DNA of 64,000 nt from Leisingera sp. ANG-Vp. GTDB lineage: Bacteria > Pseudomonadota > Alphaproteobacteria > Rhodobacterales > Rhodobacteraceae. How positions within the stretch are numbered: position 1 is the stretch's first letter; each line of letters starts with the position of its first letter. The notes beneath the pieces were generated by a model. That model searched no databases. It was not told the origin of the DNA and saw nothing but the letters and a program-made list of their open reading frames with translations. The stretch spans positions 1 to 64,000 of the forward strand of contig NZ_JWLD01000002.1 in assembly GCF_000813725.1 (NCBI RefSeq), written 5' to 3'. This document shows positions 1-64,000 of this stretch, piece by piece. The position numbers were made by a program, and so were the translations under genes.

Positions 1-34
1 GGCTTGGGCGGGCGGTGCCCGGAATGCGGCCGGT

Positions 35-508
35 TTACGAAAGTGCCTGCATCAGCAGCGAAAGCGCATGGTTGCGGGCGGCTTCACGCACCTTGGCGCG
101 GCCCAGGGCGCCGAACTCGACGGTCTCGGTGACAGTTTTGCGGTCCGCGCATGCGAGGCCAAAACAGACGCGGCCTTCGGGTTTGAACTCTGAGCCGCCT
201 GGGCCCGCGATGCCGGTGACCGAAACCGCCAGGGCGGTGCCGGAATTGCGGAGCGCGCCCTCCGCCATCTCGGACGCAACCTCTTCGCTGACGGCACCAA
301 CGGTTTCCAGCGTTTCGAGCCGCACGCCCAGCATCTGCATCTTGGCGGCGTTGGAATAGGTGACAAAGCCCCTGTCCACAACGGCTGAGGAGCCTGGGAT
401 ATCGGTCAGCGCCGCTGCGATCATGCCGCCGGTGCAGCTTTCAGCCGTGGCGATGGTGACGCCTGCCGCCTTGGCGCGTTCGATCAGCTTGGCCGCGTCG
501 ATGCTCAT
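35..508 (-). CDS. pncC: CinA-family nicotinamide-nucleotide amidohydrolase (PncC)
   Basis: A 157-residue single-domain protein matching the CinA C-terminal domain, which removes the amide of NMN in NAD recycling. The diagnostic stretch TAESCTGG near residue 20 and the SVTGIAGPGG loop in the second half are present. The N-terminal MoaB-like domain of full-length CinA is absent, as in stand-alone PncC. The ATG overlaps the stop of pgpA by four bases (ATGA), so it is probably the last translationally coupled gene of an ispDF-pgpA-pncC operon. The family call is firm; the NMN activity is inferred from family knowledge. Confidence 0.9.
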   Translation of the reverse strand: MSIDAAKLIERAKAAGVTIATAESCTGGMIAAALTDIPGSSAVVDRGFVTYSNAAKMQMLGVRLETLETVGAVSEEVASEMAEGALRNSGTALAVSVTGIAGPGGSEFKPEGRVCFGLACADRKTVTETVEFGALGRAKVREAARNHALSLLMQALS

Positions 509-1002
509 AACCCCAAAACCCCGTGCGAGAAACCGGCCAGCAGGACCACACCGATGGCGGCCATGATGCCGGCGATGACATCATCCATCATTACCCCGAA
601 CGGACCCTTTTTGCGATCCGCCCAGCCAACGGGGCCGGGTTTCCAGATGTCGAACAGGCGGAACAGCACGAAAGCGGCAATCCAGCCGGGCCAGAGCGCG
701 GTGATTTCGATACCCTTGCTCCAGGCGGGAAAGGAAATGGCCCAAAGCGCGATCCACTGGCCCGCGACCTCGTCCACCACGATTTCCGAAGGGTCGTGGT
801 TGGCGCTGCCTGCGGTCATGACTTTGGTCGCCCAAAGACCGGCGGGGATGCTGGCCAGCGTTGCCAGGGCCAAGAGCGGGAAGCCGCCAAGCTGATGCAG
901 CACATAGGCCAGCGGCAGTGCTGCAAGCGAACCCCAAGTGCCAGGCGCAGGGCGCAGATATCCGACGCCGCCAACCGTGCCGATCAGCCGCGCCGCAGTC
1001 AT
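505..1002 (-). CDS. pgpA: Phosphatidylglycerophosphatase A
   Basis: 165-residue membrane phosphatase that converts phosphatidylglycerol phosphate to phosphatidylglycerol. The order of motifs fits Pgp[19 protein letters not shown] at the N terminus, [14 protein letters not shown] in the middle, [16 protein letters not shown] and a DDVIAG motif near the C terminus, with hydrophobic segments between. The start is the ATG at 1002, which overlaps the ispDF stop (ATGA); the frame stays open upstream but there it only shadows ispDF. Its own stop overlaps the pncC start, so three genes are chained by four-base overlaps. Confidence 0.93.
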
Positions 1003-2135
1003 GCTTTCACCAATGCGGCCGTGGCCAGCGCTGCGATGCCTTCGCTGCGGCCAGTGAAGCCAAGGCGTTCGGAAGTTGTGGCCTTGATCGAGACCCGGTC
1101 TGCATCGATTCCAAGGATGCCCGCCATGACTTCGCGCATCTTTGCGGCATGGGGGCCGACCTTGGGGTATTCGCAGACCAGCGTGCAGTCGACATTGGAG
1201 ATCGTGAACCCCATCTCGCGCGCCAGATCGGCGGCATGCCGCAGGAAAATCTCGCTGGCGGCGCCCTTCCATTGAGGATCGGAGGGCGGGAAATGCTGGC
1301 CGATGTCGCCGCGCGCCAGCGCGCCATAGATCGCATCGGTGACGGCGTGCATACCGACATCCGCGTCTGAATGGCCTTGCAGGGTTTTCTCGTGCGGGAT
1401 TTCCACCCCGCAAAGGCTCACGCTGCTGCCTGGACCGAACCGGTGCACGTCGTAGCCATTGCCAAGCCTGATATCCATCTCTGCTCCCAGAATTCGTTCC
1501 GCCCGGGCGAAATCCTCGGGGCGGGTGATTTTGATATTGTCCGGCTCGCCCGGAATGATGCGGACGTCAAGCCCTGCAGACCGGGCAACCTCGACGTCAT
1601 CCGCGGCGCCGCCCGGATGGCTGTTATGTGCGGCGAGAATTGCGTCCAGACGGAAGCCTTGCGGGGTCTGCGCAGCAAACAGGCCGGTCCGGTCCTGGGT
1701 TCCAGTCACGCTGTCTTGCACTCCGGTCCACAGGGCATCGGTCACCGCAAGCGCCGGGGCTGCCGCAGATGTTTCGTCCAGGGCATTGATAATGCTGTGA
1801 ATCAGTTCAGGGCTGACACAGGGGCGGGCCGCGTCATGGATCAGTACCTTGTCCACATGATGCGGCTCAAGCGCCCTTAGCCCGTTCAGGACAGAGGCTG
1901 CACGTTCGGCCCCGCCTTCTGCCAGAACCACGCCAGGCCTGCCGGAAAATTCCGCCCAAGCGGGCAGGTCATCAGCAGACAGGACAAGCACGGTGAGGTC
2001 CACGCCCGCTTTTTCAAAAGCGGCAAGCGTCCAATCGATGACCCGGCGGCCCTTCAGGGGGCGCCACTGCTTGGGCGTGCCGCCGCCTGCACGGGTGCCG
2101 CGGCCTGCGGCGACGATCAAGGCTGCTGTGGTCAT
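999..2135 (-). CDS. ispDF: Bifunctional IspD/IspF, MEP isoprenoid pathway
   Basis: 378-residue fusion of 2-C-methyl-D-erythritol 4-phosphate cytidylyltransferase (IspD, about residues 1-220) and 2-C-methyl-D-erythritol 2,4-cyclodiphosphate synthase (IspF, about 225-378). IspD shows the nucleotide-binding start [14 protein letters not shown] followed by PKQW, and HDAARP mid-domain. IspF begins [14 protein letters not shown] and has the [16 protein letters not shown] metal site. The fusion is usual in alphaproteobacteria. The ATG at 2135 is chosen because it directly precedes the IspD motif; the open frame farther upstream has no homology I recognise. It is first in the ispDF-pgpA-pncC operon and divergent from dusB. 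Confidence 0.95.
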
Positions 2136-2161
2136 GCGGATCTCATAAGAAGTTCCCGCAT

Positions 2162-2190
2162 TGTTTATGAGGTGGCGCCGGAAGTGGCAA
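2162..2190 (-). promoter_or_regulatory. Candidate promoter for ispDF-pgpA-pncC
   Basis: On the minus strand, TTGCCA (2190-2185) and TAAACA (2167-2162) are separated by 17 bases. The -35 matches five of six consensus positions and the -10 three. It would give a leader of about 20 bases before the ispDF ATG. Weak evidence, from spacing and position only. Confidence 0.3.
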
Positions 2191-2316
2191 TCACCCTGCG
2201 AAACCTGCTTAAAAAATAGGCAAACGATGATTTTAGTTGCCTTGCAAAGGGCTGTTTCGTTGCTGCATAGCAAGGGCTTCGGGTAAAAACGCCCCAGTTG
2301 CACAAGGATTAGGCAG

Positions 2317-3303
2317 TTGTCCTTTACGCTTGGAACCACCTCGATGTCGCCGCCGATCGCCTTGGCGCCCATGGCCGGAATCACCGACCGCCCGTTCCGG
2401 GATCTGGTCCGGTCCTTTGGGGTGGGGCTGATGGTGAGCGAAATGGTGGCGAGCCAGGAGATGGTGCAGGCCAAGCCCGGGGTGCGTGAGCGGGCCGAGC
2501 TGAGCGCCGACGTTGAGAATACCGCGGTCCAGCTGGCCGGGCGGGATGAGTACTGGATTTCAGAAGCCGCCAAACACGTTGCCGGACAGGGCGCCCGGAT
2601 AATTGATATCAACATGGGCTGCCCCGCGAAGAAGGTGACCAATGGATACTCCGGCTCGGCGCTGCTGAAGACACCGGATCACGCGCTGAAGCTGATTGAG
2701 GCAGTTGTTAGCGCGGTGGATGTGCCGGTGACGCTGAAGACCCGGCTGGGCTGGGACGACAACTGCCTGAATGCCCCGGATGTGGCGCGGCGGGCCTGCG
2801 AAGCCGGTGTGCAGATGGTGACCATTCACGGCCGCACCCGCTGCCAGTTCTACAAGGGCTCAGCCGATTGGGCGGCGATCCGCGCCGTTAAGGAGGCCGT
2901 CAGTGTGCCGCTGCTGGCCAATGGCGATATTGTCGGCACCGCGACCGCCCGGCAAGCGCTGGAGCAGTCCGGTGCGGATGGCGTGATGATAGGGCGCGGC
3001 GCCGAGGGAAGGCCCTGGCTGCTGGCAGAGGTGGCGCATCATTTGTGGGGCACTCCGGCGCCTGAAGTGCCGGCGGGTGAAGCATTTATAGAAATGGTAT
3101 CAGAGCATTACCGGGCGATGCTCGACTTCTACGGGCTGGATCTGGGCGTGCGTGTCGCGCGCAAGCATCTGGGCTGGTACATGGATGAGGCCGGAACCGG
3201 CCCGGTGACGCGCCGCGCCGTGCTGACGGAAAAGAACCCGGCAGAGGTGCTGGCTCTGCTGCCCGAGGCGCTGAGCACTGAACGACCGGAGGCTGCTGCA
3301 TGA
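2317..3303 (+). CDS. dusB: tRNA-dihydrouridine synthase B (NifR3)
   Basis: 328-residue flavoenzyme reducing uridines in the tRNA D-loop. Motifs in order: the N-terminal [33 protein letters not shown] with the catalytic cysteine, [23 protein letters not shown] and a phosphate-binding [20 protein letters not shown] start at 2317 is preferred over the ATG at 2344 because AAGGA at 2304-2308 lies eight bases before it. The gene is the old nifR3, first in the conserved nifR3-ntrBC arrangement. Its stop overlaps the ntrB start (ATGA), so the two are probably coupled. Confidence 0.93.
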
Positions 3304-4376
3304 TGGACAGTGCCGCCCTTTGGGCTTCCTTGCCGGTGCCTGCGTTTCTGATTGATGCTGAGGACAGGATTGCCGATGTGAATGCCGCCGGTGAGGGGTT
3401 CCTGAATGCCTCCCGCAAGGCACTGACCGGGCAGCCGGTTTGGGACACGCTGGCAATTGATGCGCCGATCGAGGAGGCCTTTGCCCGTGCGCGGGAGCAA
3501 GGCACGCCCCTCTTTGTAAACGATATCGACGTTGGCTCCGGCAGCCGTGCGCCGCTGCAATGCGGGGTGCAGGTGTCGCCGCTGCAGGGGCAGGAGGGCG
3601 TGATGCTGCTGATGGTCAGCCCGCGCGAGCTGGCCGGGCGGATGACGCAGACCCATTCTGCCAAGTCTGCTGCCGCCTCTGCCATCGGCATGGCAGAGAT
3701 GCTGGCACATGAGATCAAGAACCCGCTGGCGGGCATCACTGGCGCAGCGCAGCTGCTGAGTATGAATCTTGGCCCCGAAGATCTGGAACTGACCGACCTG
3801 ATCGTCAGCGAAAGCCGCCGGATCGTGAAGCTGCTGGAGCAGGTTGAGCAGTTCGGCAACCTGTCGGAACCGGGCTTCAAACCGGTCAACCTGCACGACG
3901 TGCTGGACCGGGCGCGGCGCTCGGCGCTGTTGGGTTTTGGTGCCCATATGACCATCAGCGAGGAATACGATCCGTCGCTGCCGATGGCCTGGGGCGATGC
4001 CGACCAGCTGCTTCAGGTGGTTCTGAACCTTTTGAAGAACGCCTCGGAAGCTGCTGATTCTAAAGGTGGGCACATCCATATCCGCACCTTCTACGAGCAT
4101 TCGTTTAGGCTGCGCCGCAGCGATGGAACCGGCAAGCTGCTGCCGCTGCAGATCGAAATCTGCGACGACGGGCCAGGACTGCCGGACAAGATCAAAGATG
4201 ACATTTTCGACCCGTTTGTCTCGGGCCGGGAAAACGGCACCGGGCTCGGCCTTGCTTTGGTGAGCAAGATCGTCTCGGAGCATAATGGCTGGATTTCAGT
4301 AAGCTCGGTTCCCGGGCGCACGGTGTTCCGGCTGTCGTTGTCGCGCGTTCCGCGTGACGCCAAGCAGGAGAGCTGA
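3300..4376 (+). CDS. ntrB: Nitrogen regulation sensor kinase NtrB
   Basis: 358-residue soluble histidine kinase that controls NtrC phosphorylation under PII control. A PAS-like region occupies about residues 5-110, then the HisKA motif AHEIKNPLAG with the phospho-accepting His137, then the HATPase with a NLLKNASEA N-box, DDGPGLP G1 box and GTGLGLALV G2 box. There are no membrane segments, as expected. The start overlaps the dusB stop and ntrC follows three bases after its stop with GGAGAG just before it, so dusB-ntrB-ntrC form one operon. A second in-frame ATG at 3303 is also possible. Confidence 0.95.
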   Translation: MMDSAALWASLPVPAFLIDAEDRIADVNAAGEGFLNASRKALTGQPVWDTLAIDAPIEEAFARAREQGTPLFVNDIDVGSGSRAPLQCGVQVSPLQGQEGVMLLMVSPRELAGRMTQTHSAKSAAASAIGMAEMLAHEIKNPLAGITGAAQLLSMNLGPEDLELTDLIVSESRRIVKLLEQVEQFGNLSEPGFKPVNLHDVLDRARRSALLGFGAHMTISEEYDPSLPMAWGDADQLLQVVLNLLKNASEAADSKGGHIHIRTFYEHSFRLRRSDGTGKLLPLQIEICDDGPGLPDKIKDDIFDPFVSGRENGTGLGLALVSKIVSEHNGWISVSSVPGRTVFRLSLSRVPRDAKQES

Positions 4377-4379
4377 TCC

Positions 4380-5747
4380 ATGGACGGCACCGTTCTGGTC
4401 GCTGATGACGACCGCACCATCCGCACTGTTCTGACCCAGGCGCTGACACGGGCGGGGTGCAAGGTGCATGCGACTTCCTCGCTGACAACGCTGATGCGCT
4501 GGGTGGGCGAAGGCAAGGGTGACGTGGTGATCTCGGATGTGATGATGCCGGACGGGAACGGGCTGGAGATGCTGCCCAAGATCCAGGCCGACCGGCCGGG
4601 GCTGCCGGTGATTGTGATCTCGGCGCAAAACACCATCATGACGGCGATCAAGGCGGAGGAGGCAGAAGCCTATGACTACCTGCCGAAACCCTTTGATCTT
4701 CCGGAGCTGATGAAGCGCACTGCCAAGGCGCTGGCAGCAAAGCGGATTGCGCCCTCAGCGCCGAAACACGGATCGCAGGAGCGTCCGGAGGAATTGCCGC
4801 TGATCGGGCGCAGCGAAGTGATGCAGGCGCTCTACCGGCTGATCGCACGGGTGATGAACACGGATTTGCCCCTGCTGATCACCGGCGAAAGCGGTACAGG
4901 CAAGTCGCTGATTGCGCAGGCTATTCACGACTTCTCCGACCGGCGCACCCTGCCGTTGGTACATGCTGATGCGGGGAGCCTGATCGAGCTGGAAGGCCCG
5001 GCCCGGCTGCTGGCGCAGGCCAAGGGCGGTACGCTGGTTGTGGATGAACTGGCCGACCTGCCGGAGGAAGCGCAGGCGCGGCTGGTGCGGATGATGGATG
5101 CTCCGGGCGAACATGCGCCGCGGTTCATAGCTTCCAGCCAGAAAGACCTGACGGCGGCGATGGAGGCCGGGGATCTGCGCCAGGATCTGTATTACCGGAT
5201 CTGCGGCACGGCGCTGCATGTGCCTGCCCTGCGGGAGCGGGTGGAGGATATTCCCCTGCTGGCAGAGCATTTCCTGATCAAGGCAGAGAATGAGGGTGCG
5301 CCGCACCGGGAGTTGAGCGAGGGCGCGCGCGAGGTGCTGCGCCACTTCGGCTGGCCGGGGAATGTGCGGCAGCTGGAGAACACCGTCCGGCGGCTGGCGC
5401 TGACGGCCCGCAGCGAAGAGATCAGCCAGGCGGATGCTGCCGCTGTTCTGGGACCGCAAACGGGTCCGGAGCCGGCTGTGGCGGGGCTCGCCAGTGAAAA
5501 GCTGTCGGAGTCCGTTGCCCGCCACCTGCAGCGCTACTTTGATCTGCATGGCGACTTGCTGCCGCCGCCGGGGCTTTATATGCGTCTGCTGCGCGAAGTG
5601 GAGACACCGCTGATCGAAATCGCTTTGGCGGCGACCGGCGGGAACCAGGCAAAATGTGCTGAATTGCTGGGGATTAACCGGAATACCTTGCGTAAGAAGA
5701 TCACCGATCTGGATATTGAGGTGACACGCCGCCGCAAACTGATGTAA
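4380..5747 (+). CDS. ntrC: Nitrogen regulator NtrC, sigma-54-independent type
   Basis: 455-residue response regulator. The receiver domain has acidic residues D9-D11, phospho-acceptor Asp53 in ISDVMMPDG and Lys103 in LPKP. The AAA+ domain has Walker A GESGTGKS (169-176), Walker B LVVDE (219-223) and an arginine-finger region; a Fis-type helix-turn-helix ends the protein. The segment between Walker A and Walker B is about 25 residues shorter than in enteric NtrC and the GAFTGA loop that touches sigma-54 is missing. Rhodobacter capsulatus NtrC has the same deletion and activates the sigma-70 holoenzyme, so that mode is inferred here. Likely targets are glnB, glnA and amt promoters, which lie outside the window. 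Confidence 0.93.
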
Positions 5748-5751
5748 TATC

Positions 5752-5767
5752 GCCACAGAAATGTGGC
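5752..5767 (+). terminator. Hairpin after ntrC
   Basis: GCCACA and TGTGGC form a perfect 6-bp stem closed by a GAAA tetraloop, starting five bases after the ntrC stop. No clear T-tract follows. It may attenuate or stabilise the end of the dusB-ntrBC message. The right arm could instead pair with GGCCAC at 5791-5796, giving an alternative fold. Confidence 0.4.
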
Positions 5768-5809
5768 CTTGCTGTGAATTTCCTAGGCTAGGCCACGAGA
5801 TATGGCGGT

Positions 5810-5824
5810 GACTCGCAAAGAGTC
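5810..5824 (+). promoter_or_regulatory. Second hairpin in the ntrC-ntrY spacer
   Basis: GACTC and GAGTC form a 5-bp stem with a GCAAA loop, ending 23 bases before the ntrY GTG and just upstream of its ribosome binding site GAGG (5837-5840). It could be part of the ntrY leader. Short stem, so support is modest. Confidence 0.25.
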
Positions 5825-5847
5825 GCACATCAGGATGAGGGCAGTCA

Positions 5848-8127
5848 GTGGCGCATAAGTCACATCTGAGGGCGGCATACGGGCCTTTTGCGGCCTTTGA
5901 CCGGTGGCGGAGAACCCGCAAGGCCCGCAATATCGGCACCATTGGCCTGGTTCTGCTGGGGCCGGCGCTGGCGCTGGTGACTTTCCTGATTATCGGGCCT
6001 TTCGGGCAGGGCGCCTCGTCCCGGCCGCTGCGGCTGATTCTGCTGGCGGACCTGGTCTATATCCTGACCATTGCAGCGCTGGTGATGACCCAGATCGTGC
6101 GGCTGTTTGCTGCGCGTCGGTCCAAATCGGCAGGTTCCCGCCTGCACTTGCGCCTGATCGGGGCCTTTGGGTTTCTGGCGCTTATCCCGACTGTGATTGT
6201 TGCGGTCTTTGCCGTGCTGACGGTGAATGTGGGGCTTGAGGGCTGGTTCTCGCAGCGGGTGCGCCAGGTGATCGGCAGCTCGCTGGCCGCGGCGGAAGCC
6301 TATCAGTCGCAGCAAAAGGAGGACCTGACCGAGGACGCCCGTGCTTTGGCAAGATACCTCGACAACAGCCGGTCGCGCAGTTTTTTCATCAACGATGCAG
6401 AGCTTCGCCAGGTGCTGACCCAGGGCCAGCTGCAAATTCAGCGGGGGCTGCGGGAGGCTTATATCGTCGACAGTGCCGGGCTGATCCGGGCGCGGGGCGA
6501 GCGCTCCTATGAGTTTGACTTTGAAAAGCCGAACGACAGGCAGATCGGGGTTGCACGCGAGGACGGCTTTCTGCTGATCGAAGACTGGGACAACAGCGAA
6601 TTCCGCGCCCTTGTGCAGCTGGAGGCCTTTGTTGACCGGTTTCTCTACATCAGCCGCGACGTGGATGGCGAACTGCTGAACCTGCTGGATGATACCCAGG
6701 AAACCGCGCATCTCTACCAGCAGCTGGAAAGCGAACGCGGACGGGTGCTGTTCGAATTTGCACTCCTGTACATCGGCTTTGCGGTGATCCTGATCCTGGC
6801 GGCGATGTGGCTGGGCATGTGGTTTGCCGAGCGGCTGTCGCGCCCGGTCGGACGGTTGACGGTGGCCGCACAGCGGGTCGGCGCAGGCAATCTGGATGTG
6901 CAGGTGCCGGTCGAGCGCGACGGTGACGAGATCGCCCAATTGGGTGAGTACTTCAATCAGATGACCCGGGAGCTTAAGGCCCAGCACGGGCGGTTGATCG
7001 ACAACACCCGGCAGATCGAACGCCGCCGCCGCCTGTTTGACTCGGTGCTGTCATCCGTCACCTCCGGTGTTGTGGGGCTGGATGCTGATGGCCGTGTGAC
7101 CTTTGTGAACCGCTCTGCCGAGCGGCTGCTGGACTGGCAGGAGGACCAGCAGTCTTTGGCCTTGGCAGTGGCTGTGCCAGAGTTCGGGCCGCTGTTTGCT
7201 GAATTGATCGGCACCGGCGCCGAGGTGGTGCAGGAAGAGATCAAGGTGACCCGCCAGGGGCAGCTGGAAAATCTGCTGGTCAGGATGTCGCCGCGCCGCT
7301 CGGAAGAGGGCGGGCTGGAGGGCTATGTGGTGGCCTTTGACGACGTGACCGATCTGGTCAGCGCTCAGCGGATGGCGGCCTGGGGCGATGTGGCACGCCG
7401 GATTGCGCATGAGATCAAGAACCCGCTGACCCCGATCCAGCTGAGCGCCGAACGGATCAAACGCAAATTCGCGCCCAAACTGGGCGAGGAAAACAGCGAC
7501 CAGCTGCAATCCATGACCGACGTGATCGTGCGCCAGACCAATGACTTGCGCAGGATCGTCGATGAGTTTTCGAAATTCGCCCGCATGCCGGAGCCGGAGC
7601 GGCGCGAGGAGGATCTGGTCAAACTCGTGCGGGACGCGGTGATCCTGCAGCAGCAGGGCCAGCCGGGCGTCCGGATCGAGACTGCGCTGCCTCAGGCAGA
7701 GATGCCGTCCGACCTGGACGCAACGATGATTGGCCAGGCCTTGACCAATCTGATTAAGAACGCAGGCGAAGCCATTGAAAGCTTGCAAAACAAGGACCCC
7801 TCTGTCGCGCTGGTGCCGGAAATCCGGGTGTCGGCGGACAAGGCGGGCAATTTCTACGAAGTCCGGATTGCCGACAATGGCATCGGTCTGCCCGAGGACC
7901 GGGCGCGGCTGTTTGAACCCTATGTGACCACGCGTGATGCGGGCACCGGGCTGGGACTGCCTATAGTCAAGAAAATCATCGAAGAGCACGGGGGCACGCT
8001 GACGCTGGAAGATGCCCCCATGTTCGAGGGACACGCGCATTGCGGCGCGATGGCGGTGATCCGCCTGCCTGCCGCGGCCAAAGCGGCGGCGCCAAACAAG
8101 AGCACAGTGAAAGCAGGTCTGACATGA
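5848..8127 (+). CDS. ntrY: Membrane sensor kinase NtrY
   Basis: 759-residue sensor kinase of the NtrY family, the partner of NtrX in nitrogen, redox and envelope control in alphaproteobacteria. Two hydrophobic hairpins near residues 30-130 and a further segment near 300-325 are membrane spans; a HAMP region (RLSRPVGRLTVAAQRVGAG), a PAS domain, the HisKA motif RIAHEIKNPLTPIQLSAERIK with His521 and an HATPase with NLIKNAGEA, DNGIGLP and GTGLGLPIV follow. The GTG start at 5848 has GAGG seven bases upstream and gives the expected N terminus. Its stop overlaps the ntrX ATG (ATGA). A 100-base spacer with hairpins separates it from ntrC. Confidence 0.95.
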   Translation: MAHKSHLRAAYGPFAAFDRWRRTRKARNIGTIGLVLLGPALALVTFLIIGPFGQGASSRPLRLILLADLVYILTIAALVMTQIVRLFAARRSKSAGSRLHLRLIGAFGFLALIPTVIVAVFAVLTVNVGLEGWFSQRVRQVIGSSLAAAEAYQSQQKEDLTEDARALARYLDNSRSRSFFINDAELRQVLTQGQLQIQRGLREAYIVDSAGLIRARGERSYEFDFEKPNDRQIGVAREDGFLLIEDWDNSEFRALVQLEAFVDRFLYISRDVDGELLNLLDDTQETAHLYQQLESERGRVLFEFALLYIGFAVILILAAMWLGMWFAERLSRPVGRLTVAAQRVGAGNLDVQVPVERDGDEIAQLGEYFNQMTRELKAQHGRLIDNTRQIERRRRLFDSVLSSVTSGVVGLDADGRVTFVNRSAERLLDWQEDQQSLALAVAVPEFGPLFAELIGTGAEVVQEEIKVTRQGQLENLLVRMSPRRSEEGGLEGYVVAFDDVTDLVSAQRMAAWGDVARRIAHEIKNPLTPIQLSAERIKRKFAPKLGEENSDQLQSMTDVIVRQTNDLRRIVDEFSKFARMPEPERREEDLVKLVRDAVILQQQGQPGVRIETALPQAEMPSDLDATMIGQALTNLIKNAGEAIESLQNKDPSVALVPEIRVSADKAGNFYEVRIADNGIGLPEDRARLFEPYVTTRDAGTGLGLPIVKKIIEEHGGTLTLEDAPMFEGHAHCGAMAVIRLPAAAKAAAPNKSTVKAGLT

Positions 8128-9533
8128 GTGACATTCTGATTGTAGATGACGAACGCGATATCCGCGAGCTGATCTCGGACATTCTGGAGGACGAAGGCTA
8201 TGCCACCCGCAAGGCCGGCAGTTCCGACGAATGCATGGCCCGGCTGGAGGAAGCCGAGCCTGCGCTGATGATCCTCGATATCTGGCTGAAGGACAGCCAG
8301 ATGGACGGCATCGACATCCTGAAAGCGGTCAAGCGCGACACGCCGGATATTCCGGTGGTGATCATCTCGGGTCACGGCAATGTCGAGATCGCAGTCGCGG
8401 CAATCAAGCAGGGGGCTTACGACTTCATCGAAAAGCCCTTCAACATCGATCAGCTGATGGTGGTAATCCGCCGCGCGATGGAGACCTCGCGCCTGCGCCG
8501 GGAGAACACCGACCTCAAGCGCAAGGACTCCGGACCTGCAGAAATGATCGGCACCTCTGCGGCCTACCGGACGCTGGTGGGGCAGCTGGACAAGGTGACC
8601 AAATCAAACGGCCGGGTGATGCTGACCGGTCCGGCGGGCAGCGGCAAGGAGATTGCGGCGCGCTATATCCATGCCAATTCGAACCGGGCCTCGGCGCCGT
8701 TCATCACGGTGAACTGCGCCAGTATCGAACCGGACCGGATGGAGGAAGTCCTGTTTGGCCGCGAATCCGCTGAACGCGGGGTGGAGCCGGGCCTGTTGGA
8801 GCAGGCCCATGGCGGGGTGGTGTTCTTTGACGAGGTCGCGGACATGCCGCTGGGCACCCAGTCCAAGATCCTGCGGGTGCTGGTTGACCAGCAGTTCCAG
8901 CGGGTGGGCGGCTCGGACAAGATCCGTGTCGACCTGCGGGTGGTTTCTGCCACAAACAAGGACCTGGACGCCGAGATCGAAGCCGGAACTTTCCGCCAGG
9001 AGCTTTATCACCGCTTGAATGTGGTGCCGGTGGCGGTGCCGTCGCTGGCTGACCGGCGCGAGGATATCCCGCTGCTTGCCGGGCATTTCATCGAGCAGTT
9101 CAACGAGGCTCAGGGCCTGCCGCTGCGCGAGCTGACCGAAGAGGCGGTGGCGCTGATGCAGACCATGCTGTGGCCCGGCAATGTGCGCCAGCTCAAGAAC
9201 CTGGTGGAGCGGGTGCTGATCCTCGGCGATGGCACCGGTCCGATCGAAGCCAAGGATCTGCCGCGCGAAGAGGAGAAGCCGCAGGAAGAGGGCCGGGTGG
9301 TGCTGTCCGGCGCGCTGGCAACCTTGCCGCTGCGCGAGGCGCGGGAAGCGTTCGAGCGCGAATACCTGCTGACTCAGATCAATCGCTTTGGCGGCAATAT
9401 CAGCCGCACCGCCTCGTTTGTCGGTATGGAGCGTTCGGCGCTGCACCGCAAACTGAAGTCGCTGGGGGTGGTGACCTCCAACAAAGCGGGCGCCCGGGTG
9501 GCGCATGTGGAAACCGAAGAAGAGCAGGCCTGA
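8124..9533 (+). CDS. ntrX: Response regulator NtrX, GAFTGA loop absent
   Basis: 469-residue NtrC-family regulator. The receiver domain has D8-D9, phospho-acceptor Asp52 in LILDIWL and Lys in IEKPFN; the AAA+ core has GPAGSGKE as Walker A and VVFFDE as Walker B; the C terminus is a Fis-like helix-turn-helix (GNISRTASFVGMERSALHRK). Where sigma-54 activators carry GAFTGA after LFG, this protein reads LFGRESAERGVE, so the loop is lost. NtrX of Brucella is likewise reported to lack it. The start is the ATG overlapping the ntrY stop; the frame continues upstream only within ntrY. Confidence 0.95.
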   Translation: MSDILIVDDERDIRELISDILEDEGYATRKAGSSDECMARLEEAEPALMILDIWLKDSQMDGIDILKAVKRDTPDIPVVIISGHGNVEIAVAAIKQGAYDFIEKPFNIDQLMVVIRRAMETSRLRRENTDLKRKDSGPAEMIGTSAAYRTLVGQLDKVTKSNGRVMLTGPAGSGKEIAARYIHANSNRASAPFITVNCASIEPDRMEEVLFGRESAERGVEPGLLEQAHGGVVFFDEVADMPLGTQSKILRVLVDQQFQRVGGSDKIRVDLRVVSATNKDLDAEIEAGTFRQELYHRLNVVPVAVPSLADRREDIPLLAGHFIEQFNEAQGLPLRELTEEAVALMQTMLWPGNVRQLKNLVERVLILGDGTGPIEAKDLPREEEKPQEEGRVVLSGALATLPLREAREAFEREYLLTQINRFGGNISRTASFVGMERSALHRKLKSLGVVTSNKAGARVAHVETEEEQA

Positions 9534-9543
9534 TCTGCTCAGC

Positions 9544-9566
9544 TGCGCCCGGCGAAACCGGGCGCA
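9544..9566. terminator. Bidirectional hairpin between ntrX and the metacaspase gene
   Basis: TGCGCCCGG and CCGGGCGCA form a perfect 9-bp GC-rich stem around a CGAAA loop, between the two convergent stop codons (9533 and 9574). No T-tract on either side, so it may act as a barrier rather than a classical intrinsic terminator. Confidence 0.6.
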
Positions 9567-9573
9567 GGGAAGA

Positions 9574-11925
9574 TCAGAACAGGTCCTGGCGGATCGGGTT
9601 CAGCGCAAAATGGATCTGGCCGGCCAGCTGCAGCTGGCCAATGGCATCCGCAGGAACCGTGTCAGGCAGGCCTGCCTCGCGGGCCCAATTTGCCAATTGC
9701 TTGCGGGATGCCGGGCCGAACTGCCCGTCTATGGCAATGCCGGAGCCAAGCTGCCGCAGGATGTACTGCGTGCCGGCGGCCACATCTGTCTCCGGCATCG
9801 CTGACAGCAGCTCCCGGGCGGATGCGCGTGCTTCGTCGTCGTTCAGTGCCATCGCCTTGCCGGCCCGGGCGGCGGCTGCATGCGCGGGGATCCGGTCTGC
9901 CAGCTTGTTCAGCGCCACCCAGGCGCCGTTGGCGCCGCCCCAGGCGTCGCCGCGTGACAGTCCCATGTCATACCATTCCAGCGCTTCAGCCGCGTCGCTG
10001 CCCGGCAGATCGCCGCGCATGATCATGCGGCCGATTTCACCCGGGGCCCTGGGGTGGCCAAGCTGCGCGGCTTCGGCAAAGAGCGCACGGGCCTTGTCTT
10101 TGTCGACGGATTTGCCCGCACCGCCGTCGCGATAGACATAACCCAGGTTGGCGGTGCCGTAGATGTCGCCGCGCCCGGCGGAGGCTTCCAGATACGAAAG
10201 GCCGCGCTGGGGCTGTGCCAGTTCAGCACCGCTCCACAGGAAGAAAACGCCCAGCTCGTTCATGGAATAGGTATGGCCCAGCTCCACCGCCCGGCTGAGC
10301 AGGTCAAAGCCCCGCTCGCGGTCCTGCGGCCGCTGGGTGCTGTGCAGCAGCCGTTTGCCGTGGGAATGCATCGCAAAGGGATCACCCGCCGTTATGCCCC
10401 GTTCCCACAGGCTGGCAGCCTTGTCCGGGTCCAGCGGGATCGCCACGGCCTGGCGGTCGATGTTCGGGCTGGTGTAGAGCTTGGCCAGCGCGTGATAGGC
10501 GCGGACGTGGCCCAGATCGGCCGCCTGCTGGAATTTGCTGAAGGCGCCGGTCAGATTGCCTTGCCCAAGCAATGCCCGGCCCAGCTGATAGTGGAAACGG
10601 CCGATTTCCGGCGCCGTGTCTGCAGCTTGCTGGCATGCGTCCTCTGCCGCTTTCAGGTTGATTTCATTTGGATAGCGGTACAGGCCGACGCCCTGCAGGT
10701 CGAGGAGATCCCCGGCTTCCAGGTCGCATTGCCGGGCGATCATCTCTAGGTTCAGGGTGACATCGCGCACCGCCTCGCCCTGGGCCAGCCGCAGAACCAT
10801 CCGGTCGGTGCGCACCTGGCCGCCATCCTTGCGGGCGGGCAGTTCGTTCAGCTGCGGAGCGTAATTGAGGCTGAGTGCCGCACCATCTCCGGACTGCAGC
10901 GAGGTCACTCCGGCGGACGATGTTTCGACAATCGACACGGTGGTGCCTGCGCCGACATAGGGCTGGATTTCCGATGCCAGCTCCAGCGAGCGGCCCAGCG
11001 GGATTTTTACCGACAGCTCGGCAGGCAGCTGGTCCAGGCTGGCCAGCGTGGCTGCGGGCTCGCTTTGCGCGATGTTCAGGGTCTGTTGCGGCGGACGCAG
11101 GTAGATCTTCTGCATCAGGGTTGAGCTTTCCCAAGGCACCTGAATGTTTCCGGTGCTTGCGTAAACATCGCCCCGGATTGCTGCCAGCACGGTCATTGCG
11201 TCCTCTTGCGGCCGGGCAGGGAACTGCCGGACGACTGAGGCCGTATAGGGGCTGTTGCCGCCAGGTTCACCATCCAGCGCGGTTGCTCCGGGTGAGGTTG
11301 AAAAGGCCACCAGCGTGTTGAGCGGCGGCCGGAAGACGTCAAACCCTTCGCGGGCCTCATACAGCTGGGCGCCGACTTCGGCATTGAGCTTGGCGTCAGG
11401 GACGGGATTGTCGCGGCAGGAATCCAGCATCAGGATCTGGCTGCCTGCCTTGCCGCCCAGAATGGCCGAGATCTGGTCCAGCGTTACAGACTGGAACGGC
11501 AGATCATTGATGCCGCTCAGCTCGGCATCGCTGGTCAGCAGGTAATTCCGACGCCCCAGCTGGATCCCGTGGCCTGCATAGTAGAAAAAGACCTGGCTGC
11601 CTTCGCGGATGTTCAGCGCTGCCTGCCGCAGCAGCGCTTCAAAGCCCCGCTTGTCGAGATCGTAGCCTTCGTAGACCGAATAGCCGAAGGAACGCAGCAT
11701 CTCGGCCATTGCAGCCGCGTCGTTGCGGGTGTTGGTCAGGTCGGAGACATGGTCGTAGTCCTGAATTCCGACGACGATCGCCGTTTCGCCGGCAGTGTTC
11801 CGTTCCTGGGTTTCATAGGCGGCATGCACAGCCTGGCCCGGCAGCAGGGCTGCGCAGGCCAGAGCAATCCGGGCTGTGGACCCGAACAGGGCCCGCGTCA
11901 GGCCGGTGTCAGGCAAACAGGGCAT
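9574..11925 (-). CDS. Exported metacaspase-like peptidase (C14) with Sel1-like repeats
   Basis: 783-residue protein. A Sec-type signal peptide with core IALACAALLPG ends near residue 35 (AVHA then AY). The caspase-fold domain covers about 45-275 and shows both catalytic residues: His119 in FFYYAGHG and Cys170 in MLDSCRDNP. A beta-rich linker follows, then Sel1/TPR-like helical repeats (about 440-690; LGRALLGQG, AADLGHVRAYHALAKLY, AVELGHTYSMNELG) and a C-terminal piece resembling a peptidoglycan-binding fold (IDGQFGPASRKQLANWA). The ATG shares one base with the stop of the poly-glycine lipoprotein gene (TAATG), implying coupling. Metacaspases cut after Arg or Lys; whether this one does is unknown. 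An envelope or periplasmic role is inferred. Confidence 0.85.
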   Translation of the reverse strand: MPCLPDTGLTRALFGSTARIALACAALLPGQAVHAAYETQERNTAGETAIVVGIQDYDHVSDLTNTRNDAAAMAEMLRSFGYSVYEGYDLDKRGFEALLRQAALNIREGSQVFFYYAGHGIQLGRRNYLLTSDAELSGINDLPFQSVTLDQISAILGGKAGSQILMLDSCRDNPVPDAKLNAEVGAQLYEAREGFDVFRPPLNTLVAFSTSPGATALDGEPGGNSPYTASVVRQFPARPQEDAMTVLAAIRGDVYASTGNIQVPWESSTLMQKIYLRPPQQTLNIAQSEPAATLASLDQLPAELSVKIPLGRSLELASEIQPYVGAGTTVSIVETSSAGVTSLQSGDGAALSLNYAPQLNELPARKDGGQVRTDRMVLRLAQGEAVRDVTLNLEMIARQCDLEAGDLLDLQGVGLYRYPNEINLKAAEDACQQAADTAPEIGRFHYQLGRALLGQGNLTGAFSKFQQAADLGHVRAYHALAKLYTSPNIDRQAVAIPLDPDKAASLWERGITAGDPFAMHSHGKRLLHSTQRPQDRERGFDLLSRAVELGHTYSMNELGVFFLWSGAELAQPQRGLSYLEASAGRGDIYGTANLGYVYRDGGAGKSVDKDKARALFAEAAQLGHPRAPGEIGRMIMRGDLPGSDAAEALEWYDMGLSRGDAWGGANGAWVALNKLADRIPAHAAAARAGKAMALNDDEARASARELLSAMPETDVAAGTQYILRQLGSGIAIDGQFGPASRKQLANWAREAGLPDTVPADAIGQLQLAGQIHFALNPIRQDLF

Positions 11926-12224
11926 TACCAGCTGCCTCCGCCTCCGCCGCCGGATCCGCCGCCACCGCCGGATCCACCGCCGCCGCCACCGCCGCCGCCG
12001 GAAGGTTCAGGTGTCTCGACCGCGGCTGTTGTTGCCGCCGGAGCAGGTGTGGCGGCCGCGGGAGCCGGACGGGTTGCCGGCGCCGGTGCCGGAGCCCGGT
12101 ACGTTGCCGGTGCAGGCGCAGGGGCCGGTGCGGCGGCTGGCGGCGGTGCGATAGGGGCCAAGGGTTCGCAGGCTGCGGTGACAGCGGCAATCGGCAGTGC
12201 GGCGATCAGGAAATGTATCCGCAT
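11925..12224 (-). CDS. Small Ala/Pro-rich lipoprotein with poly-glycine C terminus
   Basis: 99 residues. The N terminus MRIHFLIAALPIAAVTAAC looks like a lipoprotein signal with the modified Cys19. The middle is almost entirely alanine and proline repeats, and the last 25 or so residues are glycine runs broken by single serines, ending in Ser-Trp. No family is recognised. AAAGG lies six bases before the ATG at 12224; the open frame upstream has no signal peptide. It overlaps the metacaspase start by one base, so the two are probably made together. Low complexity means composition alone gives little functional information. Confidence 0.7.
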   Translation of the reverse strand: MRIHFLIAALPIAAVTAACEPLAPIAPPPAAAPAPAPAPATYRAPAPAPATRPAPAAATPAPAATTAAVETPEPSGGGGGGGGGSGGGGGSGGGGGGSW

Positions 12225-12273
12225 CGGGTACCTTTCTCTTGGAAAAAACTGATGAACAAACAATCCGGGCTCG

Positions 12274-12302
12274 AGTCTACTTGATCCGGTGGCGCAAATC
12301 AA
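12274..12302 (-). promoter_or_regulatory. Candidate promoter for the lipoprotein-metacaspase pair
   Basis: On the minus strand TTGATT (12302-12297) and TAGACT (12279-12274) are 17 bases apart, each matching four of six consensus positions, with a predicted start near 12267 and a leader of about 43 bases before the lipoprotein ATG. It lies in the 115-base gap after the upstream lipoprotein gene. Confidence 0.4.
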
Positions 12303-12339
12303 AGCTAGCCTGCCGCAAAACTTCGGCAAGGCAACAGCA

Positions 12340-12807
12340 TCAGCCGTCGGGACGGATGCTGATGCTGCCGTCGCGGTTGCGCTGCGCGCAGGAGGTCTCT
12401 GTCAGCGGTGCCAGCCGCGGGCCCGCAGGCAGGACGGCGCCGCGCTGGGTGCAGCGTTTCAGCGCAATCTGCTGGTATCCCTTGGAGGCCATGCAGGATT
12501 TTTCCAGCCTCTGCCGCAGCGGCCGGTTCACATCCACCGTGTAGAAGCTGCCAGGCACCCAATAGCCGGGCCGGTAATAGCAGCTGCCGTTGTGGCAGAC
12601 TTTGCGCCCGGGATGGTAAATGGGCGGATGCTGGCGGATTTCATTGGCAACAGGCGCGTCCTTGAGCGCCACCGTAGCGCAGCTCAGCTCGTCCGTTTGC
12701 AGACGGGACACTTCAGCCCCCTGCTTGTAATATACCGGAAGCGGGCCGCAGGCTGCTGCGGCAAGCAGCAGGGTAAGGCCCGCCATGATCGTGACATCCC
12801 TGCGCAT
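12340..12807 (-). CDS. Cysteine-containing lipoprotein of unknown function
   Basis: 155 residues. A lipoprotein signal (GLTLLLAAAACGP, modified Cys20) is followed by a compact domain with five more cysteines, histidine and tyrosine-rich segments (HPPIYHPGRKVCHNGSCYYRPGYW) and a hydrophilic C-terminal tail. It resembles small lipoproteins I associate with roseobacters but I cannot name a family. It reads in the same direction as the poly-glycine lipoprotein and metacaspase genes, 115 bases upstream of them, and is divergent from trkA. Confidence 0.75.
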   Translation of the reverse strand: MRRDVTIMAGLTLLLAAAACGPLPVYYKQGAEVSRLQTDELSCATVALKDAPVANEIRQHPPIYHPGRKVCHNGSCYYRPGYWVPGSFYTVDVNRPLRQRLEKSCMASKGYQQIALKRCTQRGAVLPAGPRLAPLTETSCAQRNRDGSISIRPDG

Positions 12808-12920
12808 GGCCTAAGAATGGCTGCAAACAGAGGAAGTTACAATTAAATTGACCGTGAATGCGGCTTCTGTCATTCACTTTGGGCGAAACGCCGCCAGGGG
12901 AGCCTCCAGGGGATACGCAT

Positions 12921-14297
12921 ATGAAGGTCATTATCTGCGGTGCGGGCCAGGTCGGCTGGCAGATTGCCCGGCATCTGTCCGGGGAGCACAACGACGTCAC
13001 CGTTGTCGACAGCAACCCGGAACTGGTGCGCCGCGCCACCGATACGCTGGATGTGCAGGGCATTCACGGCTTTGCCTCATACCCGGACGTGCTGGACCGG
13101 GCCGGCGCACGCGATGCCGACATGATCATCGCGGCCACCCACTCGGACGAGGTCAATATGGTGACCTGCCAGGTGGCGCATTCGGTGTTCAAGATTCAGC
13201 GCAAGATCGCCCGGCTGCGCGCCAAGAGCTATCTGACTGCGATCTATTCCGATCTGTATCAGCGCGAGCATTTGCCGATCGACGTGGTGATCAGCCCGGA
13301 GCGGGAAGTGGCCGCGGCGGCGATGCAGCGGCTGTCAGCGCCGGCTGCCTTTGACACCGAGACTTTCATGGAGGGCAGGGCGCAGCTGCTGGGCATCCAG
13401 ATTGATGAGGACTGCCCGGTGGTGAACACACCGCTCCGGCAGCTGACGGATCTGTTTTCGACGCTGCGGGCCATTGTTGTGGGGGTGCGGCGCGAAGGCA
13501 CGCTGTTTGCGCCGGAAGCGGGTGACCAGCTGTTTGTGGGCGACAGCTGCTATGTGTTCAGCCACGCCGACGATGTTGCGCGCACCATCGAGGTGTTCGG
13601 CAAGCATGAAAAGCGCCAGGACCGCGTGGTGCTGGTCGGCGGCGGCAATGTCGGGCTTGAGGTTGCCAAGGCGCTGGAGGGCAGTACTGCCCGGATCCGC
13701 TCCAAGGTGATCGAGCGCGACCGCGCCTGCGCCGAACGTGCGGCTGAGACGCTGGAGCGCACGATTGTGCTGAACGGCGACGGGCTGGACCGGTCGCTGA
13801 TGATCGAAGCAGGCATCGACAAGGCCGACGCGATGCTGGCGGTCACTGATGACGACAAGACCAACATGCTGGCGGCGGTGCGTGCCAAGGCCGAAGGCTG
13901 CCCCTTGGCGATTGCGCTGATCAATGACCCGACCCTGGTGCCGCTGCTGCCGCACCTCGGGATTGACGCCTATATCAACCCGCGCTCCACCACCGTGAGC
14001 TCGATCCTGCGCCACATCCGGTACGGCCGGGTCCGGCAGGTCTACTCGCTGGGGGATGCCGAAGCTGAGATGATCGAAGCAGAGGTGCTGTCCACTTCGC
14101 CGATTGCCGGGCAGATGATCCGTGAAACCGATTTCCCGGAAGGGGTCCTGGTTGGCGGCGTTCTGAAAAATGGCGAGATGCTGCGGCCGATGGGCGAAAC
14201 CCGGATCGAGGAGGGCGATGTCATCGCGCTTTTTGCCATGGCTGACGATGTGCCCGAGGTCGAGCGCCTGCTGCAGGTATCGATCGACTATTTCTAG
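12921..14297 (+). CDS. trkA: Trk potassium uptake regulatory subunit TrkA
   Basis: 458-residue cytoplasmic NAD-binding subunit gating the TrkH potassium channel. Two RCK (TrkA-N) domains start with CGAGQVGWQIA and VGGGNVGLEVA, each followed by a TrkA-C domain, the usual four-part layout. The ATG at 12921 is chosen over an upstream in-frame start because AGGGGA sits seven bases before it and the Rossmann motif begins at once. The stop abuts the trkH ATG with no spacer. Together they form a trkAH unit. Confidence 0.95.
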   Translation: MKVIICGAGQVGWQIARHLSGEHNDVTVVDSNPELVRRATDTLDVQGIHGFASYPDVLDRAGARDADMIIAATHSDEVNMVTCQVAHSVFKIQRKIARLRAKSYLTAIYSDLYQREHLPIDVVISPEREVAAAAMQRLSAPAAFDTETFMEGRAQLLGIQIDEDCPVVNTPLRQLTDLFSTLRAIVVGVRREGTLFAPEAGDQLFVGDSCYVFSHADDVARTIEVFGKHEKRQDRVVLVGGGNVGLEVAKALEGSTARIRSKVIERDRACAERAAETLERTIVLNGDGLDRSLMIEAGIDKADAMLAVTDDDKTNMLAAVRAKAEGCPLAIALINDPTLVPLLPHLGIDAYINPRSTTVSSILRHIRYGRVRQVYSLGDAEAEMIEAEVLSTSPIAGQMIRETDFPEGVLVGGVLKNGEMLRPMGETRIEEGDVIALFAMADDVPEVERLLQVSIDYF

Positions 14298-15833
14298 ATG
14301 CGCCGTCCGGTCCAAGCTCCTATCGGCGTGCTGCGCCTGCCGCTGTTCCTGCTGATCTGGGGCATTTTTGCGCTGGCGATGTGGCTGCCTGCCGTACATG
14401 CGCTGGTACTGGACGACCACCACACATCACGCAGTTTCTTTTATGCGGGTGTGGCAGGGCTGATGCTGGTGGTGCTGGTTGGCCTGTCAATCGGCAACAA
14501 GGTGCCGCGCTACGGGATGCCCGGCCAACTGCTGTCCCTGCTGGCGACCTTCACCGTGCTGCCGCTGTTCCTGGCGGTGCCGGTGCAGGACGCCTTGGTC
14601 AGCACAAGGTTTCTGAACGCTTACTTCGACATGGTCAGTGCCATCACCACCACCGGCGCCGATATTTGGGCGGATCCCGGCCGGGTGCCGCCGAGCGTGC
14701 ATCTGTGGCGGTCCATTGTCGGCTGGCTGGGCGGTTTGCTGATGTGGATTGCCGCCTCGGCCGTTCTGGCGCCGATGTCGCTTGGCGGGTTTGAAGTCAC
14801 CGCCAAAGGCGAGCCAGGCGGCGGATCCGTTGCACCGGCCCATATGGAAAGGGCCGACCCCCGGCGCCAGCTGGTTCTGGTCACCAGGACTTTGGCCCCG
14901 GTTTACGGCGGGCTGACGATGGTACTGTGGCTTCTGCTGATGATCACCGGAGAAGACGCGCTTGCGGGGCTCAGTCATGCAATGTCGGTGATGGCGACGT
15001 CGGGCATTTCCGCCACGGGCGGGGTTGAGAATGCGGGCAGCGGCCTGGCCGGCGAAATGGTGATGTTCCTGTTCATGTTCTTTGCCTTGTCGCGGCTGAC
15101 GTTTTCCAGCGATACGGTAACCTCGGGACAGGGGCGGCTGGACAAGGATCCGGAATTCCGCACCGGGCTGCTGATTGTCTTTGGCGTGCCGCTGCTGCTG
15201 TTTCTGCGCCATTGGGTAGCAGCCTTTGAGGTGGATGCTGCCGAGGATTTCCTGCAGGCGCTGCGGGCCTTCTGGGGCACCTTGTTTACAGTGATGTCCT
15301 TTCTGTCCACCACCGGGTTCGAAAGCATGCACTGGGAAGCTGCCCAGGCTTGGTCAGGATTGGAAACACCGGGAATGATCCTTTTGGGGCTGGCAGTGTT
15401 CGGCGGAGGTGTGGCCACCACCGCGGGCGGCGTCAAACTTTTGCGGGTCTATGCCCTTTATCTCAACGGGCTGCGCGAGATGGAGCGGCTTGTGCACCCC
15501 AGCTCAGTCAGCGGCGAAGGCGACCGGACCAAGCGGCTGCAAAAGAACGGTGCCTTTGTGGCATGGGTGTTTTTCATGCTGTTTGCTCTGTCGCTGGCGC
15601 TGGTCAGCACAGCGCTGGCTGCGGTGGGGACGGATTTCGAACAGTCTTTGGTGCTGGCGGTTGCAGCGCTTGCTACCACCGGCCCGCTGACCGAAATCGC
15701 AGGCAGCGACCCGATTGTGCTCAGCCTGCTGACCACACCGGCCAAACTTATCCTCTGTGTTGCCATGGTTCTGGGGCGCCTTGAGACACTGGCCTTCATC
15801 GCGCTTCTGTCGCCGAACCTTTGGCGCAGCTGA
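14298..15833 (+). CDS. trkH: Trk potassium transporter membrane subunit TrkH
   Basis: 511-residue integral membrane protein of the TrkH/KtrB superfamily. Alternating hydrophobic segments span the whole length, with pore-loop signatures near each selectivity-filter repeat (SAITTTGADI, MATSGISATGG, FLSTTGFESM, ALATTGPLTE). It takes up potassium with TrkA bound on the cytoplasmic side. The ATG directly follows the trkA TAG. No terminator-like hairpin is obvious before hfq. Confidence 0.95.
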   Translation: MRRPVQAPIGVLRLPLFLLIWGIFALAMWLPAVHALVLDDHHTSRSFFYAGVAGLMLVVLVGLSIGNKVPRYGMPGQLLSLLATFTVLPLFLAVPVQDALVSTRFLNAYFDMVSAITTTGADIWADPGRVPPSVHLWRSIVGWLGGLLMWIAASAVLAPMSLGGFEVTAKGEPGGGSVAPAHMERADPRRQLVLVTRTLAPVYGGLTMVLWLLLMITGEDALAGLSHAMSVMATSGISATGGVENAGSGLAGEMVMFLFMFFALSRLTFSSDTVTSGQGRLDKDPEFRTGLLIVFGVPLLLFLRHWVAAFEVDAAEDFLQALRAFWGTLFTVMSFLSTTGFESMHWEAAQAWSGLETPGMILLGLAVFGGGVATTAGGVKLLRVYALYLNGLREMERLVHPSSVSGEGDRTKRLQKNGAFVAWVFFMLFALSLALVSTALAAVGTDFEQSLVLAVAALATTGPLTEIAGSDPIVLSLLTTPAKLILCVAMVLGRLETLAFIALLSPNLWRS

Positions 15834-15872
15834 GCCCCCCTGAGGGTGAAAAGTGTTTTTCGGGTGGAAACT

Positions 15873-15878
15873 TATAAT
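15873..15878 (+). promoter_or_regulatory. Possible -10 element for hfq
   Basis: A perfect TATAAT lies 77 bases before the hfq ATG in the 121-base trkH-hfq spacer. No good -35 is found 16-18 bases upstream, so this is only suggestive of an hfq-hflX promoter. Confidence 0.3.
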
Positions 15879-15954
15879 TTCTGCGTCCATAGTGATCCTT
15901 AACGTGCGTGCTGGTCCGCAGCGCGTGGCAAGAACAAAGGCGAGATAATAAAAA

Positions 15955-16194
15955 ATGGCTTCGGACAGACAGAATCTTCAGGATGCCTTCCTGAATCACG
16001 TTCGCAAAACCAAGGTTCCAGTTACAATTTTTCTGATCAACGGGGTCAAATTGCAGGGTGTGATCACCTGGTTCGACAATTTCTGCGTGCTCCTGCGCCG
16101 CGACGGACAGTCGCAGCTGGTTTACAAGCATGCGATCTCGACCATCATGCCGGCCCAGCCGATCAGCCTCTATGAGGGTGAAGACGCCTCTTGA
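15955..16194 (+). CDS. hfq: RNA chaperone Hfq
   Basis: 79-residue Sm-like hexameric RNA-binding protein that pairs small RNAs with mRNAs. The Sm1 motif ([22 protein letters not shown]) and Sm2 motif (VYKHAISTI) are complete, and the short C-terminal tail is normal for alphaproteobacteria. The stop shares one base with the hflX ATG (TGATG), which couples the two genes. The neighbourhood, after ntrYX and trkAH, is conserved in the class. Confidence 0.97.
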
Positions 16195-17465
16195 TGGAGC
16201 ACGACAGGAAGCGCACCCGGGCCTGGGTGCTGCATCCGGAAATCAAGTCAGACATAGGGCGCCGGGACGCAGGTCCTGCGCTGGAAGAAGCCGTTGCGCT
16301 TGCCGCGGCCTTGCCCGATCTGGATGTGATCGGCTCAAACGTGGTGCGCCTGCCCAAGGCGCACGCGGGCATGCTGTTCGGCTCCGGCAAGATCGAAGAG
16401 CTGGCGGGCATCCTGAAAGCGGAAGAGATTGAGCTGGTCCTGATCGACGGGCCGGTCTCACCTGTGCAGCAGCGCAACCTTGAGAAAGCCTGGAAGGTCA
16501 AGATTCTGGACCGGACGGGCCTGATCCTGGAGATTTTCTCGGACCGGGCGGCCACCCGCGAAGGCGTGCTGCAGGTGGAGATGGCGGCGCTCAGCTATCA
16601 GCGGACCCGGCTGGTGCGGGCCTGGACCCACCTGGAACGCCAGCGCGGCGGCTTGGGATTTGTCGGCGGACCCGGCGAAACCCAGATCGAGGCCGACCGC
16701 CGTGCCATTGACGATCAGCTGGTGCGGCTGCGCCGACAGCTCGACAAGGTGGTAAAGACGCGGACGCTGCACCGCGAGTCGCGGGCCAAGGTGCCGTACC
16801 CGATTGTGGCACTTGTCGGCTATACCAACGCTGGCAAGTCGACGCTGTTCAACCGGCTGACGGGGGCTGAGGTGATGGCCAAGGACATGCTCTTTGCCAC
16901 GCTCGACCCGACCATGCGCCGGGTGCAGATCCCTGACGGGCCCGAAGTGATCCTGTCCGACACCGTGGGCTTTATCTCCGACCTGCCGACCGAGCTGGTT
17001 GCTGCTTTCCGCGCCACGCTGGAGGAGGTTCTGGCGGCGGACGTGATCCTGCATGTGCGCGACATCAGCCATGAGGAAAGCGAGCACCAGGCCGAGGACG
17101 TGGAAGCGATCCTGAACTCGCTGGGTGTCGATGAGAACCGCGCCCGGATCGAGGTTTGGAACAAGCTGGACCAGCTGCCGGAGGAAGAGGCCGAAGCCCG
17201 CCGCCAGCGTGCGGCGCGTGAAGATGGCATCCATGCGATCTCAGCGCTGACCGGCGAAGGGCTGGACGCACTTCTGGCAGATATCGCTGAGCAGCTGCAG
17301 GGCGTGCGGCATGAGGAAGTGCTGAGCCTCACTTTTGCAGAAGGCAAGCAGCGGGCCTGGCTGTTCCAGCAGGATCTGATCCAGTCCGAGGCGCAAACCG
17401 AAACCGGTTTTGACATCACCGTGCTGTGGACCGAGCGGCAAAAAGCCAAGTTTCTTAAGCTCTGA
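16194..17465 (+). CDS. hflX: GTPase HflX
   Basis: 423-residue ribosome-associated GTPase that splits stalled 70S ribosomes. An N-terminal nucleotide-binding-like domain and the linker GGLGFVGGPGETQIE are followed by G1 GYTNAGKSTLFN, G3 DTVGFISDLP and G4 NKLD. The ATG overlapping the hfq stop is preferred to the TTG three bases earlier. A strong intrinsic terminator follows 23 bases after the stop, closing the operon. Confidence 0.95.
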   Translation: MEHDRKRTRAWVLHPEIKSDIGRRDAGPALEEAVALAAALPDLDVIGSNVVRLPKAHAGMLFGSGKIEELAGILKAEEIELVLIDGPVSPVQQRNLEKAWKVKILDRTGLILEIFSDRAATREGVLQVEMAALSYQRTRLVRAWTHLERQRGGLGFVGGPGETQIEADRRAIDDQLVRLRRQLDKVVKTRTLHRESRAKVPYPIVALVGYTNAGKSTLFNRLTGAEVMAKDMLFATLDPTMRRVQIPDGPEVILSDTVGFISDLPTELVAAFRATLEEVLAADVILHVRDISHEESEHQAEDVEAILNSLGVDENRARIEVWNKLDQLPEEEAEARRQRAAREDGIHAISALTGEGLDALLADIAEQLQGVRHEEVLSLTFAEGKQRAWLFQQDLIQSEAQTETGFDITVLWTERQKAKFLKL

Positions 17466-17481
17466 CAGGATGCTCTAATCC

Positions 17482-17513
17482 AAAAAAACGGGCGCTGAAG
17501 CGCCCGTTTTTTA
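17482..17513. terminator. Strong bidirectional intrinsic terminator after hflX
   Basis: A 7-bp stem (CGGGCGC / GCGCCCG) with a TGAA loop is flanked by seven A on the left and six T on the right, so it works in both directions. The stop codon of the convergent acylase gene (17511-17513) lies within the T-tract. Confidence 0.92.
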
Positions 17514-19997
17514 TTGCCTGGGAGTGATCCGGGTGATGCCGACGGCTGCGGCACGGGCCAGTTCCTCGTCCAGCGACATCGGAATGTATTCGCCGCGGCG
17601 CCATAGCTGGGCCATGTCGTCATAGTAGCGCGACAAGGGATGGCCGGACTGGCCGGTGGCGACAATGAAGACCGAGCTGTCAGGGTCGGCAAAGTCATAG
17701 ACGCCGCGGTAGCCTGCCGCATGCACGTTTTGGAACGGATCGGGATCTTTGCCCGAGCTCTTGCCGCGCTGCAGGGTGTTGCTGCTGCCGCTGGTGGACT
17801 GGCGGATGTTCACGAAGTACCGCAGCACCGGCACCTTGCCCAGAACCGGGTGGTCCTGTGCGGCCTGGTGGGCGTCGCCCCAGCGCAGGGACTCCAGTGC
17901 GTCCCCATAGCGCTCCTCGATCCAGATCAATGCGTCATCCAGCGCCAGCCGGGCCATATCGGTGCAGGATTCTTCTGGTGCGCTTTGCCGGACATCGCAC
18001 CAGGCCGCGGCGCCATCGATATTGCGGTACACCCGCTCAATGAACAATGGCTCTACGTGGCGGAAGCTTTTGGCGACGGGGCCGAGTTCGTCAGTGATCA
18101 GCCGTGCCTGCAGGGCGCGCAGCCAGGCGGCGTAGATCAGCGGCTCCGGCAGGTGCTCGTTCATTTCGCCGTTCCACTCTGACAACAATGTGAGCGCAAT
18201 CTGGCGCTGGCGCTCGCGGGTACCGGACGCTGCGGCCTCGCCGGTGAACCACAAATTGGCGCCGATCAGCGGCAGCAGAGTGCGGGCGGTATAAGACACG
18301 GTATCCAGCTGCGCCTCGATAAAGCTGTCGCGGGTGTGCACCTCGCGGTTTTGCATCAGCTTTTCCCAGCGGTGAATGCGCTGGGTATCGCCCCAGTCAA
18401 AGGAGACATGGTTGGGGAAGGGGCGGTCGAGGATCTTGTTGTTGGTGTTGCCGAGGATTCCGCCGGCGGGGGCGAAGAACTCTGGATTGCTTGCATAGGG
18501 CAGGCGGCCCTGCCAACGGTTTTCCGGCCGCCAGCCCTGGCTGGGCAGACGGCCCTTGCTTTGATGCGCCGCATCGCGCGCCGGGAAGGCGCCGACTGTT
18601 TTCAGCGCGATTGTTTCCTGATCAGCGAGGGTCAGGTTCTGCGATGGAGCAACAAAGTCCTCGCCCGCGGTTATGGCCTCTTCAACCGATGTGCTGCGCA
18701 TCAGGTTGATGGCTGCGGTCATCGAAGTGTCTCGGGGGCTGAGCACGGTCCAGCCGAGCGACACAACATGGCCGGGCGGGGTGATGTCCGCGAGGTTGAA
18801 CATTGAGCTGGGCAGCACCGGCCCGTTGTCAGTCCAGCGCAGGGTCAGGGTAACGGGGGCTTGGTCCTTGATTTTGATGATCGACGGGCGGGAGATGAAT
18901 TTTTTGAATCCGTCAACACTCAGGTATTCCTGCGGATTTTCCGGGTTCAGCTGTTCTATGAAGAGGTCCTGATCATCCAGGTAGGACGAGGTTACCCCCC
19001 AGCCCAGCTTGTCCGAGCGGCCGGTGATCACTGCCGGAATGCCGGGAATGGTGCCGCCGATCACGCCGCCGGATCCCAGTTCCAGCCGGGCCAGGTACCA
19101 GACGCCGGGGGCGGTCAGGCCAAGGTGCGGGTCATTGGCCAGCAGCGTGCCGCCTGCGGCCGAGCGGCTGGGGGCGGCAGCCCAGGCATTGGATGCCCCG
19201 GCCAGCCCGCGTGGGGCAACCGGAAACAGCAGGCTGTCCTTCTCTGCTTCGCCGGCCGATGCAAACTGGCGGCTGCCGGAGATGCCGGGCACAAGCTCGG
19301 CGTATTCCGGCAGAGCTGTCAGGCCTTTGCCCGGTGCGTCAGGCATGATGTCCTGCAGGCGTGTTTCATCGTTCAAGGCCAGCGAGGTGCGGGCGCGCAG
19401 GATTTCCTCCTTGATATGGCCGGACAGTTGCAGTGCCATCAGCTTCATGATCGCGATGCTGTCGGCGGGTTGCCATGGGGAAACTGGCATGTTGAACACG
19501 AACATCTCAGGCGCACCGCGGCCAAGGGCGTTTTCATTGATTTCCTGCAGGCGCGCGTTGACGCCTGCAGCATAGGCCTCAAGTGCGGCCATCGCCTCGG
19601 GTGACTGCACCTTTTCGGACTGCTGGGCCAGCCCATAGATATCCAAGCGGCGCAGGTAGGTGTCGGTCTCTATCGTACGGGTGCCGAAAATCTCAGACAG
19701 GCGGCCCTTGGCGGTCCGACGCATGACAGCCATCTGCCACAGCCGGTCCTGGGCATGGGCATAGCCGAGGCCGAAATAGACATCCTCGTCGCTGGCGCCG
19801 TAGCTGCCGAAAATATGCGGTACATTGGCATTGTCGCGCACAATCTCAACAGGCGAGGAGAGGCCGGGCAGGGCGATCTCTTTTTCGTATTCAGGCAGCG
19901 ATTGCGAGGCAAGGTAGTAGACCAGCAGCGCGGCCAGCACGCTCAGCAGAATCAGCCCGGCTGCAATGCGCAGAAGCCAGCGGAAAAGTTGTCCCAT
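17511..19997 (-). CDS. Penicillin acylase family (Ntn-hydrolase) protein
   Basis: 828-residue precursor. An N-terminal hydrophobic segment (LLRIAAGLILLSVLAALLVYYLA) acts as signal or anchor. The alpha-chain part has DNANVPHIFG and GYAHAQDRLWQM. The autocatalytic break and new N-terminal nucleophile is predicted at Ser269 in GASNAWA, followed by GGTLLANDPHLGL, the usual beta-chain start. Family members hydrolyse amides such as beta-lactam side chains or N-acyl homoserine lactones; the substrate here cannot be read from sequence, though quorum-signal turnover is a reasonable idea in a roseobacter. It is monocistronic, with a divergent dehydrogenase upstream. Confidence 0.9.
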   Translation of the reverse strand: MGQLFRWLLRIAAGLILLSVLAALLVYYLASQSLPEYEKEIALPGLSSPVEIVRDNANVPHIFGSYGASDEDVYFGLGYAHAQDRLWQMAVMRRTAKGRLSEIFGTRTIETDTYLRRLDIYGLAQQSEKVQSPEAMAALEAYAAGVNARLQEINENALGRGAPEMFVFNMPVSPWQPADSIAIMKLMALQLSGHIKEEILRARTSLALNDETRLQDIMPDAPGKGLTALPEYAELVPGISGSRQFASAGEAEKDSLLFPVAPRGLAGASNAWAAAPSRSAAGGTLLANDPHLGLTAPGVWYLARLELGSGGVIGGTIPGIPAVITGRSDKLGWGVTSSYLDDQDLFIEQLNPENPQEYLSVDGFKKFISRPSIIKIKDQAPVTLTLRWTDNGPVLPSSMFNLADITPPGHVVSLGWTVLSPRDTSMTAAINLMRSTSVEEAITAGEDFVAPSQNLTLADQETIALKTVGAFPARDAAHQSKGRLPSQGWRPENRWQGRLPYASNPEFFAPAGGILGNTNNKILDRPFPNHVSFDWGDTQRIHRWEKLMQNREVHTRDSFIEAQLDTVSYTARTLLPLIGANLWFTGEAAASGTRERQRQIALTLLSEWNGEMNEHLPEPLIYAAWLRALQARLITDELGPVAKSFRHVEPLFIERVYRNIDGAAAWCDVRQSAPEESCTDMARLALDDALIWIEERYGDALESLRWGDAHQAAQDHPVLGKVPVLRYFVNIRQSTSGSSNTLQRGKSSGKDPDPFQNVHAAGYRGVYDFADPDSSVFIVATGQSGHPLSRYYDDMAQLWRRGEYIPMSLDEELARAAAVGITRITPRQ

Positions 19998-20113
19998 CGG
20001 CGGTTGTTTCCCCTTGGTTTTTTGTCATTTCCGCGCCGGGGCAGATTGCACCCGGCAGCGGCGGTGGTAGGGTCGGCGCCAACATAGGCGAAGTGAGATC
20101 AAGGGAAAAGCAA

Positions 20114-21004
20114 ATGGCAAAAATCGCGTTTCTGGGGCTGGGTGTCATGGGCTACCCGATGGCGGGCCACCTGCAGGCGGCAGGCCACGAGGTCATCGTT
20201 TACAACCGCACCGAAGCCAAGGCCAAGGCCTGGGTGGCAGAACACGGCGGCAGTTTTGCGGCAACCCCGCGGGCCGCGGCAGCAGGCACTGAGTTTGTGA
20301 TGGCCTGCGTGGGCAATGACGACGACCTGCGTTCAGTTTGCCTGGGCGCGGATGGGGCCTTTGCCGGGATGGACGCCGGTTCGGTTTTTGTCGATCACAC
20401 CACGGTCTCGGCAAACGTCACCCGGGAGCTGAACGCCGCAGCGCAGGAAAAAGGCGTGTTCTTTGTCGATGCGCCGATTTCCGGCGGTCAGGCTGGTGCC
20501 GAGAACGGTGTGCTGTCGGTGATGTGCGGCGGTGACGAAGGCGCCTACGCCCGGGCCGAGCCGGTGATTGACGCCTATTCCAAGATCTGCCGCCGCATTG
20601 GTGAAAGCGGTGCCGGGCAGCTGACTAAGATGTGCAACCAGATTGCCATCGGAGGCCTGGTTCAGGCGCTGAGCGAAGCGCTGCATTTTGCAGAGAAGGC
20701 GGGACTGGACGGGCGTGCGGTGGTTGAGGTGATCAGCCAGGGCGCTGCGGGCAGCTGGCAGATGGCGAACCGGCATGAGACCATGCTGGAGGATCATTTC
20801 GATCACGGATTTGCGGTGGACTGGATGCGCAAGGATCTGGGCATCTGCATGGATGAGGCCAACAGCAACGGCGCCAGCCTGCCGGTGACGGCGCTGGTGG
20901 ATCAGTACTACAAGGACGTGCAGAAGATGGGCGGCGGCCGCTGGGACACCTCGTCGCTGTTCAAGCGGCTGCGCGCGCTGGATGCGCTGCAGTCTGAGGG
21001 CTGA
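20114..21004 (+). CDS. Beta-hydroxyacid dehydrogenase (HIBADH/GlxR family)
   Basis: 296-residue NAD(P)-dependent oxidoreductase. It has the Rossmann start FLGLGVMGYPMAGHL, the substrate motif FVDAPISGGQAGAENG and the catalytic-lysine region GAGQLTKMCNQ. Candidates are 3-hydroxyisobutyrate dehydrogenase, tartronate semialdehyde reductase and glyoxylate/succinic semialdehyde reductase; sequence alone does not separate them. The ATG at 20114 is preceded by AGGGAA and begins the Rossmann motif at once, so it is preferred over the upstream in-frame start. A long hairpin follows the stop. Confidence 0.88.
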   Translation: MAKIAFLGLGVMGYPMAGHLQAAGHEVIVYNRTEAKAKAWVAEHGGSFAATPRAAAAGTEFVMACVGNDDDLRSVCLGADGAFAGMDAGSVFVDHTTVSANVTRELNAAAQEKGVFFVDAPISGGQAGAENGVLSVMCGGDEGAYARAEPVIDAYSKICRRIGESGAGQLTKMCNQIAIGGLVQALSEALHFAEKAGLDGRAVVEVISQGAAGSWQMANRHETMLEDHFDHGFAVDWMRKDLGICMDEANSNGASLPVTALVDQYYKDVQKMGGGRWDTSSLFKRLRALDALQSEG

Positions 21005-21013
21005 GCAAAGAAA

Positions 21014-21039
21014 ATGGCCTTTCCGAATGGAAAGGCCAT
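21014..21039 (+). terminator. Hairpin terminator after the dehydrogenase
   Basis: ATGGCCTTTCC and GGAAAGGCCAT make a perfect 11-bp stem with a GAAT loop, nine bases after the stop. There is no long T-tract; an interspersed intergenic motif follows directly. Confidence 0.65.
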
Positions 21040-21073
21040 GCCTCCGGCGGGGGTATTTCGGCCAGAAAGAAGC
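21040..21073 (+). repeat. Intergenic motif, copy 1
   Basis: The sequence begins CCTCCGGCGGGGGTATTT and continues with a purine-rich GGCCAGAAAGAAG. A diverged version is seen at 38485-38513, also just after a gene end. I recall similar strings scattered in roseobacter intergenic regions, but cannot verify copy number here. Confidence 0.35.
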
Positions 21074-21122
21074 TGGGGCGCTGTGCCGCCCCTGTCAGCC
21101 CTGTCAGGGTCTGCTGTCAGGC

Positions 21123-21698
21123 TTAGGGGATGATGCGGGTGTATTTGGTGCCTTCCAGAGTGGCGCCCACGCGCAGCCCGGCCTGGCCGAATACCACTGC
21201 CAGCACGGGGGAGGTCAGGGTGTTGGTATCCGCGGTCAGCGCATTGCCTTCGTCTTTGATGACATATTCCACATCAGCGCCGGCAGCCCAGCCGGTGGAG
21301 CGGCGGAAGCCGGCCAGCGCGTCTTCGGTCATGAAGAACAGCACATGGGCATACTGCTGGGCGCCGATCTGCAGGCCCGCGTTGCCCTTGACGGTGGAGT
21401 AGTAGTCCACGGTCACATCGTTGATCCGCAGGGCGCCGCGGCCGAAGGCCCCGCCAAAAACAAAGCCGGCTTCGGTCACAAGCGGCATCACCAGCATGCC
21501 GGTGGCCTTGTCCGCCAGTGTGCGGGTGTTGGGGTACTGGCTGTACATCTGGTTCAGCGTGGCATCAACACGCGCGTCGATCTTGGCGGCGTTGCTGTTG
21601 CCGACGCCGTTGCCGCAAGCGGCGGTCACGCCGGCGCCTGCAAGCGCGGCCAGGGCAAAGCCGCGGCGGGTCATGCGGGAAGAGGAAAAACTGCTCAT
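21123..21698 (-). CDS. SYLF-domain (YSC84-like) lipoprotein
   Basis: 191 residues. The N terminus has a Tat-like TRRGFALAAL stretch and a lipobox ending at Cys28 (AGAGVTAAC), so it is probably exported folded and lipidated. The rest matches the SYLF/YSC84 lipid-binding domain (TLADKATGMLVMP, GFVFGGAFGRGALR, YYSTVKGNAGLQIGAQQY). Such proteins are thought to bind phospholipids or act at the envelope under stress. It stands alone between a convergent dehydrogenase and hemB. A second ATG at codon 9 could also be the start. Confidence 0.85.
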   Translation of the reverse strand: MSSFSSSRMTRRGFALAALAGAGVTAACGNGVGNSNAAKIDARVDATLNQMYSQYPNTRTLADKATGMLVMPLVTEAGFVFGGAFGRGALRINDVTVDYYSTVKGNAGLQIGAQQYAHVLFFMTEDALAGFRRSTGWAAGADVEYVIKDEGNALTADTNTLTSPVLAVVFGQAGLRVGATLEGTKYTRIIP

Positions 21699-21849
21699 TT
21701 CTCAGGTGCCTGTAATGATTTGCTTTGAGGCCGGTTAGATCCGGCTCTGGGGCTTTGTATACGCGGAAAACCGCTGCCTGTCATCTGCTGCAATGCGGAT
21801 ACTGGCGGCTTCCCGCTGAAGTGATCAGGTTCCGGCGTCCCGGTCCGGT

Positions 21850-22848
21850 TCAGCCGTTCAGCAGTTTGGCGGCGGCAGGTGCAAAATAGGTCAGGATGCC
21901 GTTGCAGCCCGCGCGTTTGAAGGCCATCAGGCTTTCCATCATCACCTTTTCGCCGTCGATCCAGCCGTTTTGCGCTGCGGCCTGGATCATCGCGTATTCA
22001 CCGGAGACCTGATAGGCATAGGTCGGCACGCCAAAGGCGGATTTCACCCGCTGGCAGATGTCCAGATAGGCGATGCCGGGTTTGACCATCACCATATCGG
22101 CACCTTCCTGCAGGTCGCGTTCGATCAGCCGCAGAGCTTCGTCGCTGTTGGCAGGGTCCATCTGGTAGGTCTTCTTGTCGCCTTTCAGAGCACCCGAAGC
22201 GCCGACCGCATCCCGGAAAGGCCCGTAGTAGGCTGAGGCGTATTTGGCGGAGTAGGACAGGATCGCCACATTGTGGTGGCCTGCTTTTTCCAGCGCGCCG
22301 CGCATGGCGCCGATGCGGCCGTCCATCATGTCGGAGGGGCCGATGATGTCGGCACCGGCTTCTGCCTGGGCAAGGGTCATCTTCACCAAAGCCTCGACCG
22401 TTGCGTCGTTAACGATCTCGCCGTCCACGACATAGCCGTCATGGCCGTTGATGTTATAGGGGTCCAGCGCCACATCGGTCATCACCGCAATGTCCGGCGC
22501 TGCATCCTTGATGGCGCGGATGGCGCGGTTGGTCAGATTGTCCGGGTTCCAGGCCTCGGCGCAATCCTCGGTCTTGAGCGACGCATCGGTATAGGGAAAC
22601 AGGCAGATCGCCGGGATGCCAAGCGCCTGCGCTTCAACCGCGGCCTCGGCAATCTTGTCGACCGTACGGCGCATCACGCCCGGCATTGAAGAAATGGGTT
22701 CCTCCATGCCTTCGCCGTCGCGGACAAAGACCGGCCAAATGAAATCTGCAGGCGTCAGGGTGTTTTCACGGACCAGATCGCGGATGGCCTGGCTGGCACG
22801 GGTGCGGCGCAGGCGGGCAGCGGGAAAGGGCGCAACGGTGGGCTTCAT
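21850..22848 (-). CDS. hemB: Delta-aminolevulinic acid dehydratase (porphobilinogen synthase)
   Basis: 332 residues; condenses two 5-aminolevulinate molecules to porphobilinogen for haem, bacteriochlorophyll or cobalamin. The two Schiff-base lysines are in LSYSAKYASAYYGPF and MVMVKPGIAYLDI. The metal loop reads DVALDPYNINGHDG: the cysteines of zinc-type enzymes are replaced by Ala and Asp, so this is a non-zinc form. Rhodobacter capsulatus HemB is reported active without metal. The ATG at 22848 with GAGAGA upstream is preferred; the open frame extends farther but without homology. Confidence 0.95.
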   Translation of the reverse strand: MKPTVAPFPAARLRRTRASQAIRDLVRENTLTPADFIWPVFVRDGEGMEEPISSMPGVMRRTVDKIAEAAVEAQALGIPAICLFPYTDASLKTEDCAEAWNPDNLTNRAIRAIKDAAPDIAVMTDVALDPYNINGHDGYVVDGEIVNDATVEALVKMTLAQAEAGADIIGPSDMMDGRIGAMRGALEKAGHHNVAILSYSAKYASAYYGPFRDAVGASGALKGDKKTYQMDPANSDEALRLIERDLQEGADMVMVKPGIAYLDICQRVKSAFGVPTYAYQVSGEYAMIQAAAQNGWIDGEKVMMESLMAFKRAGCNGILTYFAPAAAKLLNG

Positions 22849-22947
22849 GGCGGTCTCTCTTTCAGGTTTGCACATGGGTGGCATGGAAGCAGCCCCGGGA
22901 ACAAGAGGCACATTCGCCGCGCCGGAAAACTTAAACGCTATGCAGGC

Positions 22948-22978
22948 TTGCCTGTGCCGGTTTCCCGGTGGATATAGG
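22948..22978 (+). promoter_or_regulatory. Candidate promoter for the 23033 gene and mfd
   Basis: TTGCCT (22948-22953) is followed after 17 bases by GATATA, with TATAGG two bases on. It sits in the hemB divergent spacer, about 55 bases before the GTG at 23033. Modest consensus match. Confidence 0.3.
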
Positions 22979-23032
22979 GCCGGTTGAGGAAATTCCGGTC
23001 CGCAGGCCTGCGGCCGCAAGAAGGGGGCTGGC

Positions 23033-23554
23033 GTGGATCTGCTTCACATTATCTATGAGATGATTGAGCTGCGGTCATTCTCCAATCTGTGGTACTGGAT
23101 CGCGCTGGCGGTGCTGTGGTCTTCGGCCAGCCACTGGATCCTTGGGGTGCCTTACGACATGGTCCATCGGGCGCAGCGCAAAGGCGGCCAGGCGGAGCGC
23201 GATCTGGAGGATATCACCCGGGTCAATGTGAACCGGATGCTCTACATCGCCGAGGTGTCCGGCCCCTGGCTGGTGGCGCTCAGCTGTTTTGCGCTGTCGG
23301 CACTCGCCACGCTTGGTTTTGTTTTTCTTTTGGAGATTGCCCAGGCCGTGTTCCTGCTGGCGTTTCCCATGGCTGTGGTGGGGCTGATCAGCTACTTCAC
23401 AGCGCGCCGGATTGCAGGCGAAGCTGCAACGGGCGAGACGCTGCGCAAACGCTTGGCCTTCTGCCGGCTCTATGTCCAGTTTGTCGGGGTGATTTCGATT
23501 GTGGTCACCGCCTTCTGGGGCATGTATCAGAACCTGACGATCGGAGCGTTTTGA
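23033..23554 (+). CDS. Conserved small integral membrane protein
   Basis: 173 residues with four likely transmembrane segments (LWYWIALAVLWSSASHWIL; two in WLVALSCFALSALATLGFVF and the following stretch; LYVQFVGVISIVVTAFWGMY) and a charged cytoplasmic loop after the first. GTG start at 23033 with AGGGGG five bases upstream. Similar proteins are sometimes labelled as SufBCD components, which nothing here supports. It lies 44 bases before mfd and may share its transcript. Function unknown. Confidence 0.75.
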   Translation: MDLLHIIYEMIELRSFSNLWYWIALAVLWSSASHWILGVPYDMVHRAQRKGGQAERDLEDITRVNVNRMLYIAEVSGPWLVALSCFALSALATLGFVFLLEIAQAVFLLAFPMAVVGLISYFTARRIAGEAATGETLRKRLAFCRLYVQFVGVISIVVTAFWGMYQNLTIGAF

Positions 23555-23598
23555 CAGGCGGGCGGAAACGCCCCAGGGGTTCCTGGAGAGGATAGGAA

Positions 23599-26500
23599 AT
23601 GGCACAGCGTGCAATCACCATGGGCGGCGCGCCCGAAGGGTTTGACGCCCGGCTGATCCTGAAGGAAGTGCAGAAATCCGGCGCACCTGTTCTGCACGTG
23701 GCCCGCGATGACAAGCGGATGGAGGCGATGCGCGCTGCACTTGCTTTCTTTGCCCCTGACATGCCGGTTTTTGACTTTCCGGGGTGGGACTGCCTTCCCT
23801 ACGACCGGGTGTCGCCAAACGCGGATATTTCCGCAGCGCGGATGGCCGCGCTGGCCGCGCTGGTGCATCAGATGCCCAAGCAGTTTGTGCTGCTGACAAC
23901 ATTGAACGCCGCTGCCCAGCGGGTGCCCGCGCGTGAAGTTCTGCGCGAGGCCGCGTTTACCGCCCGTGTCGATCATAGGGTGGATGAGGATGCGTTGCGC
24001 AAGTTCCTGGTGCGTATGGGATTCACGCAAAGCCCGACGGTGATGGAGCCGGGCGACTACGCGGTGCGCGGCGGCATCATCGATATCTTCCCTCCGGGGG
24101 AAAGCGGCCCGGTCCGGCTGGATCTGTTCGGAGATGTGCTGGATGGCGCACGCCGGTTTGACCCGGTGTCGCAGCGCACCACCGAGAAGCTGGAAGTGGT
24201 GGAGCTGGCGCCGGTGTCTGAGGTGATCCTGGACGAGGCCGCGATAACCCGGTTCCGCCAAAACTACCGGATCGAGTTTGGCGCCGCCGGGACCGATGAT
24301 CCTCTGTACGAGGCGGTGAGCGCCGGCCGCAAGCATCAGGGGATCGAGCACTGGCTGCCGTTCTTCCATGAGAAACTGGAGACGTTGTTCGACTACCTGC
24401 CGCAGGCCACGGTGACGCTGGATGACCAGGTCACGCCCGCCCGGCTGGCGCGCTGGGACACCATCGAGGATCAGTACGAGACCCGCAAGCACGCAATGGA
24501 GCAAAAGGGGCGGATCGACACAGTCTACAAACCCACGCCTCCAGGGCTGCTGTATCTTGATGACGCCGCATGGGAGACGGCAACGTCTGAGCACCGGGTG
24601 GTGCAGCTGCATCCGCTGCCGCAGGCCTCGGGGCCCGGCACGGTGGATGCCGGCGGGCGGATCGGACGCAACTTTGCACCTGAGCGACAGCAGGAAAACA
24701 TCAGCCTTTTCGGCTCCCTGGCTGCCCATATTAAGGCGCGGATGCAAGAGGGTCCGGTCCTCATCGCGTCCTATTCGGAAGGGGCGCGGGAACGCCTTAC
24801 CGGATTGATCGAAGACGAAGGCCTGGCCGAAGCGATCCCGGTGATGGATGGCACCCGTATCGGCAAATCCGGCCTGCATCTGGCGGTCTGGGCGCTGGAA
24901 CACGGGTTTGAGGCGCCGGATATGACGGTGATCTCGGAGCAGGACGTGCTGGGCGACCGGCTGATCCGGGCGCCGAAGAAACGCCGCAAGGCGGAGAATT
25001 TCCTGACAGAGACGCAGTCGCTTAGCCCGGGCGACCTTGTCGTGCATGTCGACCACGGCATTGGCCGCTTTAAAGGCTTGGAAGTGGTGACCGCCGCCGG
25101 CGCGGCGCATGAGTGCATCCTGCTGGAATACGCCGAACAGGCAAAGCTCTACCTGCCGGTTGAAAACATCGAACTGCTGTCCAAATACGGGCACGACGAG
25201 GGGCTGCTGGACCGCCTTGGAGGCGGTGCCTGGCAGGCAAAGAAAGCCAAGCTTAAGGAACGCATCCGCGAGATGGCGGACAAGCTGATCCGCATCGCGG
25301 CTGAGCGCGCATTGCGCAAGGCGCCGGTGATGGACCCGCCGCCGCATGCCTGGGAGGAGTTTTCCGCCCGGTTCCCCTATCAGGAGACCGACGATCAGCT
25401 GCGCGCCATCGAAGATGTGATGGAGGACCTGCATTCCGGCCTGCCGATGGACCGGCTGGTTTGCGGTGACGTGGGCTTTGGCAAGACCGAGGTGGCGATG
25501 CGCGCGGCTTTTGTCGCTGCGATGTCGGGGCTGCAAGTGGCGGTGGTGGCACCGACCACGCTGCTGGCGCGGCAGCATGCGGCATCCTTTGCTGAACGCT
25601 TCCGCGGCTTTCCCTTGGTTGTCAGGCAGTTGTCGCGCTTTGTTTCATCAAAGGAAGCCAGCCAGACCCGCGAAGGACTGGCCAAGGGAACGGTCGATAT
25701 CGTGGTCGGCACCCACGCGGTGCTGGCCAAGAACATCAAGTTTCAGAACCTGGGTCTCCTGATCATCGACGAGGAGCAGCATTTCGGTGTTGCGCATAAG
25801 GAACGCCTGAAACAGCTGCGCAGCGACATTCATGTTCTGACGCTGACGGCGACGCCGATCCCGCGCACCCTGCAGCTGTCGCTGACCGGCGTGCGGGATC
25901 TGTCGATCATTGGCACGCCGCCGGTCGACCGTCTGGCAATCCGCACCTATGTGAGCGAATTCGATTCTGTGACCATCCGCGAGGCTCTGCTGCGCGAGCA
26001 CTACCGGGGCGGCCAGAGCTTCTATGTGGTGCCGCGGATCACCGACCTGCCGGATGTGGAGGAATTCCTCAAGGCCCAACTGCCGGAGCTCACTTATGTC
26101 GTCGCGCATGGCCAGATGGCGGCCGGTGAGCTTGATGACAGAATGAACGCCTTCTATGACGGCAAATATGACGTGCTGCTGGCGACGACGATTGTGGAAT
26201 CCGGCCTGGACATTCCGACAGCCAACACGATGGTGGTGCATCGGGCCGATATGTTCGGCCTGTCGCAGCTTTACCAGATCCGGGGGCGGGTCGGGCGTTC
26301 GAAAACCCGTGCCTATGCCTATCTCACCACCAAACCGCGCCAGCGGCTGACACCGGCAGCGGAAAAACGGCTGCGGGTGCTTGGCTCGCTCGATACGCTG
26401 GGCGCCGGCTTTACCTTAGCCTCTCAAGACCTTGATATCCGGGGCGCGGGCAATTTGCTGGGCGAGGAACAGTCCGGCCAGATGCGCGACGTGGGCTATG

Positions 26501-27054
26501 AGCTATACCAGTCGATGCTGGAGGAGGCGATTGCCAAGATCAAGGCAGGTGAGATGGAAGGCCTCTCCGACGCGGACGACCAATGGGCGCCGCAGATCAA
26601 CCTTGGCGTTCCGGTGCTGATCCCCGAGGATTATGTGCCGGATTTGGATGTGCGCCTGGGGCTCTACCGGCGTCTGTCGTCGCTTGCGACCAAGGTGGAG
26701 CTGGAGGGCTTTGCGGCGGAGCTGATCGACCGTTTTGGCAAGCTGCCCAAGGAAGTGAATACGCTGATGCTGGTGGTGCGGATCAAGGCGATGTGCAAAC
26801 GCGCAGGCATTGCCAAGATGGACGGTGGGCCCAAGGGCGCGACAATCCAGTTCCACAACGACAAATTCGCCTCTCCGCAGGGGCTGGTGGAGTTCATCCA
26901 GGGTCAAAACGGGCTGGCCAAGGTGAAGGACAACAAGATTGTCGTGCGCCGGGACTGGAAGAAGGATGCTGACAAGATCAAGGGTGCCTTTGCCATTGCC
27001 CGTGATCTGGCAGAGAAGGTCGTGGCTGAGAAGAAAAAAGCCAAGGCAGGCTAA
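23599..27054 (+). CDS. mfd: Transcription-repair coupling factor Mfd
   Basis: 1151-residue ATP-dependent translocase that removes stalled RNA polymerase and recruits UvrA. Order: UvrB-homology module (YDRVSPNADISAARMAAL and YAVRGGIIDIFPPGE), RNA polymerase interaction domain (PGDLVVHVDHGIGRFKGLE), RecG-like helicase core with Walker A GDVGFGKTEVA (Lys629) and box II IIDEEQHFG, VESGLDIP and QIRGRVGRS in the second lobe, then the C-terminal D7 domain. Length is normal. It starts 44 bases after the membrane protein gene and is convergent with the TPR gene, with tandem inverted repeats between. Confidence 0.97.
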   Translation: MAQRAITMGGAPEGFDARLILKEVQKSGAPVLHVARDDKRMEAMRAALAFFAPDMPVFDFPGWDCLPYDRVSPNADISAARMAALAALVHQMPKQFVLLTTLNAAAQRVPAREVLREAAFTARVDHRVDEDALRKFLVRMGFTQSPTVMEPGDYAVRGGIIDIFPPGESGPVRLDLFGDVLDGARRFDPVSQRTTEKLEVVELAPVSEVILDEAAITRFRQNYRIEFGAAGTDDPLYEAVSAGRKHQGIEHWLPFFHEKLETLFDYLPQATVTLDDQVTPARLARWDTIEDQYETRKHAMEQKGRIDTVYKPTPPGLLYLDDAAWETATSEHRVVQLHPLPQASGPGTVDAGGRIGRNFAPERQQENISLFGSLAAHIKARMQEGPVLIASYSEGARERLTGLIEDEGLAEAIPVMDGTRIGKSGLHLAVWALEHGFEAPDMTVISEQDVLGDRLIRAPKKRRKAENFLTETQSLSPGDLVVHVDHGIGRFKGLEVVTAAGAAHECILLEYAEQAKLYLPVENIELLSKYGHDEGLLDRLGGGAWQAKKAKLKERIREMADKLIRIAAERALRKAPVMDPPPHAWEEFSARFPYQETDDQLRAIEDVMEDLHSGLPMDRLVCGDVGFGKTEVAMRAAFVAAMSGLQVAVVAPTTLLARQHAASFAERFRGFPLVVRQLSRFVSSKEASQTREGLAKGTVDIVVGTHAVLAKNIKFQNLGLLIIDEEQHFGVAHKERLKQLRSDIHVLTLTATPIPRTLQLSLTGVRDLSIIGTPPVDRLAIRTYVSEFDSVTIREALLREHYRGGQSFYVVPRITDLPDVEEFLKAQLPELTYVVAHGQMAAGELDDRMNAFYDGKYDVLLATTIVESGLDIPTANTMVVHRADMFGLSQLYQIRGRVGRSKTRAYAYLTTKPRQRLTPAAEKRLRVLGSLDTLGAGFTLASQDLDIRGAGNLLGEEQSGQMRDVGYELYQSMLEEAIAKIKAGEMEGLSDADDQWAPQINLGVPVLIPEDYVPDLDVRLGLYRRLSSLATKVELEGFAAELIDRFGKLPKEVNTLMLVVRIKAMCKRAGIAKMDGGPKGATIQFHNDKFASPQGLVEFIQGQNGLAKVKDNKIVVRRDWKKDADKIKGAFAIARDLAEKVVAEKKKAKAG

Positions 27055-27060
27055 GGGGCG

Positions 27061-27108
27061 CCAAGGAAATTCAAATTTCCTTGGCAAATTTCTTTGTAAG
27101 AAATTTGC
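27061..27108. terminator. Tandem inverted repeats between mfd and the TPR gene
   Basis: Two perfect inverted repeats sit end to end: CCAAGGAAATT / AATTTCCTTGG (27061-27071 and 27074-27084) and GCAAATTTCTT / AAGAAATTTGC (27084-27094 and 27098-27108). They share base 27084 and fill the space up to the convergent stop codon. Each can form an AT-rich hairpin on either strand; likely a bidirectional terminator. Confidence 0.6.
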
Positions 27109-28782
27109 TCACCCGCAGCAGGGGCTGGGCGCCATCGCGGCCTGGGCACAGAAGCAAGAGGCGCCGAGGGCTTGGTCCGCCCGTGCCAGCGCAAGATCAA
27201 GTTTCTGCTTTATGTGCTTGATTTCAGTTGTTTCTTCTCGGGCTTTCAAGCAATCGTGCAGGCCCTTCAGGCTCCAGATGTTGCCAGGATGCACGGAGGC
27301 GCGTGACAGGGTGTCATTCAGCCCGAGGTCGGCGCGGTAGACAGCCTCGGCTTCTTCCACCCGGCCTTGCTCGAACAGCAGCGCCCCCAGCGCATGGCGG
27401 GTGGGCTGCATCCAGCCCCAGGGCTCGTCATAAGGCAGGTTGTCATCCAGTTCGGCTGAGCGGCGCAGATGGGCAAAAGCCGCATCATAGTTTTCTTTGC
27501 GGTACTCGATTTCACCGCGCAGCATTTCTCTGGCAATGTCCAAGAGGTCAACCACCCGGTTGTTATGCATCAGCCGGCTGTCCGGCACCCGGGCCTTGGC
27601 CGCCAGGAAAAGCTGCTCTTCGGATTCCGCCTCAGCCACTTGGCCGGTCGCGGCAAAGGCGATGGCACGGGCGTAATGGGTGTTGGCCGTAAGTGACCGG
27701 AACAGATCCGGATCCGCGGGCAATTCCAGGGCCTTTGCTTCTTCCCAGCGGCCAAAGCGCACCAGGATGTGCGGATGCATCGCCATGTAGCTTTCGAAAT
27801 AGTCGGCCATCGGCGGGCTTTCGATGCGCAGCATCTCTTCCGGGGTGGTATCCAGAATGCCCTGATTGGCCTGCAGCGCGGGCTCAATCTGGCCCAGGAA
27901 CATCGCCCCGTAGATAACGAAATGGTAGTCGTGCTGCCGGTAGCCTGTGTAGATGTTGAAGGCGCCTTCACGCTGGTAGTACTTCAGATCTGCTTCAATT
28001 GCTTTCCGGTTCCAATGCACCACGCTGTGATAGTCGCCGCAGAGCACGTCAATATGGGTTGGCATATGCACCAAGTGGCCGGCATCCGGTACCAGCGTGC
28101 GCAGGACATCCGCGGCCTTCAGGGCTTTCTCCGGTGCGGGCGACATCTCCATCAGGTGAACATAGAGATGCAGCAGGCCGGGGTGCTGCATGGCATTGGG
28201 CGCATTCTCCATGGCCCATTCAAGGGTTTCCTGGGCTTCCAGGGTTGCGGCGCCCTCGGCCGGCTGGCCTGATTTCAAATCCCACATCTGCCAGGGGGTG
28301 AGGTTCAGCAGGCTCTCGGCGTAGACCGTGCGCAGATCCAGATGATCCGGACAGGCGGCAAAGGCGGCACGCATGGCATCGGCAAAGGCATAGTCCCAGG
28401 CATGCATATCCTCCGCTGCTTCGCGCTGGGGGTAACGGGCCTGGAGCGCCTGGATCAGCTGTTGTTCAGGGTCCGTGCAGCTGCCCGAGAAGGCCAGTGC
28501 AGATTGGGCGGCGTCATAGGCTTCGGCCAGCGCCTTGGCGCGGCCGCGGTCATCGCGCAAGGCCCAGGGCAGGTTGTAGTTAGGGCCGGCTGCGTAGGCC
28601 ACGCCCCAGTGGGCCATGGCGCAGTCCGGGTCGTGCTCCAGCGCTTTCTGGAAGCACTTGATGGCTTCTTCGTGGTTATAGCCGTAGGTCCAGATCAGGC
28701 CGCGGTCGAACCAGGCCTGGGCCTCAGGCGCGGCGGTTGTCACCGGGCAGGAATAGCTGCCGAGATCGAAATCGTATGCCAT
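27109..28782 (-). CDS. TPR-repeat protein of unknown function
   Basis: 557-residue soluble protein. TPR-like helical pairs are visible near residues 25-65 (WFDRGLIWTYGYNHEEAIKC), 190-240 and 430-520. Conserved-looking histidines occur in LLHLYVHLMEM, HMPTHIDVLCGDYH and YRQHDYHF, which could line a binding site. The C terminus is cysteine-rich (SCFCAQ and a final CCG). No signal peptide. GGGGAGG precedes the ATG. I do not recognise a characterised relative; protein binding or metal binding is speculation. Confidence 0.85.
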   Translation of the reverse strand: MAYDFDLGSYSCPVTTAAPEAQAWFDRGLIWTYGYNHEEAIKCFQKALEHDPDCAMAHWGVAYAAGPNYNLPWALRDDRGRAKALAEAYDAAQSALAFSGSCTDPEQQLIQALQARYPQREAAEDMHAWDYAFADAMRAAFAACPDHLDLRTVYAESLLNLTPWQMWDLKSGQPAEGAATLEAQETLEWAMENAPNAMQHPGLLHLYVHLMEMSPAPEKALKAADVLRTLVPDAGHLVHMPTHIDVLCGDYHSVVHWNRKAIEADLKYYQREGAFNIYTGYRQHDYHFVIYGAMFLGQIEPALQANQGILDTTPEEMLRIESPPMADYFESYMAMHPHILVRFGRWEEAKALELPADPDLFRSLTANTHYARAIAFAATGQVAEAESEEQLFLAAKARVPDSRLMHNNRVVDLLDIAREMLRGEIEYRKENYDAAFAHLRRSAELDDNLPYDEPWGWMQPTRHALGALLFEQGRVEEAEAVYRADLGLNDTLSRASVHPGNIWSLKGLHDCLKAREETTEIKHIKQKLDLALARADQALGASCFCAQAAMAPSPCCG

Positions 28783-28843
28783 GAAAAAAACCTCCCCAAT
28801 CTCTTGGAGAGGTTATGAGGGCTGCCAGTGCCGGGCAAGGCGG

Positions 28844-30079
28844 TTATTCGGCAGGCAGCCGTGCCTCGGCCTTGGCCATCTGCAGCATCAGGAGGAATGC
28901 GATGCAGGCCATGATCAGCAGCCCCGCTGCCAGCGGCACCAACGAGCCGTCAAACAGCAGCCCCACGGGCGCGGCAATTGCGGCGGCCAGAACAGTGGAG
29001 ATCGCGCCGATGACCGAGGCCGCCATGCCGGCAATATGGCCCATCGGCTCCATCGCCATGGCATTGAGATTGCCAACGGTTGTGCCCACCATGAAAAAGA
29101 CGCTGGCCTGCCAGGCGACAAACAGCCCGAACATCCACGGATCCGGCAGGCTCCAGCCGCTGATCAGCAGTATCGCGCCTGTGATCAGGATCTGCGCCGC
29201 CAGCGAGACGGTGACAATGCGGCGCATGCCGATACGAACCACGATTGCGGCGTTCAGCAGGCTGGCTGTGCCGGAAATCGCTGCGACCAGCCCGAACCAG
29301 TAGGGAAAGCTGTCAGCGCGGCCGAAGATAATGTCATAAACCGGCTGCACCATGGTCAGCATGGTGAACAGCATGCCGAGGCAGAGCGTCTGGACAAAGA
29401 TTGACAGGCGGACGGTGGGATGCGCCATCATCTCCTTGACGGCGGCCATCAGCAGGGGCGTGCGGAAGGCGCGGCGGTCTTCCACCGCCAGTGTTTCCGG
29501 CAAGCGGAAGCTGGTCCACAGGACAATGACTGTGGCAAACAGCGCAAAAGACAGGAAAATCGCGCGCCAGCTGGAGATCGCGATGATGCCTGCCCCCATC
29601 AGCGGGGCAATGGCCGGGACGATCATGAAGATCATCATGGCGATCGACATCAGCCGGGCCATTTCGCGGCCCGAATAGAGGTCGCGGACAACGGCAACAC
29701 CCACGATGCGCGGGCCGGCGGCGCCGATCCCCATCAGCACACGGGAGATCAGCAGCACCTCCAGCGAAGGCGACAGCCAGGCAGTCAGAGCGGATGCGAC
29801 GTAGAGAACGCAGCCCGCAGCGACAACCGGCTTGCGGCCGAAGGCATCCGACAAGGGACCTGTGAAGAACGTGCCAAGGCCCATGCCAAGTACAAAGGAG
29901 GTCAGCACCAGCTGCGCCTGGTTGATGTTATCCGGGCTGAGCGTTTGGCCGATTTCCGGCAGGGCGGGCAACATGGCGTCTATCGACAAGGCAATGGTGG
30001 CAAACATCATCGCGATCAGCGCAATGAACTCCGCCTTGGCCATGCCATGGGCCGGCGTTTGGTCCTGGGACTGTGACAT
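28844..30079 (-). CDS. Bcr/CflA-type multidrug efflux MFS transporter
   Basis: 411 residues with twelve predicted membrane segments of the DHA1 family. The loop 2-3 motif reads GPLSDAFGRKPV and the motif-C-like stretch in helix 5 (IVPAIAPLMGAG) marks a drug:proton antiporter; FALIM-style N-terminal organisation (SIDAMLPALPEIG) is typical of Bcr/CflA. Substrate cannot be assigned. AGAGG lies before the ATG. It is on the same strand as the frnE-like gene upstream, with a hairpin between, so probably separately transcribed. Confidence 0.9.
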   Translation of the reverse strand: MSQSQDQTPAHGMAKAEFIALIAMMFATIALSIDAMLPALPEIGQTLSPDNINQAQLVLTSFVLGMGLGTFFTGPLSDAFGRKPVVAAGCVLYVASALTAWLSPSLEVLLISRVLMGIGAAGPRIVGVAVVRDLYSGREMARLMSIAMMIFMIVPAIAPLMGAGIIAISSWRAIFLSFALFATVIVLWTSFRLPETLAVEDRRAFRTPLLMAAVKEMMAHPTVRLSIFVQTLCLGMLFTMLTMVQPVYDIIFGRADSFPYWFGLVAAISGTASLLNAAIVVRIGMRRIVTVSLAAQILITGAILLISGWSLPDPWMFGLFVAWQASVFFMVGTTVGNLNAMAMEPMGHIAGMAASVIGAISTVLAAAIAAPVGLLFDGSLVPLAAGLLIMACIAFLLMLQMAKAEARLPAE

Positions 30080-30164
30080 TTGAAACCTCTAACAGCACTG
30101 CAGGCGGTCCCCCGGGAGCGGGGCCGGTCTGGGAGCCGTCCGGTTCCGCTATCATGAATCCGTC

Positions 30165-30184
30165 AGCCGGGCCAGCGCCCGGCT
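30165..30184 (-). terminator. Hairpin after the DsbA-like gene
   Basis: AGCCGGGC and GCCCGGCT form a perfect 8-bp stem with a CAGC loop, 47 bases beyond the stop of the DsbA-like gene. No T-tract, so moderate support. Confidence 0.45.
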
Positions 30185-30231
30185 GCACAGGAGTATGTGC
30201 ATTGTTGCGATGCTAAGTAATTTGCCTGCGC

Positions 30232-30897
30232 CTACTCGGCCTCGGCGGCCTTCAGCTGCTGCAGGATGTCTTCGATTGCCTGTTTCCACAGCTCCGGCGG
30301 CTGGGCGCCTGGCACCGCGTGCTGGTTCGCAACGATGAAGGTCGGCACCGAGCTCACGCCCATCTTGCGGGAGTGGGCGTCGCGGTCGCGGATGGCTTCC
30401 ACATCGCTGTCGCCTTCCAGCAACCGGGCTGTAGCGTCAGCGTCAAGACCTGCATCCTTGGCAATGCCTGTCAGCACCGCGTGGTCGCCGATGTCTTTGG
30501 CATCGGCAAAATAGGCCTGGAACAGAGCATCCACCACTTCTGTTTGCTTGCCTTCTATCCCGGCCCAATGGATCAGCCGGTGCGCGTCCAGCGTGTTGGG
30601 CGTACGCTTCATGGCTTCGAAATTGATCGAAAGCCCAGCCTTTTCGGCGTGTTCGACCACCGGGGCATAGGCCTTCACCGCGCCTTCCTTGCCGCCGAAC
30701 TTGCGCTCCAGGTACTCACGCCGGTCCATGCCTTCGCGCGGCATGTCGGGGTTCAGCTGGAACGGATGCCACTCGATGACAAAGGGATGGTCCGGCACTT
30801 CGGCCAGCGCCTTGTCCAGATGGGTCTTGCCGATATAGCACCAGGGGCAGATCGGGTCGGACAGGATGTCGAGCTTGACGGTGGCCATTGGGGTCAT
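30232..30897 (-). CDS. DsbA/FrnE-family thioredoxin-fold oxidoreductase
   Basis: 221-residue cytoplasmic protein of the DsbA superfamily, FrnE/HCCA-isomerase branch. The active site CPWC is at residues 17-20 (DPICPWCYIGK) and the cis-proline region GVSSVPTFIV is present near residue 185. No signal peptide, so it acts inside the cell, perhaps on disulfides or as a glutathione-linked isomerase. The ATG at 30897 overlaps the stop of the acyl-CoA ligase gene (ATGA); a second ATG at 30888 is possible. The coupling to a ligase is unusual. Confidence 0.85.
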   Translation of the reverse strand: MTPMATVKLDILSDPICPWCYIGKTHLDKALAEVPDHPFVIEWHPFQLNPDMPREGMDRREYLERKFGGKEGAVKAYAPVVEHAEKAGLSINFEAMKRTPNTLDAHRLIHWAGIEGKQTEVVDALFQAYFADAKDIGDHAVLTGIAKDAGLDADATARLLEGDSDVEAIRDRDAHSRKMGVSSVPTFIVANQHAVPGAQPPELWKQAIEDILQQLKAAEAE

Positions 30898-32399
30898 CCT
30901 TTGAACAGGGCAGGCAGAGCGCGGCGCAGCAGTTTGCCATTGCCGCCCGTGGGAAGGGCGTCGAGATGGACAAAGGCGCGCGGCTGCTTGTAGCGGGCCA
31001 GGCGTTCGGATGCAAAGGCCCCGAGGTCCGCCGCGTTCAACTCTTCGGGACCGGTGTAGAAGGCGGCGATGATATAGGTGTCCGCTTTCACCTCGACGGC
31101 GGCAGCGCCGGCCTGGGTGATACCGGGATGGGCTGCAAGTGCTGTTTCCACCTCGATCGGAGAGACCCGGTATCCGCCTGCATTCATCATGTCGTCGCTG
31201 CGGCCCAGATAGCGGATTTGCCCGTCTTTGCTCATCGCGCCCTGATCGCCGGTCAGGAACCAGTCGCCCTGGTAGCGGACAGCGGTGTCTTCAGGTGCGC
31301 CCAGGTACTCCCGCATCAGCCCGGGATCGGAGCGATGGATGGCAATGGTGCCTTCCTCTCCTAAGGGAACCGGCCCCTCTGGCCCCATAATAGCGACCTT
31401 GCGGCCGTTCTGCGGCTGCCCCAAGGTGCCCTCTCTGGCCGGGGCCGAAGGGGAGGAGGAGATGAAGGTGGAGCATTCAGACATGCCGAAGGCTTCATAA
31501 AGTCCGCAGCCCGTGGCGTCCGACCAGGCTTCATGCAGAGTTGCAGAGAGCTTTTCACCTGCGCAAAGCCCGTGCCGCAGGGCGGGCAATTCCAGACGGC
31601 CGCCGCGCAGGAACTTGCGGTAGACTCCCGGGGCCGCCGCAAAGATCGTCGCGCGGTGTTCGCGCAAGAGGGCAGGCAGCTTCTCGGGCGGTGTTCCGGG
31701 GGCGGGGATCAGCGCGGTGGCTCCGGCAGCCCAAGGGTCCATCAGCCCGGTGCCCAGCGTGTAGGTCCAGTTGAAAGCACCCGCGTGCAGCAGCCGGTCG
31801 CCCTCTGTCAGGCCGTACCAGCCGTCGACCATCATCTGCCGCGCCCAAACCGCCCGGTGCGCATGCGCGACGGCGCGCGGATTTCCGCTTGTCCCGGATG
31901 TGTAGACCACATAGGCCAGCCGCTCCGGGTCGCCAAAGGCGTACTCACAAGGGGGCAACGCGTGCATTTTCAACAAGTCGGCTGTGCTGATCTGCAGCGG
32001 GTGACTCGCGCAAGCCACAGAAGGGTCGCGCAAGACTGCTGCCGGGTTCAGGTCGGCGATCATCCGGGCGGTTTCCGGCACGGTCAGCTGGGCGGAGGTC
32101 GGAACAGGCACCAGCCCCGCGGCGATGGCGCCGAGGTAGGCAATGGGAAACTCAACTGTGTTCCCGAGCCGCATCAGCACGATGTCCCCAGGCTGCAGCC
32201 CCGCGGCCAGCAGCCCGGTGCCGGTGCCGCGCACCGCCGCCTCAAGACGGGCGTAGCTCCAGTCTTCACAGGCTGCACCGTCCAGAACCGACAGCGCGGT
32301 TTTGCTGCCAAGACGCGCGGCATGGCGCAGCACATGGGCGGCGAGATTGAAGGGCGCAGGGCAGGGCGCAAAGGGCCCCTGATCAAAAATCGACAGCAT
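30894..32399 (-). CDS. AMP-forming acyl-CoA synthetase (benzoate-CoA-ligase-like)
   Basis: 501-residue adenylate-forming ligase. The phosphate loop YTSGTSGNPRA (about 166-176) carries Arg where the usual motif has Lys; YEAFGMSE is the A5-like motif, GDWFLTGDQG binds the ribose, and Lys489 in GGNGKLLRR is the predicted catalytic lysine. The overall pattern resembles benzoate or short-chain carboxylate CoA ligases. Substrate unknown. It is the first gene of a two-gene unit with the DsbA-like protein and is divergent from the XRE-cupin regulator, which may control it. Confidence 0.88.
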   Translation of the reverse strand: MLSIFDQGPFAPCPAPFNLAAHVLRHAARLGSKTALSVLDGAACEDWSYARLEAAVRGTGTGLLAAGLQPGDIVLMRLGNTVEFPIAYLGAIAAGLVPVPTSAQLTVPETARMIADLNPAAVLRDPSVACASHPLQISTADLLKMHALPPCEYAFGDPERLAYVVYTSGTSGNPRAVAHAHRAVWARQMMVDGWYGLTEGDRLLHAGAFNWTYTLGTGLMDPWAAGATALIPAPGTPPEKLPALLREHRATIFAAAPGVYRKFLRGGRLELPALRHGLCAGEKLSATLHEAWSDATGCGLYEAFGMSECSTFISSSPSAPAREGTLGQPQNGRKVAIMGPEGPVPLGEEGTIAIHRSDPGLMREYLGAPEDTAVRYQGDWFLTGDQGAMSKDGQIRYLGRSDDMMNAGGYRVSPIEVETALAAHPGITQAGAAAVEVKADTYIIAAFYTGPEELNAADLGAFASERLARYKQPRAFVHLDALPTGGNGKLLRRALPALFKG

Positions 32400-32457
32400 G
32401 GCAATTGGCTAGCCCGCACCGTCCTGCGTTGCAAGCGGCGTGAGCGCGGCTTATAGA

Positions 32458-33087
32458 ATGGCTATGACTGGCCGCGACCCCAAATCCCTGATCACCATCG
32501 CCCGCGCGAGCGGAGGCGAAGACGAAGCCGAACCTTTGGACCTGGGCGCCCGCGTGCGGGAACTGCGCAAGGCGCGGGACTGGACACTGGAACATGCTGC
32601 CAACCAGGCAGGACTGGCGCGTTCGACCCTGTCCAAGATCGAAAATGGCCAGATGTCACCGACTTACGACGCGTTGAAGAAGCTGGCCGTGGGCCTGCAG
32701 ATCTCAGTGCCGCAGCTGTTCACCCCGCCGCAGCGGGACCAGGTGAATGGCCGGATGACCGTAACCAAATCCGGCGACGGAGCCGCCCATGCCACTGCGA
32801 CATATGAGCACGAGTTGCTGGCAGATGGTTTGTCGCGCAAGCAGATGCTGCCGTACCGGGCGCGGGTCCGGGCACGGGCAATGGAAGAATTTGACGGCTG
32901 GGTGCGCCATGACGGCGAGGAATTCCTTTATGTTCTGACCGGGGTGGTCAAGCTTTACACGGAATTCTACGAGCCGATCGAAATGCGCCGCGGGGACAGC
33001 GCCTATTATGACGCGGCCATGGGGCACAACGTCATCTCCGTCAGCCCCGAAGACGCAATGATCCTCTGGGTGACATCGCTGGCGTGA
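32458..33087 (+). CDS. XRE-family regulator with cupin sensor domain
   Basis: 209 residues. A helix-turn-helix of the HTH_3 type lies at about residues 30-85 (LGARVRELRKARDWTLEHAA, ARSTLSKIENGQMSPTYDAL), and a cupin_2 domain fills the C-terminal half (HDGEEFLYVLTGVVKLYTE, RRGDSAYYDAAMGH). Such proteins sense small molecules and often regulate adjacent catabolic genes. ATG 32458 is taken as start; GTG 32440 and ATG 32464 are in frame and not excluded, since no strong ribosome binding site is seen. Divergent from the ligase gene by 58 bases. Confidence 0.85.
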   Translation: MAMTGRDPKSLITIARASGGEDEAEPLDLGARVRELRKARDWTLEHAANQAGLARSTLSKIENGQMSPTYDALKKLAVGLQISVPQLFTPPQRDQVNGRMTVTKSGDGAAHATATYEHELLADGLSRKQMLPYRARVRARAMEEFDGWVRHDGEEFLYVLTGVVKLYTEFYEPIEMRRGDSAYYDAAMGHNVISVSPEDAMILWVTSLA

Positions 33088-33096
33088 CGGCCCGGC

Positions 33097-33327
33097 TCAG
33101 TGCGGGCGGCCGTCCAGTTCTTTCAGGAGGCTTTCAATGTACAGAAAGTCGTCCACCTCCTCCTTGGCTTCGTTCAAGGTGAGGTGGTGGGTCCGGGCCA
33201 GATAGGCGACGAACTTGTCCCGGTCATCCAATAGCGATGGCGCGTTGCTGGCTTTCAAATGCGGAAAGCGCTGTTTGATGCGAGGCATCCTGTCAATCCA
33301 GCTGGCAGCGGCTGCTTGTACAGGCAT
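33097..33327 (-). CDS. Small hypothetical protein
   Basis: 76 residues from the ATG at 33327, with GGGAG upstream; the open frame farther upstream is poor coding sequence. The C-terminal half is a charged amphipathic helix (DDRDKFVAYLARTHHLTLNE and following acidic residues). No family recognised. It lies convergent to the XRE-cupin gene and downstream of the arsenic operon on the same strand. Confidence 0.6.
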   Translation of the reverse strand: MPVQAAAASWIDRMPRIKQRFPHLKASNAPSLLDDRDKFVAYLARTHHLTLNEAKEEVDDFLYIESLLKELDGRPH

Positions 33328-33421
33328 GGGGGGCACTCCCTGACAAACTGTTTTATGGTTCTTGGCCCCCCATGGTAGCACTTTTTGCGCATTTTTGTAA
33401 CGCTGCGGCGTGTCCCGGTCT

Positions 33422-34114
33422 TCAGGCCTGTCTGGCTGGGCGGGATTCTGCCGGATCGGATGGTACCGCAAACAACCGGGTCAGCACTACGTGGCCGATG
33501 CCGACGGCAATAAGCTGCATCAGGATGAACATCGGAATATGGCCAGGATAGATGCCTGCGAAGGTGTCGGTGAAACCGCGCGCGATGGTGACTGCCGGAT
33601 TGGCAAAGCTGGTGGAGGATGTGTACCAGTAGGCGCCGGTGATATAGAGGCCGACCAGCGCAGGCACAGCTTCCGGGCGCGAACGCAGCCCGCCGAAGAT
33701 TACGAACAGCAGGCCGAAAGTCGCCAGGATTTCCGAGAACCACTGGGCCGTGCCAGTGCGGTGCATCGTGGCCGAGCTTTGCAAAATTGCAAGATCGAAC
33801 ATGATGTGGCTGGCCCAGACACCAAGGATGCCGCCGCCGATCTGCACCAGGATGTAAGGGGCAACCGCACTCCAGGGATGCTCACCGCGCAGCGCAAAGG
33901 CAATTGTGACGGCGGGATTGAAATGGGCTCCGGAAACCGGTCCCAGAGTGGTGATGATGGCATAGAGCATACAGCCGGTTGCAATGGCATTGGCCAGCAG
34001 CGCCAGAGCGACATTCCCGTCAGCCAGATTTTCAGCCATGATGCCGGAGCCGACCACTCCGACCAGCAGCATGGCGGTGCCGAGACCTTCGGCCAGCAGT
34101 TTCTGCGCGGTCAT
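33422..34114 (-). CDS. aqpS: Aquaglyceroporin of the arsenic operon (AqpS-like)
   Basis: 230-residue MIP-family channel with six hydrophobic segments and two half-helices carrying NPA motifs (GAHFNPAVTIAF and SFANPAVTIARG). In Sinorhizobium meliloti AqpS, next to arsR and arsC, lets arsenite made by ArsC leave the cell down its gradient, replacing an ArsB pump. The same arrangement is seen here: the ATG at 34114 overlaps the stop of the second arsC (ATGA). The open frame upstream of this ATG is a shadow of arsC. Confidence 0.9.
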   Translation of the reverse strand: MTAQKLLAEGLGTAMLLVGVVGSGIMAENLADGNVALALLANAIATGCMLYAIITTLGPVSGAHFNPAVTIAFALRGEHPWSAVAPYILVQIGGGILGVWASHIMFDLAILQSSATMHRTGTAQWFSEILATFGLLFVIFGGLRSRPEAVPALVGLYITGAYWYTSSTSFANPAVTIARGFTDTFAGIYPGHIPMFILMQLIAVGIGHVVLTRLFAVPSDPAESRPARQA

Positions 34115-34587
34115 GCAATTTCTCCGATCCGCTTGAGCTGCTGGGTCAGCTCGTTTGCGTTCATGGTTTCGAACGGTAGCTCCAGAAGCGCCTTCGCCCG
34201 TTTCTCCAGCGTCGCATAGGCGGTGCGGAAGGCCTGATCCCATTCCGGCTGCTCGGCGGCTGCAGGGTCTTCAACGCCCCAATGAGTGCGCACCGGTGCG
34301 CCGGGCCAGACCGGGCAGGTCTCGCCGGCTGCAGAGGCACAGACGGTGACCACAATATCCATCTCGGGCGCATCGTTTTCAGCAAACTCATCCCAGCTTT
34401 TGGACCGGGCACCGCTGGTGTCATGGGCCAGTTCGCCCAGCAGCACCAGGGATTGCGGGTGGACTTTGCCGGTCGGGTTGGAACCGGCGGAATAGGCGCG
34501 GACGCGGCCCCCGCCGAGGGTGTTGAAAATCGATTCCAACAGGATGGAACGTGCAGAGTTGCCCGTGCAGAGGACGAGAATGTTCAT
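34111..34587 (-). CDS. arsC: Arsenate reductase, LMW-phosphatase type (second copy)
   Basis: 158 residues of the low-molecular-weight tyrosine phosphatase fold. The active-site loop CTGNSARS starts at Cys7, and cysteines in VTVCASAAGETCPVWPG occupy the positions of the redox relay or thiol-recycling site. It reduces arsenate to arsenite. It is about 35 percent alike by eye to the ArsC half of the upstream ArsR-ArsC fusion, so probably an old duplication; its ends PFETMNANEL and LKRIGEIA echo the fusion's. Coupled to aqpS by a four-base overlap. Confidence 0.9.
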   Translation of the reverse strand: MNILVLCTGNSARSILLESIFNTLGGGRVRAYSAGSNPTGKVHPQSLVLLGELAHDTSGARSKSWDEFAENDAPEMDIVVTVCASAAGETCPVWPGAPVRTHWGVEDPAAAEQPEWDQAFRTAYATLEKRAKALLELPFETMNANELTQQLKRIGEIA

Positions 34588-34608
34588 GGATGTGACCGTT
34601 CTTAGAGG

Positions 34609-35442
34609 TTATTCGGAAGAATTCACGCGGCCGATACCGTCCACCTGATGCTGGAGCGACATGCGGTCGAGGGTTTCGAAGGGCAGTTCGACAAAGGCTT
34701 TGATCCGGTTTCGCAGCAATCCGTAAGCCTGCTGGTAGGCAAGGCGGCGTTCGGCGTCAGTGCCCTCAGCCTTGACCGGGTCGGCCAGGCCCCAATGGGC
34801 GCTCATCGGCTGGCCGGGCCAGGCCGGGCACTCCTCGTTGGCGGCGTGATCGCAGACGGTGAAGATGAAATCCATCTGCGGCGCATCTTCTGAGGAAAAC
34901 GTGTCCAGATCCTTGGAGTGCAGTTCAGCGGTGTCGTAACCCTTGGCTTGTAACAGCGCGGTTACTTCGGGGCGCGGGCCGGGCGAGGGGCGGGTGCCGG
35001 CCGAATAAGCCCGGAACTTGCCTGCGCCCTCCTGGTTCAGGACGGCTTCGGCCAGAAGGGATCTGGCCGAGTTTCCGGTGCAAATGAACAGGACGTTCAG
35101 TGGGCGTTCAATTGACGGCATGATCTTCTCTTCACTCTTTACTGGCATGCAAATGTCTGGCCGGTTCTGGCAGCAGCCGGACAGCAGATTGTCAAACATG
35201 CCGCGCAGGCCGGGAAGATCGGCGGTGTACATCAGTGTGGTACCAGTCCGCTGCTGGGAGATCAGCCCAGCCTGTTTCAGAACTGACAGATAAGCGGAGG
35301 CGGTATTGGCTTTGAATTCCAGCGCCGAGGCGATCTCGCCCGCGGGCACGCCATCCGGATACCGGCGCATCAGCAGGCGGAACAGCGCAAGGCGGTTTGG
35401 ATGCGACAGGGCGCTAAGTTTGTCTGTGACCTCTATTTCCAT
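34609..35442 (-). CDS. ArsR-ArsC fusion: arsenic repressor joined to arsenate reductase
   Basis: 277 residues in two parts. Residues 1-98 are an ArsR winged helix (LSHPNRLALFRLLM, LEFKANTASAYLSVLKQAGLI) with Cys90, Cys91 and Cys98 at its C-terminal end, much like the three-cysteine As(III) site of Acidithiobacillus ferrooxidans ArsR. After a short linker, residues 115-277 form an LMW-phosphatase-type ArsC with CTGNSARS at Cys121 and the VCDHAANEECPAWPG segment. One polypeptide would both sense arsenite and make it. It is first in the arsRC-arsC-aqpS operon and the start is nearly at the predicted transcript end. Confidence 0.92.
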   Translation of the reverse strand: MEIEVTDKLSALSHPNRLALFRLLMRRYPDGVPAGEIASALEFKANTASAYLSVLKQAGLISQQRTGTTLMYTADLPGLRGMFDNLLSGCCQNRPDICMPVKSEEKIMPSIERPLNVLFICTGNSARSLLAEAVLNQEGAGKFRAYSAGTRPSPGPRPEVTALLQAKGYDTAELHSKDLDTFSSEDAPQMDFIFTVCDHAANEECPAWPGQPMSAHWGLADPVKAEGTDAERRLAYQQAYGLLRNRIKAFVELPFETLDRMSLQHQVDGIGRVNSSE

Positions 35443-35444
35443 AA

Positions 35445-35478
35445 TTCATGAAATACGGAGATAGCAAGCTCGTGTCAA
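35445..35478 (-). promoter_or_regulatory. Promoter and putative ArsR operator of the arsenic operon
   Basis: On the minus strand a perfect TTGACA (35478-35473) and TATTTC (35455-35450) are 17 bases apart. The palindrome TTCATGAA (35452-35445) overlaps the end of the -10 element, a good place for the repressor. The predicted start of transcription, about 35443, is next to the ATG at 35442. Confidence 0.5.
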
Positions 35479-35509
35479 TAAAGCAGCCGGCAATGCGGCG
35501 GACAATCTG

Positions 35510-37327
35510 TCAATCGGCCTGGTACCACCAGACGTCGGGCATGAAGCCTGTCCGGTCGCCGTATACCGGCAAGCTGTCCGGAAAACGCATTTCCTTGACA
35601 TGGGCGATCCGGCCTGCGTCGAACTTCCAGAACGGGATCACATAGCGTCCGGCGGTCAGCACCCGGTCCAGGGCCCGCACGGCCGCGGTGAAATCTGCCG
35701 GATCCTTTGCAGTCAGCATAGCGTCTATCATCGCTTCAGCCGCCGGGCTGTCCATGCCCATCAGGTTGCGGCTGCCGGGCTGAGTGACTCCGTCGCTGCC
35801 CCAGTAGTAGCGCTGCTCATTGCCGGGGCTTAGCGATAACTCGCGGCGGTAGCGGGTGAGATCGAACTCATAGGCGTTTTGCCGTTCAACAAATTGCGCG
35901 TTATCAACGGTTTCCGGGATCAAGACGATGCCTAGCCGTTCCAGTGCGCGGGCATAGATTTCCGAGACTGTCTTCATCTCGCCATCGCCCTGCCGGATCA
36001 GCAGGCGGAGTTCCAGGGGGGCGCCTTCTGCGTTGCGCAGCACGCCGTCTGCGACGGTCCAGCCCGCATCGGAAAGAAGTTTCATCGCCTTGCGCAGGTT
36101 GCCGCGGTTGCGTTTGCTGCCATCGCCCTTGGGCAGCGTGTATCCTTCCAATGTCCCTGGCAGCAGGCTGTTATGGAAAGGCGCCAGAAGCGCCAGGACT
36201 TTACCGTCGGCCGCACCGGGCTTCAGGCCGAGTTCCGAGCCGGAAAAATACGAGGTGATACGAGGTTGAACGCCGCCGGTCACGGTGCCGTTGATGTATT
36301 CAAAGTTGAAGGCCAGCAGCAAGGCCTCGCGCACACGCCAGTCATCCAGAGGCGAACGGCGGGTGTTCATCACCAGCCCGGTCATGCCCGAAGGGCGCTG
36401 GTGCGGAATCTCGCTTTTAACCACGTCGCCGCGGGTGACGGCGGGGAAGCTGTAAGTACTGTCCCATTTGTCGGCATTGAACTCGCGCACGGCGCTTAGT
36501 TCGCCCGCTTTGAAAGCCTCGAACAGAACTGTCTGATCGCCGAAGAAATCAATGCGCAATTCATCAAAGTTCTGAGTGCCGCGGCGGAACGGCAAATCTT
36601 TGCCCCAATAGTCTGGGTTGCGGGTCAGGCTGACAAAGCGGCCCGGCTCGAAATCTGTTACCACATAGGCGCCGGTGCCGGTTGGAGCGCCGCTAATGCT
36701 GCCGCTGCCGAATTCCTTGCCCTCCCATTGCGCTTTCTTGAGGATCGGGCGCAGTCCGGCGATCAGTGCCAGCTCCCGGTCTTCGGTGTTGAAAGTCAGG
36801 CGCAGGCTGCGCGGGCCGGTCTGCTCAATGCGGTCTACCTTGCCCCAGAATCCGCGGTAGCGGGGGTGGCCCTGGGTTCCAAGAACCTCATACGACCATA
36901 TCACATCATCGATCGTGACCGGGCTGCCATCGGAGAATCGGGCCTCCTCCCGCAGGGTGAATTCGACCCAGGATCTGTCCTCGGGCACCTCAATCGATTC
37001 GGCTAAAAGCCCGTAAAGCGAGAATGGTTCGTCCCAGGACCGGCCCATCAGGCTTTCATAGCTCCAGAACCTCAGCTGCCATGGAACGGTGCCTTTGAGG
37101 GTGAAGGGGTTCAGCGAGTCAAAGCCGCCGGTATTGCCGAAAACCACCTTGCCGCCCTTTGGCGCATCCGGGTTGGCATAGGGTAAAGACACAAAATCCG
37201 GTGGCAGGGCGGGGGCTCCGTACATAGCTATGCCATGGGCTGATTCTGCTTGCGCAAAATTAACCCCGGCGAGACAAGTGATTCCGGCCAGTGCCATGCG
37301 CAGTTTCGGGAAATTTTCTTTTCTCAT
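35510..37327 (-). CDS. Extracellular solute-binding protein, family 5 (YejA-like)
   Basis: 605-residue periplasmic oligopeptide-binding protein. The signal peptide ends at about residue 27 (GVNFAQA then ES). Family-5 landmarks are GTQGHPRYRGFWGKVDRIEQ, PTGTGAYVVTDFEPGR, LTRNPDYWGKDLP and SPLDDWRVREALLLAFNFE. The length and the N-terminal AMYGAPALPPDFVSLPYANP pattern point to the YejA branch, which binds microcin C-like and murein-derived peptides. The permease and ATPase genes that should accompany it are not beside it, so it must work with components encoded elsewhere. Confidence 0.9.
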   Translation of the reverse strand: MRKENFPKLRMALAGITCLAGVNFAQAESAHGIAMYGAPALPPDFVSLPYANPDAPKGGKVVFGNTGGFDSLNPFTLKGTVPWQLRFWSYESLMGRSWDEPFSLYGLLAESIEVPEDRSWVEFTLREEARFSDGSPVTIDDVIWSYEVLGTQGHPRYRGFWGKVDRIEQTGPRSLRLTFNTEDRELALIAGLRPILKKAQWEGKEFGSGSISGAPTGTGAYVVTDFEPGRFVSLTRNPDYWGKDLPFRRGTQNFDELRIDFFGDQTVLFEAFKAGELSAVREFNADKWDSTYSFPAVTRGDVVKSEIPHQRPSGMTGLVMNTRRSPLDDWRVREALLLAFNFEYINGTVTGGVQPRITSYFSGSELGLKPGAADGKVLALLAPFHNSLLPGTLEGYTLPKGDGSKRNRGNLRKAMKLLSDAGWTVADGVLRNAEGAPLELRLLIRQGDGEMKTVSEIYARALERLGIVLIPETVDNAQFVERQNAYEFDLTRYRRELSLSPGNEQRYYWGSDGVTQPGSRNLMGMDSPAAEAMIDAMLTAKDPADFTAAVRALDRVLTAGRYVIPFWKFDAGRIAHVKEMRFPDSLPVYGDRTGFMPDVWWYQAD

Positions 37328-37407
37328 TTTGCCAACAATCCCGCTCTGCCCTTATTTTCTTGACTAGGCACGCTACGCGCGCCTTTTCGTCTTTTCAAAC
37401 TTTTAGC

Positions 37408-37436
37408 TTGGACGAAAGCCGGAAATTGCTTATAAA
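37408..37436 (+). promoter_or_regulatory. Sigma-70-type promoter of a candidate small RNA
   Basis: TTGGAC and TATAAA are separated by exactly 17 bases, five of six matches to consensus in each hexamer. Transcription would begin near 37443. Confidence 0.55.
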
Positions 37437-37442
37437 GGGATC

Positions 37443-37516
37443 ACTGCTCGATAGGTTTCTTGCCTGTATGAAACCTGCCTCAATAACTAACGCCCGCCTT
37501 GTGCGGGCGTTTTTTT
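37443..37516 (+). ncRNA. Candidate trans-acting small RNA
   Basis: From the predicted start to the end of the T-tract gives about 74 nucleotides. The first hairpin is AGGTTTC / GAAACCT with a 10-base loop (37453-37476); a short single-stranded AU-rich stretch (caataacta) follows, then an intrinsic terminator. A promoter, a hairpin, an AU-rich segment and a U-tailed terminator are the parts expected of an Hfq-bound small RNA, and hfq is in this window. No homologous family is recognised. Confidence 0.45.
37490..37516 (+). terminator. Intrinsic terminator of the candidate small RNA
   Basis: ACGCCCGC and GCGGGCGT form a perfect 8-bp stem with a CTTGT loop followed by T7. Both flanking genes point away from it or lie downstream, so it does not end either of them. 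Confidence 0.85.
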
Positions 37517-37653
37517 CTGCGCAGTTCCTTTCCACCGCTGACTGAAAATGCCCCGGCGTAAAGGCGCCGCGGCTCCGTAGTCTTACGCGTTTCTTTTGCA
37601 TCTGCAGCATGGCACAGTGCGGCCAGTTTCAGTCAGCTGAGAGGTAGAGAGAC

Positions 37654-38427
37654 ATGTCCTTGCAAGGAAAGACAGCCGTAGTCACCGGGTCGAACTCCGG
37701 CATCGGCCTCGGCGTCGCGCGCGAGCTTGCGCGCGCGGGCGCAAACGTGGTGCTGAATTCTTTCACTGACCGCGAGGAGGATCACGCGCTGGCAGAAGCC
37801 ATCGCCCGTGAATTCAGCGTCAAGGCCCAGTACATCCAAGCTGATATGTCCAAGGGGGAGGACTGCCGGGCACTGGTCGAAAAGGCGGACGCCTGCGATA
37901 TTCTGATCAACAATGCAGGCATCCAGCATGTGGCGCCGATTGATGAGTTCCCGCAGGGCAAGTGGGATGCGATCATTGCGATCAACATGAACTCGAATTT
38001 CCACACTATGGCGGCCGCTCTGCCCAGGATGCGCGCGGCCGGCTGGGGACGGATCGTCAATATCGCCTCGGCGCACGGCCTGACGGCTTCGCCTTACAAG
38101 GCGGCCTATGTGGCGGCCAAACACGGTGTTGTCGGGATGACCAAGACTGTGGCGCTGGAAACCGCTGAGGAGCCGATCACCTGCAATGCGATCTGCCCGG
38201 GCTATGTGCTGACACCTCTGGTGGAGGCGCAGATTCCGGACACCATGGAGAAATACGGCATGGGCCGCGAGGAGGTGATCAAGAAGGTGATGCTGGAACG
38301 GCAGCCGAGCCGGGAGTTCGCCACGGTTGAGCAGTTGGGCGGCACGGCAGTGTTTCTGTGTTCGGATGCGGCTGCCCAGATCACTGGAACCACGCTCAGT
38401 GTCGATGGCGGCTGGACTGCGCTGTAG
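37654..38427 (+). CDS. bdhA: 3-hydroxybutyrate dehydrogenase
   Basis: 257-residue short-chain dehydrogenase that oxidises D-3-hydroxybutyrate to acetoacetate when polyhydroxybutyrate stores are used. The cofactor motif VVTGSNSGIGLG, the NNAGIQHVAPI stretch, the catalytic Ser in IASAHGLTAS with YVAAKHG, and ICPGYVLTPLVEAQI are all characteristic of this subfamily. GAGAG precedes the ATG. A patatin-like hydrolase gene follows on the same strand. Confidence 0.93.
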   Translation: MSLQGKTAVVTGSNSGIGLGVARELARAGANVVLNSFTDREEDHALAEAIAREFSVKAQYIQADMSKGEDCRALVEKADACDILINNAGIQHVAPIDEFPQGKWDAIIAINMNSNFHTMAAALPRMRAAGWGRIVNIASAHGLTASPYKAAYVAAKHGVVGMTKTVALETAEEPITCNAICPGYVLTPLVEAQIPDTMEKYGMGREEVIKKVMLERQPSREFATVEQLGGTAVFLCSDAAAQITGTTLSVDGGWTAL

Positions 38428-38484
38428 GCGGCAGACGGAGAAGGCGGGAGGGGGCCGGCCCCCTCTTGCCCCTGCGAGGCAATT

Positions 38485-38513
38485 CACCCCCGGAGTATTT
38501 TGACAAAGGTGAA
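38485..38513 (+). repeat. Intergenic motif, copy 2 (diverged)
   Basis: CCCCCGGAGTATTTTGACAAAGG resembles in layout the motif at 21040-21073: a C/G-rich palindromic start, GTATTT, then a purine-rich tail. Both lie just downstream of a dehydrogenase gene. Similarity is judged by eye. Confidence 0.3.
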
Positions 38514-38528
38514 ATTGGCAGGTGCTTT

Positions 38529-39557
38529 ATGGTGAAACGGATTAATCTGGCTCTGCAGGGCGGGGGCGCGCACGGGGCGTTTACCTGGGGTGTGCTCGAC
38601 AGGCTGCTGGAGGACGAAGACGTCGAGGTGGCAGCGATTACAGGCACCTCTGCCGGGGCGCTGAATGGGGCTGCCTTCAAGTCCGGCATGGTGCAAGGCG
38701 GCCGCGGCGGCGCCAGGGAGGCGCTGGACAGCTTGTGGCAGCGGATGGGCGCAGTCGGCGACATGCGGTTTGCCAACTGGCTGACGCAGCTGGATGCCGT
38801 TGCCTGGGCCGGTGCGCTGGAGGCAATGATGCCGTTTTCGCCGATGGAAACCATGGGGCAGGTGATTTCACCCTATCACTATGGCCCGTTCTACAAGAAT
38901 CCGCTGCGCGAGGTGGTGGCGCAATTCTGTTTTGATGACGTCTGCGCCGGGGCAGGGCCGGAGCTGTTCATTTGTGCGACCTGTGTGCGCACCGGCAAGA
39001 TCCGGGTGTTTGAAGGAGCTGAAATCAGCACCGATGCGGTTCTGGCCTCGGCCTGCCTGCCGGATCTGTTTCAGGCGGTGGAGATCAAGGATCCGGAGAC
39101 CGGGCGGCTGGAAGCCTATTGGGATGGCGGCTTTACCGGAAACCCGGCGCTGTTTCCGCTGTTCCGCGAAGGCTTGCCGGGCGATGTGGTGGTCGTGAAT
39201 ATCAATCCGCTTGAGCGGGACGAGATTCCGAAGACGCCGCAGCAGATCCGCAACCGGGTGAACGAGATCAGCTTCAACTCCTCGCTGCTGCGCGAACTCA
39301 GGGCAATTTCCTTTGTTCAACGGCTGCTTGAGGACGGCACGCTGGAGCCCGGAAGGATGAAGCAGGTGCGGGTGCATATGATTGCGGACGATGCCCTGAT
39401 GACGCAGCTGTCAGTCAGCACCAAGCTGATCCCGGTCCCCCAGATCCTGGCGCGGCTCAAGGCAGCAGGGCGGGAGGCGGCAGAGCGCTTTTTGGCGCGG
39501 GACAGGGCAAACCTTGGCGTGCAGTCCTCGGTGGACCTGCCAGCTATGTTCGGCTGA
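38529..39557 (+). CDS. Patatin-like phospholipase/hydrolase
   Basis: 342 residues with the patatin catalytic dyad: oxyanion motif LQGGGAHGAF at the N terminus, nucleophile serine in GTSAGALNG and Asp in YWDGGFTGNP. No signal peptide, so cytoplasmic. It may hydrolyse lipids or, given its place after bdhA, help mobilise polyhydroxybutyrate; that is inference from position only. The ATG at 38529 starts the motif-bearing sequence directly; the frame upstream runs into bdhA. Its stop is three bases from the stop of the convergent DUF502 gene. Confidence 0.88.
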   Translation: MVKRINLALQGGGAHGAFTWGVLDRLLEDEDVEVAAITGTSAGALNGAAFKSGMVQGGRGGAREALDSLWQRMGAVGDMRFANWLTQLDAVAWAGALEAMMPFSPMETMGQVISPYHYGPFYKNPLREVVAQFCFDDVCAGAGPELFICATCVRTGKIRVFEGAEISTDAVLASACLPDLFQAVEIKDPETGRLEAYWDGGFTGNPALFPLFREGLPGDVVVVNINPLERDEIPKTPQQIRNRVNEISFNSSLLRELRAISFVQRLLEDGTLEPGRMKQVRVHMIADDALMTQLSVSTKLIPVPQILARLKAAGREAAERFLARDRANLGVQSSVDLPAMFG

Positions 39558-39560
39558 GGC

Positions 39561-40247
39561 TTACTTGCCTATCACCGGCGGCTGGGTCGGGTCCTTGGGG
39601 TTGGGATAGACAAGCCCTGCCGAGATCACCAGCTTGGCAGAATCTTCCACCGACATTTCCAGCTCGATCACGTCCTCTTCGGGAACGAACAGCAAAAAGC
39701 CCGAGGTCGGGTTCGGGGTGGTCGGAAGGAAGACACTCACCAGCCCGCCGCTGGTCTCGGCCCGCTCGGCGATTTCCCCCTTGGCGTTGGTGGAGATGAA
39801 GCCGATGGCCCAGATGCCCTTGCGCGGGTACTGCACAAGGCAGGCTTTTTCAAAACTGCGTTCAGACTGGGCAAAGACGGTTTCCGAGATCTGCTTGATG
39901 CCGGAATAGACTGTGCGCACCACCGGCATCCGGTCCACCAGGCTTTCGGCAAAACTGATCAGCGAGCGGCCGAGGATGCCTTTGGCGATCCAGCCGACCA
40001 CGATCGTGAACAAGAGGAAGATGATCAGCCCGACGCCGCGCAGGTTGATGCCGATATACTGCTCCGGGCGGAACGTGGTGGGCACCAGCGGCAGCACCAC
40101 GCTGTCGATCCAGCCCATCACCGACCACAGCAGCCAGACCGTCAGCCCCACCGGTGCGATGACCACGATGCCGGTAAAGAAGGAGGCGCGCAGGCTGGCA
40201 AACAACCCGGGGCGGCGGTGCGGTTCTTCGTCGAAAGGCGTGGTCAT
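39561..40247 (-). CDS. DUF502 family membrane protein
   Basis: 228 residues. Two transmembrane helices (FFTGIVVIAPVGLTVWLLW and GVGLIIFLLFTIVVGWIAKG) precede a conserved soluble part (VRTVYSGIKQISETVF, VFLPTTPNPTSGFLLFVPEEDV). This is the DUF502 signature; plant relatives (LCV/COV1) act in membranes, the bacterial role is unknown. It is monocistronic and has only three bases between its stop and that of the convergent patatin gene. Confidence 0.9.
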   Translation of the reverse strand: MTTPFDEEPHRRPGLFASLRASFFTGIVVIAPVGLTVWLLWSVMGWIDSVVLPLVPTTFRPEQYIGINLRGVGLIIFLLFTIVVGWIAKGILGRSLISFAESLVDRMPVVRTVYSGIKQISETVFAQSERSFEKACLVQYPRKGIWAIGFISTNAKGEIAERAETSGGLVSVFLPTTPNPTSGFLLFVPEEDVIELEMSVEDSAKLVISAGLVYPNPKDPTQPPVIGK

Positions 40248-40327
40248 CGGTCTGCTTTACAGGAAATTCGAGGGGAACCTAGGCACTGATGCCGTGCCAA
40301 GCAATGGCATTGGTCCGGAAAATCAAG

Positions 40328-41242
40328 TCATTGTGTCAGTTTGTTCAGTTCCTGTGCGATCTTTGCCGCCAGCCGGGCGTTGTTGCGCACCAGGGCGATG
40401 TTGGCAGTCAGCGAGCGGCCTTCGGTCAGCTCGAAGATCCGGCGCAGCAGGAACGGCGTGACGTCCTTGCCGGTGACACCCTGTGCGTCGGCTTCGGACT
40501 GGGCCTGGGCAATAACCGGAGCCAGATCTTCAGCAGCAATCTGAGCGTCTGCCGGGATCGGGTTGGCAATCAGCTGGCCGCCGGGCAGATCCATCGCCTG
40601 GCGGGTGGCGTGGGCGCGGGCGATCTGGGCGGGGTCATCCATCCGCAAAGGCGCTTTCAGATCCGATTGCGCCGACCAGAAGGCAGGGAAGCTGTCCTGG
40701 CCATAGGCGATCACCGGCACACCCTGGGTTTCCAGCACTTCCAGCGTCTTCGGCAGGTCGAGAATTGCCTTCGCACCCGCTGCCACAACGGTGACCGGCG
40801 TCTGCGCCAGTTCCATCAGGTCGGCGGAAATGTCGAAAGTGGTTTCGGCCCCCTTATGCACGCCGCCAATGCCGCCGGTTGCAAAAACACCGATGCCAGC
40901 CAGGCGGGCTGCGATCATGGTCGCGGCGACGGTTGTGGCGCCGGTGCTGCCGGTGGCGATGCAGGCGGGCATATCGGCACGGGAGATCTTGGCAACGCCC
41001 TTGGCTTGGCCCAGCGACTGCAGCTGATCGGGGTCCAATCCCACATGCAATACACCGTTCATCACCGCCATTGTTGCAGGCACGGCGCCAGCTTCGCGGA
41101 TGTCCTGTTCGACTTGCGCCGCCACCTCGACATTCTGCGGATAAGGCATGCCGTGGGTGATGATGGTGCTTTCCAGCGCAACAATGGCGCGGCCCTCGGC
41201 CTTGGCGGCCTGGACTTCGGACGAATACTGGATCTCGATCAC
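40328..41242 (-). CDS. psuG: Pseudouridine-5'-phosphate glycosidase
   Basis: 304 residues; cleaves the C-C glycosidic bond of pseudouridine 5'-phosphate to uracil and ribose 5-phosphate. Signature pieces are VALESTIITHGMPYP with Glu24, GSTGATTVAATM, GGIGGVHKGAE and AAGAKAILDLPKTLE with the Schiff-base Lys158, and the C-terminal FLLRRI. Start codon is GTG at 41242, whose GTGA overlaps the psuK stop by four bases, so both are coupled. Confidence 0.95.
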   Translation of the reverse strand: MIEIQYSSEVQAAKAEGRAIVALESTIITHGMPYPQNVEVAAQVEQDIREAGAVPATMAVMNGVLHVGLDPDQLQSLGQAKGVAKISRADMPACIATGSTGATTVAATMIAARLAGIGVFATGGIGGVHKGAETTFDISADLMELAQTPVTVVAAGAKAILDLPKTLEVLETQGVPVIAYGQDSFPAFWSAQSDLKAPLRMDDPAQIARAHATRQAMDLPGGQLIANPIPADAQIAAEDLAPVIAQAQSEADAQGVTGKDVTPFLLRRIFELTEGRSLTANIALVRNNARLAAKIAQELNKLTQ

Positions 41243-42147
41243 AGCGGGGGTTCTCCTGAAACGTAAGTGGCTGCGGCCTTGAGCGCCGAAGCCAATGCGG
41301 ATTGGCGGTCCTCTCCGCGCGCTTCTGCGGCGATGTGGGCGGCCATGAAGGTATCTCCGGCGCCGGTTACGCGGGCAACCGTGACGCGGGGAGGGATAAG
41401 AGTGATGGCGCCTTCCGAAGTGGCTTCTGTAGCGGAACTGCCGCCATCTGTGACCAGTACCCGGGCCGCGCCGCGATCCAGCAGCACTTTGGAGGCAGTT
41501 TCGCTGTCAGTGAATTCAGACTGGCAGAGGATGCCGGCTTCCTCGAGATTGACATATAGCGTGCCGCGGGTGCGGCTGAGGAAGGGGCGCAGCCGTTCTG
41601 CCTTGCCGGGTGAGGCTGGGGCCACGCGCAGATCAGCTTTGGCAAAGGCCGGGCTGGCGGCGATGTCGTCCAGCAGCGAGAGCGTCAGGTTTCCGTCCAG
41701 GGCAACCTGGCCTGCAAAAGGTGCGGCTTCGGTGCCCAGAGTGCCATCGGACAGCGGGCGCAGGATCTTGTCGCCTGCGGCCTCCAGCGAATGGGCATCG
41801 GCAATCGCGGCAATCAGCCCGTTGGCGCCTTCCACGGCCATATAACGGTCAGTGGGCAGATCCTCAGAGCGGTAGACATAGTCTGTGATCAGGCCGAAGT
41901 GGCCGCAGGCATTGATCAGTTCATCGCCTTCCGGGTCGCGGCCCACGGCGGTCAGAAGCGCCGGTTTCATTCCGAAACGGGAGAGTGTCATGGCGATGTT
42001 CATGGCGACGCCGCCGGGCAAGCGGGTGATACGGCCTGGCATGTCGGAACCGCGCTGCATTTCCGTGGTGCAGCGGCCAATGATATCCCAAAGGACGGAC
42101 CCGATGCACAGAATGCCGGGAGACTGAGGGGCTGAAGCTTGTGTCAT
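41239..42147 (-). CDS. psuK: Pseudouridine kinase (PfkB family)
   Basis: 302-residue ribokinase-fold sugar kinase. The N-terminal CIGSVLWDIIGR, the LPGGVAMNIAMTLSRFG motif and the C-terminal ATP/anion-hole motif VTGAGDTFMAAH are PfkB hallmarks; the GAGD aspartate is the base. It phosphorylates pseudouridine for PsuG, which follows with a four-base overlap. No pseudouridine transporter gene is next to the pair. It lies 41 bases after the DUF4198 gene on the same strand, with only a short hairpin between. Confidence 0.92.
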   Translation of the reverse strand: MTQASAPQSPGILCIGSVLWDIIGRCTTEMQRGSDMPGRITRLPGGVAMNIAMTLSRFGMKPALLTAVGRDPEGDELINACGHFGLITDYVYRSEDLPTDRYMAVEGANGLIAAIADAHSLEAAGDKILRPLSDGTLGTEAAPFAGQVALDGNLTLSLLDDIAASPAFAKADLRVAPASPGKAERLRPFLSRTRGTLYVNLEEAGILCQSEFTDSETASKVLLDRGAARVLVTDGGSSATEATSEGAITLIPPRVTVARVTGAGDTFMAAHIAAEARGEDRQSALASALKAAATYVSGEPPL

Positions 42148-42188
42148 AATGACCTATTGCCGCCTTTGGGCGGGCACTTCAAGCCGCA

Positions 42189-42998
42189 TCACCGGATGGG
42201 GACAGCAAAGGTGAGCGACGCCCAAAGGCTTTCCCATACGTAATCTTTGCCTTTAGGGGCGGGACGCAGCACCACTGCATCCAACAGGTAGTCATGGCCC
42301 GGAGCAACGGGAATGGAGGCCTCGCCCTGCGGATCCGTCAACTGGGTGGTGACTGAGACAGTGCCGTCTGGCGCCCTTGAAAATATCTCAACCTGAGCCT
42401 GCGGCCGCGGGGCGCCCTGATAGAGGACCCGTACAGGCAGGCCATTGGCCAGGTCATCGGTATAGGGGTTGGCGAGGGCGAGGATTTCCGTTTCAAGACC
42501 GGTGTTGCTGTCGCTGCCTTGGCCGCTGCCAACCGCAACCAGCGCCTTGGCGTGGCGGGTATATTGCTCCGTGAACCCGGCCTTGGGCAGGCCAAGTGCT
42601 TCGTGCTGCGGCCGGACGCCTTCAAATCCCTTGTGGTCAATGAAGGCCTGAAACTCTTCCCAAGTGTCATAGGTCAGCGTTTGCGGCTGGGTCTGATGAA
42701 TGAGGACAGCAAGCCCATCCCCTACGGCGTCCCCGGTGAAGGCGGGCATGTCGCCCATCCGGCCATGGTAAGGGGCTGCCGCTTTGCTCTGCATCACCTC
42801 GAACCGGGCAATGCGATGATCAAGATAGGGCTGCTCTGCGCCGTTGAATTCCTGCCCGTTGCGCAGCCTTGCCACAAGCGGTTCACCGGAATCGACTTGA
42901 TATTTTTCCGGCTCAATCCAAAACTCGTGGGATAACAGCGGGGCGGACCCCAAAGTCAGGCCGGCACAAAGTATTGAGCAAAACAGGCGGGATTGCAT
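42189..42998 (-). CDS. Periplasmic DUF4198 protein
   Basis: 269 residues. The signal peptide MQSRLFCSILCAGLTLGS ends near residue 22, giving a mature protein that begins HEFWIEPEKYQVDSGE, the DUF4198 signature; the C-terminal part (PQGEASIPVAPGHDYLLDAV) is the usual Ig-like end. DUF4198 proteins occur with nickel or cobalt uptake systems, which fits the divergent HupE/UreJ-like gene. The ATG at 42998 overlaps the HupE ATG in antiparallel fashion; AAGGA for it lies inside the hupE coding sequence. Confidence 0.85.
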   Translation of the reverse strand: MQSRLFCSILCAGLTLGSAPLLSHEFWIEPEKYQVDSGEPLVARLRNGQEFNGAEQPYLDHRIARFEVMQSKAAAPYHGRMGDMPAFTGDAVGDGLAVLIHQTQPQTLTYDTWEEFQAFIDHKGFEGVRPQHEALGLPKAGFTEQYTRHAKALVAVGSGQGSDSNTGLETEILALANPYTDDLANGLPVRVLYQGAPRPQAQVEIFSRAPDGTVSVTTQLTDPQGEASIPVAPGHDYLLDAVVLRPAPKGKDYVWESLWASLTFAVPIR

Positions 42999-44148
42999 GA
43001 GAGTTTCCTTGATTGCCGGCAGGTGCCTGACTTGGCTGCAGTTTCTATTTGCGCTGGTGTTCTGCACAGTTGCAATAGCTGCCGCCGGTGCCCGGGCGCA
43101 TGAGGTGACGCCCGCCGTTGCTGACTTCTCGGTTAAGGAGGGGAAGATCACCCTGGACCTCCGCCTGAATGTTGAGGCCTTTGTCGCCGGGATCAATTTG
43201 GACGGGCTGTCGGACACCAACCAGACAGAGCAATCCGCCGACTACGACGAACTGCGCACCTTGGATGCCCGCGAGCTGGAGCCGATGGTGCGCCTCTTTA
43301 CCGAGGAATGGCTGTCAACTTTTTCATTGCAGGCGGGCGGACCGGTTGAGCTGAACGTTTCAACGATCACCATTCCGGATGTCGGGGACGCCAACCTGCC
43401 GCGCGCGTCTTTTCTGGAACTGACCGGAGAGCTCCCTGCAGATGCCCGAAGCCTGCGCATTGCATGGCCTGTTGGATCCGGTGGTGTGGTCCTGCGGCAG
43501 AACGGGGTGGAGGCGCCCTATACCGGTTACCTGCAAGGGGGTGAGACCTCGCCGCCGATTGCCCTAGGCGGCGGTTCTGCTCAAACACCGGTCGAAGCCT
43601 TCTTGGAATACATTCCTGTGGGTTTCACCCATATCCTGCCAATGGGACTGGATCATATCCTGTTTGTGCTGGGGCTGTTCTTCCTCAGCCCGCGGGTTCG
43701 GCCGCTGCTGCTGCAGGTGAGCGTGTTCACCGTTGCCCATACCATCACCCTGGCACTGGGCGCGCTGGGCATGGTCAATGTGAACCCTGGCATCGTCGAG
43801 CCGCTGATTGCGCTGTCGATTGTTTTTGTTGCGGTCGAGAACATTTTCGTCCGCAGGCTGCACAGCTGGCGGACTTTTGTCATCTTCGGTTTCGGACTGC
43901 TGCACGGGTTGGGGTTTGCCTCGGTGCTGGGAGAGTTTGGCTTGCCGCCCAGTCAATTCCTGCCCGCTCTGATCGGATTCAACGTGGGCGTGGAACTTGG
44001 CCAGCTTACCGTGATTGCAGCGGCCTATTTGGGTGTTCGGCTATGGTTCGGGCGGCACCCGAAATACCGTGGCCGGGTGGCGATTCCGGCCTCGGTTACC
44101 ATCGCGATGATTGGCAGCTACTGGTTTGTGGAGCGGGTGTTCCTGTAA
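42997..44148 (+). CDS. HupE/UreJ-2 family membrane protein
   Basis: 383 residues. A signal sequence (about 1-34, ending ARA before HEV) and a periplasmic domain of about 170 residues precede six to seven membrane helices. The HupE_UreJ_2 region shows GFTHILPMGLDHILFVLGLFF, VAHTITLALG and GLLHGLGFASVLGEFGLP, with histidines placed for metal transport. It may bring nickel or cobalt across the inner membrane. The ATG at 42997 is preceded by AGGCGGG. The gene is divergent from, and overlaps the start of, the DUF4198 gene. Confidence 0.88.
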   Translation: MRVSLIAGRCLTWLQFLFALVFCTVAIAAAGARAHEVTPAVADFSVKEGKITLDLRLNVEAFVAGINLDGLSDTNQTEQSADYDELRTLDARELEPMVRLFTEEWLSTFSLQAGGPVELNVSTITIPDVGDANLPRASFLELTGELPADARSLRIAWPVGSGGVVLRQNGVEAPYTGYLQGGETSPPIALGGGSAQTPVEAFLEYIPVGFTHILPMGLDHILFVLGLFFLSPRVRPLLLQVSVFTVAHTITLALGALGMVNVNPGIVEPLIALSIVFVAVENIFVRRLHSWRTFVIFGFGLLHGLGFASVLGEFGLPPSQFLPALIGFNVGVELGQLTVIAAAYLGVRLWFGRHPKYRGRVAIPASVTIAMIGSYWFVERVFL

Positions 44149-44177
44149 ACGCCCGCCAGTGAAGTCCAGCGAGGATT

Positions 44178-44810
44178 TCAGCCCATGGCCCGCATCAGCA
44201 CCTTGAGCGCGGCCAGCGGGTCTTCGGCGTGCCAGATCTCGTCACCAATGCCAAAGAAGTCGGTATAGGGAGAGACCTCGCGCACCAGCTCTTCGGTCAG
44301 GCCGCCCTCGGCAACCACCGGCACTTCGATCATCTGCGACCACCACTGAAACAGATCCGCTTCGGCCTGCGCACCATCGCCAAGCCCGGAGGTACCTACG
44401 GGACCAAAGCTCACGTAGTCCACGCCTGCTTCGCCTGCGACCATGCCGTCATGCTGCGACGCACCGCAGAAAGAGCCGACAATGGCATCCGGACCCAGCG
44501 CCTTGCGTGCAGCGCGCACGGATTTGGAGGCATCCGTCAGGTGGACGCCGTCCAGTCCCAGACGCTCGGCCAGGATCTGGTGGTCCGAGATCACCAGCGC
44601 AACGTCCCGCTCCATGGTGACTTCGCGCAGCGCATCGCCCGCACGGCTCAGGGTGTCCTCGTCGCGGCTTGCCAGATCCAGGCGCACGCAGGCCACATCG
44701 ACCTCATCCAGCACGCGTGCCAAAAGCCCGGGAAATTTGCCCAGCTCGAAACTCGGCGGGGAGATCAGATAGATCTGCGGCTGCTCGGGTGCTTCAGCAG
44801 GGCTTCCCAT
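44178..44810 (-). CDS. ThiE-like thiamine phosphate synthase family protein
   Basis: 210-residue TIM-barrel protein of the ThiE/TenI superfamily. Recognisable pieces are LVISDHQILAERLGLDGVHL, VGSFCGASQHDGM and DYVSFGPVGTSG, the last matching the GPIFPT-like phosphate site. The match is partial, and no other thi genes are beside it, so it may be an atypical ThiE or a paralogue of other function. The ATG at 44810 with GGAG upstream is chosen; the longer open frame is noise. Confidence 0.78.
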   Translation of the reverse strand: MGSPAEAPEQPQIYLISPPSFELGKFPGLLARVLDEVDVACVRLDLASRDEDTLSRAGDALREVTMERDVALVISDHQILAERLGLDGVHLTDASKSVRAARKALGPDAIVGSFCGASQHDGMVAGEAGVDYVSFGPVGTSGLGDGAQAEADLFQWWSQMIEVPVVAEGGLTEELVREVSPYTDFFGIGDEIWHAEDPLAALKVLMRAMG

Positions 44811-44991
44811 GGCGGTGCTCCATTGTTCAGGCATTTGCCGGTGTTTAGCGCATCTGCTGCAGGACGCAAGGATTTGCAGGCCTGCGGCAGGCAGTAAATG
44901 CCGCTGTTCAGGGTGCCGGACCTTGCCCCGGGCGCTTGCGGGGATTACAGCAGGGCGGATTTTACGCGCCAACCAACGGATGCCTGCCGCA

Positions 44992-45744
44992 ATGCCCACC
45001 GATACGCCACAGCCCGCCTTTGTCCTGGTCCGCCCGCAGATGGGCGAGAATATCGGCGCCGCCGCGCGGGCGATGTGGAACTTCGGCCTGGACCGGATGC
45101 GCATCGTGGCGCCGCGCGATGGCTGGCCGAACCCCAAGGCGGTTGCCATGTCCTCGGGTGCGGGCCGCCTGCTGGACGAGGCGCAGCTCTGCGCCGATGT
45201 GCCCGAGGCGCTGGGCGACTGCACCTATGTCTTTGCCACCACTGCCCGCCAGCGCGGGCTGACCAAGCCGGTCTACAGCCCCGAACGCGCCATGCAGATC
45301 GCGGCGGAAAAGATTGCCGCAGGCGAAAAGGTCGCCGTGATGTTCGGCCCGGAACGCGCTGGCCTGGAGAACGACGATATTGCCAAGGCAAATGCCATCA
45401 TCTCGGTGCCGGTGAACCCGCTTTATGCCTCGCTGAACCTGGGCCAATGCGTGCTGCTCACCGGTTACGAATGGATGCGCCAATCCGGCGAGGTGGTGCA
45501 TGAGACCACGGACCTGGGCCGCAAGGGCGACTGGGCCACCGGAGTTGAGGTTGAGAAACTGGTGGAACACTACGAGGACCGGCTGGAAGAAGCGGGCTTC
45601 TTCTACCCGCCGGAAAAGGCCGTGGGCATGAGGACCAACCTGCGCAACCTGTGGTCCCGGATGCGGATGACCCGCTCTGATGTGCAGATGCTGCACGGGG
45701 TCATGCGGCAGATGGTCCGCTGGAAAGAACGCGGCGGCGAGTAA
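44992..45744 (+). CDS. TrmJ-type tRNA/rRNA 2'-O-methyltransferase
   Basis: 250-residue SPOUT methyltransferase. Motifs in order: LVRPQMGENIGAAARAMWNFG, VMFGPERAGLENDDI and the trefoil-knot SVPVNPLYASLNLGQCVLL. The C-terminal extension with RNLWSRMRMTRSDVQMLHG is typical of TrmJ, which methylates nucleotide 32 of tRNAs. An ATG at 44980 adds four residues and cannot be excluded. Divergent from the ThiE-like gene and followed by ctaA. Confidence 0.9.
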   Translation: MPTDTPQPAFVLVRPQMGENIGAAARAMWNFGLDRMRIVAPRDGWPNPKAVAMSSGAGRLLDEAQLCADVPEALGDCTYVFATTARQRGLTKPVYSPERAMQIAAEKIAAGEKVAVMFGPERAGLENDDIAKANAIISVPVNPLYASLNLGQCVLLTGYEWMRQSGEVVHETTDLGRKGDWATGVEVEKLVEHYEDRLEEAGFFYPPEKAVGMRTNLRNLWSRMRMTRSDVQMLHGVMRQMVRWKERGGE

Positions 45745-45804
45745 ACCGCACTGGACCCTATCCAATTCCGCCCCTAGCTTGGCAGCAAAGAAGACGAGGC
45801 AAGC

Positions 45805-46950
45805 ATGAGCAAGCGCAGCATTTTCGAAGAGGTCGAGGGCGAGAAGAAAGACACGCCCGCAGTGCAGCCGGGTCTGATTGACCGCGGCCGCGGCGGCGCC
45901 CGCAAGGCGATCCGTGCCTGGCTGATGGTGCTGTTTGCGCTGGTGGTGGCGATGATCGTTGTGGGCGGCCTGACACGCTTGACGGATAGCGGCCTGTCGA
46001 TCACCGAGTGGCGGCCCGTGACCGGGGCTATCCCGCCGATGTCCGAGGTCGAATGGCAATCGGAGTTCGACAAGTACAAGCAGATCGACCAGTGGCGAAT
46101 CCAGAACCAGTGGATGGAACTGTCTGATTTCAAAGAAATCTACTGGTGGGAATGGGGACACCGGCAGCTCGGCCGTGTTATGGGCCTGATCTGGGCCATT
46201 GGCTTTCTCGGCTTCCTTGTTGCGCGCAAGATACCTGCGGGCTGGACCACCCGCCTGGCGCTGCCCGGTATCCTGGGCGGTGTGCAGGGCGCCATCGGCT
46301 GGTGGATGGTGGCCTCCGGTGTGACCCAGGGGGAGGGGATGACGGCGGTTGCCTCTTACCGTCTTGCGGTGCATCTGGGGCTTGCCTTTGTGATCCTCGG
46401 CTTCATCGCCTGGTATGTGCTGATGCTGGGCCGGGAAGAACGCGAACTGATGCAAGCGCGCCGGGCCAAAGAAGCCAAGCTGTTCAGCCTCTCCACGGGC
46501 CTCATGCATTTCGCCTTCCTGCAGATCCTGCTGGGCGCGCTGGTCGCTGGCATCGACGCGGGCCGTTCCTATACCGACTGGCCGCTGATGGGCGGGCAAG
46601 TGATCCCGCCGAACCCTTTCATGATCGAGCCGCTGTGGAAGAATTTCTTTGAAAACCCTGGCCTGGTGCAGTTCATCCACCGGATGGCGGGCTATCTGCT
46701 GTTTGCCTTTGGCGTGGTGGCCTGGCTGCGCGGCCGCGGTTCGGCCCACACCCGCACCCGTTTCGCTTTTAACGCAGTCTTTGCGGCACTTTCTGTTCAG
46801 GTTCTCCTTGGGATCTTTACCGTGGTCTACGCAGCCCCGCTGCACGCGGCGATCACCCATCAGATTGTGGCGATTGGCATCTGGGCGCTGATCCTGCGGG
46901 CGCGTTTCCTGTCTGCCTATCCGATTGCAACCTCGATTAAGGATCATTGA
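45805..46950 (+). CDS. ctaA: Haem A synthase (COX15 family)
   Basis: 381-residue inner-membrane enzyme converting haem O to haem A for aa3 oxidases. Eight hydrophobic segments are seen. The four haem-ligand histidines lie in WEWGHRQLGR, AVHLGLAFVI, QFIHRMAGYL and AITHQIVAIG; TRLTDSGLSITEWRPVTG is the usual N-terminal loop. It ends three bases before the carboxypeptidase ATG, so the two may be cotranscribed. Confidence 0.95.
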   Translation: MSKRSIFEEVEGEKKDTPAVQPGLIDRGRGGARKAIRAWLMVLFALVVAMIVVGGLTRLTDSGLSITEWRPVTGAIPPMSEVEWQSEFDKYKQIDQWRIQNQWMELSDFKEIYWWEWGHRQLGRVMGLIWAIGFLGFLVARKIPAGWTTRLALPGILGGVQGAIGWWMVASGVTQGEGMTAVASYRLAVHLGLAFVILGFIAWYVLMLGREERELMQARRAKEAKLFSLSTGLMHFAFLQILLGALVAGIDAGRSYTDWPLMGGQVIPPNPFMIEPLWKNFFENPGLVQFIHRMAGYLLFAFGVVAWLRGRGSAHTRTRFAFNAVFAALSVQVLLGIFTVVYAAPLHAAITHQIVAIGIWALILRARFLSAYPIATSIKDH

Positions 46951-46953
46951 TTG

Positions 46954-48423
46954 ATGAGCGCATTTGACGAACTGATGGCCTTCCAGCGTGAAACACAGGC
47001 GCTGGGACAGATTGCGGGCCGGCTGGGCTGGGACCAGGAAACCATGATGCCGCGCGGAGCAGCGCCGCAGCGGGGCGAGGAAATGGCCGCAATTGAGGCT
47101 GTTCTGCATGCGCGCCGCTCCGACCCGCGGGTGGCGGAGTGGCTTGAGAAGGCGGAAGCCCCGGATAAAGCCGGGGCCGCCCAGCTGCGGGAAATCCGCC
47201 GCAGCTATGAGCGCACCTTCAAAGTTCCTGCGGATCTGGCCAAGAAAATCGCTCAGGTGACATCCGAGGCACAGGGCAAATGGGCTGCCGCTCGCGCAGA
47301 TGAGGATGTGGCCGCCTTCCTGCCGGTGCTGGAAGAGGTTGTTGCGCTGAAGCGCGAGGAAGGCCAGGCGCTGGCGGCCGGCGGTGACGTTTATGACGCC
47401 ATGGTCGAGGATTATGAGCAGGGCATGACCGGGGCAGGGATCGCAGAGATCTTTGATGCCATGCGCCCCGGTCTGGTTGAATTGCGCGCCAAGGTGCTTG
47501 AGAAGCCTGCGCCAAAGGGGCTGGAGGGCAGCTTTGACGAAGCTGCGCAGATGAAGCTTACCCGCAAGATTGCCAAAACCTTCGGCTACGACATGGCCCA
47601 TGGCCGCGTCGACAAGGCGGTGCATCCATTCAGCTCAGGCTCGGGGCTGGATGTGCGGATCACTACCAGAACCAGCGAAACCGACCCGTTCAACTGTTTC
47701 TATTCGACCATCCACGAGGTCGGTCACGGCGCTTATGAGCAGAACATCAGCCGCGATTACCTGCTGACCCCTCTGGGCAGCGGTGTGTCGATGGGCGTGC
47801 ATGAAAGCCAGAGCCGGATCTATGAAAACCAGATCGGCCGCAGCCGGGCGTTCACCGGATGGCTGTTTGAGGAGATGAAAACAGCCTTTGGAGATTTCGG
47901 CATCTCAGATGCCGATGAGTTTTATGCCGCGGTGAACGCGGTGCATAAGGGCTACATCCGTACTGAAGCCGATGAATTGCAGTACAACCTGCACATCATG
48001 CTGCGCTTCGGCCTGGAGCGCGCGCTGATGAGCGGCGACCTGCAGGTGCAGGACTTGGAAGCGGCCTGGAACGACCGGTTCGAGGCGGATTTCGGCTATG
48101 CCGTGGATAAGCCTTCCAACGGCTGCCTGCAGGATGTTCACTGGTCAGTGGGCCTGTTCGGCTACTTCCCGACATACAGTCTGGGCAATGTCTATGCCGG
48201 CTGCCTGTATCAAGCGCTGCGCCGGGACGTGCCGGGGCTGGATGCGCAGCTGGCCGGCGGTGACACCTCTGGTGCGACGGATTGGCTGAAGGCAAACCTC
48301 CAGCAGCATGGAGGCCTGCGCAGCCCCCGCGATACCATCATTCACGCTGCAGGCGCAGAACCCGGGCACGCGCCCTTGCTGGCCTATCTGGAAGAGAAAT
48401 TCAGCCTGATCTACGGGCTCTGA
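46954..48423 (+). CDS. Thermostable carboxypeptidase 1 family (M32, Taq type)
   Basis: 489-residue metallo-carboxypeptidase. The zinc motif is HEVGH in TIHEVGHGAYEQN, and the third ligand Glu lies in GVHESQSRIYENQIGRS. The HPF motif (AVHPFSSGSGLDVRITTR) and YNLHIMLRFGLE-type helix are characteristic of M32. No signal peptide, so cytoplasmic peptide turnover. AAGGA precedes the ATG at 46954; a TTG three bases earlier is less likely. A hairpin follows the stop. Confidence 0.95.
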   Translation: MSAFDELMAFQRETQALGQIAGRLGWDQETMMPRGAAPQRGEEMAAIEAVLHARRSDPRVAEWLEKAEAPDKAGAAQLREIRRSYERTFKVPADLAKKIAQVTSEAQGKWAAARADEDVAAFLPVLEEVVALKREEGQALAAGGDVYDAMVEDYEQGMTGAGIAEIFDAMRPGLVELRAKVLEKPAPKGLEGSFDEAAQMKLTRKIAKTFGYDMAHGRVDKAVHPFSSGSGLDVRITTRTSETDPFNCFYSTIHEVGHGAYEQNISRDYLLTPLGSGVSMGVHESQSRIYENQIGRSRAFTGWLFEEMKTAFGDFGISDADEFYAAVNAVHKGYIRTEADELQYNLHIMLRFGLERALMSGDLQVQDLEAAWNDRFEADFGYAVDKPSNGCLQDVHWSVGLFGYFPTYSLGNVYAGCLYQALRRDVPGLDAQLAGGDTSGATDWLKANLQQHGGLRSPRDTIIHAAGAEPGHAPLLAYLEEKFSLIYGL

Positions 48424-48444
48424 CGACAGGCTGTCCAAGGCAGC

Positions 48445-48469
48445 GGGGCGGCGGAAATGCCGCTGCCCC
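48445..48469 (+). terminator. Hairpin after the carboxypeptidase gene
   Basis: GGGGCGGCGG and CCGCTGCCCC pair over ten positions with one G-U, around an AAATG loop, 21 bases after the stop. ATTTTAAG follows a little downstream. Likely the end of the ctaA-carboxypeptidase transcript. Confidence 0.6.
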
Positions 48470-48533
48470 GGAAATGCCGCATTTTAAGTATATTCTCTGA
48501 AACTCATGGGGATGTGAGTAAGAGAGTGAACCG

Positions 48534-48596
48534 ATGCATACAGCCGTATCATACCTGATCTTTGCCAGCTTTGTGCTGGCGCCGACCCTGATCTGA
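48534..48596 (+). CDS. Possible 20-residue hydrophobic microprotein
   Basis: ATG to TGA encodes MHTAVSYLIFASFVLAPTLI, a single hydrophobic helix. A purine-rich AAGAGAGTGAA lies just upstream and could be a ribosome binding site. The frame is short enough to arise by chance, and no promoter is clear, so this is only a candidate. Confidence 0.3.
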   Translation: MHTAVSYLIFASFVLAPTLI

Positions 48597-48609
48597 GGGC
48601 GCTTCGTTC

Positions 48610-48960
48610 TCAGATCAAGGCCATCCGTTCCGCCCTCTCAGGGTCCGGGAACGGACGGTAGAGACCGGTCTCAGCCTTGGCGATCAGGGCCGAGACGTTT
48701 GAATAGAGACGTTCAACTTCTTCGTCGTGCTCTCCCAGCACCCTGAAGGCCTGGTCGAGCTGCGTCATGTCCTTGAATTCGATCTCCAGCAGAAAGTCCC
48801 GGCAAGTGTCGCTGGCCATGTTCAGCTTGCGCCGCAGCAAGCGCCAGCCAAGCACAACGCCGCGTTCCTGCAAATAACTCATCCATTGATCAACCGCGCT
48901 GGCAAAGCTCAGCGCTTTGGCTTCATGATGCAGATCGATGGAGCAATGGTAGAGGTTCAT
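48610..48960 (-). CDS. Small conserved hypothetical protein (DUF6614-like)
   Basis: 116 residues from the ATG at 48960. The sequence reads as a compact alpha/beta domain (MNLYHCSIDLHHEAKALSFA, WRLLRRKLNMASD, FLLEIEFKDMTQLDQAF) ending in FPDPERAERMA. I think it belongs to a small roseobacter family (DUF6614), but this is from memory. Its ribosome binding site AAGGGGA lies in the 3' arm of a hairpin seven bases from the ATG. It is downstream of gyrA on the same strand. Confidence 0.7.
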   Translation of the reverse strand: MNLYHCSIDLHHEAKALSFASAVDQWMSYLQERGVVLGWRLLRRKLNMASDTCRDFLLEIEFKDMTQLDQAFRVLGEHDEEVERLYSNVSALIAKAETGLYRPFPDPERAERMALI

Positions 48961-48967
48961 CACACGT

Positions 48968-48991
48968 CCCCTTGAAAAACAACTCAAGGGG
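48968..48991 (-). promoter_or_regulatory. Hairpin covering the ribosome binding site of the 48610 gene
   Basis: In the mRNA sense, CCCCTTGA and TCAAGGGG form a perfect 8-bp stem with a T-rich GTTGTTTT loop. The 3' arm contains the Shine-Dalgarno sequence AAGGGG, seven bases before the ATG at 48960, so folding would block translation. Confidence 0.5.
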
Positions 48992-49031
48992 CAGTCTGGC
49001 AGAAAAAGATTAGGCTGCGGTTAAACGCAAA

Positions 49032-49056
49032 GCGTCGCCCTAAAGGAGGGCGGCGC
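49032..49056 (-). terminator. Intrinsic-type terminator after gyrA
   Basis: GCGTCGCCCT and AGGGCGGCGC pair over ten positions with one G-U and an AAAGG loop (written on the plus strand), 23 bases past the gyrA stop. In the gyrA direction TTTGCGTTT follows. Confidence 0.6.
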
Positions 49057-49078
49057 CATAAGCATGCGAGCGAAAGCC

Positions 49079-51811
49079 TTAGCTCTCTTCTTCCTCATCA
49101 TCGCCATTCTCGGCAATCCAGGCGACCGATACAACTTCTTCGCCCTTGCCGGTGTTGAACACGCGGACACCGCCGGCCGAGCGGGAGCGGAAGGAAATGC
49201 CATCCACCGGAACCCGGATCGACTGGCCCTTGGAAGTTGCCAGCATGATCTGGTCATCCAGCTCGACCGGGAAGGAGGCCACGATCTCGCCGCCGCGCAT
49301 CGCCTTGTCCATCGCGGTGACACCCATACCGCCGCGGCCGCGCACCGGGTAGTCATGCGAGGAAGACATTTTGCCGGAACCGCCGGTGGTGATCGTCAGG
49401 ATCAGCATTTCCGCCGCCGACATCTCGGCATAGCGTTCCTGAGTAATCAGGCCGGGCGCGGCCTCTTCCTCATCCGTCTCGCCGTCATCGGCAATACCAG
49501 CTACCGCACGGCGCATCTTGAGATAGGCGGCGCGCTCTTCCGGGCTGGCGGTGAAGTGGCGGATCACCGACATCGACACCACGCGGTCTTCGCCGCTGAG
49601 CTTGATGCCGCGCACGCCGGTCGACTCACGCGAGTTGAACACGCGCACGTCAGTGGAGCGGAAGCGGATGGCGCGGCCCGAGTTGGTGAACAGCATCACA
49701 TCGTCGTCTTCCGAGCAGATGCGCACATTGACCAGCTGGACGGAGCCGTCCTCGGGCAGCTTCATGGCAATCTTGCCGTTGCGGCGAACATTGGTGAAGT
49801 CTGACAGGCGGTTGCGGCGCACATCCCCGCCGGAGGTCGCAAAGACCACCTGCAGGTTTTCCCATTCCTCGTCCGGCACATCGACCGGCATAATGGCGGC
49901 AATGGAAACCCCGGTCGGGATCGGCAGGATATTGACGATCGCCTTGCCTTTGGAGGTACGGCCGCCCTGCGGCAAGCGCCAGGTCTTCAGCTTGTAGACC
50001 ATGCCGTCGGTAGTGAAGAACAGAAGCTGGGTATGCGTATTGGCCACGAAGAGGGTGGTGATCACATCCTCTTCCTTGGTCTGCATGCCCGAGACACCCT
50101 TGCCGCCGCGCTTCTGGGCGCGGAAGTCAGCCAGCGGAGTGCGCTTGATGTAGCCGCCGGAGGTCACGGTCACCACCATGTCCTCGCGCTCGATCAGGTC
50201 CTCGTCCTCCATGTCGCCGGACCAGTCGACGATCTGGGTGCGGCGGGGCACGGCGAAGTTGTCACGCACTTCGCGTAGCTCATCGCCGATGATGCCCATG
50301 ATGCGTTCGCGGGAAGACAGAATCTCAAGGTATTCCTTGATCTTGGCTGCCAGTTCTTCCAGTTCGTCGGTAACCTCTTTCACACCAATCTGGGTCAGGC
50401 GCTGCAGGCGCAGTTCCAGGATGGCACGCGCTTGTGTTTCCGACAGGTTATAAGTCCCGTCGTCGTTCATGGTGTGGGTCGGATCGTCGATCAGGCGGAT
50501 GTAATCCGCAATATCGGCCGCCGGCCAGCGGCGGGTCATCAGTTTTTCACGCGCTTCAGCCGCGTCAGCGGAAGAGCGGATGGTGGCGACGATCTCATCA
50601 ACGTTGGAGACTGCGACAGCCAGGCCGCACAGGATGTGGCTGCGTTCGCGCGCCTTGCGCAGGAGATGCGCGGTGCGGCGGGCAACAACGTCCTCGCGGA
50701 AGTCGATGAAGGAGGTGAGGAACCGGCGCAGGGTCAACTGCTCCGGCCGGCCGCCATTCAGCGCCAGCATGTTGCAGCCAAAGGAGGTCTGCATCGGGGT
50801 AAAGCGGTAAAGCTGGTTCAGCACCACCTCAGGCGTTGCATCGCGTTTCAGCTCCACCACAACCCGCACGCCGTTGCGGTCGGATTCGTCCTGCACGTGG
50901 GCGACGCCTTCGATCTTCTTCTCACGGACCTGCTCCGCGATTTTCTCGATCATTGCGGCCTTGTTGACCTGATAGGGAATCTCATCCACAACAATGGCAT
51001 AGCGGTCTTTCCTGATCTCCTCGACCCGGGTTTTCGAGCGGATGATCACGCTGCCGCGGCCTTCAAGATAGGCCTTGCGGGCACCGGAGCGGCCCAGCAT
51101 CACGCCGCCGGTCGGAAAGTCCGGACCCGGGATATAGTCGATCAGCTGTTCGCTGGTTAGATCCGGTTCTTCGATCAGCGCCAGAGTGGCGTCCACCACT
51201 TCGCCCAGGTTATGCGGCGGAATGTTGGTGGCCATGCCCACCGCGATACCGCCGGCGCCATTGACCAGCATGTTCGGGAACCGGGCCGGGAGAACGGTCG
51301 GCTCCTGGTCCTTGCCGTCGTAGTTGTCCTGAAAATCGACGGTCTCTTTTTCGATATCCGCGAGCAGCGCCGCGGCCGGCTTGTCCATGCGCACTTCTGT
51401 GTAACGCATTGCCGCCGGGTTATCGCCGTCCATCGAGCCGAAGTTGCCCTGGCCATCCAGCAGCGGCAGCGACATCGAGAAGTCCTGTGCCATCCGAACC
51501 AGCGCGTCGTAGATCGCGCTATCGCCATGTGGGTGGTATTTACCCATCACGTCGCCAACCGGGCGGGCCGACTTGCGGTAGGCCTTGTCATGGGTGTTGC
51601 CGGATTCGTGCATGGCATAGAGAATGCGGCGGTGCACCGGTTTCAGCCCGTCGCGCAGATCCGGGATCGCGCGGCTGACGATGACCGACATCGCGTAGTC
51701 GAGATACGAATTGCGCATCTCTGTCTCGATGGACACAGTGGGGCCATCGTACGCCGGACGTTCCGGCAGATTTTCTTCCATGTTTTCAGGAGTTTCCGGC
51801 GTATCGCTCAC
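49079..51811 (-). CDS. gyrA: DNA gyrase subunit A
   Basis: 910-residue subunit that cuts and rejoins DNA during negative supercoiling. The breakage domain has [21 protein letters not shown]; Ser98 and Asp102 are the wild-type (quinolone-sensitive) residues at the positions of E. coli Ser83 and Asp87. The catalytic tyrosine is Tyr137 in AMRYTEV. The GyrA box QKRGGKG marks it as gyrase rather than topoisomerase IV. The C-terminal wheel is followed by an acidic tail. The start codon is GTG at 51811. Divergent from usg. Confidence 0.97.
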
Positions 51812-52004
51812 GTTGGATATCTGCTCTTCTTCTGAGGTCTATATCTTGTGTTTGCACCCTATCAGATACCGTATATGGGGCGCAAGCAAACAGCCCGGGA
51901 GGCCGTCGTCAAAGCGTTCACGCTGGGGTAACGCACTGTTTTTGCGGAAATTAACCATTTGCAGCCTAGCATCATAAGTAGAGGGCAAAAATTGGAGGCT
52001 GAAA

Positions 52005-52274
52005 ATGGAGAGCAGCGAAACCGAACTGATGCTAAAAGGATATGGGCTGACCACGGCGGAATTCACCTACCGCATGCCTGACTACATCCATGTCCTGAAT
52101 ACTTTTGTCTGGCAGGAATACGATCTGGCGCCGGATCACCCAAGGCTGTTTGAGTTCATCGAATTCTGGCAGCGGGAGATCGAAGGTCCCCTGCATTCAG
52201 TGAGGTTTACCCACCGCAAGATGATTGGCCCGGGCGAGTGGCGCAATGTTGTCGGAGAATTTCAGATCCATTAG
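52005..52274 (+). CDS. usg: Usg family protein
   Basis: 89 residues matching the alphaproteobacterial Usg family, named for a gene upstream of trpF in Caulobacter: LKGYGLTTAEFTYRMPDY, FVWQEYDLAPDHPRL and EFWQREIEGPLHSVRFTHRKMI are the conserved stretches. Function unknown. TTGGAGG lies six bases before the ATG. Here it is not next to trpF but sits alone between gyrA and a radical SAM gene. Confidence 0.88.
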   Translation: MESSETELMLKGYGLTTAEFTYRMPDYIHVLNTFVWQEYDLAPDHPRLFEFIEFWQREIEGPLHSVRFTHRKMIGPGEWRNVVGEFQIH

Positions 52275-52286
52275 GTGCCGCGCCGG

Positions 52287-53240
52287 TCACGCCGAGCAGC
52301 TGGCCCCGCCCAATACGCAGAACTTGGCACAATGCGGGTGATTCAACTGCACCGGCAGTTCGGCATCTGCCAGGGTGGCGCCCATTTCGAACTCCGGTGC
52401 ATAGGGCAGCAATGTGCAGGCCAGAACAGCCGGTCTTTCAGCGCCTTTGCGTTTGACCACCATGCGCGAAGAAGCGCACATGACGCTGTCCGGTGATTTG
52501 CCAAGAATTCCCCAGCAAGCGGTTGTTATCTCGGGAACTTCAACAGTCTCGTCCATTTCGGGGAATAGTACGGTCTGGCCTGGGTTCTGCGCGTCTATGG
52601 CGAAACCGTGCTTGGCAAACAGCGCAGCGTAGCCGGTGCGTGCTTCCGCTTCGCTTTCCTCCCAGACAGTGCGTCCGGCGACGGCCATTTTGAAACCGTT
52701 GTCGCGCAGCCATTCCATACCTGCAATGGTCTTGGCAAAGCTGCCTGCACCCCGTTCCTTGTCATGCAGCGCCTCGCTGTGGTGGTCGACTGAGATCCGC
52801 AAGGTCAGTTTGTCTCCGAACCTTTCACGCAGCTCCAGAAGGCCGGCTTTCACGGTTTTGCGCATCATCGGGCGCATGGCGTTGGTGAGGATCAGAACTT
52901 CAAACCCGCTCTCCAGGGCCGCGCGGGTCATGGCGATCATTTCTGGATTCATGAAAGGCTCGCCGCCAGTGAAGCCGATTTCCCGCACCGGCCAGTTGCG
53001 CTCGGTGATTTGGGTCAGATAGCTTTGCACTTCTGCCTCGGTCAGATAGACCAGAGCGTCATTGGTGGGGGAGCTCAGAATATAGCAGTTGCTGCACTCG
53101 ATATTGCACAGGGTGCCGGTATTGAACCACAAGGTTTCCGGGTTGCTGAGCGGGACAGAGGCGCGCTCCTGACCATTGGCCGTCACAAAGGCGTCTTGAA
53201 ACTTGCCTAAGTTTGCGACGGATTTTTGCAGGTCTTTCAT
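52287..53240 (-). CDS. Radical SAM protein with C-terminal cysteine cluster
   Basis: 317 residues. The 4Fe-4S motif is CNIECSNC (Cys45, Cys49, Cys52), followed by GFTGGEPFMNPE, the SAM-binding GGEP motif, and LRISVDHHSEALHD. Six further cysteines (242, 255, 275, 304, 308, 315) sit in the C-terminal third, resembling a SPASM or twitch auxiliary cluster as in peptide-modifying and quinone-cofactor enzymes. No precursor peptide gene is evident nearby. AGAGGA precedes the ATG. Divergent from zwf and convergent with usg. Confidence 0.88.
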   Translation of the reverse strand: MKDLQKSVANLGKFQDAFVTANGQERASVPLSNPETLWFNTGTLCNIECSNCYILSSPTNDALVYLTEAEVQSYLTQITERNWPVREIGFTGGEPFMNPEMIAMTRAALESGFEVLILTNAMRPMMRKTVKAGLLELRERFGDKLTLRISVDHHSEALHDKERGAGSFAKTIAGMEWLRDNGFKMAVAGRTVWEESEAEARTGYAALFAKHGFAIDAQNPGQTVLFPEMDETVEVPEITTACWGILGKSPDSVMCASSRMVVKRKGAERPAVLACTLLPYAPEFEMGATLADAELPVQLNHPHCAKFCVLGGASCSA

Positions 53241-53282
53241 GCGGATGTCCTCTGGGGCAGTTCCTTTCGCAGGAAGCTACCT

Positions 53283-53288
53283 TATACT
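53283..53288 (+). promoter_or_regulatory. Possible -10 element for zwf-pgl-pgi
   Basis: TATACT matches five of six consensus positions and lies 94 bases before the zwf ATG in the divergent spacer. The best -35 position (TTCCTT at 53261-53266) is weak. Confidence 0.3.
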
Positions 53289-53382
53289 GGGCAGGAAATG
53301 AAAGCAGCCGGGCAGGCATATGACAGGGATGTGAGCGGCAGTGTGCCGCCTCTGCACCGGACCAACGCGGGAAGAAGTAGGA

Positions 53383-54858
53383 ATGGTTTCGCGAGTCATA
53401 CCGGTTGATCCGTTCGACCTGGTAATTTTTGGCGGTACGGGCGATCTCGCGCAGCGCAAGATCCTGCCGGCGCTGTTCCGCCGCCACTGCGCAGGCCAGC
53501 TGCCGGGCGGTGAGCGGGTCATCGGCGCTGCGCGCACTGCGCTGACCAGCGCTGAGTACCGCACCATTGTGGCCGAAGCCATTCGCAGCCACGCCGGTCC
53601 CAAGGCCTGCGGAGGCGGCACCCTGGAAAGCTTCCTGGACCGGGTCAGCTATGTTGCGCTGGATGCACTGGGTGACGAGGGCTGGGACGCGCTTGCGACG
53701 GAATTGAACACCCAAGACAATGCACCAGTACGCCTGTTCTATTTCTCGGTCGGGCCGGGGCTGTTTGGACCTCTTGCCGAGCGTCTCCAGAAATATGGGC
53801 TGGCAAAGGATGACACCCGGATCGTTGTGGAAAAGCCTTTTGGCCGCGATCTCGGCTCGGCGCAGGAACTGAACCGGACGCTGGCCAGCCATTTCCACGA
53901 GGGGCAGATCTACCGGATCGACCATTACCTGGGCAAAGAAACTGTGCAGAACCTGATGGCGGTGCGGTTTGGCAATATGCTTTTCGAGCCCCTGTGGAAC
54001 AGCCAATATGTCGACCATATCCAAATTACTGTCGCGGAAACCGTCGGTGTAGAAGGGCGTGAGGAGTATTACGAACGCGCAGGCGCCATGCGCGATATGA
54101 TGCAAAATCATCTGATGCAGCTTTTATGCCTGATAGCTATGGAGCCACCTGCGAAATTCGATCCCGATGCGGTGCGCGACGAAAAGCTGAAGGTAATCCG
54201 TGCGCTGGATCCGGTGGAGCCGCACCACATCGTGCGCGGCCAGTATCAGGCCCGGCTGGACCCTGAAGATCCGCACCCTTCTTACCGCGGACTGGTCAGC
54301 AACCCGCGCAGCACCACCGAAAGCTACGTGGCACTGAAGGCGCATATCAGCAACTGGAGGTGGGCGGGCACACCGTTCTACCTGCGTACCGGCAAGAGGC
54401 TGGTGAACCGGTCATCGGTGATCAACGTGATGTTCAAGGATGCGCCGCATTCCATTTTCGGCGCTGAAGCAGGGCGGCACGCCAATCACTTGAAGATCCG
54501 CCTGCAGCCGAACGAGGGCATCACCTTGAGTGTGACGATCAAGGAGCCGGGGCAGGGCGGAATGCGGCTTGTCGACGTGCCTTTGGATATGAGCTTTGCC
54601 GAGGCGCTGGGGCCGGAAGGCGGAGACCCGCCGGATGCTTATGAGCGCTTGATCATGGATGTTGTGCGCGGCAACCAGACGTTGTTTATGAGGGGCGACG
54701 AGGTGGAGGCGGCCTGGGCCTGGACAGATCCGGTGATTGCGGGCTGGAAGTCCCGCGGAGATGTGCCTAAACCCTATGAAAGCGGCAGCACCGGACCCGG
54801 CGATGCCGATTTGCTGATGCGCCGGGACGGGCGTGAATGGAGGGGGATAAACCCATGA
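53383..54858 (+). CDS. zwf: Glucose-6-phosphate dehydrogenase
   Basis: 491 residues; oxidises glucose 6-phosphate to 6-phosphogluconolactone with NAD(P). The coenzyme motif is VIFGGTGDLAQRK and the active site YRIDHYLGKETVQN contains the catalytic histidine and lysine. The ATG at 53383 is preceded by AGTAGGA; an upstream in-frame start adds residues without homology. The stop overlaps the pgl ATG (ATGA). First gene of zwf-pgl-pgi, the entry to the Entner-Doudoroff pathway. Confidence 0.95.
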   Translation: MVSRVIPVDPFDLVIFGGTGDLAQRKILPALFRRHCAGQLPGGERVIGAARTALTSAEYRTIVAEAIRSHAGPKACGGGTLESFLDRVSYVALDALGDEGWDALATELNTQDNAPVRLFYFSVGPGLFGPLAERLQKYGLAKDDTRIVVEKPFGRDLGSAQELNRTLASHFHEGQIYRIDHYLGKETVQNLMAVRFGNMLFEPLWNSQYVDHIQITVAETVGVEGREEYYERAGAMRDMMQNHLMQLLCLIAMEPPAKFDPDAVRDEKLKVIRALDPVEPHHIVRGQYQARLDPEDPHPSYRGLVSNPRSTTESYVALKAHISNWRWAGTPFYLRTGKRLVNRSSVINVMFKDAPHSIFGAEAGRHANHLKIRLQPNEGITLSVTIKEPGQGGMRLVDVPLDMSFAEALGPEGGDPPDAYERLIMDVVRGNQTLFMRGDEVEAAWAWTDPVIAGWKSRGDVPKPYESGSTGPGDADLLMRRDGREWRGINP

Positions 54859-55526
54859 AATTCAACGAATACCCTGATCAGGATATGCTGGCGATCGAAG
54901 TGGCAAATGAAATCGCAGGTGATTTGAAGACTCACCTTTTCCACCACGACGGCGCCTCCTTTGCGGTGGCGGGCGGGTCGACGCCAGGGCCGGTTTTTGA
55001 TGATCTTTGCGCGGCTGATCTGGAATGGGACCGGGTGCAGGTTCTGGCCACTGACGAACGCTGGGTGCCCGTGGACAGTGACCGGTCCAATGCGCGGATG
55101 ATCAAATCGCGGCTGCTGCAGGACCGGGCCGCCGCTGCGCAGTTTCTGCCGTTTCATACCGAGGGCCAATCGCCCGAGGATGCGGCGGCTGAACTGGAAA
55201 GCAAAGTGGCGCCGCATTTGCCGCTGTCGGTGCTGCTTCTGGGAATGGGTGAAGACATGCACACTGCATCGCTGTTTCCCGGAGCAATGGGGATTGAGGC
55301 CGCTTTGGCGCCGGACGCTCCGGTGCTGGCAGTGATGCGGCCGGACAGTCAGCCTGAAGCGCGTGTCAGCCTGACAGCCCGGGTGCTGGACGCGGCGATT
55401 GCCAAACATCTTGTCATCTTTGGCGATGCCAAGAGACGGGCGCTGGAGCGGGCGATGTCGATGCCTCCGGAAAATGCGCCCATCCAAGCGGTTTTGTCCG
55501 AGGCTTCCGTCCATTGGGCGCCTTGA
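54855..55526 (+). CDS. pgl: 6-phosphogluconolactonase
   Basis: 229 residues of the glucosamine-6-phosphate isomerase/6-PGL fold. VAGGSTPGPVFDDLC, the VLATDERWVPVDSDRSNARMI stretch and LLGMGEDMHTASLFPG (where many relatives read GxGxDGHTASLFPG) define the family. It hydrolyses the lactone made by Zwf. Its start overlaps the zwf stop by four bases and pgi begins 17 bases after its own stop. Confidence 0.93.
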   Translation: MKFNEYPDQDMLAIEVANEIAGDLKTHLFHHDGASFAVAGGSTPGPVFDDLCAADLEWDRVQVLATDERWVPVDSDRSNARMIKSRLLQDRAAAAQFLPFHTEGQSPEDAAAELESKVAPHLPLSVLLLGMGEDMHTASLFPGAMGIEAALAPDAPVLAVMRPDSQPEARVSLTARVLDAAIAKHLVIFGDAKRRALERAMSMPPENAPIQAVLSEASVHWAP

Positions 55527-55543
55527 ATTCAGGAAAGAAATAC

Positions 55544-57154
55544 ATGTTTACGGTGTTGAAAGCGCTGCACTCCAAGAACTGCAGCGGAAAATTGTTTGAT
55601 TTGTTTGAAGAAAATCCGCACCGCGCTGAAGATTTCAGCGTGCGGCACGACTCGCTGCTGTTTGACTATTCCAAAACCTGGATCACTGCCGAGGTGCGTG
55701 CGGAATTGGTTGCGCTCTGCGAAAGCCGGGGAGTTGCGGACAGGCGCGCAGCGATGTTCCAAGGCGGCCGGATCAATGAAACAGAACAGCGCGCGGTCCT
55801 GCATACGGCCTTGCGAGATCCGGAGGGGCCGGAGCTTTTGGTGGACGGGCAGGATGTCCGGGCGCCGTTGCGCCGGACTTTGCAGCGTATGGAGAAGCTG
55901 GCCCGCCGGGTGCGTTCCGGCGAATTGGCCGCACCGGGGGGGACCTTCACCGATGTCATCAACATCGGAATCGGCGGCTCCGATCTGGGGCCGGTTATGG
56001 CCGCGCTGGCACTGGCACCGTATCACGACGGCCCGCGCTGCCATTTTGTTTCGAACGTGGATGGAGCCCACATTCACGACATCCTGCAGCGGCTTGATCC
56101 CAAGACAACTTTGATCATCGTTTCTTCCAAGAGCTTTACAACGGTCGAGACAATGACAAACGCGGCGACGGCCCGGCGCTGGGTTGAGCGCGGCGGCGGT
56201 GAACCTGCACGCCAGTTTCTGGCCTTGTCGACCTCCGAAGAGGAAACCGGTGCCTTTGGAATCCCTCCGAAGCATGTTTTCGGTTTCGAGGATTGGGTTG
56301 GAGGCCGTTATTCGGTCTGGGGTCCAATCGGGCTGAGTGTGATGCTGGCCGTCGGGCCCGAGCATTTCCGGGACTTCCTGGCCGGCGGCAAAGCCATGGA
56401 TGATCATTTCCGCACCGCGCCCTGGGAACAGAACATGCCGGTGATGCTGGCGCTGACCGGGATATGGCACAATCAGGTTTGCGGACACCCGACCCGCGCG
56501 GTGCTTCCCTACGACCAGCGCCTGCGGCGGCTGCCTGCCTATTTGCAGCAGCTGGAGATGGAGTCGAATGGCAAATCCGTCGCCATGGACGGCGAGACCT
56601 TGTCTTACAGTTCCGGCCCGGTTGTTTGGGGCGAGCCTGGAACCAACGGCCAGCACGCGTTTTACCAGCTCTTGCATCAGGGCACCTCGGTTGTGCCGGC
56701 TGAGTTCATGGTAGCAGCCAAGGGGCATGAGCCCGAGTTGGAGCCGCATCACCAGCTTCTGGTGGTGAACTGCCTGGCTCAGTCCGAGGCGCTTATGCGC
56801 GGGCGGAGCCTGGAAGAGGCGAGAAAGCTGATGCAGGCCGCCGGTTATGAGGGAGCCGAACTGGAGCAGCAAGCCAGACACCGGGTCTTTCCCGGAAACC
56901 GGCCTTCCACCACTTTGATGTACCCGCAGCTGACTCCGTATGTTCTGGGGCAGATCATTGCCCTTTATGAGCACAGGGTTTTTGCCGAAGGGGTGATCCT
57001 CGGCATCAATTCCTTTGACCAATGGGGGGTGGAACTGGGCAAGGAGCTGGCAGATTCACTGCTGCCGATGCTTTCAGGGGGCACTCCTGCAGAGGGCAAG
57101 GACGGCTCTACCTGCGCGTTGCTCAGTTTCGCGCGCCAGCACAGCCGGAAATGA
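55544..57154 (+). CDS. pgi: Glucose-6-phosphate isomerase
   Basis: 536 residues; interconverts glucose and fructose 6-phosphates, letting Entner-Doudoroff users recycle fructose phosphate. The PGI signatures are NIGIGGSDLGPVMAA, SKSFTTVETMTNA, FGFEDWVGGRYSVWGPIGLS and EMESNGKSVAMDG with the base glutamate region, and GINSFDQWGVELGK. The ATG at 55544 has AGGAAAG seven bases upstream, better than the in-frame TTG at 55514. Last gene of the operon, followed by a long hairpin. Confidence 0.95.
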   Translation: MFTVLKALHSKNCSGKLFDLFEENPHRAEDFSVRHDSLLFDYSKTWITAEVRAELVALCESRGVADRRAAMFQGGRINETEQRAVLHTALRDPEGPELLVDGQDVRAPLRRTLQRMEKLARRVRSGELAAPGGTFTDVINIGIGGSDLGPVMAALALAPYHDGPRCHFVSNVDGAHIHDILQRLDPKTTLIIVSSKSFTTVETMTNAATARRWVERGGGEPARQFLALSTSEEETGAFGIPPKHVFGFEDWVGGRYSVWGPIGLSVMLAVGPEHFRDFLAGGKAMDDHFRTAPWEQNMPVMLALTGIWHNQVCGHPTRAVLPYDQRLRRLPAYLQQLEMESNGKSVAMDGETLSYSSGPVVWGEPGTNGQHAFYQLLHQGTSVVPAEFMVAAKGHEPELEPHHQLLVVNCLAQSEALMRGRSLEEARKLMQAAGYEGAELEQQARHRVFPGNRPSTTLMYPQLTPYVLGQIIALYEHRVFAEGVILGINSFDQWGVELGKELADSLLPMLSGGTPAEGKDGSTCALLSFARQHSRK

Positions 57155-57156
57155 TA

Positions 57157-57201
57157 CCGGCAGCGGCAGAGCCGGCCGGCTGCTGGCTCTGTCGCTGCCG
57201 G
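57157..57201. terminator. Long hairpin between pgi and the secreted-protein gene
   Basis: Bases 57157-57173 pair with 57185-57201 over 17 positions with a single G-U, around an 11-base loop, starting two bases past the pgi stop and ending just before the convergent stop at 57206. It can serve both genes. Confidence 0.75.
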
Positions 57202-57205
57202 GGGC

Positions 57206-57688
57206 CTAGGGAAAAGTCACGCGGCCAGTGAATTTGTTGGTCAGCGCTCCGCTGGCAGGATCGGCGAGCGAGGAATACGTTCCGCTGCCTTGCGCGATTT
57301 CCCAGTTGCCGGTTCCGCCGGTCAGGGTCCATCGGCCGGACATGGCGCCATCTGTGCCCAGGCGCTCTGCGGTCCAGCGCAGGACAGCCTTGTCTCCGTT
57401 GCGGTCGGTGAAGGCGCAGACACCGCTGCCTGAAACGGTTTTCCCGAGAACTTCCACCGCACCGAAGCAGGGGCCGGAAGCGCCGTGCAGCGGATGGCTG
57501 GGATTTTGCATTTCAAGGGCGTCGTACGTGCTGCTGATTTGCATCAGGGTATGGTCTCGGGCAATTTCCACAGAGGAGGCCTTGAGAATCCCGGTGCCCT
57601 TGCCGGGCTCGTTCCAGGTCGTTTCGGCCAGGCAGGCGCCCGCGGGGAAAACGATGAGCGCTGCTGTGATCAAGCGTTGGCATGTCAT
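57206..57688 (-). CDS. Secreted hypothetical protein
   Basis: 160 residues. The N terminus MTCQRLITAALIVFPAGACLAE is a good Sec signal peptide, cleaved after about residue 21. The mature part is beta-rich, with paired cysteines (GPCFGAVEV and GVCAFTD), a WTLTGGTGNWEIAQGSGTYSS stretch and FTGRVTFP at the end, suggesting a barrel or sandwich fold. AGGGGG precedes the ATG at 57688; the open frame upstream lacks a signal. No family named with confidence. Confidence 0.75.
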   Translation of the reverse strand: MTCQRLITAALIVFPAGACLAETTWNEPGKGTGILKASSVEIARDHTLMQISSTYDALEMQNPSHPLHGASGPCFGAVEVLGKTVSGSGVCAFTDRNGDKAVLRWTAERLGTDGAMSGRWTLTGGTGNWEIAQGSGTYSSLADPASGALTNKFTGRVTFP

Positions 57689-57845
57689 ATGGGTCCCCCT
57701 TGGGATGGCAGCTGACACTTACTTGGGTGCAAGCCAAGTGTAGCACAGTTTTCCGAAGCCAAGCCGCCAAGAAATTCGGCGCTCCGACATCCTGAACCGC
57801 AGGGAGGATCGCATTAAGCAAGCTGTTGAGAAGTAAGGGGAACTA

Positions 57846-57919
57846 TGGAGCGGGTAGCGGGAATCGAACCCGCGCGTTCAGCTTGGGAAGCTGACAGGCT
57901 ACCATTACATCATACCCGC
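57846..57919 (-). tRNA. tRNA-Gly (anticodon CCC)
   Basis: 74 nucleotides including an encoded CCA. The acceptor arm GCGGGTA / TACCCGC, the D-arm with AATGGTA, the anticodon stem TCAGC / GCTGA around TTCCCAA (anticodon CCC), and the T-arm GCGGG-TTCGATT-CCCGC all pair. It reads GGG codons. Confidence 0.97.
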
Positions 57920-57931
57920 CTGTGGAGAGCA

Positions 57932-57960
57932 GGAGTATGCTGCAGCGCCAATGAGGTCAA
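57932..57960 (-). promoter_or_regulatory. Promoter of the tRNA-Gly gene
   Basis: On the minus strand TTGACC (57960-57955) and TACTCC (57937-57932) are 17 bases apart. The predicted start is about six bases before the mature tRNA end. The -35 lies in the loop of the inverted repeat at 57939-57972. Confidence 0.5.
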
Positions 57961-57972
57961 GGGCGCTGCAGC
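57939..57972 (-). terminator. Inverted repeat after the corrinoid-activator gene
   Basis: GCTGCAGCGCC (57939-57949) and GGCGCTGCAGC (57962-57972) are perfectly complementary over 11 bases with a 12-base loop. It begins 32 bases past the stop at 58005 and probably ends that transcript, while enclosing the -35 of the tRNA promoter. Confidence 0.55.
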
Positions 57973-58004
57973 GGAAATTTCAATGCGGTCAACCGGACTG
58001 GCGA

Positions 58005-60053
58005 TCAGCCCCGGCGGCGGCGGCGGCGGCCTCCGCCTGCACCTTCGCTGTCGCCTCCGCCGGTGTTGAAGTTCACCTGCGGGAGCGTCACCACGGTCTC
58101 CAGGATCGGGAAAGGATCAGCCGAGTTCGGAATGGCGGATGCATTGACGAAATGCTCCTGGAAGCGGGGTTCCACGGCGGTTTCGATCTTCTCGATGTTG
58201 CGGACGGTTTCTTCGATCTCGCCGCGCGCTTCGGTGTTCAGGAGCGCAATGCGGGCACCGGTGCCTGCGGCGTTACCGGCCGAAGTGACCTTGTCCAGCA
58301 CACAGTCGGGGATCATGCCCAGCACCATCGCGTGCTTGGCCGAGATATGCGCGCCGAAGGCGCCGGCCAGCACCACCCGGTCGACTTTCTCAACGCCGAA
58401 TTTGTCCATCAGCAGACGCGCGCCGGAGTAGAGCGCGGCCTTGGCCATCTGGATGGCGCGGATGTCCGGGTTGGTGACAGTGATGGTCGGGCCGCCCTCG
58501 GCAGAGCCGTCCCACAGCAGATAAGCGTTGGTGCGCCCGTCCGCGATGCAGCGGGCGGAGCCGGTCTGCTCCGCCGAGCCGATCAGGCCGGAGGCATCCA
58601 GCACTCCTGCCAGGCGCATTTCGGCAATTGCTTCGATAATGCCTGAGCCGCAGATGCCGGTGATGCCGGTGGTGGCAATGGAGGCGGCAAAGCCGTCTTC
58701 ATCCGACCAGATTTCCGAGCCGATGACGCGGAACCGGGGCTCTTTGGTTTCGGGGTTGATCTCGACGCGTTCGATGGCGCCGGGCGCGGCGCGCTGGCCG
58801 CTGGAAATCTGGGCACCCTCAAAGGCCGGTCCAGTGGGCGAGGAACAGGCCAGAACCTTTTCCTTGTTGCCCAGCAGGATCTCGGCGTTGGTGCCCACGT
58901 CCACCACCAGCACCAGGTCTTCGGATTTGTCTGGGGCCTCGGAAAGGGCCACCGCAGCCGCGTCGGCGCCCACGTGGCCGGCGATACAGGGCAGCAGGTA
59001 CACGCGGGCGGCGGGGTGGATGTTCAGGTCCAGCTCAACCGCGCGCAGCGCCAGAGCGTTGGAGGTCCCTAGTGCAAAGGGGGCCTGGCCCAGCTCAAAT
59101 GGGTCAATCCCGAGGAACAGGTGGTGCATCACCGGGTTGCAGACGAACACCGCGTCGACGATCAGCGCCTTGTCGATCTCTGCTTCCGAGGCGATCTGGG
59201 TGAACAGCGCGTTCATGCCTTCGCGCACGGCGTTGGTCATTTCGACGTCGCCGCCCTTGTTCATCATCGAGTAGCTGACCCGGCTCATCAGGTCTTCACC
59301 GAAGCGGATCTGCGGGTTCATGATGCCGGAGGAGGCCACCACTTCACCCGTTTTCAGATCGCACAGATGCGCCGCGATGGTGGTGGAGCCGAGGTCGACG
59401 GCGAGGCCGTAAACGGTGCCCTCATAGTAGCCGGGCCAGATATGCATGATCTTGGGCGGATGGCTTTCGTCGCCCAGGTGCACGGCCACGGTGACCTTCC
59501 AGCCGCCCTTGCGCAGGATCGGCTGCATGCACTGCAGGATGTGAAGGTCGGTCTTGACGCCCTTGAGGTCCCACTGGGTTTCCAATGCCTCGATCAGCCG
59601 CTCCATGTCGCCCGAGGGCTTGTGCATGTCGGGCTCTTCGACCTCGACATAAAACAGGCGGGTGGAAGGGTTCATGGTAATGTCGCGGGCCTCGGCGCGT
59701 TTGCGCACCACCTGGCGGTGGACCTGGCTTTCCGGCGGCACGTCCACAACGATGTCGCCCTGGATTGTCGCCTGGCAGCCCAGGCGGCGGCCGTCGATCA
59801 GGCCGCGCTTGTCCTTGTAGCGCTGCTCAACCTTGTTCCACTCGCTCAGCGCGCCTTCTTCGACGGTGACACCGTGTTTGGGGAACTCGCCGTAAGACGG
59901 GGTGATCTGGCACTTTGAACAGATGCCGCGGCCGCCGCAGACCGAGTCGAGGTCGACCCCAAGCTGCCGCGCGGCGGTCAGGATCGGGGTGCCGGCCGGA
60001 AAACGTCCGCGCTTGCCGGAGGGGGTAAACACAACGAGGGGTTCGTCAGTCAT
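58005..60053 (-). CDS. RACo/RamA-family activator of corrinoid proteins (ASKHA ferredoxin)
   Basis: 682 residues. An N-terminal plant-type 2Fe-2S domain has the cysteines CGGRGICSKC and LGCQA; a linker leads to an ASKHA ATPase domain (DUF4445) with VYGLAVDLGSTTIAAHL, LVVDVGTNAEILLG and VVLAGAFGAH. These proteins use ATP to re-reduce inactive Co(II) corrinoid in methyltransferase systems. No corrinoid protein or methyltransferase gene is beside it, so its partner is elsewhere. The C terminus is a glycine-rich tail ending in six arginines encoded by a CGG repeat. ATG at 60053 precedes the ferredoxin domain. Confidence 0.9.
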   Translation of the reverse strand: MTDEPLVVFTPSGKRGRFPAGTPILTAARQLGVDLDSVCGGRGICSKCQITPSYGEFPKHGVTVEEGALSEWNKVEQRYKDKRGLIDGRRLGCQATIQGDIVVDVPPESQVHRQVVRKRAEARDITMNPSTRLFYVEVEEPDMHKPSGDMERLIEALETQWDLKGVKTDLHILQCMQPILRKGGWKVTVAVHLGDESHPPKIMHIWPGYYEGTVYGLAVDLGSTTIAAHLCDLKTGEVVASSGIMNPQIRFGEDLMSRVSYSMMNKGGDVEMTNAVREGMNALFTQIASEAEIDKALIVDAVFVCNPVMHHLFLGIDPFELGQAPFALGTSNALALRAVELDLNIHPAARVYLLPCIAGHVGADAAAVALSEAPDKSEDLVLVVDVGTNAEILLGNKEKVLACSSPTGPAFEGAQISSGQRAAPGAIERVEINPETKEPRFRVIGSEIWSDEDGFAASIATTGITGICGSGIIEAIAEMRLAGVLDASGLIGSAEQTGSARCIADGRTNAYLLWDGSAEGGPTITVTNPDIRAIQMAKAALYSGARLLMDKFGVEKVDRVVLAGAFGAHISAKHAMVLGMIPDCVLDKVTSAGNAAGTGARIALLNTEARGEIEETVRNIEKIETAVEPRFQEHFVNASAIPNSADPFPILETVVTLPQVNFNTGGGDSEGAGGGRRRRRRG
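58012..58029 (+). repeat. CGG trinucleotide repeat (six units)
   Basis: Six perfect CGG units at the 3' end of the RACo-family gene encode its poly-arginine tail. Such repeats can change length by slippage; a change by whole units would keep the frame. Confidence 0.8.
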
Positions 60054-60205
60054 GCCTGTGGCCTTCTCATTCCGCAATTTAGGCGGAGCATATGGGCTTT
60101 TGCGGCAAGCGAAAGGCAATGCGCGGCATTTTCCCGTCTGCCGGCGCCATTTTTGAATATTTGATGACTTTGGGATGCGGAATTTCAGCGGTCCGGAGGG
60201 GTGAA

Positions 60206-61366
60206 TTACTGCCGGCTTTCAACCTCTTCCAGCCACGACAGAATCTCTGTTCTGCTGCTGTCCAGCCGGGGGGCAGGGGAACGGGTTGAGGGATCCGCCA
60301 GGCCGCTCATCTTGATCGGGTTGCCTGCGGCCGTGTAGGCCGCCTTTCCGTCTTCTCCCAGCACGCTGACCACCATGTTCCGGGCAAGGATCTGCGGATC
60401 TTCCATCACTTGGTCAACTGTCTGGATCGGCCCCGTGGGGATGCCTGCTTCTGCCAGCAAGGCAATCCAATGGTCTTTGCGGCTGCCAAGCGTCACAGCT
60501 TCGATCAGGCGTTTCAAAAGCCGGGCATTCTCGCAGCGCGCCGGATTTGTGGCAAAGCGCGGGTCTTCAGCAAGCGGCAGCTGCAGCACCGTACAAAGTT
60601 TGCCAAAAAGCGCATCGTTGCCGGCTGCAACCACGAACAGGCCGTCGGAGGCATGGAAGGTTTCAAAAGGCGTGATCGACGGGTGCCGGGCGCCCGAGGG
60701 CTGCGGTGCGTCCCCCGTTACCGAAGTGATTGCGATTGCGTGTTCAAGAAGGGCCAGCTGGCTATCCAGCATGGCGACATCGACGAATTTGCCCTTGCCG
60801 GTTTTCTGAACCTCGAGCAATGCTGCGAGAATACCGTGACCCAGAAACATGCCAGCCACGATGTCTCCGATCGAGGCGCCGACCCGCAAAGGCTCGCGGT
60901 TCTTTTCGCCGGTGATCGACATCACCCCGCCGCGGGCCTGCACCACCATGTCATAGGCCGGTTTCTGCGCGTCCGGGCCGGTATGGCCAAACCCGGACAC
61001 TGCGCCATAGATCAGACGGGGGTGTTTCGCATGCAGATCTTCCCAGCTGTACCCAAGCCGCTGCATAACCCCGGGACGGTAATTCTCAAGCAGCACGTCA
61101 GACTGAACCAGCAGCCGTTCAAAAACCGCGCGGTCTTTCGGCAGTTTCAAGTCCAGCGCGATGCTTTGCTTGCCGTGGTTGATGGTGGCGAAGTAAGCGC
61201 TTTGTCCATTTTTGAAGGGCGGGAAGGCGCGGGTGTCGTCACCTTCGCCGGGGCGTTCCACCTTGATCACCCGGGCCCCCAGGTCTGACAGGATCATTGA
61301 GCAGTAAGGCCCTGCAAGAACGTGCGTGAGGTCCAGAACGGTGACGTTTTCCAATGGGCCGGGCAT
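60206..61366 (-). CDS. CaiB/BaiF family (class III) CoA-transferase
   Basis: 386 residues. VLDLTHVLAGPYCSMILSDLGA, RVIKVERPGEGDDTR and LENYRPGVMQRLGY are class III signatures; the catalytic aspartate is in KPAYDMVVQARGG and GDIVAGMFLGHGIL follows. Members move CoA between carboxylic acids such as formate/oxalate, mesaconate or carnitine; the substrate cannot be assigned. The ATG at 61366 is chosen because the family begins there; the longer frame overlaps guaB antisense. Divergent from guaB. Confidence 0.9.
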   Translation of the reverse strand: MPGPLENVTVLDLTHVLAGPYCSMILSDLGARVIKVERPGEGDDTRAFPPFKNGQSAYFATINHGKQSIALDLKLPKDRAVFERLLVQSDVLLENYRPGVMQRLGYSWEDLHAKHPRLIYGAVSGFGHTGPDAQKPAYDMVVQARGGVMSITGEKNREPLRVGASIGDIVAGMFLGHGILAALLEVQKTGKGKFVDVAMLDSQLALLEHAIAITSVTGDAPQPSGARHPSITPFETFHASDGLFVVAAGNDALFGKLCTVLQLPLAEDPRFATNPARCENARLLKRLIEAVTLGSRKDHWIALLAEAGIPTGPIQTVDQVMEDPQILARNMVVSVLGEDGKAAYTAAGNPIKMSGLADPSTRSPAPRLDSSRTEILSWLEEVESRQ

Positions 61367-61424
61367 GGCTAAATCCTGCAACGTTTCCTCAGCTTTTGTG
61401 ATACGCGGCCGGGCTGCGCACGCC

Positions 61425-61430
61425 TTGACA
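61425..61430 (+). promoter_or_regulatory. Possible -35 element for guaB
   Basis: A perfect TTGACA lies in the divergent spacer, 123 bases before the guaB ATG. The hexamer 17 bases on (AGAGTT) is a poor -10, so support is limited. Confidence 0.3.
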
Positions 61431-61549
61431 CAGATCAGCCGAAGCCAAGAGTTTTGCTGCACCGCAGGAATTCTTGCCGGGAGGCTCTTTTCCCCCGCAC
61501 CGAACTGTGCCATAGGGTCACCGCCAAACGGGGTTATGCATGGGGATGA

Positions 61550-63001
<1,452 letters not shown>

Positions 63002-63038
63002 GAACCATGCTGGCCGTTTGCAACAAGAGGGCAGGGGC

Positions 63039-64000
63039 ATGACCCCTGCCGCCCGCCTGCAGGCGGCCATCGAAATTCTCGACCATGTTCTGACGGGCGA
63101 ACCGGCGGAAAAGGCCTTAACCTCCTGGGGCCGCAGAAGCCGTTTTGCCGGATCCAAGGACCGTGCCGCGGTGCGCGACCATGTGTTTACCGCATTGCGC
63201 TGCTTGCGGTCTCACGCAGCGCTTGGCGGCGCCCGCAGCGGCCGTGGGCTGATCCTGGGTGCCCTCCGCGAGGCGGGGCAGGATCCCGATGAGGTCTTTA
63301 CCGGCCAGGGACATGCGCCTGCGCCCTTGTCCGGCGCAGAACGCAGCTTGCCTAAGGCGCCCGAGGGGCCGGAAGCACTGGATATCCCGGAGTGGCTGTG
63401 GCCTGAGTTCAGCAGCAGCCTGGGCAGCAATGCCGAAGCGGCCGCGCACGCAATGCGCAAGCGGGCACCTGTGCATCTGCGGGTGAACCGCGCCAAGGTG
63501 TCACTGCGTCAGGCACAGGAGAGCCTGGCTGCGGAGGGTATCGTCACAACTCCTCATCCGGCTGCGGAAACGGCTTTGGAAATCACCGAAGGCGCTCGCA
63601 AGCTGCGCAATGCCAAGGCGTATTTGGAGGGGCTTGTGGAATTGCAGGACGCCGCCAGCCAGGCCGTGGTGGCGCAGCTGCCGTTGAACGACGGCATGAA
63701 AGTTCTGGATTACTGCGCTGGCGGCGGCGGAAAGAGCCTGGCCATGGCAGCCCGGGCAAAAATCCGGCTTTTTGCGCATGACGCCGACCCTAGGCGCATG
63801 AAAGACCTGCCAGGCAGAGCGGCCCGCGCAGGAGCCAGGGTTTCGCTTCTGGAAGGGGCAGAGCTGGAGCGCAGCGGGCCCTATGATCTGGTCCTGTGCG
63901 ACGTGCCTTGTTCCGGATCCGGTTCCTGGCGGCGGGCGCCGGAAGGTAAATGGCGCCTGACCCGGGAAAACCTGCAGGAATTGCACCGTATCCAAGCGGA
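63039..64000 (+). CDS. RsmB/NOP-family rRNA cytosine-C5 methyltransferase (3' truncated by window)
   Basis: At least 320 codons, open to the end of the window. An N-terminal RNA-binding, NusB-like helical part (ILDHVLTGEPAEKALTSWGR) is followed by the SAM-binding fold with VLDYCAGGGGKSLAMAA, a GxxDxxxxR-like acidic segment (AHDADPRRM) and the catalytic cysteine loop DVPCSGSGSWRRAPEGKW, typical of RsmB/NOP2 enzymes that make m5C in rRNA. AGAGGGCAGGGG precedes the ATG. It may be cotranscribed with guaB. Whether it is RsmB itself or a paralogue cannot be settled from this part. Confidence 0.85.
   Translation, partial: MTPAARLQAAIEILDHVLTGEPAEKALTSWGRRSRFAGSKDRAAVRDHVFTALRCLRSHAALGGARSGRGLILGALREAGQDPDEVFTGQGHAPAPLSGAERSLPKAPEGPEALDIPEWLWPEFSSSLGSNAEAAAHAMRKRAPVHLRVNRAKVSLRQAQESLAAEGIVTTPHPAAETALEITEGARKLRNAKAYLEGLVELQDAASQAVVAQLPLNDGMKVLDYCAGGGGKSLAMAARAKIRLFAHDADPRRMKDLPGRAARAGARVSLLEGAELERSGPYDLVLCDVPCSGSGSWRRAPEGKWRLTRENLQELHRIQA

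Follow-up and report, generated by a model that had tools for sequence, protein, structure and literature searches.

A candidate base-pairing small RNA, near-universal in Rhodobacteraceae, with complementarity to the long mraZ/dcw leader

Several of the closest described systems to the small RNA reported here come from Rhodobacter sphaeroides, where the 5' leader of the dcw cluster is also released as the sRNA UpsM (PMC5089854). According to the accessible text of that paper, UpsM starts 268 nt before mraZ and is 206 nt long, RNase E cuts it to 130 nt (Hfq- and RpoHI/RpoHII-dependent), and Weber et al. describe R1, the 5' domain of the dcw leader, as "hardly conserved" (PMC5089854). A second R. 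sphaeroides sRNA, StsR, is described in the available portions of the relevant papers as a 72-nt RNA that depends on RpoHI/RpoHII (PMC8307010, PMC11354728) and as binding UpsM and rpoE mRNA (PMC8307010, PMC11354728, PMC8625941), with a seed on rpoE that starts 10 nt after the GUG (PMC8307010). SorY (RF02651) is a stand-alone sRNA of Rhodobacter. Enterobacterial Hfq sRNAs of the RyhB/MicC type combine a hairpin, an A/U-rich linker and a terminator with pairing beside an RNase E site. The RNA described here, from Leisingera sp. ANG-Vp, stands alone like SorY and resembles the enterobacterial RNAs in these features, the pairing being predicted; in similar length and in its predicted pairing with the UpsM/dcw leader it is like the published StsR, from which it differs in expected map position and in rpoE pairing. 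It differs from UpsM in that UpsM is the leader itself and carries the partner site, whereas the RNA has a gene of its own, some 0.75 Mb distant in the genome G071. In comparisons with Rfam models the window reaches 12.5 bits for SorY (RF02651; cut-off 111) and 26.3 bits for RyhB (cut-off 55), and MicC was not singled out; no Rfam 15 family reaches its gathering score for the RNA in either search mode, and the 17 matches of the 501-base stretch at E <= 10 are all sub-threshold.

The gene lies in the window, by which we mean the whole 64,000-nt stretch of DNA that was analysed. The original prediction had seen there a promoter (TTGGAC, 17 nt, TATAAA), a hairpin and a terminator with seven T; all are present in the sequence, and the promoter elements are invariant across 49 aligned loci (L001, L009-L028 and L033-L060, the partial matches L029-L032 being excluded). 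On the forward strand the -35 TTGGAC (37408..37413, TTGG invariant in the 49 loci) and the -10 TATAAA (37431..37436, TATA invariant) are separated by a spacer of 17 nt, and an upstream block, AAACTTTT (37397..37404), abuts the -35 and is invariant in the same loci; it is perhaps an activator or UP-type element. Across these loci AAACTTTT, TTGG, GC and TATA are fixed while the promoter spacer is variable, and the R. sphaeroides copy, which is outside the 49, keeps AAACTTTT, TTGG and TATA and has CG in place of GC. The output of a generic scan did not include the TTGGAC/TATAAA promoter; it gave two promoter-like sites in 5 kb, where 1.3 would be expected, and 10 terminator-like sites, where 4.7 would be, so that single matches are weak proof; the proof comes from comparison across loci. 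Promoter spacing, the onset of invariance and the end of the T-run place a small RNA of about 74 nt at 37443..37516 (+), the first two marking 37443 as its likely 5' end; its transcription is predicted. In the fold, an unpaired 5' tail (37443..37451) is followed by hairpin 1 (37452..37477; stem nt 10-17/28-35, 10-nt loop UUGCCUGUAU), unvarying throughout alignment A1 (30 copies), by a single-stranded A/U-rich linker that is a candidate Hfq site (37478..37488), and by an intrinsic terminator (37489..37516) with a 9-bp stem (37489-37511) and seven T at 37510-37516, the first two of which lie within the stem. This form fits an Hfq-dependent regulator, and Hfq binding is predicted. As had been claimed, neither neighbour needs the terminator: the solute-binding protein (SBP) gene points away and bdhA lies downstream.

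The 74-nt RNA folds at -25.0 kcal/mol, where shuffled sequences give -14.0 +/- 2.7 (0/200 as good, z -4.05), and alignment A1 shows covariation in the terminator helix, where compensatory changes let one pair occur as CG, GC, AU and UA and where 9 cells are changed on both sides against 1.8 in shuffles. Loss of the hairpin pairs in related genomes had been named as grounds for abandoning the prediction; the compensating terminator helix tells against such a loss, and covariation gives no verdict either way on helix 1, which is without any variation in A1. The view that this is a self-contained sRNA is strongly supported by conservation. The unit (37400-37530) occurs once in its own genome, and the RNA is matched in 21/21 genomes of the genus and, at E <= 0.01, in 289/295 of the family (288/294 counted by genus), including 258 of the 260 family genomes that are >=90% complete and <=5% contaminated. 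The six family genomes that lack a BLAST match have no covariance-model match at E <= 0.001 either, and four of them are <90% complete. The covariance search in relatives that had been proposed as a check, run with a model (R1) built from 30 copies, found the RNA in 292/292 genomes of an order draw (112 genera, one match each); since these all come from the window's family, they are a second family sample rather than a sample of the wider order. In a class-wide draw four same-family genomes exceed 100 bits, and outside the family 13 of 285 genomes give 26-32 bits (E >= 5e-4), which we read as noise, so the sequence matches put the probable distribution boundary at the family Rhodobacteraceae. 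Nucleotides 1-42 are fixed in the 49 aligned loci while the sequence outside the unit varies, and conservation ends close to the T-run. The A1 copies, being the 30 best-scoring, represent the conserved end of the copies, and nt 1-40 are identical in ten divergent copies chosen for low model scores. To judge from these sequences, this is a convincing sRNA gene, near-universal in the family and covered by no Rfam family.

A candidate partner came from BLAST against the RNA's own genome, in which the best non-self match of the unit is 17/17 at G000:C95:53024-53040 (E 0.17), antisense and upstream of mraZ (PF02381), the gene after which reads by eye as rsmH; nt 20-36 of the RNA (37462..37478) are a perfect 17-nt complement of this leader. 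The search that supplied leader loci found mraZ in 119/121 genomes of the order, and from it the 30 best-scoring loci (not a random choice), together with the own locus and that of G071, gave 32 loci from 22 genera. We treat G071 as R. sphaeroides 2.4.1 or a near twin: its PufX matches the R. sphaeroides sequence exactly, SorY exceeds its Rfam cut-off at 1633 kb, and an array of CcsR-like repeats stands 2-3 kb ahead of the mraZ leader. The complement of nt 20-36 is present at 0-2 mismatches in 29 of the 32 leaders, and with zero mismatches in 10, against best counts of 4-7 mismatches in 96 base-shuffled loci. In L119 (4 mismatches) and L126 (5), whose counts fall among those of the shuffles, an indel form occupies the corresponding place in the leader, and the leader of L134 (G384, genus g311) is without a complementary site while the RNA of the same genome is intact as far as nt 41. 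In the 30 loci whose MraZ KGR codons could be located, the start of the site precedes these codons by 226-353 nt. In G071 it corresponds to UpsM nt 54-70, 17 nt with one mismatch, the R. sphaeroides site having an A-C mismatch. Identity per leader column is 0.95 in the site, a value helped by selection since the 31 rows compared were kept for having it (L134 was dropped), 0.65 in the preceding 70 nt, 0.83 in UpsM 71-83 and 0.92 in UpsM 84-133, a leader domain almost as conserved as the site itself.

Folding of whole-molecule duplexes was uninformative (with UpsM, RNA A -58.3 against a shuffled mean of -53.6 and RNA B -79.3 against -68.7; with the own leader, -62.9 against -53.2 shuffled); windowed pairing that includes opening costs, used in its place, gives a net -13.8 kcal/mol for the own leader and -11.6 for UpsM (G071). 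Elsewhere in the RNA, CUGCUCG at nt 2-8 complements CGAGCAG about 37 nt past the site in 31/31 leader rows, in the right order, a fit that is only suggestive. Because the pairing region of the RNA never varies, compensating changes between RNA and target cannot be shown. At the level of sequence, the RNA's own promoter and terminator, its extreme conservation and the complementary leader site are established: by sequence and comparison, the unit is independently promoted and terminated and has a conserved complementarity to a distant transcript, as expected of a trans-encoded sRNA that acts by base pairing. We think it likely that the RNA is such an sRNA, near-universal in Rhodobacteraceae, and that its conserved partner would be the long mraZ/dcw leader, which in R. 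sphaeroides is also released as UpsM.

In such an encounter the loop UUGCCUGUAU would make first contact with AUACAGGC of the leader, the leader would next invade hairpin 1, displacing its 5' arm, and form a duplex of 16-17 bp with the RNA, probably with the assistance of Hfq. From the fragment lengths (206 to 130 nt) the RNase E cut in UpsM is computed to lie near nt 76. Since the duplex would end about six bases before this computed cut, its likeliest outcome may be that the cut is opened or steered, giving less UpsM and less read-through into dcw; since UpsM is so abundant, it would also titrate the RNA. The RNA's stretch fits the start of the division-cluster message, and so the RNA probably helps to set cell division and cell-wall building. 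The dcw cluster of this family has an unusually long leader, which yields UpsM, and a conserved block inside its domain R1 (placed there by the predicted fold) thereby gains a candidate sRNA partner.

A second site in the own genome may be a further partner at the level of the genus, as a candidate target or sponge. At G000:C86:113863-113881 (L003, L156), antisense to RNA nt 28-46, all 19 of 19 positions are paired with one G-U, and the net pairing is -15.1. The site begins two bases past the stop codon of a gene (G000:C86:113546-113857) for a 104-aa protein that has a signal-like start and is unmatched in Pfam at E <= 1. In 19 of the 21 genomes of the genus (L157-L176 read) the stop codon is followed by TTATTGAGGCAGGTTTCC, altered in no more than two or three bases, the exceptions being L171 and L176; the site is kept even where the sequence further downstream differs.

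The same pairing could be real but reversed, with UpsM acting as a sponge for the window RNA and other mRNAs as the RNA's targets. We regard this as a possible though rather unlikely account. It would suit the description of UpsM, in the part of that paper available, as the most abundant sRNA, at about 60% of Hfq-bound material (PMC5089854), as well as the invariance of nt 1-9 and 37-40, neither of which the 17-nt site needs, and the presence of the second antisense site in a 3'UTR. However, the site lies in a 5' leader common to UpsM and the full dcw mRNA, so that the operon would hardly escape an effect, and own-genome BLAST found no other family-wide targets among its 8 matches. Two of these are of >=17 nt at >=95%, both antisense to likely transcripts; a further match, of 36 bases at 78%, is over the terminator. 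Identity with StsR was our first identification, made from the literature and the UpsM match and withdrawn after the map-position and rpoE tests, and we now consider it doubtful that the window RNA is the orthologue of StsR (formerly RSs0827) of R. sphaeroides. Its length of about 74 nt is close to that of StsR; the predicted pairing of the R. sphaeroides copy with UpsM spans 17 nt and has a single mismatch (hybrid -29.9, compared with -26.8 at a locus at 858 kb); and its TTG-N20-TAT, which would suit a housekeeping sigma factor too, fits the -35 TTG/-12 TAT promoter rule, as stated in the accessible text of the source (PMC10673084), better than does the TTG-N18-TAC of the 858-kb locus. Map position argues against it. 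RSs numbers are, from what is available of the source, intergenic-region numbers, with IGR_0827 coming from the same group (PMC6509803), and they follow the chromosome, with 0680 (the CcsR-like array) at 692 kb, 0682 (UpsM) at 695 kb and 1543 (SorY) at 1633 kb; 0827 is therefore expected by interpolation near 853 kb, whereas the copy of the window RNA lies at 1444.0 kb. As the R. sphaeroides stretches analysed yielded no rpoE, close relatives were used for rpoE pairing, and of the 60 strongest hybrids of the R. sphaeroides copy with Cereibacter johrii rpoE none gives a favourable net pairing near the seed. A scan of 822-880 kb for a loose promoter-plus-terminator pattern gave units at 840,695 (weak hairpin) and 858,060 (strong), and the latter is predicted to pair with C. 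johrii rpoE at +16 to +38 (hybrid -24.1, net -8.6), close to the StsR seed as published, and with UpsM nt 12-32 (-26.8), its UUCACUGUCCC being complementary to UpsM nt 13-23. The window RNA thus probably differs from StsR, from which, with StsR known from descriptions, it is set apart by the indirect evidence of map position and rpoE pairing; telling sequences are CUGCUCGAUAGGUUUCUUGCCUGUAUGAAACC for the window RNA and CUUCACUGUCCCUC for the 858-kb locus. On balance we lean towards a family-defining sRNA distinct from StsR, kept with its sequence nearly unchanged since the origin of the Rhodobacteraceae because it forms a fixed RNA-RNA switch of division with the dcw leader/UpsM, with UpsM receiving two sRNA inputs at different segments (nt 12-32 from the 858-kb StsR candidate in R. 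sphaeroides, nt 54-70 from the window RNA family-wide) and with the 3'UTR site as an addition in the genus.

The remaining alternatives look inward, to the neighbourhood and to the RNA's own reading frame. Upstream lies the divergent gene for a family-5 solute-binding protein (SBP_bac_5; 35510..37327, minus strand) and downstream bdhA, for 3-hydroxybutyrate dehydrogenase (37654..38427, plus strand; TIGR01963 at 359 bits against a cut-off of 307); both are outside the RNA and conserved, the SBP gene being found diverging upstream in 93, bdhA downstream in 85 and both in 84 of 94 loci, some of which share a genome and which were viewed over a flank of about 1.5 kb, shorter at contig ends. A cis-acting attenuator or leader of bdhA would suit the shared strand, the 137 nt between the end of the RNA and bdhA, and the frequency of bdhA downstream, but bdhA does not always follow, as it should behind a cis leader: in 9/94 loci it was not found in the flank and the RNA is intact. 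The most invariant part, moreover, is nt 1-40 with the mraZ-leader match and not the terminator, and we think this reading very improbable. The original prediction had also taken the position beside bdhA as a hint of storage-polymer or peptide-uptake control. That idea gains no support: the RNA body pairs with the starts of the neighbours no better than elsewhere. The SBP gene scores -12.8 (27th among 38 crudely called gene starts, the best being -22.1) and bdhA, scored apart since it is missing from the automatic gene list, -16.0, against -31.6 for the mraZ-leader site and -27.0 for the 3'UTR site by the same measure, and both neighbours were rejected as targets. The bdhA neighbourhood is old synteny and gives no evidence for a target. 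Still less credible is a short translated peptide from the AUG at nt 26-28: ATGAAACCTGCCTCAATAACT is open and invariant except for one base in A1, but third codon positions are equally invariant, no ribosome-binding sequence stands ahead of the ATG, and the stop is unconserved, TAA following in many relatives while the frame is open in the window.

In the open-licence literature we found no description of the pairing proposed here, and names beginning RSs13 or RSs14 are absent from the Rhodobacter papers found there. The main text of the R. pomeroyi sRNA paper (PMC4809877) does not mention hydroxybutyrate, mraZ, Rhodobacter or cell division, and "Intergenic 134" and "60" of P. denitrificans could not be matched to the window RNA from the accessible part of their source (PMC5107571). 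Three minor observations concern other sequences. In R. sphaeroides, L102:8060-8139 (G071:C4, about 858,060-858,139), with TTG-N18-TAC and a terminator, is a possible StsR locus; its promoter is poor, its length is about 78 nt, not 72, and it could be merely the end of the upstream gene. In the window, upstream of the SBP gene, CAACAATCCCGCTCTGCCCTTATTTTCTTG at 37333-37362 has similar forms in other genera among the matches listed and is possibly the promoter region of the SBP gene itself. Within the window an Rfam gathering score is reached only by a tRNA gene, at 57849-57919 on the minus strand.
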